A stretch of DNA of 37,903 bases, taken from positions 1 to 37,903 of the forward strand of contig DUAE01000019.1 in NCBI GenBank assembly GCA_012960975.1, written 5' to 3'. The translations under genes were made by a program, and so were the position numbers. The DNA is from Candidatus Poseidoniales archaeon. Lineage in GTDB: Archaea; Thermoplasmatota; Poseidoniia; Poseidoniales; Thalassarchaeaceae. Positions 1 to 37,903 of this stretch are shown here, one piece after another; position 1 is the first letter of the stretch, and every line of letters starts with the position of its first letter. The notes under the pieces are model-generated. The model had not been told where the DNA came from. It worked only from the letters and a program-made list of their open reading frames with translations, and ran no database searches.

Positions 1-140
1 TTTGTTATAAACATCGAAAAATAGAGTGATATGATACGTCCGTAATTAACAGTCGAATCAATGGGTTTCTGCTTAGACCCATCCGATTGTAATTGGCGAA
101 TCAGTGGGCTATCAGTGGGTCCTTTCAGAGGCTACCCCTG

Positions 141-160
141 CGATTGACACCAATCGGTGT
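141..160. terminator. Small hairpin downstream of the first gene
   Basis: Two alternative overlapping inverted repeats are visible. ACACC (147-151) pairs with GGTGT (156-160) around a 4-base loop, and CGATTG (141-146) pairs with CAATCG (151-156). The element lies just after the stop of the minus-strand gene at 183-362, where a terminator would be expected, but no T-run follows, so the role is a guess. The rest of 1-182 shows no recognisable gene or RNA. Confidence 0.25.
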
Positions 161-182
161 ACGACCAAGAATTATTGGACAT

Positions 183-362
183 CTAAAGAGTACGCATGAG
201 AGCTTTAGAAACCCATGATACGACCATAATTACGATAAACCAACCGATAGCATATTTCACCCATGGATTTGGTTCTTTTTTTGGTAAAAATGGATCTATC
301 CCTGCTTCAAGCGCCTCGGCAATTATCGCCAATTCTTCTTCAATTGTTTCAGGACCACTCAT
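183..362 (-). CDS. Small tail-anchored membrane protein, 59 aa, unknown function
   Basis: This short minus-strand frame starts with ATG at 362 and ends with TAG at 183-185. The N-terminal half is acidic (MSGPETIEEELAIIAEALEA) and probably helical. It is followed by a proline/lysine-rich linker (residues 23-34) and one strongly hydrophobic segment at about residues 35-51 (KYAIGWFIVIMVVSWVS), then a short basic end, KALMRTL. This fits a single-pass, C-terminally anchored membrane protein with its N-terminus in the cytoplasm. An in-frame TAG lies seven codons upstream of the start, with no other start codon between, so the 5' end is fixed. Composition is protein-like, whereas the plus-strand frame over the same bases is not. 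It is divergent from the Nudix fusion gene. I do not recognise a family, and no function should be assigned. Confidence 0.6.
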   Translation of the reverse strand: MSGPETIEEELAIIAEALEAGIDPFLPKKEPNPWVKYAIGWFIVIMVVSWVSKALMRTL

Positions 363-407
363 TTCATCACATTCACGGTTCTATCGTTGGATTCCATCCT
401 GACAAAC

Positions 408-422
408 ATTGGTATGACCAAT
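408..422. promoter_or_regulatory. Dyad in the divergent intergenic region
   Basis: ATTGGT and ACCAAT form a perfect 6-base inverted repeat around ATG, inside the 154-base gap between the divergent small membrane protein (start 362) and the Nudix fusion (start 517). The half-site ACCAATCG recurs at 150-157, beyond the other end of the small gene. It could be an operator, but it is short enough to occur by chance. I see no convincing TATA box for either gene here. Confidence 0.2.
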
Positions 423-516
423 CGTAACATACTCGGTCATAGGTTATCCTAAACTCGATAGAACTTGAGGTATTCGCAACCGCCTGCTTTGAAATGGTGA
501 GCCTACTCGACATGAT

Positions 517-2055
517 GTGAGCGAGTTACCCGAAGGCGTGAAAATGCCTCTTGGAAAGGTTGCAATACCTCATCCATCAGCTTCAGTCATCCTTAGTAGA
601 GAAACTCAAAATGGGAATGAAATACTACTCTGCCACAGAGTTTCACAAGTTCCTGCATTTCCCGATTTCTGGTCAATACCTGGTGGCGGTGTCAGTAAGG
701 TCGACCGAGTTGTAGCAGAAGATAATCCAGAGTGGTTTTCCGACCGCGAGGATAGGGTTTCAATTATTACTTTGCTTAGAGAAGTTGTTGAAGAAGTTGG
801 GATTTCTCCAGATGGAAACGGTTCTTTTCAACAAGTTTCCGATGAAGTTCGGGCTGCTGTTTGTCAGGATAAATTCGCTTGGGCAAAATTTGTTCAAAAT
901 GGTGAGATTTTAGTTTCAAATTTTGAATGTGAGATTATCACCGAGAGAACTACGCCACCCTTGGCTCCCCTCAGATTCAAAAATAAATTCTATCATATCG
1001 CACTAGGATTCGCAGATATTGAACCGACATTTCCTCCTGGACGCACTGAATTCGACGAATTTCGTTGGTGGAAACCTAAAGATTTGCTAAAATCATGGAA
1101 AGCTCATGAAGTAAAATTACCTCCTCCTCATATCACATTAATTAGGGATATTGTCAAAGGAATAAATGAAAGTGGGGATTTGATTTCAACATTCAATAAT
1201 CTTGCATCCAATCCTCCAACAGGAGATCATATTTTTGAATTCGGACCAGGGGTCGAATGCAAGCCGTTACCTACTGCAACATTACCGCCTGCTACCCATA
1301 CAAATTGCTATGTTTTAGGTGTTGCAGGAGGTCAGCGAATTATAGTTGATGCTGCGGCAAAAACTGCTGAATCACTCGCGATTTTAGAGGCTAAGGTCAG
1401 AGAAATCAAAGCCAGTGGAAGTGAAATTATTGCAACTATTTTTACCCATCGACACACAGATCATATCGGTGATTTAGCCGCAATTTCAAAAATATATCAA
1501 GCACCAATTTGGACCAGTCAGGAAACTCATGAATATATTCCACTATGTGATACTGACAGAATTCTTTCTGAGGGAGATTCTATCCACCTAGAAGGTCCTG
1601 ATGGTACAATTACTTGGAAAGTGATAGAAACTCCAGGACATTGCCCGGGACATATCTGTCTCGTTGGAGATGCAGGGATAATCAGCGGAGACAATGCGGT
1701 AATTGACGGAACGATTCTAGTACCTTCAACAGATGGCGACATGGATGCATACATCAATGGGCTGGAACGACTCAAAGAAATTGATGCTCAGTTATTATTC
1801 CCCGCTCATGGTTCGTTGATCGCGAACCCTGAGAAATTGCTTTCCCGCTATATCAAACACAGAAAATCTCGCCATAATGAGGTGCTTAATGCTGTAGTGG
1901 GTAATAATGAAATTTCTAAAATTGCAAAGATGGCTTATCGAGACACTCCCGAAGCCCATCCATTATTGATGGTTGATCAAACACTCTCCCACCTAAATTC
2001 ACTAATTAATTCCGGTAAAATTACCCTTAGTAATGGTAAATATTGGATAAATTGA
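517..2055 (+). CDS. Nudix hydrolase fused to LACTB2-like metallo-beta-lactamase domain
   Basis: This two-enzyme fusion has 512 residues from a GTG start; ATG at 543 is an alternative that loses only nine residues. Residues about 15-215 form a Nudix domain with REVVEEVG at 88-95. The loop between the glycines (56-58) and this REVVEEVG is much longer than in a standard Nudix box, as in the NUDT19/RP2p-like CoA diphosphatases. Residues about 240-440 form a metallo-beta-lactamase fold with H311, H313, D315 and H316 (HxHxDH), H375 in PGHCPGH, D392 in SGDN and H431 in FPAHG. All ligands of a dinuclear zinc site are therefore present. The last 70 residues look like the winged-helix tail of LACTB2-type hydrolases. 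Substrates cannot be read from sequence; CoA or nucleotide derivatives for the first half and RNA or a thioester for the second are family-based guesses. LemA follows after 47 bases. Confidence 0.85.
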   Translation: MSELPEGVKMPLGKVAIPHPSASVILSRETQNGNEILLCHRVSQVPAFPDFWSIPGGGVSKVDRVVAEDNPEWFSDREDRVSIITLLREVVEEVGISPDGNGSFQQVSDEVRAAVCQDKFAWAKFVQNGEILVSNFECEIITERTTPPLAPLRFKNKFYHIALGFADIEPTFPPGRTEFDEFRWWKPKDLLKSWKAHEVKLPPPHITLIRDIVKGINESGDLISTFNNLASNPPTGDHIFEFGPGVECKPLPTATLPPATHTNCYVLGVAGGQRIIVDAAAKTAESLAILEAKVREIKASGSEIIATIFTHRHTDHIGDLAAISKIYQAPIWTSQETHEYIPLCDTDRILSEGDSIHLEGPDGTITWKVIETPGHCPGHICLVGDAGIISGDNAVIDGTILVPSTDGDMDAYINGLERLKEIDAQLLFPAHGSLIANPEKLLSRYIKHRKSRHNEVLNAVVGNNEISKIAKMAYRDTPEAHPLLMVDQTLSHLNSLINSGKITLSNGKYWIN

Positions 2056-2102
2056 TATTCATCCGGCTCAAGGTTCAATACCCCCCGGTTTTACGCAATA
2101 TT

Positions 2103-2771
2103 ATGGAACCAATACTGATAGGTAGCATAGTTGCCTTTATTCTGATTGCTTTGTGGTTTTTAGCCACCTACAATCGTCTAATTGTAATGGAGCAAGAAGT
2201 TGAGAATGCATGGTCAAATATTGACGTGGTTCTACAAGAAAGATATGATTCTTTAGGAAACATGGCTCGTGCAGCTGAAGACTTTGCCAAAGGTGTTGAA
2301 AAAGATCTGTTTGAGCAATTTGCCAAGGCACGAATGGCAGCAGCAACGGCATCACAAAGTGGAAATGTCGCAGATGTAAATGCTGCTGAAGGTATGATGG
2401 CAGGAATTCTTCCAAAAATTTTCATGGTCGCAGAAGACCATCCCGATTTGACTGCAAGCCCACTTTATGCTAATGTTCAGGAAGAAATTGATGAACAGAA
2501 TGAGAGAATCGCAGATCGTAGAGAATTTTACAATGCGAAAGTTCGTAATTGGAATGTCATCATTCGTCAAATTCCCTCTAACTTCGTTGCAATGGTTATG
2601 GGAGCAGAATCGAAAGACTACTTCGATGCTACCAATACTGAAAATCCTGAATTGTTCGCACCTTCAGCACGAGAAGAAAAGCAAAAAGATGAATTAGATG
2701 CTATAGAACATGAAATCGAAATGATGGAAGCGGAAAAACGCCTTGGAGAGTTGAAGCGCGGTTCTAATTGA
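2103..2771 (+). CDS. LemA family protein
   Basis: This LemA-type membrane protein has 222 residues from ATG 2103. The open frame extends back to 2043, inside the previous gene, but the upstream residues are unlike LemA while the transmembrane helix begins right after MEPILIG. Residues 3-23 are one hydrophobic span. They are followed by the family signature (YNRLIVMEQEVENAWSNIDV, then LQERYDSLGNM), a long helical region, and the late motif YNAKVRNWNVIIRQIPSNFVA typical of LemA. The final 40 residues are charged and coiled-coil-like (repeated E, K and M). LemA proteins have an extracytoplasmic or cytoplasmic four-helix bundle of unknown biochemical role, often near membrane proteases. No such protease is adjacent here. 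It is probably cotranscribed with its neighbours. Confidence 0.88.
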   Translation: MEPILIGSIVAFILIALWFLATYNRLIVMEQEVENAWSNIDVVLQERYDSLGNMARAAEDFAKGVEKDLFEQFAKARMAAATASQSGNVADVNAAEGMMAGILPKIFMVAEDHPDLTASPLYANVQEEIDEQNERIADRREFYNAKVRNWNVIIRQIPSNFVAMVMGAESKDYFDATNTENPELFAPSAREEKQKDELDAIEHEIEMMEAEKRLGELKRGSN

Positions 2772-2791
2772 AATAACCCCTCCGCAGGTCT

Positions 2792-3658
2792 GTGGATTAC
2801 TCGGCAATGTGGATTGGCTCGCGTCAATTAGAAGGAGCTACTTGCGAAGAATTCCACATCGATGTCGATGATGGAATTTCACTTCGAGTATTAAGATGGA
2901 CACCTATCGAAACCGTTGCATCGAAGGAAGAAACGGTAGTTGTCATACCAGGTTGGGGTTCAGTTTTCATCGGCTGGGAGCCACTCCTGGCAGCTTGGGT
3001 AAAACGCCGCCCAATAATTTACATCGAAACCAGAGAAAAAGGTGGAACACATTACAATAGAAAGGTTCGAAAATCGGATTTTCAAATGCATAAATATGGC
3101 CAAGATTTACTAGCTGTTATCGAACACTTCAAATTAAATCCATCGAAACTTGATTGGTTTTCTGCATCGATGGGTTCGACGATAATCCTCGATGCTTATC
3201 AGTCGCAAATCCTAGGCGCACGCTCATCTCTGATGCTCGCGCCTAATATACAATTCAATTTCCCTTGGTGGTCAAAAATTCTCATCAAATTACCACTTCC
3301 TATCAAATCATTTGAGGCACTTCGGTTTATCGCTGTGAAGGTAGTTACAGGAAAGGTCACAGAAGAAGGACAAAAAATTCGTTATCAGAGAACATTGATG
3401 GCCCAAGACATTCGACGTCTAGTTTATTCTGCAAGAATCAATATAGATTATGAGATGAACTTAGAAATGGGTCACGTTAAGTTCCCAATCGGTTTGATGA
3501 CAGCAAAAAACGACCATTTGCATGGCTCGGAAGATGTTGAAAAACTAGGAATTGCATTACCAAATGGGAGAATTATTGAGGTTTTGAGCAATCAGCATCT
3601 ACACGAAGCAGCATCACTTCCTGAAATTGAAGACTTCTTCTCCAAAGCGATTGCCTGA
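2792..3658 (+). CDS. Alpha/beta hydrolase fold protein
   Basis: This alpha/beta hydrolase has 288 residues from GTG 2792; ATG at 2807 is an equally possible start, five codons in. The oxyanion strand is PGWGS (53-57) and the nucleophile elbow is SASMGS with Ser126. An acidic residue sits in TAKNDHLHG near residue 240, and a late His occurs in NQHLHEA, completing a plausible Ser-Asp-His triad. The region between residues 150 and 210 looks like a cap rich in W, P and L. It has no signal peptide, so it should be cytoplasmic. The substrate is unknown; relatives include lysophospholipases and serine aminopeptidases. Its stop codon overlaps the NFACT start by one base (TGATG), which suggests translational coupling and the same operon. 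Confidence 0.75.
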   Translation: MDYSAMWIGSRQLEGATCEEFHIDVDDGISLRVLRWTPIETVASKEETVVVIPGWGSVFIGWEPLLAAWVKRRPIIYIETREKGGTHYNRKVRKSDFQMHKYGQDLLAVIEHFKLNPSKLDWFSASMGSTIILDAYQSQILGARSSLMLAPNIQFNFPWWSKILIKLPLPIKSFEALRFIAVKVVTGKVTEEGQKIRYQRTLMAQDIRRLVYSARINIDYEMNLEMGHVKFPIGLMTAKNDHLHGSEDVEKLGIALPNGRIIEVLSNQHLHEAASLPEIEDFFSKAIA

Positions 3659-5829
3659 TGAAGGGCACCGTCGACACAAGGCCGAGTCTCATGCGTGACC
3701 AGGCTTCCTCATTCGATGTCGCTCGCATCGTGCGCGAGCTTTCTGGAATGATTGGTGCCCGCGCACGAAAAGCCTACCAACCACATTATGAACAGATTGT
3801 AATCAGATTAAGACCGACAGGGACACCATCATCAGATTTGGTTATTGTACGAGGAAAACGGCTCTATTTATCTCAACGTGATCGGCCGATGCCGAGTCAA
3901 CCCTCACAATTTGCAATGGTTCTTAGAAAACACATGAACAACTCAAGATTGATTGCTGTTGAACAACTCGGTTTTGATAGAATAATCGAAATGACTTTCG
4001 AGCATGGAAGTGGTCGACTTTACCTAATTATTGAATTATTCAGAGATGGAAATGTATTGTTACTCGATGAAAATAAAGTCATTATTCAACCTCTAACTCA
4101 TGCTAAATATGCTAGCAGGACATTGAAAAGAGGGGTTGAATATGTTGCACCACCGAGTGCTGTCGACCCGAGAGATATGAATCGAGAGATGCTCAATGAG
4201 TTGCTTGATGATAGTCAAGAAGACCTGATTAGAACACTTGCTGCACGCGGAAATCTTGGAAGAATTTACGGAAGTGCTGTCTGTGCTAGTGCAGGAATTC
4301 CAGAAAAAATTCCAGCTAATTCACTAGATGATGTGCAACGTGACAATCTCGAATCAGCAATTTCTTCACTTCTTGATGAATTAATCGAGAGCAAGGGCAG
4401 TAAAATGTGGTTTGATGAGGAAAAAGCAATCAAAATTTGGGACGAAGCAACTGATATTCCAAGTCGAGACGAAGCCGCATCGGGCATAACTGAAATCTCA
4501 CCTATTCAACTCGATTATTTAGATGAAAAATTGATGGTCGAAATTCCGTCTCTCTGCGATGGTTATGACTACTCTTTTGGCGCATATGACGCCGCTGCTT
4601 TTATCCGCCGCGAAGAAGAGAAGTTAATCGATAGTGGAGAAGATGATCAAGTCCAGCAAGCAAAGCTTGACAGACGGGCAATACAGCAAAAAACTGCTAT
4701 TGATAAATTCATAGCGCGCTCTGCAATAAGCCAAGAACTTGGCAAGGCGATTCAAGAAAATTGGAGTCATGTCGAAGAGATAATGATGCAATTCAAACAA
4801 GCGATTGAACAGGATACTTGGCAGGATGTTGCCAAGAAGGTCAGAAGCGTTGTTTGGATTGATAGATTAGATCCGAAGAAGCAAACCTTTGTCGCATTTT
4901 TACCCGACGAAGAGGGAGAACCGGGGGCAAGTATCACACTCGAGGTAAACAAATCAGTTCACCAAAACGCACAGCGCTACTTTGAATACGCTCAGACTCA
5001 AAAGGACAAGGCAAAAGGTGCAGAAAATGCTCTCTTAAACACACGCCAATCCCATGCGAAAGAAGAGAAGAGAATTGCCAAAGATGTTGCTGCAGGAAAG
5101 GTGCGATTCGCGAAAAGAAGCAAACGGTTTTGGTTTGAAAAACACCGATGGGCGATGCTTCCAGGAGGTCATCTATTAATCGGAGGTAGAGACGCAAAAG
5201 GCAATGATGCCATTGTCAAAAAACATCTAACTTCTAACGACATATACGTTCACGCCGACCTTCATGGTGCACCATCTTGTTCACTGAAATTAAAGGACGG
5301 GTTTAGTGCCATAAGCGGCATGTCCAATATGCCAGAAGGAGTTGTGTCATTACAGATTGTACAAAATTTAGGTGAAGGATGTGAGGATGCTCGAGACTTG
5401 GACGAAACCATTCACGCCGAAGCCGCTCAAATCGCCACTTGTTGGTCTCGCGCTTGGGGAAGTGGAGGAGCTGCGGCTACCGCTTTCCATGTACGACCAA
5501 GTCAAGTTTCAAAAAAGACCGAGAGCGGAGAATCTCTAGGCAGGGGTTCGTTCGTCGTTCGTGGAACGAGAAATTGGCACCGAAATTTACCATTAGAAAT
5601 TGGAATTGGTATCTGTGTAATTAATGGAATTCCTCTTCCAATATGCGGAACACCGAAAACAATTTCTGAGCACTTTCCAAGATGGGCAAAAATTTCTGCT
5701 GGTCAAGAAAAGAAAGAATCGGTGGCGAATCGTATCGCTAAATCAACTGGCTTAGCTCAAGACGATGTATTGTCAGCACTTCCACCGGGAAATTGCTCAG
5801 TTGAAGACTACAATCTCATAGGTTCTTGA
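3658..5829 (+). CDS. rqcH: NFACT family ribosome quality-control factor (RqcH/Rqc2/NEMF homologue)
   Basis: The 723-residue protein has the NFACT architecture. The N-terminal domain begins with SSFDVARIVRELSG (17-30) and carries D107-R108 in GFDRIIEM, the Asp-Arg pair needed for tRNA binding in this family. A charged helical middle (about 330-480) is followed by the NFACT-R/DUF814 domain from about 485, with RFWFEKHRW, LIGGRDAKGND and the HADLHGAPS motif. Homologues bind the large ribosomal subunit with a stuck nascent chain and recruit tRNA-Ala to add a C-terminal tail that marks the chain for degradation. That this one does so is inferred from the conserved Asp-Arg pair. The length is slightly above the typical archaeal form. 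The start at 3658 overlaps the previous stop; ATG at 3691 is another option. Confidence 0.93.
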   Translation: MKGTVDTRPSLMRDQASSFDVARIVRELSGMIGARARKAYQPHYEQIVIRLRPTGTPSSDLVIVRGKRLYLSQRDRPMPSQPSQFAMVLRKHMNNSRLIAVEQLGFDRIIEMTFEHGSGRLYLIIELFRDGNVLLLDENKVIIQPLTHAKYASRTLKRGVEYVAPPSAVDPRDMNREMLNELLDDSQEDLIRTLAARGNLGRIYGSAVCASAGIPEKIPANSLDDVQRDNLESAISSLLDELIESKGSKMWFDEEKAIKIWDEATDIPSRDEAASGITEISPIQLDYLDEKLMVEIPSLCDGYDYSFGAYDAAAFIRREEEKLIDSGEDDQVQQAKLDRRAIQQKTAIDKFIARSAISQELGKAIQENWSHVEEIMMQFKQAIEQDTWQDVAKKVRSVVWIDRLDPKKQTFVAFLPDEEGEPGASITLEVNKSVHQNAQRYFEYAQTQKDKAKGAENALLNTRQSHAKEEKRIAKDVAAGKVRFAKRSKRFWFEKHRWAMLPGGHLLIGGRDAKGNDAIVKKHLTSNDIYVHADLHGAPSCSLKLKDGFSAISGMSNMPEGVVSLQIVQNLGEGCEDARDLDETIHAEAAQIATCWSRAWGSGGAAATAFHVRPSQVSKKTESGESLGRGSFVVRGTRNWHRNLPLEIGIGICVINGIPLPICGTPKTISEHFPRWAKISAGQEKKESVANRIAKSTGLAQDDVLSALPPGNCSVEDYNLIGS

Positions 5830-5862
5830 ATACTGCACGCCACAAGCAGATACCAGAGAATA

Positions 5863-6489
5863 TTATTCAACGGTTGTGGATGTCTCGTGCCCTTGGCGCG
5901 AGAACCACTCTGGTGCAGTAATCGCATACATTGCTGCATCAACATAGTGATCATACAGCCACTCTCTATCTTTGGTAATCCCCTCAAGGCGCATATCCAA
6001 TCTCTCGGCAACAGCACGGCTCGCAGAATTTTCAACTGCAGCCTCGAGAACTAAGCGACGCATTCCAACGTCCTCGAAAACATGCATCATTATCCTTTGA
6101 CAACATCTCGTAACGATACCACGACCGGTGAAATCTTTCGCTAACCAAAATCCAATTCCGCAACCACGGTTCTGACTATCTATCCAATTCAGACTCACAG
6201 TACCAACCAATTCTTCATCCAAGTAAATGAGCCAATCTGCGGTCGAACCGTTCCCTCTATCTTTGATAGACATCTGAACCCAACTAATTTCGTCTTCTGG
6301 AGTTTGAGTTTTATCTAACCAAGGAAGCCATTCCCGAAGATACTCTCGATTGTGATTAATCTGTAAAAAGAGATCCGTCGAATCATTGATGGTCGGTGCG
6401 CGAAGCGTCAAATCATCTCCCACATCGAGAAACACAGCAATCATGCCCAAGTCGGAGGAACCGAATTGCGTACCACATGGACCGGACAT
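5863..6489 (-). CDS. GNAT family N-acetyltransferase, RimJ/RimL type
   Basis: This is a single GNAT domain of 208 residues. It opens with the RimJ/RimL-like strand LTLRAPTINDSTDLFLQIN and the WLPWLDKTQTPEDEISW block. Next comes the acetyl-CoA motif around GIGFWLAKDFTGRGIVTRCC, and a C-terminal part with VENSASRAVAERLDMRLEG, where AENxxSxxVxEKLGF is the usual form. Such enzymes acetylate N-termini of ribosomal proteins or small molecules; the substrate here is unknown. I chose ATG 6489. The frame can be extended to TTG 6510, and ATG 6444 (MIAVFLDVG) is also possible. A TATA-like ATTTAACC on the minus strand around 6530-6537 would place transcription start near 6508, favouring 6489. It is convergent with the NFACT gene, 33 bases apart, and divergent from the dioxygenase. 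Confidence 0.87.
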   Translation of the reverse strand: MSGPCGTQFGSSDLGMIAVFLDVGDDLTLRAPTINDSTDLFLQINHNREYLREWLPWLDKTQTPEDEISWVQMSIKDRGNGSTADWLIYLDEELVGTVSLNWIDSQNRGCGIGFWLAKDFTGRGIVTRCCQRIMMHVFEDVGMRRLVLEAAVENSASRAVAERLDMRLEGITKDREWLYDHYVDAAMYAITAPEWFSRQGHETSTTVE

Positions 6490-6610
6490 AATAATGGCCG
6501 AGAATACCAAAACATTTCAATCATACTGAAGGTTAAATGCTCTTCGATTCGTCAAATATCTGAACGATTAGCGAGGTAATGATTCAAGAGTAGAGCGGCA
6601 TCCCGGAACC

Positions 6611-7693
6611 ATGAGTTCTAGTCCGCGGAATGGTAGTTGGACGTATGGAGAATACTTACAATTACCAGAATTGTTGAATTTACAAGCAGAAGAAAGAGGA
6701 ATTTCTAATGATGAGTTACATTTTATCATAGTTCACCAAACATTCGAATTATGGTTCAAACAAATAATTTGCGAATTAGGTTTAGTTCGTGACATCTTGA
6801 CTCAAGAAAAAGTCCTTGAATCCGATATACCAAAAGCTTGTGACCACCTCGGACGTACCTCTGAGATATTCCGCTTGATGGCAAATCAGTGGAGTGTTCT
6901 CGAAACCCTCACGCCACAAGGATTTCTAGCATTCAGAGATGGATTAGGAACCGCGTCAGGTTTCGAATCTTACCAGATGCGTGAATTTGAACTACTTCTT
7001 GGTTTGAAGCAAGAAGATAGACTGCACAAAATGGATGTAATCGAACAATTTAGAAAATTAGCAAAGAATTCCGAGCATGATGCTGCAATTTTTGCACGTC
7101 TTGAAGCGATTCAAGCTCAACCATCACTCTTCGAATCGCTTCTAAAGTGGATTGAACGAACGCCGATAATGGGTTCATCAGATGGTGATGAAGGCGATGA
7201 ATTGGTAGTTTCAGATTATGTAGAGAATCACCTCAATGGACATCGAGCGGTGTGTGATTCAGCGATTGATCGATTGGGAGAACAAGGTGCTGATCATGCT
7301 GAGGCAGCAGTTGCTAGATTCGACGCAGCACAAATTGCTGCAGACAATTTCCTACGACCAAATGGAGAAGTAAATCGTGCTCGCGCAGGCTTGTTATTTA
7401 TCGAATCATATCGTGAATTACCACTTTTAACATGGCCGCGAAAAATGATAGATACCATGGTTGAACTTGAGGAATTAATTGTCAAATGGCGGCATTCACA
7501 TGCTCGAATGGTCGAGAGAATAATGGGGAAGCGAATGGGGACTGGGGGTTCTAGCGGAGTAGATTATCTCGATGATACCGCAAAATATCGAATCTTCAAA
7601 GACCTCTGGGCAGTTCGAACAATATTGATTACACCTCAGCATAGACCCGAATTACTCAATGGTGAATTTTACCATTTTAATGTTGAAAATTAA
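6611..7693 (+). CDS. kynA: Tryptophan 2,3-dioxygenase
   Basis: This heme enzyme of 360 residues opens the indole ring of L-tryptophan to N-formylkynurenine, the first step of the kynurenine route. Recognition is firm. WTYGEYLQLPELLNLQ (10-25) and HFIIVHQTFELWFKQI (37-52) contain the distal-site histidine H42. The WRHSHARMVERIMG segment carries H297, which aligns with the proximal heme ligand, and is followed by GTGGSSG, the substrate-gripping loop. The C-terminus TPQHRPELLN is also typical. Length matches bacterial long forms. No kynurenine formamidase or kynureninase lies within the window. The next gene, a thiolase, starts 59 bases later behind its own TATA-like box, so the two need not be coupled. 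Bacterial-type enzymes of this kind in archaea are usually attributed to transfer; base composition here is like that of the neighbours. Confidence 0.95.
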   Translation: MSSSPRNGSWTYGEYLQLPELLNLQAEERGISNDELHFIIVHQTFELWFKQIICELGLVRDILTQEKVLESDIPKACDHLGRTSEIFRLMANQWSVLETLTPQGFLAFRDGLGTASGFESYQMREFELLLGLKQEDRLHKMDVIEQFRKLAKNSEHDAAIFARLEAIQAQPSLFESLLKWIERTPIMGSSDGDEGDELVVSDYVENHLNGHRAVCDSAIDRLGEQGADHAEAAVARFDAAQIAADNFLRPNGEVNRARAGLLFIESYRELPLLTWPRKMIDTMVELEELIVKWRHSHARMVERIMGKRMGTGGSSGVDYLDDTAKYRIFKDLWAVRTILITPQHRPELLNGEFYHFNVEN

Positions 7694-7722
7694 TTGAAAT
7701 ATCCGATGTAAGAATCCCACCA

Positions 7723-7733
7723 TTCATATTTGA
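7723..7733 (+). promoter_or_regulatory. TATA-like box before the thiolase gene
   Basis: TTCATATTTGA is A/T-rich and centred about 25 bases before the ATG at 7753, which is the spacing of an archaeal TATA box relative to transcription start. The transcript would therefore be nearly leaderless. No Shine-Dalgarno sequence is seen before this ATG, which agrees. Confidence 0.35.
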
Positions 7734-7752
7734 TACCGCTTTCGTCATCGGC

Positions 7753-8910
7753 ATGCCAAAGGCAGTAATCGTAGGATATGCTCGAACTCCTTTTGGCAAA
7801 TTCCGAGGTGCTTTGTCTTCATACTCAGCAACAGAACTCGGAACAATGGTCGTCAAAGAACTTCTAGACCGTACAAACATCGACCCAAAGAGTGGCGATA
7901 TCGACCAAATCTACATGGGTCAAGTTTTGCAATCTGGAGTTGGGCAAGCTCCAGCAAGGCAGGTTGCACTGGGTGCAGGATTACCATATTCAACTCCTTG
8001 TACAACCGTCAATAAGGTCTGTGGTTCAAGTTTGAAAGCAGCGATGATCGCAGCTAGTGACATCATGGCAGGACAAGCAGAAATTATCATTGCTGGTGGT
8101 ATGGAATCTATGTCGAATGCCCCCCATTTCATCAGAAATGCTCAACGTAGTGATGAAATTTCATACCAAGATTTAGAATCGAATTTGATGCACGATGGAT
8201 TGAGAGATGCTTATGATGGATCTTCGATGGGATTGACTGGAGAAACTATCTCTTCCGAACATAATCTAACAAGAGAACAATCAGATGCTTATGCGATTCG
8301 TTCACATGCCCTTTCCAACGCTGCTTGGAAGAAAGGATGGTTTGCAAAAGAATCGATAGTGATGAATGAATTATCTGTCGATGAAGGAATACGTACAGAT
8401 ACAGATATTTCCATTCTATCAAATCTCTCACCCGCGTTCAAAGAGGGTGGGCAAGTTACCGCTGGAAATTCTAGTCAAGTCTCTGATGGCGCATCCGCTG
8501 TCTTGATTGTATCAGAAGAAATTGCAATTTCAAAGGGCTGGCCAATTCTTGCTACAATAGTAGATTATGTTACATCTGGAGTAGAACCAAATCGAGTAAT
8601 GTCAGCTCCAATTTCTGCTGTTGAGATGTTGTTAACTCGAAATAATTTAGATATTTTAGACATTGATATAGTCGAACATAACGAAGCGTTCGCTGCTGCA
8701 TCCGTCGCAGTGCAAATGACCCTCAGTATCCCAGAAGATCGATTCAATATCCATGGTGGTGCAGTCTCGATTGGACATCCATTGGGTGCGACTGGAACCC
8801 GATGCCTGATGACGGTTACAAATGCACTAAATCGAATCCGTGGAAAACTAGGAATCATCACCATTTGCCTTGGTGGCGGGAATGCGGTTGGCATGTTGAT
8901 TGAGTGTTAA
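7753..8910 (+). CDS. Acetyl-CoA C-acyltransferase (thiolase)
   Basis: This type II thiolase has 385 residues. The acyl-accepting cysteine is C90 in [12 protein letters not shown]342 lies in [16 protein letters not shown], and the second cysteine, C372, lies in CLGGGNA. The EHNEAFA motif provides the Asn/Glu region of the active site. All catalytic residues are present. It condenses two acetyl-CoA units or cleaves 3-ketoacyl-CoA; the sequence cannot fix the direction. Size and motifs are closest to bacterial-type AtoB/PhaA enzymes rather than to the archaeal mevalonate thiolase that pairs with a DUF35 partner. No DUF35 gene or HMG-CoA synthase is adjacent. A role in fatty-acid or amino-acid carbon oxidation is therefore plausible. 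The start ATG 7753 follows a TATA-like box. Confidence 0.92.
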
Positions 8911-8948
8911 TCTCGCTAATGTTAATTTCAGAATTCTAAGCCAAAAAC

Positions 8949-8965
8949 CGCCCCCAAAGGGGGCG
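8949..8965 (+). promoter_or_regulatory. Strong G-C hairpin between thiolase and rpoK
   Basis: CGCCCCC (8949-8955) pairs perfectly with GGGGGCG (8959-8965) across an AAA loop. It lies 38 bases after the thiolase stop and 48 bases before the likely rpoK start. In a window of about 40% G+C this all-GC stem stands out. There is no T-run after it, so it is not a classical intrinsic terminator. It could block readthrough, stabilise the 3' end of the thiolase RNA, or sit in the rpoK leader. Confidence 0.5.
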
Positions 8966-9013
8966 TATCAACAGTCAATGCCCTTATGTGGGAGTCGCTG
9001 GTCGCGCGCCATC

Positions 9014-9271
9014 ATGGTCAAGCCAGCAAGACCCCACACACGCTTTGAAAAAGCACGAATCATCGGTGCCCGCGCTCTACAGATTAGCATGGGCGCTCCA
9101 CTCTACGTTTCGGAAGATGAACTCCGAGAAAGTTTCTCAGAAGAATTAATTCAATTGTATGGAGTCGACGAAGCCAAAACCAAAGTCGTTCTAGATCCAA
9201 TGAAGATTGCAACTCTTGAATACGAAAGCCACAGAATCCCTATCGATGTCGACCCTCATCTGGATGATTGA
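9014..9271 (+). CDS. rpoK: DNA-directed RNA polymerase subunit K (Rpb6/omega family)
   Basis: This is the archaeal RNA polymerase subunit K, 85 residues from ATG 9014. The core [19 protein letters not shown] is nearly identical to the family consensus. The C-terminal block [17 protein letters not shown] is the conserved Rpb6/omega end that latches the largest subunit. The open frame runs back to 8900, overlapping the thiolase, but this extension crosses the 8949-8965 hairpin and has no family similarity. ATG 8978 is a second alternative. The region between residues 32 and 60 ([26 protein letters not shown]) is an acidic insertion that makes the protein longer than the shortest archaeal forms. 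It ends 38 bases before the ctaA start. Confidence 0.94.
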
Positions 9272-9309
9272 ATCTTAGGTTTCGACTTCATATCAAAGGT
9301 AGTGCCCAT

Positions 9310-10383
9310 ATGGGATTCAACAGAATCCAGACCAAGCAATTGACTGCCGTACTTATCGGCATCACTTTCGTTGTCATTATGCTCGGCGGTATAGTCAGAG
9401 TTTACGATGCCGGTGAATCCTGCCCAGATTGGCCAACATGCTTCGGAAGTTTTGGATTCGATGTTTCAGAAGCAGATCAAGAAGCTTGGTGGGATGCTAA
9501 TCCTGATGATATCGATTCTCGAGGATCTCTCCATCGTTACACATCATTCGAAATTTTCACCGAGTGGTTTCATAGATTAATCGCTGGTTCAATTCTCGGG
9601 CCATTAGTTTTGTTAAACTGGTGGCTTGCAAGGAAGGAAGAAGGGCTAACCGCAGAAGTAAAGTTAGTATCTTCCATATCTGTTGGACTAATTATTTGGC
9701 AAGGTTTACTCGGTTGGTTAACCGTAAAAATGGATAATGAACATTGGTCGGTCGCTTTGCATCTCGCTTCAGCACTAATGTTCATGATGAGCCTTATTTG
9801 GATGTGGCTCGCTATCGCTCGCGACCTTAAAGAAGAACCAGATTGGATCACTTTTGATCCGATTTTGGCAAATTCTTGGCATAAAAGAATCGCCTGGCTC
9901 TCACTCGCCACTCTTCTAACATTATTCACCGGTGTATTCGTAGCTACAACCCCTGGGGCGAACCAAGCTTGCGGAGTTGGTGGATTTCCGAATACATGGC
10001 CTCTATGTAATGGAGAGTTGTTTTCGAAAATAACTGATATTATTGCTCAATCACAACTTATTCATCGATTATTGGTTGGTATTGTTGGGCTGGCTTTAAT
10101 CGCTGCATCAATCATGATTTGGAGAGAAAGCGATGATGGACAATGTGGTAGTTTGCTTTCGAAATGGATTTACTTGACATCAGGGATGTTTTTGTTGAAT
10201 CTATCACTTGGAGGATTGTACGTGCTTTCTGCAAAAGAAGATGGATTCGAAATCATCTACGATGAGTTACTCTCACTGTTTCACCTAATGTTTGCTTCTA
10301 TTACTTTCCTTTTGCTCGCCACCGTCTGGACAAGCATGAAAGTCATCTCATTTTACGAGTCTAACCCAGAAAATATTGAGTGA
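9310..10383 (+). CDS. ctaA: Heme A synthase (COX15/CtaA family)
   Basis: This integral membrane enzyme oxidises the C8 methyl of heme O to the formyl group of heme A, for cytochrome aa3 oxidase. It has 357 residues from ATG 9310; an upstream TTG at 9268 overlapping rpoK is less likely. About eight hydrophobic helices are visible. The family marker GGIVRVYDAGESCPDWPTC contains the first cysteine pair, and ACGVGGFPNTWPLC contains the second, equivalent to the redox-active cysteines in the Bacillus enzyme. Heme-ligand histidines are available in EWFHRL, ALHLASAL, LIHRLL and LFHLMF, arranged as two pseudo-repeat halves. The gene is followed 45 bases later by ctaB, which makes its substrate, so the pair forms a heme A unit. 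No oxidase subunits are inside the window. Confidence 0.92.
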   Translation: MGFNRIQTKQLTAVLIGITFVVIMLGGIVRVYDAGESCPDWPTCFGSFGFDVSEADQEAWWDANPDDIDSRGSLHRYTSFEIFTEWFHRLIAGSILGPLVLLNWWLARKEEGLTAEVKLVSSISVGLIIWQGLLGWLTVKMDNEHWSVALHLASALMFMMSLIWMWLAIARDLKEEPDWITFDPILANSWHKRIAWLSLATLLTLFTGVFVATTPGANQACGVGGFPNTWPLCNGELFSKITDIIAQSQLIHRLLVGIVGLALIAASIMIWRESDDGQCGSLLSKWIYLTSGMFLLNLSLGGLYVLSAKEDGFEIIYDELLSLFHLMFASITFLLLATVWTSMKVISFYESNPENIE

Positions 10384-10428
10384 TTATTAGCACAGGATTT
10401 CATAGGCACGTACTGCTGGGGATGAGTT

Positions 10429-11517
10429 GTGACTTCAGCGCCAAGTCTGCTCCGTACTCTGCTGGCGTTAACAAAACCAACGGTAGTCGTCTTGCTCCAA
10501 GTGACCGCTCTTTGCGCGGTTCTTTCACATGACCTTCTCGAAGCAGGAGGATTTTCAAAATTGGATTATGCAGCAAGTTTTGAAACGATAATCATTGTAT
10601 TCATCGGGGGGTATCTAACCGCCGGTGGTGCAAATTCAATCAATATGTGGTATGATCGAGACATCGATCCAATTATGGAAAGAACTGCAAATCGACCAAT
10701 TCCATCAGGAGCAATTTCTGCAAATGCTGCACTCATATTCGGAATTTCAATTTCGATAATCGGTGTTATTTGGTTTAATATCATGACGAATTCAGTCGCA
10801 GCGTTCTGGGCTGCATTCAGCATTCTTTTCTATGTCTTCATCTATACAATATGGCTGAAACGAACCTCGACTCAAAATATCGTCATCGGTGGCCTCGCTG
10901 GTGCTACACCGCCTGTAATCGGCTGGGCGGCAGCAGTCGGTGATCTATCATTATCTACCGATTCAGTAAACTCGTTTATCAACTCGATTTTTGATCTCGG
11001 CAGCATCATGCCATGGTTTTTATTGTTGGTAATTTTCCTATGGACACCGCCTCATTTCTGGGCTCTAGCACTATATCGTTCGGAAGAATATGAGAAAGTC
11101 AACGTGCCGATGTTACCCGGGGTGAAAGGTGCGAAGAGAACATTAGTCGAGATGAAAATTTACATAATTCTCCTAATTTTACTATCATTCCTAGCTCCAG
11201 CAACAATGGATGGAATCAATTCCACTGACTCAATTTACCATATCTATGGTTGGACAATTATTGCTATTTCGATTTGGTATGGTTCAACCGTATTCAAAAT
11301 CCTACCTGACGAAGAAAAGGATTCGAACGGTAGAATTCCATCAGCAGCTCGCTCGTTTTGGGTTTCTATGATCTATCTTGCGTTGATATTTGTCGTCGTA
11401 GTCTCGGCTAGCGCTGGGCAATTTGGCGCGGTTCTCGGCGCAATTCTAACGGTTGTAATCATCGGCCGCAATGAATTGAAAGCAAGAAAACAAATCAATC
11501 CATTTCAAACTGATTAG
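10429..11517 (+). CDS. ctaB: Protoheme IX farnesyltransferase (heme O synthase)
   Basis: This UbiA-type prenyltransferase adds a farnesyl group to heme B, giving heme O, the substrate of the enzyme encoded just upstream. It has 362 residues from a GTG start, with about nine hydrophobic helices. The first Asp-rich motif is NMWYDRDIDPIMERTANRP, the diphosphate-binding signature. Then come GGLAGATPPVIGWAAAVGD and PPHFWALALYRSEEYEKVN, the second conserved loop of heme O synthases. The N-terminus LALTKPTVVVLLQVTAL is also typical of the family. The gap to ctaA is 45 bases, and the two are very likely cotranscribed. This pair is good evidence that the organism respires oxygen with a heme A-containing oxidase. 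Confidence 0.94.
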   Translation: MTSAPSLLRTLLALTKPTVVVLLQVTALCAVLSHDLLEAGGFSKLDYAASFETIIIVFIGGYLTAGGANSINMWYDRDIDPIMERTANRPIPSGAISANAALIFGISISIIGVIWFNIMTNSVAAFWAAFSILFYVFIYTIWLKRTSTQNIVIGGLAGATPPVIGWAAAVGDLSLSTDSVNSFINSIFDLGSIMPWFLLLVIFLWTPPHFWALALYRSEEYEKVNVPMLPGVKGAKRTLVEMKIYIILLILLSFLAPATMDGINSTDSIYHIYGWTIIAISIWYGSTVFKILPDEEKDSNGRIPSAARSFWVSMIYLALIFVVVVSASAGQFGAVLGAILTVVIIGRNELKARKQINPFQTD

Positions 11518-11563
11518 TCCCGAATGATTCAAACGCTGGATGCCTCGTTAAGCGAGTGGAGCG

Positions 11564-11570
11564 AAGGAGG
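11564..11570 (+). promoter_or_regulatory. Strong Shine-Dalgarno sequence
   Basis: AAGGAGG lies eight bases before ATG 11579 and fixes the start of the following gene. Most starts in this window lack such a clear ribosome binding site, so this gene may be translated from an internal position in a longer message starting at ctaA or rpoK. Confidence 0.6.
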
Positions 11571-11578
11571 AGTTAGCC

Positions 11579-12835
11579 ATGAAAGAGAATGAACTAATCT
11601 TTGATTGGAATGCTGTTGATTATGAAATTAAGCGAAATTCATCAAATCATCCTCATGAAATTTGGTTCGATGATGAAACGCTTAGAGACGGTTTGCAAAG
11701 CCCTAGTGCAAGAAATCCAACAATTGAACAAAAGATCGAATTAATCGATTATATGGAAAAACTCGGTATTCAAAAAGTCGATCTAGGCCTACCTGGAGCA
11801 GGTCCTTTTCATGTTGGCCACATCGATTCGATGCTGGCTCACATGGGTGAAAATAGTTACGAATTACGCCCTGGATGTGCGGTTCGAACTGTAGTTGGAG
11901 ATATCGAGCCACTCATCGATTTGCAAGCAAAACACGAACGGCAAATTCAGGCTAGTGCATTTTTGGGAACCAGCCCAATTCGTCAATATGCAGAGGGCTG
12001 GACGATGGAGCGAATCCTTTCAACCGCGGAAAAGGCTGTATCTTTCGCAGTCGACAACGATATCCCAGTGATGTTTGTGACCGAGGATACGACGAGAAGT
12101 AAACCCGAGGAAATCAAAGCGGTTTACACTCGAGCAATGGAACTGGGTGCTGACCGAATCTGCATCTGTGATACCTGCGGCCATGTTACTCCGAACGGTG
12201 TTCGAAAACTGCTAACATTCATTCAAGACGAAGTTATTCCTGATGCAGGATTCAAACGTCGTGATATCGAAGTAAATTGGCATGGACATCAGGACCGCGG
12301 GCTTGGAGTTGCTAACAATCTGGCCGCTGTCGAATCTGGAGCTGATGTCATCCACGGAACCGCTCTTGGAGTCGGTGAGCGAGCGGGTAATGCGCCGCTC
12401 GATCAAACCCTCGTCAACCTGTCATTGATGGGCGTGATAAATAACGATCTTACAGCCCTCAATGATTACATGAGAAAAGCACACGAATATATCGAAGTCG
12501 CATTACCACACAATTATCCTGTCTTTGGCGAAGATGCTTTTGAAACCGGCACAGGAGTACATGCAAGTGCAGTTATCAAAGCCATAAAAAAAGGCGACCA
12601 ATGGTTAGCTGACCGTGTTTATTCAGGTGTTCCTGCTCAAGATTTTGGACTCAAACAAATAATTCGAATCGGTCATATGAGTGGGCGATCCAACATTATT
12701 TGGTGGCTAAAACAGAATGGGTTCGAAGCTGATGATGAATTGGTTGCTCATATGTTCGAGGTGGCAAAAAGTCAACGACGAATGATGACTGATGAAGAAG
12801 TAAAAACAACCATTGCTGAGTTTCAAGCATTATGA
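11579..12835 (+). CDS. Isopropylmalate/homocitrate synthase family (DRE-TIM) acyltransferase
   Basis: This 418-residue TIM-barrel enzyme belongs to the DRE-TIM metallolyase superfamily. The signature is DDETLRDGLQSP (metal-binding Asp and catalytic Arg). The metal-site histidines are in NWHGHQDRGLGVANN, where the second metal-site motif is HGHQD rather than the common HxHND. The GVGERAGNAPL glycine-rich loop and the late FETGTGVHASAVIKA segment follow. The domain organisation is that of 2-isopropylmalate, citramalate and homocitrate synthases, which condense acetyl-CoA with a 2-oxoacid. The usual C-terminal LeuA regulatory domain is missing: the protein stops about 120 residues short of a full-length LeuA. 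It may thus be feedback-insensitive or belong to a different substrate class. No other leucine or lysine synthesis genes are adjacent. The exact substrate cannot be read. Confidence 0.83.
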   Translation: MKENELIFDWNAVDYEIKRNSSNHPHEIWFDDETLRDGLQSPSARNPTIEQKIELIDYMEKLGIQKVDLGLPGAGPFHVGHIDSMLAHMGENSYELRPGCAVRTVVGDIEPLIDLQAKHERQIQASAFLGTSPIRQYAEGWTMERILSTAEKAVSFAVDNDIPVMFVTEDTTRSKPEEIKAVYTRAMELGADRICICDTCGHVTPNGVRKLLTFIQDEVIPDAGFKRRDIEVNWHGHQDRGLGVANNLAAVESGADVIHGTALGVGERAGNAPLDQTLVNLSLMGVINNDLTALNDYMRKAHEYIEVALPHNYPVFGEDAFETGTGVHASAVIKAIKKGDQWLADRVYSGVPAQDFGLKQIIRIGHMSGRSNIIWWLKQNGFEADDELVAHMFEVAKSQRRMMTDEEVKTTIAEFQAL

Positions 12836-12893
12836 GCAAATTACTTACACCTACAGGGAACGACTAAAACCACTTCAAAGAGCAACATCGAAT

Positions 12894-15800
12894 ATGCGTT
12901 CCTCATTCGCAGTACTGACGATTCTTTTGCTTGCACCCGTATCTGGGATTGTCTCAGGTGATACAGCGCCTGAATTTGATTTGGAAATTGGCGAAGAAAT
13001 GCTTCTTCCAACTTATTCACGCGCAGTTCAATTAGCGTTCGCACGTGTCTCTGAAATGGACCAATATTCGATTGAGACTCTACAATCGACCAATGATTGG
13101 CTTATCGTGACTCAAGTCCCAATCGAAAAACAATTTATGTTAATATCTGCACCTGAAGAGATTCGCGGTGCACCGATATTACGCGGTGCTTATATCTGGA
13201 CTTTCGATGCACCGCTGGATGCAATCTCATCTCTAGAAGAATCATTATTTAGAGGTGAGATTGAATCTTTCTCGCCATTGGTCGAGAAGCAGCAAACACC
13301 TCGAAGCGCGCCGAATGATGAAAATTTTACCCAGCAATGGCACCTAGAAAACACCGGTCAAACTTGGGGAACGACTGGTGAAGATGCGAATGTAACTGGG
13401 GTTTGGGATTATTTCACTGGGACAGGTATTACCATCAGTGTCGTCGATGATGGATTGGATAAAGATCATCCAGATATCTCACCGAATTACTCTCCAACCC
13501 ATTCCTATGATTGGTGCAATAATGATGCAGATCCAAGTCCTTCTGGTTGGAATGGACATGGAACAGCCGCAGGTGGTGTTGCTGCTGCCGCTGGCGATAA
13601 CACAATTCACGTCGCTGGCGCTGCTTACGATGCTACAATCGCCGGCTCTACTCTAATTGCCTGTTGGGCTGGAGATGCGACAGAAGCAAACGCGCTAAGT
13701 TATCACCAGAATGACATCGATATTTACACAAATTCCTGGGGGCCTAGCGATAACGGACAAACTCTGGAGGGTCCAGGTCCTCTGACGTTAGCTGCGATGG
13801 AAGATGATGTTTACAATGGTCGAAATGGCGATGGAAACATCATTACTTGGGCAGCTGGAAATGGTCTTGATAATAATGATAATGTAAATTACGATGGCTA
13901 TGCTAGTTCCAGATATACTATCGCCGTCGCCGCGATAACCCATTATGGTGAACAATCATATTACTCGGAGCCTGGGGCAAGCATACTCATCGCAGCCCAC
14001 TCTAATGGTGATGGTGAAGGAATCACAACTACCGATATTCATGACGACCCTGATAATAGTTCAGACGATGCTGGATATGACAATGGAAATGTCACACACA
14101 CTTTCGGTGGAACCTCCAGCGCTACACCACTGGCCGCTGGGGTAATCGCGCTAATTCTTGATGCAAATGGAAATTTGACCTGGCGCGACATTCAGCACGT
14201 TTTGGTTCAGAGCGTCAGAAAAAATGATGCATCTGATTCGAGTTGGGGAATTAATGGAGCGAACCATGATGTCTCCCACAAATACGGATTTGGGGCTATT
14301 GATGCCGGTGCTGCGGTCGCTCTGGCTCAGAATTGGACAAATGTTGACGAAGAAATGAATTCTACATTCGGCCCATACAGTTCTGCTACCACTATTCCTT
14401 CAAACTCAGCCTCATGGACCGAATTCACGACATCAGTTACCAACGATATGCAGGTTGAGAGTGTTGATGTTATAGTCGACATTGACCACCCTAGTCGAGG
14501 CAACCTCGAAATAGTTCTAGTATCACCAGACGGAACAGAATCTTGGCTGGCCGAGGAACACTCTGATAGCAATTCAGATTATTCGAATTGGATGTTCAAT
14601 ACCGTTCAACACTGGGACGAGGGAGCATTGGGAACTTGGACTCTGAAAGTTAGAGACGATACAGCCGGATCAGCGGGAACGCTCAACTCATGGGAAATGA
14701 TTCTACATGGAATTGATATCGATCTCGACCATGACGATGATGGATTGAGTGATGAGAACGAAACTAATCTTTACGGTACCGATCCTTACAATGCAGATAC
14801 CGATAATGATGGCTTGAATGATTACGATGAAATCGTCATTTATGGAACAAACGCTACAATGCCTGATACAGATTTGGATGGGCTTTCTGATTCGATTGAA
14901 ATCTCAGTTTACTCGACCGACCCGTTAGATTCCGACTCTGATGACGACGGATTATCCGATGGGTTAGAAGTCAATTATTGGTCGAGCGACCCACTGGTAT
15001 ACGATGCTGATTCGGATGGTGATTTATTCTACCATTTTGATGATTGCGATGACAATAATCCGGATATAAACCCCGGCAAACCGGAGAAATTGAATAACTA
15101 TGATGATAATTGTGATGATTATATCGATGAAGGGTTCAATTTCACCGACCGAGATAACGATGGATTACGGGATTGGCCAGAATACCATATTCATGGCACT
15201 GATTATCAAGATTCAGATACGGATAATGATGGTTTGAGCGATGGTGAAGAAGTCAATACCTATGCAGCTCTTGGTGCCAATCCATTAATCGTAGATGCAG
15301 ATGCGGATGGGGACGGCTGGTATTGGTTCCAAGATTGTGCGGATAATGACGAATATAGATCACCTGGTCTGCCAGAAATCCTCGATGGAATCGATAACGA
15401 TTGTGATTTTATCGTCGATGAAGATTTTTGGTCAATCGATACCGATAACGATGGATTGTTTGATTACGATGAATATCATAATTTTTCTACAAATCCGAAC
15501 GATGGAGATACAGATGATGATGGATTACCAGACGGATCTGAAATCAACACCTACGCGGATTTGGGGGCAGATCCATTAGTTCCAGATGCAGATGATGATT
15601 CGGATGGCTGGTACTGGTTCCAAGATTGCGATGACAATGATAACGAGCGCTCGCCATCTATCGCTGAAATGCTAGATGGAAAAGACAATGATTGCAATGA
15701 TGAAATCGACGAAACTTTTCATGATACCGACCACGATACAGATGGATTATCTGATTATGATGAATTTCACCTTTACAATACAGACTACATGGCAGTAGAT

Positions 15801-16769
15801 TCTGATGAAGATGGCCTGACCGATGGCGATGAAGTAATCGTCAGAGGATCTAATCCCAATTCTTACAATTATGACAAGGATGAAGATACCTTCTACGATT
15901 ACGAAGATTGTCAAGACCTAGTTCCAGAAATCAATCCAGCCGCTAATGAAATTTGGAATGGATGGGATGATGATTGTAACGACCTCGTCGATGATAACCT
16001 TGAGCGAATAAATTTAGTTTACACCTCACCACAATATGGTTTGCCTAGCACATGGGATGCTGTAAATGAAACTCTAGTGATTGGAATTAACGGAATTCCG
16101 TCACAAATCGAAACTCAAATTACTTGGACAATCAATGGATATAATTTGCAAAATAACCTTTCTTCGGAAGATACAAGGATCGATATTCTAGTTCTTGATT
16201 GTGACCGCCAGATCGATGAATTAACTGCTATCCTGTGTTCGAATGGGTCGTCGCCACAAACGATACAAGCTGTTATGATTGACTCAGGAATTACGACGAC
16301 ATTTTCATGGGAGATTCAGATGGATATTTGGATTCCACCACAGACTTTCAGCGAGAAAATACTTGGGTTGTTAACATCAAGTTTAGGAATAGCGATTATT
16401 TTAGTATCCTTGTTGACCATTCTAGGTATTACTGGAGTCGGAATTTTACGCCTTAGACATACGAGGGAATTGAAGGACGCATATTCTGCTTACAAGATCA
16501 CACCCCAAAGTGGAGACCTGCCTGCTGAACATCGAAGATACGAATTACCCTCTGCACCAGATATTTCGGCGATGGTTCAGTCAATAGACGAGACTATCGT
16601 TTCGCCCCCACCCCTAGATTTGCCTTTACCTCCCCCCGCAACACCGGATAATACGCCGACTATTCCAGCTAGAGTACCGATCACAAAGGATGTTTCTGAA
16701 AATGATGATGAAATAGTTGAATTAGTCGATTTGCCTTCTCGAATCGTCGATGATTCTGATGAAAATTGA
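12894..16769 (+). CDS. Kexin/furin-like subtilase with P-domain, TSP3 and MopE-type repeats and C-terminal membrane anchor
   Basis: This secreted, membrane-tethered serine protease has 1291 residues. ATG 12894 gives a clean signal peptide (MRSSFAVLTILLLAPVSGIV); the frame is open upstream to 12813 but overlaps the previous gene. A propeptide extends to about residue 140. The S8 catalytic domain follows, with D185 (VVDDGLD), H222 (NGHGTAAGG), N323 (AAGNG) and S408 (GGTSSATP), so it should be active. Residues about 490-605 form a proprotein-convertase P-domain (HPSRGNLEIVLVSPDGT, GTWTLKVRDDTAG). Next come Asp-rich thrombospondin type 3-like calcium repeats (DxDxDGLxD). These alternate with four MopE-type units, each with the spacing DCxD...E...DNDCxxxxDE. 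One helix (about 1158-1182) is followed by a basic stop and a Pro- and acid-rich tail of about 105 residues. The gene resembles surface peptidases of marine group II archaea. It probably degrades or processes proteins outside the cell. Confidence 0.92.
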   Translation: MRSSFAVLTILLLAPVSGIVSGDTAPEFDLEIGEEMLLPTYSRAVQLAFARVSEMDQYSIETLQSTNDWLIVTQVPIEKQFMLISAPEEIRGAPILRGAYIWTFDAPLDAISSLEESLFRGEIESFSPLVEKQQTPRSAPNDENFTQQWHLENTGQTWGTTGEDANVTGVWDYFTGTGITISVVDDGLDKDHPDISPNYSPTHSYDWCNNDADPSPSGWNGHGTAAGGVAAAAGDNTIHVAGAAYDATIAGSTLIACWAGDATEANALSYHQNDIDIYTNSWGPSDNGQTLEGPGPLTLAAMEDDVYNGRNGDGNIITWAAGNGLDNNDNVNYDGYASSRYTIAVAAITHYGEQSYYSEPGASILIAAHSNGDGEGITTTDIHDDPDNSSDDAGYDNGNVTHTFGGTSSATPLAAGVIALILDANGNLTWRDIQHVLVQSVRKNDASDSSWGINGANHDVSHKYGFGAIDAGAAVALAQNWTNVDEEMNSTFGPYSSATTIPSNSASWTEFTTSVTNDMQVESVDVIVDIDHPSRGNLEIVLVSPDGTESWLAEEHSDSNSDYSNWMFNTVQHWDEGALGTWTLKVRDDTAGSAGTLNSWEMILHGIDIDLDHDDDGLSDENETNLYGTDPYNADTDNDGLNDYDEIVIYGTNATMPDTDLDGLSDSIEISVYSTDPLDSDSDDDGLSDGLEVNYWSSDPLVYDADSDGDLFYHFDDCDDNNPDINPGKPEKLNNYDDNCDDYIDEGFNFTDRDNDGLRDWPEYHIHGTDYQDSDTDNDGLSDGEEVNTYAALGANPLIVDADADGDGWYWFQDCADNDEYRSPGLPEILDGIDNDCDFIVDEDFWSIDTDNDGLFDYDEYHNFSTNPNDGDTDDDGLPDGSEINTYADLGADPLVPDADDDSDGWYWFQDCDDNDNERSPSIAEMLDGKDNDCNDEIDETFHDTDHDTDGLSDYDEFHLYNTDYMAVDSDEDGLTDGDEVIVRGSNPNSYNYDKDEDTFYDYEDCQDLVPEINPAANEIWNGWDDDCNDLVDDNLERINLVYTSPQYGLPSTWDAVNETLVIGINGIPSQIETQITWTINGYNLQNNLSSEDTRIDILVLDCDRQIDELTAILCSNGSSPQTIQAVMIDSGITTTFSWEIQMDIWIPPQTFSEKILGLLTSSLGIAIILVSLLTILGITGVGILRLRHTRELKDAYSAYKITPQSGDLPAEHRRYELPSAPDISAMVQSIDETIVSPPPLDLPLPPPATPDNTPTIPARVPITKDVSENDDEIVELVDLPSRIVDDSDEN
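14730..16010 (+). repeat. Composite TSP3 plus MopE repeat array within the subtilase gene
   Basis: A composite unit of roughly 95-98 codons recurs: two DxDxDGLxD calcium-loop segments, then a W/Y-rich step (DGWYWFQDC), then a MopE-type cysteine pair. The DxC positions at about 15046, 15335, 15626 and 15908 are spaced 280-295 bases apart. The second and third copies are the most alike (DGWYWFQDC, then S-P, then E-x-L-D-G, D-N-D-C), which suggests a recent internal duplication. The first two TSP3-like segments, before 15000, have no MopE partner. Confidence 0.75.
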
Positions 16770-16794
16770 TTATTTCAAATCCAAATGAATAGGA

Positions 16795-18150
16795 TTATTC
16801 AGATTCTTCTTCGATGTCTAAACCACTCTGATGACCCCATTCAGCATCGGGAGAACCACCAGACCATTCACCCTCGATTGCAATATCTTCGACATCATCA
16901 TCCTCTCTCCAAGGCGGTTCGCCATCCGAACCGCAAATAATCAAACACCCTTCTATATCGAGACGTTTTCTGAGAGTTTTTACCCCACGGACAACTGGTA
17001 GCAGGTGTCCAATTGGCGTTCCTGCGGTAACGAATGGGTGGGTGGCGGTACCAATCAATAAACCACGTGATGGGGTGTGAATATTGTGAGATTCACCCGG
17101 ACATTCAGGATCGGTAACCGTCGCAACAATCTCGCCCTCTTCGACGAAGCTTCCAGCAGGGGCGAGAACATCTAGCAAGCCGCCTTGATCGGAGCGAATC
17201 CAAGTCGAGCCTGAGGCGATTAATCGAAATGGCGGCCGACTCGGATAGCCAGGAATCATTCGAAGGCTTCGTAAAACATTCAAAACACCGTAAATTGCAA
17301 CTTGAACGGATTCAGGATCGGCTTCGTTTGAGCCTCCACCTTCGTAGGTTATACAGCCAATCTTAGCTTCATTTGCTGTCCTGCGAAGAGATCCTTTAGG
17401 CCCAACGGTGTCGAGAATCGCTTCGATACCGAAAGCTCTAGCGATTCGATTGGAGCGGGGGTGAGCTAAATTTGCACGAATTTGGGGCATATTTGTTCGA
17501 CCTGGGGCTGCAGTATGCAAGTCGACAATATGGTCTGAACCCTCGATGAGAGTATTCCATATCCGGTTAGCAACACGAGAAGTTGTATTACTATCTATTC
17601 GGCCAGGAAAGTTTCGATTCAAATCACGACCGTCGGTAATATATCGACTCTGACGACGATATCCAGGTAAATTGACGATAGGAACAATCCTCAACGTCCC
17701 AGTAAAAACAGATGGATCAATATCCTTGTCTTCACCGAGAAAATTCGGACCACAAAGATAGGTCAGAGCCAGTGGTCCAACCAATTCATTTCCGTGAATG
17801 GCGCCCAGTACTGTCACAACAGGACCTGGGCGAGTTCCGTGAACAATCGTCACTGGAATCGGCCAAGATTCACCTATTTCCACATCTAATAAATTGAATT
17901 CAACCTGACGAATTGTTCCTGGTTTGATTCGTTTTCGCGCGAAAATATGGTTTTTTTGACCAGAATCTCGCGACCATTTTTTTGGAGTCGGTGATTTTTT
18001 TTTAAGTGCTTTCTCAATCTCTTTACGTCGCTTAGGAGACAATTGATTTGCGACCTTCAACGGTGCATGGCGCCGACGCTTCGCTCGAGGAGCTGGGCTC
18101 TCAACAGTCTCTCCATCAGAGGAGATTTCCCCATCTACGTCTACAGACAA
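16795..18150 (-). CDS. AstE/AspA-type zinc carboxypeptidase-like hydrolase
   Basis: This 451-residue protein belongs to the succinylglutamate desuccinylase/aspartoacylase family (M14-like). Zinc ligands H119 and E122 are in GAIHGNE, and H212 is in DLHTAAPG. DGRDLNRNFPGR (173-184) is the substrate-binding motif, and CITYEGGG probably carries the general base. The C-terminal beta domain from about 310 resembles a lipoyl/AspA barrel (LAPAGSFVEEGEIVATVTDP). The first 60 residues are a highly basic tail (KRRRHAPLK, KKKSPTPKK) that could bind nucleic acid or ribosomes. The start must be non-ATG: the first internal Met is residue 221, beyond the zinc motif. TTG 18150 is used here; a TATA-like TTAATCTAA lies about 25 bases before it. 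The substrate is unknown. It is convergent with the subtilase and divergent from the hotdog gene. Confidence 0.83.
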   Translation of the reverse strand: MSVDVDGEISSDGETVESPAPRAKRRRHAPLKVANQLSPKRRKEIEKALKKKSPTPKKWSRDSGQKNHIFARKRIKPGTIRQVEFNLLDVEIGESWPIPVTIVHGTRPGPVVTVLGAIHGNELVGPLALTYLCGPNFLGEDKDIDPSVFTGTLRIVPIVNLPGYRRQSRYITDGRDLNRNFPGRIDSNTTSRVANRIWNTLIEGSDHIVDLHTAAPGRTNMPQIRANLAHPRSNRIARAFGIEAILDTVGPKGSLRRTANEAKIGCITYEGGGSNEADPESVQVAIYGVLNVLRSLRMIPGYPSRPPFRLIASGSTWIRSDQGGLLDVLAPAGSFVEEGEIVATVTDPECPGESHNIHTPSRGLLIGTATHPFVTAGTPIGHLLPVVRGVKTLRKRLDIEGCLIICGSDGEPPWREDDDVEDIAIEGEWSGGSPDAEWGHQSGLDIEEESE

Positions 18151-18238
18151 CGATGGTGCCAGAAGGTCATTAGATTAAGAGGATGCGTTGTAGAAATCTA
18201 TGGAATGATTCAATTCCTTAACCCTCTTGTGATCAATC

Positions 18239-18715
18239 ATGGCAGATGCTGATTCGCTTTCGGTTCAAGAAAAACATGCACCAAATAGCATATGTTTCGG
18301 CTGTGGTCCAGCAAATAAAAAAGGTCTGAAAATTAGGTCGATGAGAACAGAAAGTGGTCTGGAATTAGAATTCTCCCCTAAATTAGAGCACCAAGCATTT
18401 CCTGGAATGATCAATGGCGGCATCATCGGAACATTACTCGATTGCCATGGAAATTGGACGGCTGCAATCGCATTGATGGATCAATCTGGAGATTCACATC
18501 CACCTTGTACGGTCACCGCCTCCTACTCGATAAAACTGCGGCGACCAACACCTATTGGCAAGACTCTGAAAGTAACTGCAAATGTCAGTGAAATGGGAGA
18601 TGACCGAGCGAAGGTCGAAATGGTACTTTGGGCGGATGGGAAAGTTTGTGCAACTGGAGAAGGACTTTTCGTAGCTGTGACAGATGGCCACCCCGCTTAC
18701 CATCGCTGGAACTAA
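18239..18715 (+). CDS. Hotdog-fold thioesterase (PaaI/THEM4-like)
   Basis: This single hotdog domain of 158 residues begins CFGCGPANKKGLKIR (residues 19-33), the N-terminal signature of a thioesterase subgroup with a Cys-rich turn. The central helix HQAFPGMINGGIIGTLLDCHG follows, and the strand SYSIKLRRPTPIGKTLKV is typical. Such proteins usually hydrolyse acyl-CoA thioesters. The Asn/Asp catalytic region here reads GGIIGTLLDCH, consistent with a working enzyme, but the acyl group cannot be predicted. The start is ATG 18239. The end overlaps the longest helicase frame by 32 bases. It shares no obvious pathway with its neighbours. Confidence 0.82.
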   Translation: MADADSLSVQEKHAPNSICFGCGPANKKGLKIRSMRTESGLELEFSPKLEHQAFPGMINGGIIGTLLDCHGNWTAAIALMDQSGDSHPPCTVTASYSIKLRRPTPIGKTLKVTANVSEMGDDRAKVEMVLWADGKVCATGEGLFVAVTDGHPAYHRWN

Positions 18716-21311
18716 TCCGGCACGACATCCTTTAGAACAGCCAATTCTGAGTATATCCGTGGCGCACTCCAACGATGGCTCAGAAAGGCGAGTCGATTCC
18801 TTAGGACTATCCAAAAAAATTGTCGAAATGCTTCGAGATGAATGGGGCATTGAGAATCTGTTTCCTCCGCAGGCAGAAGCACTGCCTGCGGCTCTCGCGG
18901 GAAAGAATTTGATGTTGACAATTCCGACTGCGAGTGGAAAATCACTGGTAGCACATCTGACTATTGCTCATAGGTTAACTACAGATTTAGAGGGACTTCG
19001 CGCGCTTTATATCGTCCCATTGAAGGCTCTCGCGACTGAAAAAGTTCAGGAATTACGCGAAATTGGAGATGTGGTTGGATTGCGCGTCGGCCTCGCGATA
19101 GGTGATCGTGAGGGTGAAACAGGTACAATCGAAGATTGCGATATTCTTGTTTGTACGAGTGAGAAATTAGATTCTTTACTTCGTTCTCGCTCGGAATTAT
19201 TGAATAAAATTGGTATCGTTGTTAGCGATGAATTCCATCTTCTTCACGACCCTGGGCGCGGGCCTACACTTGAGGTATTACTCTCAAGGATTCGTCATCA
19301 ACGACCCGATGCCCAAATTATTGCCCTTTCGGCTACTGTTGGAAATTGTGAACAATTAGCAAATTGGCTCAATGCAGAATTAATTCAATCAGATTGGAGG
19401 CCGGTCACACTTCATTCTGGAACATTGACAGGTCTCGATGTTAGAATACATCGCATCGATGGAACCGGGGAAGAAGAATGGCCAGAACCTAGAGAAATTC
19501 AAGGAATAACAACCCGATCTCTACAAGCTGCTTTGGACGATACAGTCCGAGTCGGAGGGCAATTGTTAGTATTCGTAAATTCACGCGCGAGTGCCCAGAA
19601 AGAAGCCCGTGAATTAGGCAAACACATCAGAAAGAAAATTTCTGATCAAGACCCTATTTATGACCCTGATTTATCCGATAAATGGAATGATTTAGCTGAT
19701 TCATTAACCCGCAGAGAAGATACATCTGCAATGGGTGGTCGGCTCGCTAACGCTATTCGTGGTGGAGTTGCATTCCACCATGCAGGGTTAACTGGAGGAC
19801 AACGGAAAAAAGTCGAAGAGGCATTCAGAAATGGAGACATTTTTTGTATCATTGCCACACCTACACTAGCCCAAGGGGTGAACCTTCCAGCTCGACGAGT
19901 GGTAGTTCGAGATGTTCGACGCTGGAATACCGCAGCAGGCCGAACCCTACCGATGCCTGTGATGGAAATTCGACAAATGATGGGACGTGCAGGCCGGCCG
20001 AAATACGATCGGGTTGGAGATGCCTGGATACTTGCTAAGAATAAAGATGAAGAATTCGATTTTATTGAACAATTCTTGCTCAGTGAACCCGAAGACATCA
20101 CTTCGAAACTAGCTAACCCCACTGCTCTTCGACCAGAAGAAGACCCGGCTCTGTTGATGCATGTACTTTCGATGATATCTACGGGTGGAATGAATGATCG
20201 TGACTCACTTGATCGATTCTTCAACAAAACTTTCCTCGCGACACATATGGATACAGAGGTTCTCGCCAGCAGAATAGATGAGGTCATCTCTTGGCTGGCT
20301 AAAAATGAAATGATCACAAAAGAAGGAGAATCGGAAGAGGTTAGAAAAAGAATTCTCGCCGATGACCAAATCGAGTTGTTGACAGAAGAATGGGAAGATG
20401 ATTTACCATCTTGGGCAAATTCAGCCTCATCGCTTTCCGGGCTTGACATTGCAAAACAATCATCCGTTAGTCAACCTAAACTCACACCTAGAAAAGGACC
20501 AGCGATTTTCGGGTTCAAAAAAGCAAATACTTTCGAATTTGAAGAACCTGAAGTACCAGAATTGCCAACGATGACCTATCGAGCAACAATTCTGGGTGAA
20601 AGAGTATCACGCCTTTATCTCAACCCTATTTCTGGAAGAATTCTCAAGGATGGATTGACGGTGGCGATGAAAATTCTAACCGGTGAAAATGCTCAGGGTC
20701 AAGTTTCACCGATGAGCTTCTTACATCTCGTTGCTTCAACACCTGATTTCATACCATTATGGCCGAGAAAAGGAGATTATGACGCAATTCAGGCTTCCTT
20801 ACATGGCCATCAAAGAGAGTTTCTCACCGATTCTTTCGACCTCGATGAAGAAAATCGAATGAAAGGTGTGCTAGTTTTACAATCATGGATAGAAGAATCA
20901 AGTATGGGCGGTATAGAAGAGGAGTGGGGAGTTCAACCAGGCGATTTACGTGGACGAGTGGAGCTTGCTGAATGGCTATTATTCGCTGCTAGGAGTATTT
21001 TAGCTAATGATGAGGAATTATCATCTATGGATAAAACCGCTCATAGAATTTTAGTCGAATCTATAGATGAAATTCATCGACGTATTCGATACGGATGCAA
21101 AGCAGATCTTCTCGGATTAGTCGCACTCAGAGGAGTCGGAAGGGTCCGAGCTAGAGAGATGGAAAATTTGCTCGGGGTTTCGAACGCTGCAGATATTGCA
21201 GAATTAACTGAAAAAGATAAATCAAAATTATCCGATCTTAGAGGATGGAGCCCAAAGCTAGTTGAAAATTTGATGACGACCGCCGGACGAGCGATTCGTC
21301 GAAAAAAATGA
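18684..21311 (+). CDS. hel308: Hel308-type (Ski2-like) DNA helicase
   Basis: This superfamily 2 helicase of up to 875 residues acts at stalled replication forks in archaea. The Q-motif region contains PPQAEAL (61-67). Walker A is PTASGKS with K86, where Hel308 proteins usually read PTASGKT. Walker B is SDEFH (181-185), motif III SATVGN, then the ATPTLAQGVNLPARRVV block and motif VI QMMGRAGRP. The winged-helix and ratchet domains follow, and a helix-hairpin-helix-like end (LLGLVALRGVGRVRARE) matches domain 5. The protein is longer than typical Hel308 because of an acidic, low-complexity insertion around residues 570-640. The start is uncertain: ATG 18684 overlaps the hotdog gene, and GTG 18759 would begin just before conserved sequence. 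A Cgi121-like gene follows after 36 bases. Confidence 0.9.
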   Translation: MATPLTIAGTNPARHPLEQPILSISVAHSNDGSERRVDSLGLSKKIVEMLRDEWGIENLFPPQAEALPAALAGKNLMLTIPTASGKSLVAHLTIAHRLTTDLEGLRALYIVPLKALATEKVQELREIGDVVGLRVGLAIGDREGETGTIEDCDILVCTSEKLDSLLRSRSELLNKIGIVVSDEFHLLHDPGRGPTLEVLLSRIRHQRPDAQIIALSATVGNCEQLANWLNAELIQSDWRPVTLHSGTLTGLDVRIHRIDGTGEEEWPEPREIQGITTRSLQAALDDTVRVGGQLLVFVNSRASAQKEARELGKHIRKKISDQDPIYDPDLSDKWNDLADSLTRREDTSAMGGRLANAIRGGVAFHHAGLTGGQRKKVEEAFRNGDIFCIIATPTLAQGVNLPARRVVVRDVRRWNTAAGRTLPMPVMEIRQMMGRAGRPKYDRVGDAWILAKNKDEEFDFIEQFLLSEPEDITSKLANPTALRPEEDPALLMHVLSMISTGGMNDRDSLDRFFNKTFLATHMDTEVLASRIDEVISWLAKNEMITKEGESEEVRKRILADDQIELLTEEWEDDLPSWANSASSLSGLDIAKQSSVSQPKLTPRKGPAIFGFKKANTFEFEEPEVPELPTMTYRATILGERVSRLYLNPISGRILKDGLTVAMKILTGENAQGQVSPMSFLHLVASTPDFIPLWPRKGDYDAIQASLHGHQREFLTDSFDLDEENRMKGVLVLQSWIEESSMGGIEEEWGVQPGDLRGRVELAEWLLFAARSILANDEELSSMDKTAHRILVESIDEIHRRIRYGCKADLLGLVALRGVGRVRAREMENLLGVSNAADIAELTEKDKSKLSDLRGWSPKLVENLMTTAGRAIRRKK

Positions 21312-21347
21312 ACACTAGACTTCTTCAAGCAAAGGCCATCGGGAGTC

Positions 21348-21917
21348 GTGGATGGTAATCACCCAGTGCCATGGTTTCCTGCATGGCCGATCAAATTTTC
21401 TGATGAAATACAAAATCCACTGGATATTGTATCTCTATTCGATAAATGGCGTCCAAATGACCGCTGGCTCTTAATGGCGTATGAAGCAGCAGCCAGCGAA
21501 GTTCACCTCTGGACTACATGGTTTGCAGTAAGGCGTCTCGAAGAAAAAAATAAGATGGTTGCGAGAAAAACTGATGCTGAATTTCTGAGATTGATAGCCG
21601 GGACGAGACAGATTAAAATTGCGTTTGATAGAGCTGGTTTACAAATTGGAGATACTGCTGCTTGGATTCTTTACTTGCCTGAATTTGAGATTTCAACTAC
21701 ATTTGGACAGACTGAAATCGAACGAGAAATTTACAATAATAAACAATTAGATGCTGAGAGATTATCTGAGCAATTGAATTCTCAAATATTACCCCAGAGG
21801 CCATTTCCAAATGAGGAAGGATTGGTTCGAATAGGAGCAATAATGGAAGGAGAAAAAATTGCTCCGAACAAGTGTGAAGATGCGTATTTATTACATTCTG
21901 CGATGAGCGATTTTTAA
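21348..21917 (+). CDS. cgi121: Probable KEOPS complex subunit Cgi121
   Basis: This 189-residue protein has the Cgi121/TPRKB pattern: a helical segment EVHLWTTWFAVRRLEE, then FLRLIAGTRQIKIAFDRAGL, matching the family core (E-x-L-x-x-x-x-G-x-R-Q-I-x-x-A-x-x-x-x-G), then a strand pair. KEOPS makes the universal t6A modification of tRNA, and Cgi121 delivers tRNA to the complex. It starts with GTG 21348. The frame is the same as that of the helicase upstream, separated only by the TGA at 21309-21311 and 12 codons. Pairing of cgi121 with a hel308 gene is, as far as I recall, common in euryarchaea, which supports the call. Similarity is read by eye, so confidence is moderate. Confidence 0.7.
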   Translation: MDGNHPVPWFPAWPIKFSDEIQNPLDIVSLFDKWRPNDRWLLMAYEAAASEVHLWTTWFAVRRLEEKNKMVARKTDAEFLRLIAGTRQIKIAFDRAGLQIGDTAAWILYLPEFEISTTFGQTEIEREIYNNKQLDAERLSEQLNSQILPQRPFPNEEGLVRIGAIMEGEKIAPNKCEDAYLLHSAMSDF

Positions 21918-21984
21918 GAAAAAAATCTAACTCCGTATGGGTCAAACTGATAGGGGGAAGCGGAGAGCGAAGGATAGGGATGAC

Positions 21985-22230
21985 ATGTCAAAATTCTATG
22001 GATTCCGAAAATGCACTTATTGTGAAATTGAATGTACTCCTGGAAATTTTGTAGACCATCAATCAGAAAGATTCTGCTCAGCATGCTGGGTGCAGCATGA
22101 AAATCCGCAGCACCCTGACCTAGAGGCGATTAGAGAAAAAGTGAAAACTGCTGCAAATACATGGAAATTTACTAAAAAATCAATAGATGAATACAAACTT
22201 CCAAATGGCCCACATCCGGTAAAAAATTAA
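21985..22230 (+). CDS. Small zinc-ribbon-like protein, unknown function
   Basis: This 81-residue protein starts at ATG 21985, preceded by a purine-rich, Shine-Dalgarno-like stretch (AAGGATAGGG). The frame can be extended to ATG 21937 (97 residues), but the added part is arginine-rich with unusual codons and probably is the leader. Two CxxC pairs (KCTYCE and FCSACW), separated by 18 residues containing a DH, suggest one zinc-binding knuckle pair. The rest is charged and helical, ending PNGPHPVKN. It lies between cgi121 and the M3 peptidase with gaps of 67 and 9 bases, so it is part of the same run of genes. I do not recognise a family. Confidence 0.65.
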   Translation: MSKFYGFRKCTYCEIECTPGNFVDHQSERFCSACWVQHENPQHPDLEAIREKVKTAANTWKFTKKSIDEYKLPNGPHPVKN

Positions 22231-22239
22231 AGTGGTTCC

Positions 22240-23922
22240 ATGTCAGTTATACCGTCTGATTTTGATGCTACCGAATGGCAAAATATCGAGCCGTTCATGA
22301 GGGAATTGAAGGAACGAAAACTCAGTTGTTCGAGTTGTCTAGAAAAATTTATTCATGACAGGTCATCTCTTGGTGAGTTTATTTCTGAGGCTCGTGCTAG
22401 AATTTACATCAAAATGACATGTTATGTCGATGATAAAGAAGTACAGAAGTCTTGGATGGATTTTGTCGAAAATATCGAACCGAAATTATCTGAATATAGT
22501 GATATTTTGAATAGAAGAATTATCGAACATCCATCAGTCGGCGATCTACCCGAAAAATATTCAGTAATGCTTCACGGTTTGAAGACCGATATCGATATTT
22601 TCCGAGAGGAAAATATTCCTCTAAGAACTCAAGATACAAAATTAGTAACTGAATATAATGAAATCTGCGGCGTTCAAACCGTTCAATTTGATGGTGAAGA
22701 AAAAACTTTTTCGATGATGGCAATTTACCTGGAAAATACTGACAGGACAGTTAGGGAAGCAGCGTATCGTGCAATCGATGAAAGACGGATGCAAGATGCT
22801 GAACGTATTTCAGAAATATATGATGAATTAATTCAAATCCGGCACCAAACCGCTCTGAATTCTGGATTTGAAGGATTCCAACAGTATATGTTCGCAGCAA
22901 TGCATAGATTTGATTACACGATTCAAGACTGTTTAAAATTCCACGATTCAATTGAAGCAATCTGCCAGCCTCTTCGGCATCAAAATGATGAGAAGAGGCG
23001 TACAACGCTCGGATTGGATTCCTTACGTCCATGGGATCTCTCTGTCGACATCCTCAGTCGGCCACCACTCGCTCCATTCAATGAAGTCAACGAAATGGTT
23101 GAAGGATGTTCAAATATATTCCACTCAATGTCCGATGAATTAGGATGTTTATTTGATGAATTAGATGCAAATGATTGCCTCGATTTAGAAAGCAGAAAAG
23201 GAAAGGCTCCTGGAGGATACCAATATTATTTGCAAAAGAGTCGCTTGCCATTCATTTTCATGAACGCAGCAGGGACTCAAAGAAATGTCGAAACGATGAT
23301 TCACGAGGCTGGTCACGCTTTCCATTCATTCTTTTCAGGACATCTCGAACTCATGCATGAGCGTGACGCTCCTATCGAATTCGCAGAAGTCGCATCGATG
23401 TCCATGGAATTAATGACACATCCACAGTGGGAGGAATTTTACAATCCGGAAGAAGCAAATCGCGCAAGACGTGATCATTTAGAAGGAATTATTTCTTTCT
23501 TACCTTGGATGGCGACAATCGATTCATTCCAGCATTGGATTTACGCCAACCCAGGACACACTAGAGAAGAACGAATTTCCAAATGGTTGGAGATTGGAGA
23601 AAGGTTTGGCGCAAAAATTGACTTTGAGGGTTTTGAAGAATCTAGAATCGTTTCATGGCAACGACAAGGCCATCTTTTCGGAGTTCCGTTCTATTATGTT
23701 GAATATGGGATTGCTCAACTAGGTGCTTTACAGATGTGGCAATTCCATCGTCGAGATGAATCGGACGCCCTCTGTCGATACAAAGCTGGTCTATCCTTGG
23801 GATACACGAAAGGGTTGACTGATTTATTTGATGCGAGTGGGCTGAAATTCTCGTTCGAGCAAGAACATTTAGAGAACCTCATCAATGAGGTCAACACTGC
23901 TCTCGATGAACTTCCTGCATGA
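22240..23922 (+). CDS. pepF: M3 family oligoendopeptidase (PepF-like)
   Basis: This zinc metallopeptidase of 560 residues degrades short peptides in the cytoplasm. The active-site motif is HEAGH (H355, E356, H359) in MIHEAGHAFHSFF, and the third ligand is in the downstream EFAEVASMSMELMTHP helix. The N-terminal helical lobe (about 10-300) closes over the channel and contains the PepF-like QFDGEEKTFSMMAIYLEN stretch. The late PFYYVEYGIAQLGALQMW block is a hallmark of M3B enzymes. There is no signal peptide. Together with the surface subtilase, MFS carrier and M29-like protein, it fits growth on protein. ATG 22240 starts nine bases after the previous stop. Confidence 0.93.
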   Translation: MSVIPSDFDATEWQNIEPFMRELKERKLSCSSCLEKFIHDRSSLGEFISEARARIYIKMTCYVDDKEVQKSWMDFVENIEPKLSEYSDILNRRIIEHPSVGDLPEKYSVMLHGLKTDIDIFREENIPLRTQDTKLVTEYNEICGVQTVQFDGEEKTFSMMAIYLENTDRTVREAAYRAIDERRMQDAERISEIYDELIQIRHQTALNSGFEGFQQYMFAAMHRFDYTIQDCLKFHDSIEAICQPLRHQNDEKRRTTLGLDSLRPWDLSVDILSRPPLAPFNEVNEMVEGCSNIFHSMSDELGCLFDELDANDCLDLESRKGKAPGGYQYYLQKSRLPFIFMNAAGTQRNVETMIHEAGHAFHSFFSGHLELMHERDAPIEFAEVASMSMELMTHPQWEEFYNPEEANRARRDHLEGIISFLPWMATIDSFQHWIYANPGHTREERISKWLEIGERFGAKIDFEGFEESRIVSWQRQGHLFGVPFYYVEYGIAQLGALQMWQFHRRDESDALCRYKAGLSLGYTKGLTDLFDASGLKFSFEQEHLENLINEVNTALDELPA

Positions 23923-23969
23923 CCGATATCATCACATGGTTAGGCCGATAGCATCGGTGAGGTGGTCGT

Positions 23970-25250
23970 TTGAGCGAGATAAAGGAATTGAATTATTTTC
24001 AAAAAATTCAACGTTTTAGCTGGAATGCTAGAATGTATTTACTTCATGTATTTGGCATGGATGTTATCCATGGTGCTTGGGAAGTGCTCTTCAATCTCTA
24101 CTTGCTTCAACTTGGGTTTGGAATCGAATTTATTGGCATTAGAATCGCAGTAATGGGAGCAGTTGGAGCAATTTCATCAATCCCTGTTGGAAAGTTTTCA
24201 GACAAAATAGATCGAAAATGGGGATTTATCATTGGAGATGGTGGGGGGGCGATTACATCGTTGATTTTGATAACCACAACCAGTGGAAATATGATTCTCG
24301 CATTTTCTGCAATAGGGGCGATTTTCGGGACATTGCATCATGTCACAGAAATACCGTTCATGGCAGAAAATTCAGCTAAAGAAGAACGTGTTCACCTATT
24401 TTCAGTCGGCTCTGGATTTAGGACATTAGCAGCGATGATGGGAGCAATTGTAGCCGGTTATCTTCCAGCTTATCTTTCAACTCTTTACGTCAATATTACC
24501 CTTATCGAAGCATATAGATTGGCTGTTGAATTCAGCATTGCCTGGTGGTTCCTCTCTTTGATTCCTGCATTTTTACTACAACGATATGAATCTGAAGAAG
24601 ATGCGGAAGCGCGATCGGAAGTAGTCGTGAAAAAAGGATTATTTGGAGGAATCCAAAATCCAATTGTCATACGTAGATTCATAATTATCTCATCATTATT
24701 ATCATTTGGAGCAGGATTTGTTCTAAGACTTGCAAATGTTTTCTTTCACGAGCATGGAGGAATTCATGCTGATGAACATCAAATTGGAATAATTTTTGCA
24801 GTGGGGTCTCTTTTCCTATCAATAGGCGCATTCATCGTTCCTCTAATCGTCGATAGAATAGGTGATGTTACAACGATTGTTATAACTCGAACTTCTGCAA
24901 TTCCATTCATCCTTATCATCGGTTTTGCACCATCATTAGCTAGCCCAGAATCTGTTGTGTCACTAGCCGGCTTAGCATGGGTTCTTCGATCAAGCCTGTT
25001 CAACATGTCCAGTCCAGTAATGGAAGCATATACCATGGGACGGCTTCACCCTAATGAGAGAGCAACTTTCGTTGGCCTCTCAAGATTTTTTGGAGCAAGT
25101 CTCGCAGCAATAGCTGGATATGGTGGAGCTTATCTGATGGCCATGGATGATTTTGGCACACCATTCATCATAATGTCTGTTTTCTATGCTATATCCACGT
25201 TACTCTTCTATCAGTGGTTTGTAAAAAGCCCGATTTCGGACCCCGAGTAG
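23970..25250 (+). CDS. Major facilitator superfamily transporter
   Basis: This is a 426-residue inner membrane carrier with about twelve hydrophobic segments in two halves. The loop between helices 2 and 3 has GKFSDKIDRKWG, the MFS motif A (G-x-x-x-D-x-x-G-R-R equivalent), and a weaker copy, PLIVDRIGD, occurs in the second half. A charged central loop (about residues 205-225: YESEEDAEARSE) separates the halves. The substrate cannot be predicted from sequence. The start is TTG 23970 (MSEIKELNYF) after AGGTGG, six bases before, a possible ribosome binding site. It is convergent with radA, ten bases apart, with no visible terminator between them. Confidence 0.87.
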   Translation: MSEIKELNYFQKIQRFSWNARMYLLHVFGMDVIHGAWEVLFNLYLLQLGFGIEFIGIRIAVMGAVGAISSIPVGKFSDKIDRKWGFIIGDGGGAITSLILITTTSGNMILAFSAIGAIFGTLHHVTEIPFMAENSAKEERVHLFSVGSGFRTLAAMMGAIVAGYLPAYLSTLYVNITLIEAYRLAVEFSIAWWFLSLIPAFLLQRYESEEDAEARSEVVVKKGLFGGIQNPIVIRRFIIISSLLSFGAGFVLRLANVFFHEHGGIHADEHQIGIIFAVGSLFLSIGAFIVPLIVDRIGDVTTIVITRTSAIPFILIIGFAPSLASPESVVSLAGLAWVLRSSLFNMSSPVMEAYTMGRLHPNERATFVGLSRFFGASLAAIAGYGGAYLMAMDDFGTPFIIMSVFYAISTLLFYQWFVKSPISDPE

Positions 25251-25260
25251 CCTACAAAAT

Positions 25261-26262
25261 TCAATCTTGAAGACCCTCGGCAGTCACGGTAAAGACCGCT
25301 TCACCCTCAGGGAGATTCGGACTATCGATGAGGCGTGCGATACGTCGTCCTCCCTTTGATTTCCTAAGGTATAGGCGGAATGTGCTAGCGTGGGCGACGA
25401 TATGTCCACCGATTGCTCTTGTAGGATCTCCCCACATTGCATCTGGCTTTGACATAACTTGATTGGTAACAAGAATTAGAGCATTCTGAATATCAGATAG
25501 TTGCTTCAATTCTTTCAGATGACGGTTGAGTTTTTGTTGTCGGGTTGCTAACATTCCTCGACCAATATATTCCGAACGGAAATGGCTTGTCAAAGAATCG
25601 ACAATAATCAATTTGACATCGTAATTTTTTGACGCTCTCTTGATTTCGTCGACCAAAAGGGTTTGGTGGGCGGAATTGTATGCGCGTGCTACATGAATTC
25701 TATCAAGAGCATCTTGAGGATCCATTCCTACTGCTTCAGCCATCTGTGCAATTCTCTCCGGCCTAAAGGTATCTTCAGTATCAATATAGAACACTTCTCC
25801 ATCAAATCCACCTTTTGAAACCGGAAGTAATGTATTAACTGCTAATTGGAGGGCAATCTGTGTTTTCCCACTCCCAAATTCTCCGAACACTTCGACAATT
25901 GCCTGAGTCTCGAATCCGCCTCCAAGTAGTTCGTCAAGGGCAGAGCAGCCAGAGGTTAACTTCTGGACTTCTCTACGACGGTCTAACAATGCAGTTCCAC
26001 TGATGAATCCGCCAATGTTTGCCAATTTTTTCGCTCCAGCAATAATTTTTGCTGAAACGCCTTCGCCAAGTTCTGCTTGCTCCGCTAGTTCTGATGGACT
26101 CATTACCGCTATCGCAAGTAATTCTTCAAAACCGGCTTCAAGTAATTTTTCCGCAGTTGCAGGTCCCACACCTGGTAAATCTTCGATTGTCATTTCCGGT
26201 TCATCAATATCAATGACGATTTCTTCATCTTCTACGTTTTCGCTCGCTGTATCATTACTCAT
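25261..26262 (-). CDS. radA: DNA repair and recombination protein RadA
   Basis: This archaeal RecA/Rad51 recombinase has 333 residues from ATG 26262. Helix-hairpin-helix repeats near the N-terminus ([19 protein letters not shown]) precede the ATPase core. Walker A is GEFGSGKTQ (127-135), Walker [16 protein letters not shown], with the L2 region [13 protein letters not shown] and the C-terminal [16 protein letters not shown] typical of RadA. It forms filaments on single-stranded DNA and exchanges strands. The frame can start seven codons earlier at GTG 26283. ATG 26262 is preferred because GGTGA lies five bases before it and a TATA-like box at 26301-26308 would start transcription near 26278. 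An acidic leader ([13 protein letters not shown]) precedes the HhH domain. Confidence 0.96.
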
Positions 26263-26300
26263 TATCTCACCTGTTTCAGACACCCCTCGGCGTTAGATAG

Positions 26301-26308
26301 TATATTAA
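26301..26308 (-). promoter_or_regulatory. TATA-like box of radA
   Basis: On the minus strand this reads TTAATATA, about 26 bases before the expected transcription start near 26278. The resulting leader of about 16 bases would hold the GGTGA ribosome binding site before ATG 26262. The spacing is that of a standard archaeal promoter. Confidence 0.5.
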
Positions 26309-26343
26309 CAAACGAAAGACCCCTGTCGGAAGTTGAAAGTAGT

Positions 26344-26355
26344 TTGCATATGCAA
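26344..26355. promoter_or_regulatory. Palindrome TTGCATATGCAA upstream of radA
   Basis: This is a perfect 12-base palindrome, flanked by further partial symmetry (AGTA on the left, TACT on the right), within the 140-base space between radA and the initiator tRNA gene. It lies about 36 bases upstream of the radA TATA-like box, where an activator or repressor could bind. It is also downstream of the tRNA, so a role in tRNA 3' processing cannot be excluded. Confidence 0.35.
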
Positions 26356-26402
26356 CTTACTCTTAGTTACCTGTTTTTTCACTTTCACTTTAGATTTAGT
26401 TT

Positions 26403-26480
26403 TGGTAGCGAGTGGTGGATTTGAACCACCGGTCTCCGGGTTATGAGCCCGACGAGATAACCTGACTACTCAAACTCGCT
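26403..26480 (-). tRNA. Initiator tRNA-Met (CAT anticodon), CCA encoded
   Basis: The minus strand folds into a full cloverleaf without intron. The acceptor stem AGCGAGT/ACTCGCT has seven perfect pairs, a 3-bp D stem closes GAG/CTC, and the anticodon arm is TCGGG-CTCATAA-CCCGG. The variable loop is AGACC, the T arm is GGTGG-TTCAAAT-CCACC, the discriminator is A, and CCA follows in the DNA. The A1-U72 end pair and the three consecutive G-C pairs below the anticodon loop (GGGCTCATAACCC) are the marks of an archaeal initiator rather than an elongator methionine tRNA. Without CCA the gene is 26406-26480, 75 bases. Confidence 0.95.
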
Positions 26481-26501
26481 ACCCGCCCGGTCATGCCCCG
26501 G

Positions 26502-26510
26502 TTATTTGAA
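26502..26510 (-). promoter_or_regulatory. TATA-like box of the initiator tRNA gene
   Basis: On the minus strand this reads TTCAAATAA, centred 26 bases before the tRNA 5' end at 26480. This is the standard box A distance. The intervening sequence is G/C-rich, so the box is distinct. Confidence 0.45.
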
Positions 26511-26592
26511 CGCGTCTAAAACAACACATCCGCCTACATGACCAAAGCGAACAGTCATGAGATGGATGCTTCCGGAGAGATAAGGGAAGAAC

Positions 26593-27966
26593 ATGGGTCA
26601 CGGAATCTTGATTCAAAATGCATCGATGGTCATCGGCTCGAAAATCGTTGATGGGGATTTACGAGTTGTAAATGGAATCATCGATACCATCGTCATCGGT
26701 GGGGATTTAGTCGCTAGCACCACAGAGACAGTAATCGATGCTGAAGGTCTCCACTTACTTCCGGGTGCTATTGACCCTCAGGTTCACTTCCGAGAGCCAG
26801 GAAGCCCTGAGATAGAGGATATCGGAAGTGGAAGCAGAGCTGCAGTTGCTGGCGGCGTTACATCATTCCTCGATATGCCAAATAATAAACCAGTTGCAAC
26901 AAGTCTCGCCAGTATTCAATCGAAGATTGATTCTGCTGGCCACACCGCTGTAAACCATCACGGATTCTTCATCGGTGCGACACCATCAAACCTTTCTGAT
27001 TTACAAGAAGCAGTTGGAACGCCTGATGATCCAAAACATATTGATGGGATTTGCGGAATCAAGGTATTCATGGGTAGCAGTACCGGTGATTTACTGGTTC
27101 ATCGGCAAGAACACCTCGACAATATTTTTTCTAATACCGGCGGCATTATTGCAGTTCACGCTGAAGATGAAGATCGTCTGAATAATCGTTACCCTGAATT
27201 TGAACACCGAACAGATGTTGCCGCTCATGCTGAATGGAGAGATGCCGAAACTGCTCTAATTGCTACAAAGCGAGCATCTGCTCTGGCAAAAGAACATTCT
27301 CATCGTTTACACGTCCTCCACCTCTCAAGCGGAATCGAAGCTGATTGGCTGGCTTCGAACAAAGGTGATTTAATCACCACCGAAGTGTTACCACAATACT
27401 TGACATTCGATGAAAATGATGTGTCGAATCGTGGAGTTCGTTTGAAGATGAATCCACCGATTCGTTACGCTGAAGATAAAGATATTTTGTGGCGTCGCCT
27501 GAAAGATGGAACTATCGATTGTATCGCTACCGACCACGCCCCTCACACTCTGGAAAGTAAAGCACTTGGATTCCCACGAGCGCCCTCAGGAATGCCCGGA
27601 GTTGAGACGTCTTTACCGACGATGCTGACTCATGCAGCGAATGGAATGTGTTCGATTTCTGACGTCGCGCGTTGGATGTGCGAGGCTCCTGCCAGGATAT
27701 ATGGTATGAAGGGAAAAGGAAAACTCGAGGTTGGCTATGATGCTGACCTCGTCCTCGTCGATATGGAAAACTCACGAATCATTCGCGATTCTGATGCTTG
27801 GACTCGAGTTGGATGGACTCCATTAGCCGGAATGAGTCTTGTCGGTTGGCCAATTTACACAATTGTCGATGGTCAAATTGTCCACTCTCGCCAGCGTGGT
27901 GGCCAAATGAGAGGTGCTGCTGTTGCAGCACCCGGAAGTGCCGGCCGACCACTAATCTTTGAGTAG
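26593..27966 (+). CDS. pyrC: Dihydroorotase-family amidohydrolase
   Basis: This 457-residue amidohydrolase is assigned to the third step of pyrimidine synthesis, the cyclisation of carbamoyl-aspartate to dihydroorotate. The N-terminal metal motif reads DPQVHFREPG with H65. The carboxylatable lysine is in GIKVFMGSS, the metal histidines are in VHAEDE and HVLHLSSG, and the catalytic Asp is in IATDHAPHT. The C-terminal barrel strand GKGKLEVGYDADLVLVD is typical of the superfamily. The first His of the usual HxH pair is Gln (Q63), a variation I recall in a subset of bacterial-type dihydroorotases, so activity is not excluded. Other pyr genes are absent from the window. The start is ATG 26593, after a purine-rich stretch (GATAAGGGAAGAAC). 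It is divergent from the tRNA and convergent with the lipoprotein gene. Confidence 0.87.
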   Translation: MGHGILIQNASMVIGSKIVDGDLRVVNGIIDTIVIGGDLVASTTETVIDAEGLHLLPGAIDPQVHFREPGSPEIEDIGSGSRAAVAGGVTSFLDMPNNKPVATSLASIQSKIDSAGHTAVNHHGFFIGATPSNLSDLQEAVGTPDDPKHIDGICGIKVFMGSSTGDLLVHRQEHLDNIFSNTGGIIAVHAEDEDRLNNRYPEFEHRTDVAAHAEWRDAETALIATKRASALAKEHSHRLHVLHLSSGIEADWLASNKGDLITTEVLPQYLTFDENDVSNRGVRLKMNPPIRYAEDKDILWRRLKDGTIDCIATDHAPHTLESKALGFPRAPSGMPGVETSLPTMLTHAANGMCSISDVARWMCEAPARIYGMKGKGKLEVGYDADLVLVDMENSRIIRDSDAWTRVGWTPLAGMSLVGWPIYTIVDGQIVHSRQRGGQMRGAAVAAPGSAGRPLIFE

Positions 27967-27981
27967 GTTCAGTTGTAAAAT

Positions 27982-30414
27982 TCAACTTTCATTAGAAGAG
28001 GTCCCAGCCTCTTCGGAGTCAACTTCGGCATCCTTTGGCTCTTCTGAATTATCTTCATAATAATAGTAAATCGGTTCCTCATATCCAGGTAAGTCTAATT
28101 CAACCATCATTTCAAGATCTTCAGTTCGGTGAACCGCCGCTCCAGCACCTGAGAAAGAATAGATATAATCACCCATGAAGATTGAGCGGCGAATATTTGT
28201 CTGTCCACCCCACCAATAACCATCATCATCATCGTAGAACGCTGAATGATTCACTGCACCGTGAATGCTCAATGAGCCGTTTTCTACATCAACATTGACT
28301 AGTTGAAGCAATGAGATAAATTCGTAATTCCAGTGATAATATTCATCACCATTCTCCTCAACTATTTCGTAGGTTTGTCGATAGGTTGAGAGGGGGACTG
28401 CAAGCAAATTTTCTGGTGCCCAATAAGTGAATGCCTTGTGTTCATAGGATGCTTCTGACCAAGACCAACTCCAGCCACAAGAGCGAATATCTTCACATTG
28501 CTCATCTACATAAGCTGGAGATAGTGGTTGAACATCCATCAAAACAGGATATTCAGGATTACTTACATCGAATAAAGAAACCTGAGTTATCGACCAATCA
28601 AGACCTAATCCGTCTTCGCCGGGTCCAATTCCAATCGTCAACAAAGTATCTTCATCGACAGGGTGAATATATGTAGAAACACCAGGGATTTCTAACTCAC
28701 CGAGAACATTTGGATTTGTTGGGTCTGATAAATCGATTACCCACAATGGGTCCATGTTCTCGAAAGTGACCAAATAGCCTTTTTCGCCGACGAATCGAGC
28801 ACTCCAAATGCGCTCATTCGGTGCGATGTCATCGACTAATCCAATTTGTTCAAGCGTGTCGATGCCATCAAAATTCAATACTGCAACCTGATTTGAAGGA
28901 CCTGTCCAAACCGGTTCACCGTCTTCATCTACATCTTCGACAATCCACCATCGACCCCACACATCAGAGGTGGAAGCGATACGGATGTATCCATCGTATT
29001 CACTCATAGAAAATTGATCTTGGACTGTACCGTTTACTCGTCCTGAGCCGAGATAAACTGTCGAATCTGCATCGGAAATATCGAATGCGTGAATGTTGGT
29101 TGCATCATCCCATCCGGTATTCTGCCAGAACCACCACCAATCAGCAGCTGGCTCAGCGAGGAGCAAAACGTTCTGGCTGGCATAGACATGAGCCCAGCGG
29201 CTAGTGATATGGTCCACTTCCAAATCAACCTCTTCACCAAGTAATTTCATCGTCATGATGGTCGTCATTCCGCGAACGGTCGAATCTGCACTCGCTGCAA
29301 ACTCATTACAATCATCAGAAGTTACTGGATACTGAATCAATCCAAATTCAGTATCGGTCATCTCGTAAATTTTTGGTGCAAAATCTTCCATAGTCAATTC
29401 AGCAATCAATTGAGCATTATTTTCAATAGTCTCGAGCAAACTCGTATTCCACACATCCATCCTGACATCTTCATCCTCAATTTGCCAATAATTATTAGGC
29501 AATTCGACCCAGGTTTGTAAGCCCTGAATATCAGTGTAGATATTTGTCACAGAGCGTACGGTGCCATCGACTAGACGTGCCGTGAGATAATTTCCTTCAA
29601 TGTAGAGTTCACGCTCGACAATAGGGGCTGAACGGTCACTCACATCGACAACGGTGTATTTCACCAAGTTTTCATAACGTGTGTAAGAATATGATTGTTC
29701 ATCTCCACTCGAATCGGTGTAAGTGTAAGTTATTTCCTCACTCATTACAGAACGGAGAGGATGATCTGGAGGTAAATTCCAATATGAAATACTCGAAACG
29801 ATCACAAGTTTATCGCCTTCAAGCATCATTTGCATTGGATAACCTTGCATGGTCGTATTAGATTCAAGGGTTAAATCTCCAAATTCGGGAACCCCCATGA
29901 TTACCAATTGATTATTATTCAACATGTAAATGTAATATCCATCGGTCTTCAAGAAATCAGCTTCATCAACATCGGTTTCTTGGTTATTGGTTTCCGAATA
30001 AGTTCCTTCACGGCTTCCTCCATCATTTCCTCCTTCTGATGAAGAGTCGAAATCGGCCATCGGTGCTCCTTCTTCGGCAGCTCCATCAAGCATAACCGGT
30101 CCACCTCTCCACCAACTATTACCGACCCAATGCCAATATGATTGCTGGTCGAGAGAGACGAGCATCTCGTCGTAAACAGATTGTTGGAGATCCTCGAGCA
30201 ATTCGCTGCATTGATCATAATTTTGCAAAATCGGTGAGGTTAGTATTCGGTCGGGCAAGTCGAGCATGGGGTATTCTCCTTGTATCAAATCGACGGTTTG
30301 ATCAATATCATCGATCACATCATCGACCAAACTTATACAGCCAGAACTCAGCATCATTACTAAGACAAGAATTGCCATTTTCGGGCGAGTATGAGAGATT
30401 ATATTTGGGCTCAT
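27982..30414 (-). CDS. Lipoprotein with C-terminal beta-propeller domain
   Basis: This surface protein has 810 residues. Its signal peptide ends in LSSGC, a lipobox (Cys26), so it is probably lipid-anchored outside the membrane. A helical stretch (about 27-100) and an acidic Ser/Gly-rich linker precede the propeller. The propeller begins NNQETDVDEADFLKTDGYYI, the characteristic entry of the Beta_propel family (secreted proteins with a C-terminal propeller distantly related to WD40). Blade-like repeats follow with many aromatic and Asp residues (RSIFMGDYIYSFSGAGAAVH near the end). The C-terminus is acidic and low-complexity. The family function is unknown; binding of polymers or metals at the surface is a guess. 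A TATA-like CATAATA lies about 25 bases before ATG 30414, suggesting a leaderless transcript. The membrane-bound regulator lies upstream on the same strand. Confidence 0.88.
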   Translation of the reverse strand: MSPNIISHTRPKMAILVLVMMLSSGCISLVDDVIDDIDQTVDLIQGEYPMLDLPDRILTSPILQNYDQCSELLEDLQQSVYDEMLVSLDQQSYWHWVGNSWWRGGPVMLDGAAEEGAPMADFDSSSEGGNDGGSREGTYSETNNQETDVDEADFLKTDGYYIYMLNNNQLVIMGVPEFGDLTLESNTTMQGYPMQMMLEGDKLVIVSSISYWNLPPDHPLRSVMSEEITYTYTDSSGDEQSYSYTRYENLVKYTVVDVSDRSAPIVERELYIEGNYLTARLVDGTVRSVTNIYTDIQGLQTWVELPNNYWQIEDEDVRMDVWNTSLLETIENNAQLIAELTMEDFAPKIYEMTDTEFGLIQYPVTSDDCNEFAASADSTVRGMTTIMTMKLLGEEVDLEVDHITSRWAHVYASQNVLLLAEPAADWWWFWQNTGWDDATNIHAFDISDADSTVYLGSGRVNGTVQDQFSMSEYDGYIRIASTSDVWGRWWIVEDVDEDGEPVWTGPSNQVAVLNFDGIDTLEQIGLVDDIAPNERIWSARFVGEKGYLVTFENMDPLWVIDLSDPTNPNVLGELEIPGVSTYIHPVDEDTLLTIGIGPGEDGLGLDWSITQVSLFDVSNPEYPVLMDVQPLSPAYVDEQCEDIRSCGWSWSWSEASYEHKAFTYWAPENLLAVPLSTYRQTYEIVEENGDEYYHWNYEFISLLQLVNVDVENGSLSIHGAVNHSAFYDDDDGYWWGGQTNIRRSIFMGDYIYSFSGAGAAVHRTEDLEMMVELDLPGYEEPIYYYYEDNSEEPKDAEVDSEEAGTSSNES

Positions 30415-30452
30415 AGTTCAAACGCAGACTTCCGGCTATTATGAAGCGGTTG

Positions 30453-30467
30453 GTAAAATGATTTTAC
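30453..30467. promoter_or_regulatory. Perfect dyad GTAAAATGATTTTAC upstream of the lipoprotein gene
   Basis: GTAAAAT and ATTTTAC are exact inverted copies around one central base. The dyad sits 39-53 bases before the lipoprotein start, immediately upstream of the TATA-like box. This is a natural place for a dimeric regulator, and a double winged-helix regulator gene is about 320 bases away. Confidence 0.4.
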
Positions 30468-30482
30468 AATAGAATGTAGAAA

Positions 30483-30686
30483 TCATTCCAATCGCGTCGA
30501 AAATGGAAAGCTTCGCCAATTAATTCTCGGATTAATTTCTGTCGGTGAGGGGATAATTTCCTCCGCAGATTCTTCGGTTCTTTCTGATGTCATTTCAACG
30601 GCTTCTCCTTCAGGATTGGAGCCGAGGCATTGGGTGCCGGCTAAGAATATCAGTGCGGCGAGCTGCATGTCCAAATTCTGGTCCAT
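30483..30686 (-). CDS. Doubtful small protein, 67 aa, coupled to an even smaller upstream frame
   Basis: This short frame from ATG 30686 has a hydrophobic stretch (MQLAALIFLAGTQC) near its N-terminus, then an acidic region rich in E, S and P. It could be a small membrane-associated or lipid-modified peptide. Immediately upstream a 24-codon frame (30686-30760, minus) ends VLMFGMAMIAV and its TGA overlaps this ATG (TGATG). Joined by a one-base shift the two would make a two-helix membrane protein, so the locus may be a pair of coupled small genes, a frameshifted gene, or non-coding. It follows the regulator gene by 26 bases and precedes the lipoprotein promoter. No family is recognised. Confidence 0.3.
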   Translation of the reverse strand: MDQNLDMQLAALIFLAGTQCLGSNPEGEAVEMTSERTEESAEEIIPSPTEINPRINWRSFPFSTRLE

Positions 30687-30786
30687 CAAACTGCTATCAT
30701 CGCCATCCCAAACATAAGCACCTTGGCTTCTTGAGTCATGAGTGCATCATTTGGTTTCATTTCTGCACTGGCTCGCAATACAACGA

Positions 30787-31659
30787 TTATGCGCCAGCTT
30801 CGAGGCGTGAAATCTCCAACGAGGTTGATAGCACACCGATTCCAACCTTGGTGATACACCATTTCGGTCGCTTTTTCTCATTTGCCGGACCAATGAGATC
30901 GGATTGTTTTAATTCGCTGAGATGATAACTCAAAAGTTGACGGGAAATCTCTAATTTATTGCTAATTTCTGTCCCTGAAAGTCCCAATGCCCCAGAGTTT
31001 GAAAGAACTTCGAGAATTGCCAATCGAGTTCCTGCGATTGGGTTACGAATCATCTCTAATTCTGATTTTGAGAGGTGGCCAATCGCATAACGGCGGAGTT
31101 TGCCATCTCTCCAGGAGATAATTCGACCTTCTCCTTCGAGTGTTTGTAAGTGGTAAGCAGTGACTCCATTCGCTAATCCTAGAGCATCACGTAAAGCGGA
31201 GAAATGAATTCCTGCATTTGCTTCAAGGTATCCCAATAATCTTCCACGTGTTAACAAATCATCTCGAGTTTTTTTGATTCGCGCTAACATCGGTGCGACA
31301 AGCGCGACTAATATTGTAACTTTCATTACTTCAGAAAACGCTGCACTAAGAGCCATCGTTCCGAGAATTCCGGCACCACCAACCATCAAATTACGACTTA
31401 AATCGCCATCATCAGAACCATCTCCCGATTCTTCCGATGGCTGCTCATCAGACCGCGGTTCTGGTTGAGCGGCAAAATCAGCACCGCCATCATCTTCAGC
31501 AGTGTCCGCAGTTTCATTATCACCAAGAAATCCAGCAAGGTTTGGCTCTTCTTCTAAATCATCACCATTGCCGCTCGAAAAGGCAGTCATCGAGGCTCCA
31601 GCGACCAGAGAAATAACTGCAAGAAGGGAAAAAAATCTGACAGCAGCAACGCCTTCCAT
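30787..31659 (-). CDS. Membrane-anchored regulator with two winged-helix DNA-binding domains
   Basis: The 290-residue protein begins at ATG 31659 with a hydrophobic helix (FFSLLAVISLVAGASMTAF). An acidic, probably extracellular loop of about 75 residues follows (rich in D, E, S and G). A second hydrophobic segment (about 97-130: VGGAGILGTMALSAAF, then VTILVALVAPML) returns to the cytoplasm. Two winged-helix domains come next. The first contains HFSALRDALGLANGVTAYHL with a wing (GKLRRYAI). The second contains SGTEISNKLEISRQLLSYHL. The layout is that of euryarchaeal membrane-bound ArsR/MarR-like regulators, which may couple an outside signal to transcription; the signal is unknown. The frame also allows TTG 31713, but ATG 31659 has a TATA-like GATTTACC about 38 bases before it. 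It is divergent from the M29-like gene. Confidence 0.85.
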   Translation of the reverse strand: MEGVAAVRFFSLLAVISLVAGASMTAFSSGNGDDLEEEPNLAGFLGDNETADTAEDDGGADFAAQPEPRSDEQPSEESGDGSDDGDLSRNLMVGGAGILGTMALSAAFSEVMKVTILVALVAPMLARIKKTRDDLLTRGRLLGYLEANAGIHFSALRDALGLANGVTAYHLQTLEGEGRIISWRDGKLRRYAIGHLSKSELEMIRNPIAGTRLAILEVLSNSGALGLSGTEISNKLEISRQLLSYHLSELKQSDLIGPANEKKRPKWCITKVGIGVLSTSLEISRLEAGA

Positions 31660-31784
31660 CGAACATCCGAAGGTGATTCTACCTAAGAGAGACTTGGTAA
31701 ATCGCTTTGACAATCCAACAAAATGGTTTGACTCTTGAATCGTGGCTTTGAAGAAGAGGGGCTCTTGTGTGAAGACGAAATCAA

Positions 31785-32816
31785 ATGAGCGAGTCGAGCA
31801 ATATCAAGGTTGGTGGGGCTGAAGAGCACACTGAAGCAATGCTCACTGCAGCGCGCTCAGTAATCCGAACCTGTATGCAAATACGCTCGCACGAGCACGT
31901 CTTAATCGTCACCGATCCAGTAACAGCAGGAGTTGGCAGGGCACTATACGAAGCCTCGGCTGAAGTCACAGATAGAACTCTAATGATGATGATGCCGACA
32001 ACTCACAAAAAAGGCGCAGAACCGCCTTCACCTGTCACCGATTTGATGCGACGACAAAATGTTGTCTTGCTCGCAACAAAAAATTCGCTAACGCACACAC
32101 GAGCACGTTTGACTGCTTCACGAGAAGGTGCGCGTATCGCTTCGATGCCAGGAATTACTGAAGCGACGTTCGCAAATGGTGGAATTACGGCTGATTATAA
32201 TGCACTCCAAAAAGAAATTGCAGGTCTGAATCCACTCTTGAGACGACGACGCGAGGTTCACGTTACTACACCTGCTGGAACCGATGTTCGCTTCGTCATC
32301 GGTGCTAGATGGGTTCTCGAGGACAATGGCATCTGCAATCGTCCTCGACAAATCATGAACCTACCTTCAGGTCGAGTTTTCGTTTTGCCAAAAGAGGAAA
32401 CGATGACTGGGAAAATTGTAATCGATGGCTCGTGGGACGGCAAACTTTTGGATGATCCTCTAGTACTATTGGTGGAAAATGGAGTCATAGTCAACCTTTC
32501 TGGTGGAGAAATGGCAGAGAAAATCGATGATATATTTGAGCAGGCTGCGATTCCACTCCGGCCAACAAAAGCTGCAAGGGTGAGGACGGTTGCAGAATTT
32601 GGCTTTGGTATGAATTCGCGCTCAAAATTAATTGGTAATATGCTCGAAGATCAAGTTGTGCGCGGATCGGCATATTTCGGATTTGGAGACAATTCAGCTT
32701 TAGGTGGAAAAGCAACGGTTGGTGTTCATATGAGAGGCGTTATGATGAAACCAACCGTCGAATTACAAGATGTTGATTTGATAATCGATGGTAAAATAAC
32801 CGCTCGTAAAAAGTGA
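31785..32816 (+). CDS. M29 aminopeptidase-like protein with altered metal ligands
   Basis: This 343-residue protein has the layout of thermophilic M29 aminopeptidases (AmpT/AmpS). An N-terminal alpha/beta domain is followed by the C-terminal metal domain with AEFGFGMN (E271), a glutamate in LEDQVV (E288), and a GGKATVGVHMRGVMMKPT block. In family members that I can recall, the last parts read roughly GTAHIAFGDN and HxD. Here the expected His is Tyr297 (GSAYFGFGD) and the expected Asp after His315 is Arg317. Two metal ligands therefore seem to be missing, so classical dinuclear peptidase activity is doubtful. The protein could have one metal, another chemistry, or a binding role. There is no signal peptide. 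The start is ATG 31785. The next gene, thiamine pyrophosphokinase, begins six bases after its stop, so the two are surely cotranscribed. Confidence 0.75.
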   Translation: MSESSNIKVGGAEEHTEAMLTAARSVIRTCMQIRSHEHVLIVTDPVTAGVGRALYEASAEVTDRTLMMMMPTTHKKGAEPPSPVTDLMRRQNVVLLATKNSLTHTRARLTASREGARIASMPGITEATFANGGITADYNALQKEIAGLNPLLRRRREVHVTTPAGTDVRFVIGARWVLEDNGICNRPRQIMNLPSGRVFVLPKEETMTGKIVIDGSWDGKLLDDPLVLLVENGVIVNLSGGEMAEKIDDIFEQAAIPLRPTKAARVRTVAEFGFGMNSRSKLIGNMLEDQVVRGSAYFGFGDNSALGGKATVGVHMRGVMMKPTVELQDVDLIIDGKITARKK

Positions 32817-32822
32817 TTTTAG

Positions 32823-33422
32823 ATGCGGGCTATCCTTTGGTGTAATGGTCGAAATCCGACCATTGAAATGATGGAGATTTTCGATAAAGACATCCCTCTT
32901 TTTGGCGTTGATGGGGGAGCGGATAAGGCAAAAAACGCAGGATATGAAGTCATCGAAGTTCTCGGAGATTTGGATTCTGTCGATTCTGAAGAATGGAATA
33001 AGAAATCAACCGAATTGCCTGACCCATCTAATAGTGATCTCGCAAAAGCTCTAGCAGAATTAGCATCGCGAGGATTCGATTCAATCGATATTGTCGGCAT
33101 CGATGGAGGTAGTCCGAGCCATATCTTAGGAAATTGGGCAGCACTCGCCGATGCTCCCGGTTCACTGTGCATCAGGATGCAGCATGAGAACGGCACGACA
33201 ATTCGCCTTCATCCCGATGAGGGGGCTGCAGAATTTGAAGCGGAAATTGGAACAGAATTCTCAGTTTTTGCCCTTTCAAAATGCGAGCGGGTCACGATTG
33301 GCGGCGCTAAGTGGAATCTGGATTCACAGCCGCTCGATTTTTCGACCCTCGGCTTACACAACCTTACTACTGAGACACATCTGAAAATTCAAGCAGATGG
33401 AATACTAGCAATCATTTTCTGA
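32823..33422 (+). CDS. Thiamine pyrophosphokinase-like protein
   Basis: This 199-residue protein has the TPK catalytic pattern: GVDGGADKAKNAG (28-40), GDLDS (48-52), DPSNSDLAKAL (67-77, where family members have TD-x-x-KAL) and GIDGGSPSHILGN, equivalent to the GxxGGRxDHxLxN motif. The C-terminal thiamine-binding domain ends with the beta-strand segment STLGLHNLTTE, where TPKs read GLSN. The enzyme would transfer pyrophosphate from ATP to thiamine. The motif Asp-His of the last catalytic loop reads Ser-His here (SPSHILGN), so one acidic residue is changed. It starts at ATG 32823, six bases after the M29-like gene. The ORF is convergent with the AI-2E permease, 17 bases apart. Confidence 0.83.
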   Translation: MRAILWCNGRNPTIEMMEIFDKDIPLFGVDGGADKAKNAGYEVIEVLGDLDSVDSEEWNKKSTELPDPSNSDLAKALAELASRGFDSIDIVGIDGGSPSHILGNWAALADAPGSLCIRMQHENGTTIRLHPDEGAAEFEAEIGTEFSVFALSKCERVTIGGAKWNLDSQPLDFSTLGLHNLTTETHLKIQADGILAIIF

Positions 33423-33439
33423 CGAACTCGGCAGAATTA

Positions 33440-34489
33440 TCATTCTTCTTCATATGGCTTCGGGTTTTGAGAAAGTAACATTGCAATTGGCCTAGTTCGT
33501 GAGTCACTCTCCAATGCTATCTTCATAATGACAGCCAAAGGAACACCGAGAACCATTCCCATAACTCCCCATGCCCAGCCCCAGAATGCTACCAATAGCA
33601 AGAGGACTATCGGAGACATATCAAGCCGTTGTCCAGCCAATTGTGGCTCGACAAATGCTCCCCAAATCTGTTGATTTCCAATCAATAATGCAATCATTAT
33701 CAAAGCGGTTGTCGGCTCTAGAATAATCAGGCCAAGAAGAGCAGGGGGGATTAATGAAATGAGTGCCCCCACATATGGAATGAAATCAAGCAAGAAAGTA
33801 AACGATGCCCAAAGGAACCAACCAGGAATATCCAGATAGTAGAGAATGATTGCCGCAATCACCGCTTGCCCGAAAGCTACCGTGGCACGAGTCATGACGT
33901 AGGTATTGATACCTTTACCAGAATTTGACGCTATTTGAGTAAAGCGATCAACCTCATTTGGGTAAGCTACTGCCAAACGTCCTGGTAGAGTTTCCGCCTC
34001 AAGAATAATGAACAGTAAGAAAATGAAAACAGTAACCGCAGAACCGGTGAAACTTGCAAGAGATCCTGCAAATCCAGTAGCAAAATCTTGGATTGTTGTA
34101 ACTGTAATTAATCCAGTTATTCCACTTGTATCGATGTGATAACCTCGGAACTCAATCGCTTCGAGCCATGCGATTTTATCTTCTAATTGACTGGTCAGTT
34201 CATCGGATTGATTAGTAAAATCTTGAAGATTTGAAAACAATATATTCGAAGCAAAGAAAATTACTCCAACAACGATAGCCATCAGAACACCATAAGCGAG
34301 CAAAGGATGACCAAATCGATTTTCCAACATCTGTGCAGGTGGCCGAATAAGTAAGAAAAGTAAAGATGCGATTACAAGTGGTTGTATCACCGCTTTCAGA
34401 TGGATAATAGCGAGAACCGATATCATCAATATAATTGCAATATGTGAAATTGTACTAACCTGGATGCTACGAAAACCGTTCTCTGACAT
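33440..34489 (-). CDS. AI-2E family transporter (PerM/TqsA-like)
   Basis: This 349-residue integral membrane protein has about eight hydrophobic helices and the characteristic order of the family: paired N-terminal helices, then an amphipathic periplasmic segment (about 75-140), then a hydrophobic C-terminal half with LDFIPYVGALISLIPPALLG. The motif PYVGALISLIPP and the late WGWAWGVMGMVLGVPLAVIMK are hallmarks. Members export autoinducer-2 or act as Na+/H+ antiporters; the role here is unknown. ATG 34489 begins MSENGFRSIQ. The GT4 gene ends 57 bases upstream on the same strand, with a small hairpin between them. Confidence 0.9.
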   Translation of the reverse strand: MSENGFRSIQVSTISHIAIILMISVLAIIHLKAVIQPLVIASLLFLLIRPPAQMLENRFGHPLLAYGVLMAIVVGVIFFASNILFSNLQDFTNQSDELTSQLEDKIAWLEAIEFRGYHIDTSGITGLITVTTIQDFATGFAGSLASFTGSAVTVFIFLLFIILEAETLPGRLAVAYPNEVDRFTQIASNSGKGINTYVMTRATVAFGQAVIAAIILYYLDIPGWFLWASFTFLLDFIPYVGALISLIPPALLGLIILEPTTALIMIALLIGNQQIWGAFVEPQLAGQRLDMSPIVLLLLVAFWGWAWGVMGMVLGVPLAVIMKIALESDSRTRPIAMLLSQNPKPYEEE

Positions 34490-34513
34490 CTACTAACCTC
34501 AGCCTTCCGAGTA

Positions 34514-34530
34514 GGTTGAACACATCAACC
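34514..34530. terminator. Inverted repeat between GT4 and AI-2E genes
   Basis: GGTTGA (34514-34519) and TCAACC (34525-34530) form a perfect 6-base stem with a 5-base loop. It lies in the 57-base gap between two minus-strand genes. No T-run follows on the minus strand. It may be a weak terminator, a processing site or an operator for the permease. Confidence 0.3.
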
Positions 34531-34546
34531 ATTTGCCGGATTAGGT

Positions 34547-35758
34547 TTACTGTACACGCATATATATCGAGATGAAACGATCTGCATCATGCTCGAAAGT
34601 GAATCTTTCTTCAACTCGAGCACGACCTTTCATACCCTTTTCCTTCAATGTAGTATGGTTAGATAATTCGGCAATAATAGAATCTGCCATCGAAGAAATA
34701 TTACCCATTTGGAAGAGAGAACCTACCGTCTCATCAATCATCTCTGGTAAGGGGCCGTGATCGACAGTTACAACCGGCGTTCCAGATGCCATTGCCTCAA
34801 GAGGAATCAAACCTTGACCTTCGTAATATGAAGGATAGACAACCAAATCTGCATTTCGATAAAGGGCCGCTAAATCTGAAAAATCCATGCTAGATTCTAT
34901 CTGTACCGCATGAAGAATACCTAATTTTTTTGCCTTTCTTAATAGGCGAGATTTCAAATGTCCACGACCGACAATGACTAACTTTGAGTTAGGTAATTCT
35001 TCGTAAACTCGAGAAAATGCATCAATTAACGAACCATAGCCCTTTCGAGCTGCTAATCGTCCTACTGCAAGCAATAAATTAGTATCGACATCAGCCCCAA
35101 ATCGCTCGCGGATTTCTACATTTTCATTTTCAGTTGGCACGAACATTTTCGTGTCAACTCCCCAATGAACGACTTCACAATCCCAATCTTCCGGTGGCGA
35201 ATATCTGTCGAGAAAATCTTGTTTTGTCGCCACCGAATTAGCGACGCAAACATCCGACCCAACCAGCGCGTCGCCCTCAAATCCAGCATATCGACCAGCG
35301 GTCAAAAGAATTGCTAAATCATTCGGATTCGCCCACACGGCAGCCTCCTTCATGCTAGCAGCCGTGCGTAACCCATCTCGCTCCCCTAACCAAGACCCGT
35401 GTAGTGAGGAAACGATTGGCGCTACATTTTTTCGACAATCAATAAATTGTTTTTCATTCCAAGAAATCATCGGACAATGGAGGTGAACGACATCGACAGA
35501 TGAAGAAGAATTGAGTTTTTTCAAGGCCCTCATAGCACGTTTGCCGTATGAGCGAGTAAATTCCATCGGTAATCTCAGCCAACCAACTTCGATGATGTCG
35601 ACACCAGCCAATATCGGCACCTCTCCCTTACTTCCTGAACGGGTGATTACAGTAATTTTGTGACCACGAGCCGCAAGCGCTGCTGAAAGGTGAAAAACAG
35701 TCGAACCCATTCCTCCCCACCTCGGGGGATATTCAGCAGAAAGCATGGCGATGTGCAT
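34547..35758 (-). CDS. Glycosyltransferase family 4 (GT-B fold)
   Basis: This 403-residue retaining GT-B enzyme starts MHIAMLSAEYPPRWGGMG, the usual acceptor-binding strand and glycine loop. The N-terminal Rossmann domain runs to about 205. The C-terminal nucleotide-sugar domain contains LLAVGRLAARKGYGSLIDAF and SSMDFSDLAALYRNADLVVYPS. The EGQGLIPLEAMASG motif has the two glutamates (E-x7-E) that hold the donor. There is no signal peptide or membrane span, so it acts at the cytoplasmic face. Sugar and acceptor are unknown. A GT2 gene is divergent just upstream (104 bases), hinting at a shared glycan or lipid-glycan pathway. ATG 35758 is the clear start. Confidence 0.92.
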   Translation of the reverse strand: MHIAMLSAEYPPRWGGMGSTVFHLSAALAARGHKITVITRSGSKGEVPILAGVDIIEVGWLRLPMEFTRSYGKRAMRALKKLNSSSSVDVVHLHCPMISWNEKQFIDCRKNVAPIVSSLHGSWLGERDGLRTAASMKEAAVWANPNDLAILLTAGRYAGFEGDALVGSDVCVANSVATKQDFLDRYSPPEDWDCEVVHWGVDTKMFVPTENENVEIRERFGADVDTNLLLAVGRLAARKGYGSLIDAFSRVYEELPNSKLVIVGRGHLKSRLLRKAKKLGILHAVQIESSMDFSDLAALYRNADLVVYPSYYEGQGLIPLEAMASGTPVVTVDHGPLPEMIDETVGSLFQMGNISSMADSIIAELSNHTTLKEKGMKGRARVEERFTFEHDADRFISIYMRVQ

Positions 35759-35862
35759 AACGACTCCATGATGCGCTCGGATTACCTGTTTTCAAGCGAT
35801 TGGACTCAGGACATGCATCCGTTTGATTCAAAACGCGAACTTTGGTCGCAGGTTTGAGAAAT

Positions 35863-36594
35863 ATGAGTGAAACACTGCCAGTTCACGTAACCGTGGTTAT
35901 TCCGACTCGAAATGAAGAAGCCGCAATCGTCGATACCATCCGCTCAGTACCAAGTGACGGATGGTGCGAAAAACTCGACTTTTTGATCGTCGATGGAAAC
36001 TCAACTGACCGCACTCGCGAATTAGCAAAGGAAGAAGGCGCAAGCGTTTATCTCGAACCTCGCAAGGGTTATGGTCGCGCTTATAAAACTGGATTTGCTA
36101 TGGCTCCGGGTGAAATCATTATCACGATGGATGCAGATTGCACGTATCCTGGAGAAGAAGTTCCAGCACTCGTCAAGAAGCTCCTCGACGAAGAATTGGA
36201 ATGGATTACCTGTGATAGATTACGCCGTGCGGAAGAGGGCGCAATGCCGGGGATTCACGGCTTCGGCAATTGGGTTCTGAGCACGACTGCGAGCCTGCTC
36301 TATTGGTATGGCGTGCACGATTCACAAAGCGGCATGTGGGTATTCCGTAAGTCGATTTTCGCGGATGAGCGCGTCCGACCCAAGCACGATGGAATGCCGC
36401 TTTCTCAAGAATTCAAAATCCGAGCTCGACGGTATTTGGGCAAGAAGAAGACTGATGAAGTCAGTGTCCCGTACCGACCAAGAGTTGGCGAGGCTGTAAT
36501 CAATACTTGGGGAGATGGTTTGCTAAATTTGCGCTTCTTATTCACTCACAGACTAGGCCTAACTCGCCAAGTGACCCCATGGGGACCTGAGTAA
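35863..36594 (+). CDS. Glycosyltransferase family 2 (dolichyl-phosphate sugar transferase-like)
   Basis: This 243-residue GT-A domain protein starts MSETLPVHVTVVIPTRNEE. The nucleotide-binding segment is FLIVDGNSTDRTRELAKEEG, the metal-binding DxD is DAD in ITMDADCTYPGEE, and the acceptor-side region includes PLSQEFKIRARRYLGKK. It lacks C-terminal membrane helices, as in single-domain Dpm1/AglJ-like enzymes that transfer a sugar to dolichyl phosphate in archaeal N-glycosylation. That specific role is inference. The frame extends seven codons upstream to TTG 35842; ATG 35863 is preferred because AGGT lies 10 bases before it. The gene is divergent from the GT4 gene and is somewhat richer in G+C than the left part of the window. 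Confidence 0.88.
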   Translation: MSETLPVHVTVVIPTRNEEAAIVDTIRSVPSDGWCEKLDFLIVDGNSTDRTRELAKEEGASVYLEPRKGYGRAYKTGFAMAPGEIIITMDADCTYPGEEVPALVKKLLDEELEWITCDRLRRAEEGAMPGIHGFGNWVLSTTASLLYWYGVHDSQSGMWVFRKSIFADERVRPKHDGMPLSQEFKIRARRYLGKKKTDEVSVPYRPRVGEAVINTWGDGLLNLRFLFTHRLGLTRQVTPWGPE

Positions 36595-36640
36595 CTTCAA
36601 TCCGTCACCACCCTTGCTATTACTCATGGCTAGTATGAGA

Positions 36641-36649
36641 ACATAAAGT
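36641..36649 (+). promoter_or_regulatory. TATA-like box of the SDR gene
   Basis: ACATAAAGT is centred about 27 bases before GTG 36672, the expected box A distance for a leaderless transcript. A 5-base hairpin (CTCAT 36623-36627, ATGAG 36635-36639) just upstream could end transcription from the GT2 gene. Confidence 0.35.
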
Positions 36650-36671
36650 AGCGGAACATCTCCCGTACTGT

Positions 36672-37439
36672 GTGGAAACTGGACTTCATGGCAAAGTTGT
36701 GCTCGTCACCGGCGGTGCGGGCGGTATTGGTCAGGCTATCTGCAGGGCGTTCGCCGCTGAGGGCGCGCACGTAGTCGTGCATTACCATTCCTCGGCTGCT
36801 GCGGCTATTTCGTTGGCCGAGGAAATAGATGGGATAGCCATCCATGCGGATCTTCGCGAAACCAAGGAAGCCCTATCGATGGTTCGTAGCATCGTCTCTG
36901 ACTTCGGAGGACTCGATGTCTGCATCGCTAATGCTGGCAACTATCCCACTACGTCTAAGCCATTTTGGGAAATAGACGCAGAGCGCTGGGTCTCCACCAT
37001 GAACTCAAATCTGGGGGTGACAGTAACCACTGCTCGCGCCTTCCTTGGCCATGCTGCAGAGATTGGACAAGGATCGATTGTTATGATTGGCTCGACCGCA
37101 GGTATCTACGGTGAATCCGGACATGCTGATTACGCTGCGGCGAAAGGCGCCATAACATCAGGTCTGCTGATGACATTGAAGAACGATGTCTCGCAAATCG
37201 GTGGTGTCCGCGTCAATGCGGTCGCTCCAGGATGGACAGTTACCCCAAAGAAGATCGAACAGGGAGTTGACAAGGAAATCGTTGAGAGTGCAACTGCGAC
37301 GATGGCGTTGAAGAAGCTCGCTACCCCTGAGGATGTGGCTAGCGCTGTAGTCATACTATCTTCAGATAAAATTTCAGGACATATCACGGGTCAGATAATC
37401 GAGGTCGCTGGTGGAATGGAAGGACGTTTGATTCCCTGA
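36672..37439 (+). CDS. Short-chain dehydrogenase/reductase (FabG-like)
   Basis: This 255-residue NAD(P)-dependent oxidoreductase has the Rossmann motif TGGAGGIG (residues 14-21), the NAG motif (ANAGNY) and the catalytic serine in MIGSTAGIYG. Y-x-x-x-K reads YAAAK, and the C-terminal VAPGWTVTPKK and GQIIEVAGG blocks follow. All catalytic residues are present. Length and motifs match 3-oxoacyl-ACP-reductase-like SDRs; the true substrate is unknown. It starts with GTG 36672; the first Met in the frame besides the start is far downstream. G+C is much higher than in most of the window (40 of 60 bases G/C at 36721-36780, against 20 of 60 at 22441-22500), so it may have been acquired or be part of a different genomic segment. 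Confidence 0.92.
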   Translation: METGLHGKVVLVTGGAGGIGQAICRAFAAEGAHVVVHYHSSAAAAISLAEEIDGIAIHADLRETKEALSMVRSIVSDFGGLDVCIANAGNYPTTSKPFWEIDAERWVSTMNSNLGVTVTTARAFLGHAAEIGQGSIVMIGSTAGIYGESGHADYAAAKGAITSGLLMTLKNDVSQIGGVRVNAVAPGWTVTPKKIEQGVDKEIVESATATMALKKLATPEDVASAVVILSSDKISGHITGQIIEVAGGMEGRLIP

Positions 37440-37636
37440 ATAGAGGGTGTTACTCTCGCTCACAATTGCTGAATTTATCGGTTCACATGGGGTACCGTTG
37501 CAACACCCGTCGTTTCAAATGGGGCCCATCCAATGGCCAATCGTGTGGCTTCGGAAGGCGGTCGGGTGCCATCCACTGCTGTGAGGGGCTCTAGCAAGGA
37601 TTTGTCCCGAGTTATGAACCCCAGAGGAAAGTATCC
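37440..37636. other. Intergenic region, no gene recognised
   Basis: This is about 200 bases between the SDR and the convergent partial gene. It is comparatively G/C-rich with several short inverted repeats, such as GAGGA (37624-37628) with TCCTC (37634-37638) across AAGTA, which overlaps the stop of the next gene. I see no tRNA, rRNA or protein frame of note. Confidence 0.5.
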
Positions 37637-37903
37637 TCACGGCTGATCGAAACTTCTGACTGGCGTGGATGTGGGGGGGGCATTACCTAATGGCCCCTTT
37701 CCTTTCGATACCCATTCCTTGGGCTCACCCTTCTTCTCCTTCTTCCATGTCCGGTAGCAGGGCTTGCACAGGGACACCTTGCGTACCTTACGAGATACAC
37801 CCGAAGCTCCCCATACCTCCACTGCCCTGTCATAAGCCATCTTGCGCCCCCCAATCTTCTTGTCGGCCCAGTTGCCGCATTCGATGATGTCGCATCTAAT
37901 CTG
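37637..37903 (-). CDS. Partial zinc-binding basic protein, cut by the window edge
   Basis: The minus-strand frame is open from the right edge to TGA at 37637-37639, 88 codons. A Met codon at 37840 could be a start, but the frame upstream of it already contains RCDIIECG, a Cys pair that would partner with LCKPC further on. The true start is therefore probably outside the window. The four cysteines suggest a zinc ribbon. The middle is very basic (RKVRKVSLCKPCYRTWKKEKK) and the end is Pro-rich. Nucleic-acid binding is plausible but not shown. A run of eight G on the plus strand (37673-37680) falls in the Pro-rich tail, where a sequencing slip would change the C-terminus. High G+C matches the adjoining SDR. 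The family is not recognised. Confidence 0.55.
   Translation of the reverse strand, partial: QIRCDIIECGNWADKKIGGRKMAYDRAVEVWGASGVSRKVRKVSLCKPCYRTWKKEKKGEPKEWVSKGKGPLGNAPPTSTPVRSFDQP

Follow-up and report, generated by a model that had tools for sequence, protein, structure and literature searches.

Among described proteases, the kexin/furin subfamily (MEROPS S8B), represented by furin and Kex2, is among the closest comparisons for the archaeal protein analyzed here. The shared features are a propeptide, a catalytic domain joined to a P-domain, the oxyanion Asn, a transmembrane helix, a cytoplasmic tail, and both S1 Asp residues, equivalent to furin D258 and D306, which we take to be the acidic residues of the S1 pocket. 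In contrast to furin and Kex2, the archaeal protein has a predicted monobasic self-cleavage site and a stalk of TSP3/MopE repeats. It also differs from furin at the D191 position, which is non-acidic in this protein, and at the E230 and E257 positions, which are non-acidic in 58/58 orthologues. The motif in its tail is, to our knowledge, unlike any known furin tail signal.

The gene lies in a 37,903-nucleotide stretch of DNA from Candidatus Poseidoniales (Marine Group II), termed the window here, as an open reading frame from ATG 12894 to a stop at 16769 on the + strand. A program-made list of reading frames begins the same gene at TTG 12813; by eye, ATG 12894 gives a clean signal peptide. Matches to the protease occur at E ≤ 1e-30 in 225 of the 292 genomes of the order (its own genome counted); therefore, this is not a chance reading frame. 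It is a genuine gene, and its sequence identifies the product as a surface protease. Marine Group II members are uncultured and are described in PMC6461757 as among the most abundant surface-ocean archaea. Within open-access titles and abstract openings, we found no description of this protease type or its tail motif in Poseidoniales. The features of the locus are as follows:

12894..16769, + strand: S8B protease gene of Ca. Poseidoniales, 1,291 aa (reading frame, Pfam, S8B comparison, orthologues)
12894..12962, + strand: signal peptide, residues 1-23, MRSSFAVLTILLLAPVSGIVSGD (sequence, hydrophobic segment; exact cleavage point inferred)
12963..13304, + strand: propeptide, residues 24-137, ending at Arg137, with predicted autocleavage between R and S (AF2 model, orthologue Arg/Lys)
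13419..14294, + strand: Peptidase_S8 catalytic domain, residues 176-467, with Asp185, His222, Asn323, and Ser408 (Pfam, orthologue alignment)
13749..13751, + strand: Asp286, equivalent of furin S1 Asp258 (furin alignment; 58/58 orthologues)
13893..13895, + strand: Asp334, equivalent of furin S1 Asp306 (furin alignment; 58/58 orthologues)
14454..14702, + strand: P-domain, residues 521-603 (Pfam P_proprotein, 1.1e-24; inside the range aligned to furin/Kex2)
14727..15992, + strand: stalk of TSP3-type calcium repeats and MopE-type Cys motifs, about residues 612-1033 (Pfam, regular expression; end by eye)
16389..16445, + strand: transmembrane helix, residues 1166-1184 (Kyte-Doolittle mean of 2.58 over 19 residues)
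16446..16766, + strand: Pro/acid-rich cytoplasmic tail, 107 residues (residues downstream of the helix)
16545..16574, + strand: conserved tail motif LPSAPDISAM, residues 1218-1227 (motif counts in orthologue tails)

As a sequence-only reading had proposed, the protein runs from a signal peptide and propeptide through a catalytic domain with an intact S8 triad, a P-domain, and calcium and MopE-type repeats to one helix and a tail; all of these parts are present by Pfam, the orthologue alignment, the AF2 model, Kyte-Doolittle hydropathy, or inspection of the sequence. The Pfam match to Peptidase_S8 has an E value of 8.8e-42, and the P-domain follows directly C-terminal to the catalytic domain, as in S8B. 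Within the stalk, 10 TSP3-type repeats were counted by regular expression and 6 by Pfam (TSP3_bac), along with 4 MopE repeats by Pfam. The transmembrane helix, called by Kyte-Doolittle hydropathy alone, is the single strong C-terminal hydrophobic segment, and the sequence directly downstream is rich in Arg, His, and Lys.

Sequence, predicted structure, and phylogeny agree that the catalytic domain belongs to S8B, as anticipated. By phmmer, it matched furin (2.2e-89) and Kex2 (7.9e-76) far better than thermitase (1.6e-6); the predicted structure aligned to furin with a Z score of 48.1 over 437 residues (38-39% identity over the model), versus 31.0 over 261 residues for thermitase; and the tree placed the domain with S8B at a branch support of 100/99. 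All three results count against an S8A exoenzyme, and that reading was rejected. The triad and the oxyanion Asn are invariant in all 58 orthologues. These were drawn from 67 sequences; L017, whose protein is identical to another in the set, and L070-L077, which are second halves of split matches, were left out. Grouping with S8A together with a tail lacking conservation had been named beforehand as the outcome that would count against the sequence-only reading; phmmer and the tree instead gave S8B, and the tail carries a conserved motif.

The likeness to eukaryotic convertases holds for the order of parts; a special parallel with them is not supported. Three bacterial S8B proteins, taken from the best 80 of 445 matches (Anabaena lutea L220, Pirellulales L225, and Desulfatirhabdium L222), share both the catalytic and P-domains at 52% identity, with the same S1 pocket and Arg junction. 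Unlike the archaeal protease, they have no C-terminal hydrophobic segment above the threshold and so no tail and no motif. Two orthologues of a presumed Marine Group III type (L260 and L261, family f3 of the class) have the S8B pocket, an Arg junction, and a C-terminal transmembrane segment, whereas their tails of 7 and 2 residues lack the motif. Both S1 Asp residues are retained in these five bacterial and Marine Group III-type proteins. The identical part order and the strong furin match would suit an archaeal protein that is directly equivalent or ancestral to the eukaryotic convertases, tail included. This we regard as very improbable: furin, the sole eukaryotic sequence in the tree and on a long branch, pairs with the Desulfatirhabdium protein (97/94) in the bacterial set, outside the archaeal clade, and the relatives just described have no motif-bearing tail.

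The acidic S1 pocket, an S8B feature, is present throughout the 58 orthologues, and the residues around the propeptide junction suggest how it may be used. The AF2 model shows a confident alpha/beta propeptide followed by a low-confidence linker from model residue 114, which corresponds to residue 137. At the junction, P1 is basic in 58/58 orthologues (Arg in 51, Lys in 7), and P2 is basic in only 6; therefore, monobasic rather than dibasic cleavage is predicted, with the self-cleavage site as the sole basis. The paired-basic self-cleavage site of eukaryotic convertases is thus not typical of these orthologues, and the dibasic preference that the earlier reading had raised is not predicted. 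In seven divergent S8B paralogues, the two Asp residues do not occur together (D258 is retained in one and D306 in another), and the aligned junction has no Arg in any of the seven. The pairing of pocket and junction predicts cleavage after a single Arg or Lys, which may be useful for reading dissolved-protein turnover.

The tail is Pro/acid-rich, as had been noted, and its supposed unusual length did not hold up. The genome contains nine further S8 proteases, of which seven were read (L083 and L089 were left out), and 7/7 end in a hydrophobic segment followed by a tail of 31 to 136 residues; tail length is thus ruled out as a distinguishing feature. One of the seven, L086, is a multi-transmembrane fusion. 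The unusual trait of the tail is a short conserved motif, not its length.

A survey of orthologue tails, which the sequence-only reading had suggested, recovered [Hydrophobic]-P-x-A-P in 51/57 tails versus 0.83 expected from shuffles, and a strict form numbered 45 in the same set versus 0.018; the first regular expression was derived from these same tails, and because orthologues share descent, they are less independent than the shuffle and binomial figures imply. The 57 tails come from 67; left out were L017, L052, which sits at a contig end, L063-L066, which are first halves, and L074-L077, which are duplicates. Among held-out tails, the motif occurred in 12/19 (0.23 expected) and the strict form in 6/19 (0.0005 expected), counting L133, whose tail looks frameshifted, as a miss and dropping masked L128 from the original 20. 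Real-protein background gave a similar contrast: the strict form matched 40 times in 3,384 tail residues versus 0 in 73,212 ectodomain residues, and a further 443 reading frames (182,146 residues) contained 2 matches, both in broken-off S8B tails. Shuffles and real-protein background together speak against a composition effect, although the looser DNA patterns described below are not enriched. In the window, LPSAPDISAM is the sole match of its kind among reading frames of at least 100 aa. The motif starts 18 to 47 residues past the hydrophobic window in the 51 motif-bearing tails and persists while the remaining tail sequence diverges. At the x position of the first motif per tail (n = 51), the residues were S (33), A (9), G (4), E (3), T (1), and P (1). 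A third hydrophobic position, outside every search pattern, is present in 39/46 S8B instances and in 13/13 instances from a DUF2135-like family described below.

The motif is absent from tails shorter than 30 residues (8/8 in a named archaeal set; genera g5, g7, and g11 in the 57-tail set). It is also missing in g18 and g20, each represented by one tail, and in both Marine Group III-type proteins. In some genera, the tails have just 19 to 26 residues and no motif. The named set comprises 65 of 77 loci, 12 having been dropped (contig end, masked, or frameshifted), and its species overlap with the other two sets. None of the seven other S8 tails read from the same genome carries the motif (0/7), which rules it out as a general trait of surface-protease tails.

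Beyond the protease, the motif recurs in a DUF2135-like membrane family unrelated to S8B, where it lies at the C terminus in 16 of 19 f2 loci. Across all 24 DUF2135-like loci returned, 17 carry it; the lone f1 case is internal, and 4/5 f1 loci lack it. A strict DNA pattern applied to 40 genomes gave 23 sites, versus 2 for the control; the 23 comprise 13 in S8B proteases, 3 in DUF2135-like proteins, 1 each in a small single-transmembrane, an SPFH, and a SAP protein, 2 extracellular, and 2 intergenic. Apart from S8B and DUF2135-like proteins, each motif-bearing family is represented by one to three genomes. With an intermediate pattern, 17 sites were found versus 7 in the reversed control (6 genomes), while looser patterns showed no excess (17 versus 18 sites in 4 genomes; 2 versus 4 in 6). 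These recurrences hint at a predicted cytoplasmic docking motif common to otherwise unrelated membrane proteins.

The protein could instead be a plain nutrient-scavenging, trypsin-like surface exoenzyme, with the tail serving only as an anchor and the motif arising as a by-product of disordered, Pro/acid-rich composition. PMC6461757 and PMC9723583 describe Marine Group II as proteolytic heterotrophs, tails are common on proteases of the same genome, some genera have the short motif-free tails noted above, and the looser patterns are not commoner than control genome-wide. However, composition predicts far fewer motifs than were observed in either tail set, the motif is retained amid diverging tail sequence and recurs in another family with its unsearched third position, and the seven other S8 tails read from the genome lack it. 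We therefore consider this account unlikely as a whole; a nutrient role of the catalytic part is fully compatible with the evidence.

The reading that we judge somewhat probable from these sequence comparisons is a tethered surface S8B protease that cuts after Arg or Lys, with the tail motif as a predicted docking site common to other membrane-associated proteins. The protease would be exported, its own propeptide would be cut off after a single Arg or Lys, and the mature enzyme would stay tethered, where it may cleave extracellular or surface proteins after Arg or Lys. The tail motif, hydrophobic-P-x-A-P-D-hydrophobic-x-x-hydrophobic, would act as a short linear docking motif for a cytoplasmic protein. 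The same partner may also bind the DUF2135-like, SPFH, and small single-transmembrane motif carriers and may gather or position motif-bearing proteins at the membrane. More tentatively, and with a less than even chance in our estimation, Poseidoniales may possess a lineage-specific docking code on the surface protease, an SPFH scaffold, a DUF2135-like coiled-coil protein, and a small single-transmembrane protein, served by one adaptor, such that a scaffold inside the cell places a protease outside it. The conserved motif, present both on this surface protease and on membrane proteins of the scaffold type, makes the reading concretely testable, with a 10-residue peptide as bait for the predicted partner.

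The position of the motif past the hydrophobic window is as compatible with an enzyme as with a binding partner. Instead of serving for docking, the motif might be recognized by a protease or a modifying enzyme of the cytoplasm that acts in turnover, release, or regulation of the anchored protein. Because the motif sits near the C terminus of the cytoplasmic parts of the DUF2135-like and SPFH proteins, where cutting would free only a few residues, we hold this to be quite improbable.

The tail motif also resembles two motifs known from ESCRT systems, the MIM2 core and P[ST]AP, being a Pro-based, short hydrophobic-P-x-hydrophobic-P motif in a cytoplasmic tail. It could thus be an ESCRT-type signal, with a MIM2-like core (MIT reader) or a P[ST]AP-like core (UEV reader), that sorts the protease to vesicles or the division site. 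LPSAP matches the shape of the published MIM2 core with Ala as the hydrophobic residue (PMC8970359), the window tail contains a literal PSAP, and a reduced Vps4/ESCRT-III system is reported for some Thermoplasmata (PMC11188069). In contrast to MIM2, in which x is charged according to PMC8970359, x here is mostly uncharged (S, A, or G in 46/51), and the motif has an extra D-hydrophobic-x-x-hydrophobic half. Nor does it follow strict P[ST]AP, with S or T in 34/51 first instances and A, G, E, or P in 17. The same paper reports MIM2 from Asgard and TACK archaea, not from Euryarchaeota. A search for UEV domains returned 0/96 genomes, with the control likewise silent, and nothing relevant to PSAP or late-domain motifs in archaea appeared among the open-access literature matches listed. 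An ESCRT-type signal is, on balance, improbable.

In the window's own genome, the strict DNA pattern has no site; the protease tail reads LPSAPDI. Several candidates were set aside as not being tail motifs: a match inside the ectodomain of another protein of this genome, one in a probable shikimate dehydrogenase (identified by eye), and Ig-domain matches in S8A proteins. A WW-like C terminus seen by eye in L121 was considered as a motif reader and rejected, as Pfam finds no WW domain. Besides the protease, the genome has two other sites in soluble-looking proteins and one tail with a related form, IPEAPEL, in L119.

The protease gene of the window and its surroundings comprise the following features; the signal peptide, membrane segment, and tail are placed by hydropathy only.

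12894-16769, + strand: S8B protease ORF, from ATG, 1291 residues
Residues 176-467: Peptidase_S8 (Pfam)
Residues 521-603: P_proprotein (Pfam)
N-terminus: signal peptide
Residues 1166-1184: single transmembrane (TM) segment
After the TM segment: tail of 107 residues
Upstream of the gene: UbiA; HMGL-like synthase
Downstream, opposite strand: AstE/AspA-type protein

Pfam also reports four Cu-binding_MopE and six TSP3_bac stretches, and a regular expression finds 10 TSP3-type units. The HMGL and AstE neighbors are both kept at 32 of the 80 named loci, and 34 have none of the four neighbors counted (three of the 80 are bacterial, and some loci stop at contig ends).

The furin/kexin-like catalytic domain proposed by the sequence-only reading held up under both structure prediction and a tree of S8A versus S8B proteins. 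Among solved structures, phmmer ranked furin first (2.2e-89), followed by Kex2 (7.9e-76), Aeromonas ASP (1.7e-22), and thermitase (1.6e-6). Residues 24-615, modeled with AlphaFold2 (pLDDT 77, pTM 0.84), likewise had furin as their top Foldseek match (2.4e-47), and VIA-align gave Z 48.1 over 437 residues (1.9 Å) against furin versus Z 31.0 over 261 residues against thermitase. A 40-row tree, rooted at the midpoint and with long branches for L090 and furin, separated the S8B proteins (furin and bacterial proteins included) from the S8A rows of the same genome (100/99); furin was placed with a Desulfatirhabdium protein (97/94). The sequence matches, predicted fold, and tree argue against an S8A identity, and by these comparisons the catalytic domain is S8B.

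In furin numbering, with D258 and D306 as the S1 pocket Asp residues, positions D153, D154, H194, D233, D258, N295, D306, G307, and S368 are unchanged in all 58 orthologues. The E236 position is conserved in 53/58 and Y308 is Tyr in 52 and Trp in 6, while the E230 and E257 positions are acidic in none. Immediately before the mature N-terminus, 51 orthologues have Arg and 7 have Lys; at this junction, P2 is basic in only 6/58 and P4 is Lys or Arg in 2/58. Both S1 Asp residues and the junction Arg are kept in five outgroup proteins (three bacterial, two Marine Group III-type). Seven divergent S8B paralogues do not keep the Asp pair (one has D258 alone, another D306 alone), and none of the seven has Arg at the aligned junction, the alignment being loose for the most divergent. 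Pocket and cleavage site thus vary together, which argues for predicted autoprocessing after a single basic residue. One genome (G076) contains four additional S8B copies, L264-L267, which are highly divergent and no longer have the basic S1 pocket. A second paralogue, in genus g2 (L262, L263, L268), has Lys for D306 and a junction without Arg; its specificity is probably altered.

The window protease has a match in 225/292 genomes of the order. Of 292 genomes from the phylum, 71 were positive for a catalytic/P-domain profile; 68 of these belong to the order, and the other 3 to a third family within the class, which we take to be Marine Group III. The best 80 loci from the genome-contig scan comprised 77 from Poseidoniales, or from Euryarchaeota/Thermoplasmata records taken for Poseidoniales, and 3 bacterial ones. 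A protein 100% identical to that of the window lies on a contig (L017, G068:C58; L146, PSPR01000046.1) in a genome of another family (f2, g15); because of this identity, the contig is probably misbinned. Marine Group II peptidases are treated in PMC6336850 and PMC6461757, where kexin and proprotein are absent from the main text; the latter describes thrombospondin and flotillin genes as widespread. A subtilase is among the highly transcribed genes in both families (PMC9723583), and prokaryotic subtilisin plus P-domain architectures are tabulated in PMC2605481, in a table that reads as bacteria only.

The survey of tails in related archaea that the sequence-only reading proposed turned up a conserved motif. 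Tails of the first set range from 19 to 118 residues and by eye share little beyond hydrophobic-P-x-A-P, which occurs in 51/57 (0.83 in shuffles); the strict form [LVIMF]P[SAGE]AP[DEN][LVIMF] occurs in 45/57 (0.018 in shuffles). Because the expression was composed after inspection of these 57 tails, 20 more orthologues were fetched, and 12 of the 19 usable tails had the motif (0.23 in shuffles), 6 in strict form (0.0005). In the named set, 51/65 tails have the motif, 40 strictly, and all eight tails shorter than 30 residues lack it. The strict motif matches 40 times in 3,384 tail residues versus 0 times in 73,212 ectodomain residues; among 443 other ORFs (at least 200 aa, all frames; 182,146 residues), both matches were broken-off S8B tails. 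We regard the tail motif as genuine. It was found in none of the seven other S8 tails read in the window genome, nor in the 27-residue tail following the TM segment of one g2 paralogue; two Marine Group III-type tails measure 7 and 2 residues.

DNA patterns for the motif also retrieved proteins that are unrelated to the protease but combine a membrane segment with a cytoplasmic portion. The strict pattern was enriched (23 sites versus 2 in the control, 40 genomes; sites in 19); an intermediate one gave 17 versus 7 (six genomes), and two looser patterns gave no excess over reversed controls (2 versus 4, six genomes; 17 versus 18, four genomes). The 23 strict sites, L110 and L113 among them, fall in 13 S8B tails, 3 DUF2135-like proteins, 1 small single-TM protein, 1 SPFH/Band_7 protein (ending LPAAPDFDSLE), 1 SAP-domain protein, 2 extracellular Ig-like regions, and 2 places outside genes. 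The DUF2135-like coiled-coil protein (weak Pfam match, 0.005, under cut-off) has an N-terminal TM segment and carries the motif close to its C-terminus at 16/19 loci of family f2 (12 strict); in f1, one of five loci has it, before the DUF2135-like domain, and four lack it. Three genomes have the motif in the small TM protein (L096, L109, L272, placed together by eye), and L119, another surface protein of the window genome, has IPEAPEL in its tail. The cytoplasmic side is inferred from two features, the signal peptide and the basic residues immediately inside the membrane.

The position three past the core, which no search pattern included, is hydrophobic in 39/46 S8B, 13/13 DUF2135-like, and 7/10 other instances, compared with about 0.2 expected from composition; the binomials disregard relatedness, and the 10 other instances were hand-picked. 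The motif probably serves docking in several membrane-associated families. The ESCRT-type MIM2 core and PSAP resemble it but fit poorly at its x position. PMC8970359 found no MIM2 in Euryarchaeota, and the text seen of PMC11188069 does not mention "Poseidoni-".

In the window genome, two further membrane-anchored S8 proteases (L084, G000:C1; L085, G000:C39) have cytoplasmic tails with Cys-rich ends that look zinc-ribbon-like by eye, and L086 (G000:C28) is an apparent fusion, in one 1279-aa ORF, of an S8 protease domain and a multi-TM, transporter-like C-terminal half. The surface proteins L087 (G000:C49) and L119 (G000:C59) share, by eye, the tail end LPxGW[ST][IM]EQWVxYG, a possible second shared tail motif.
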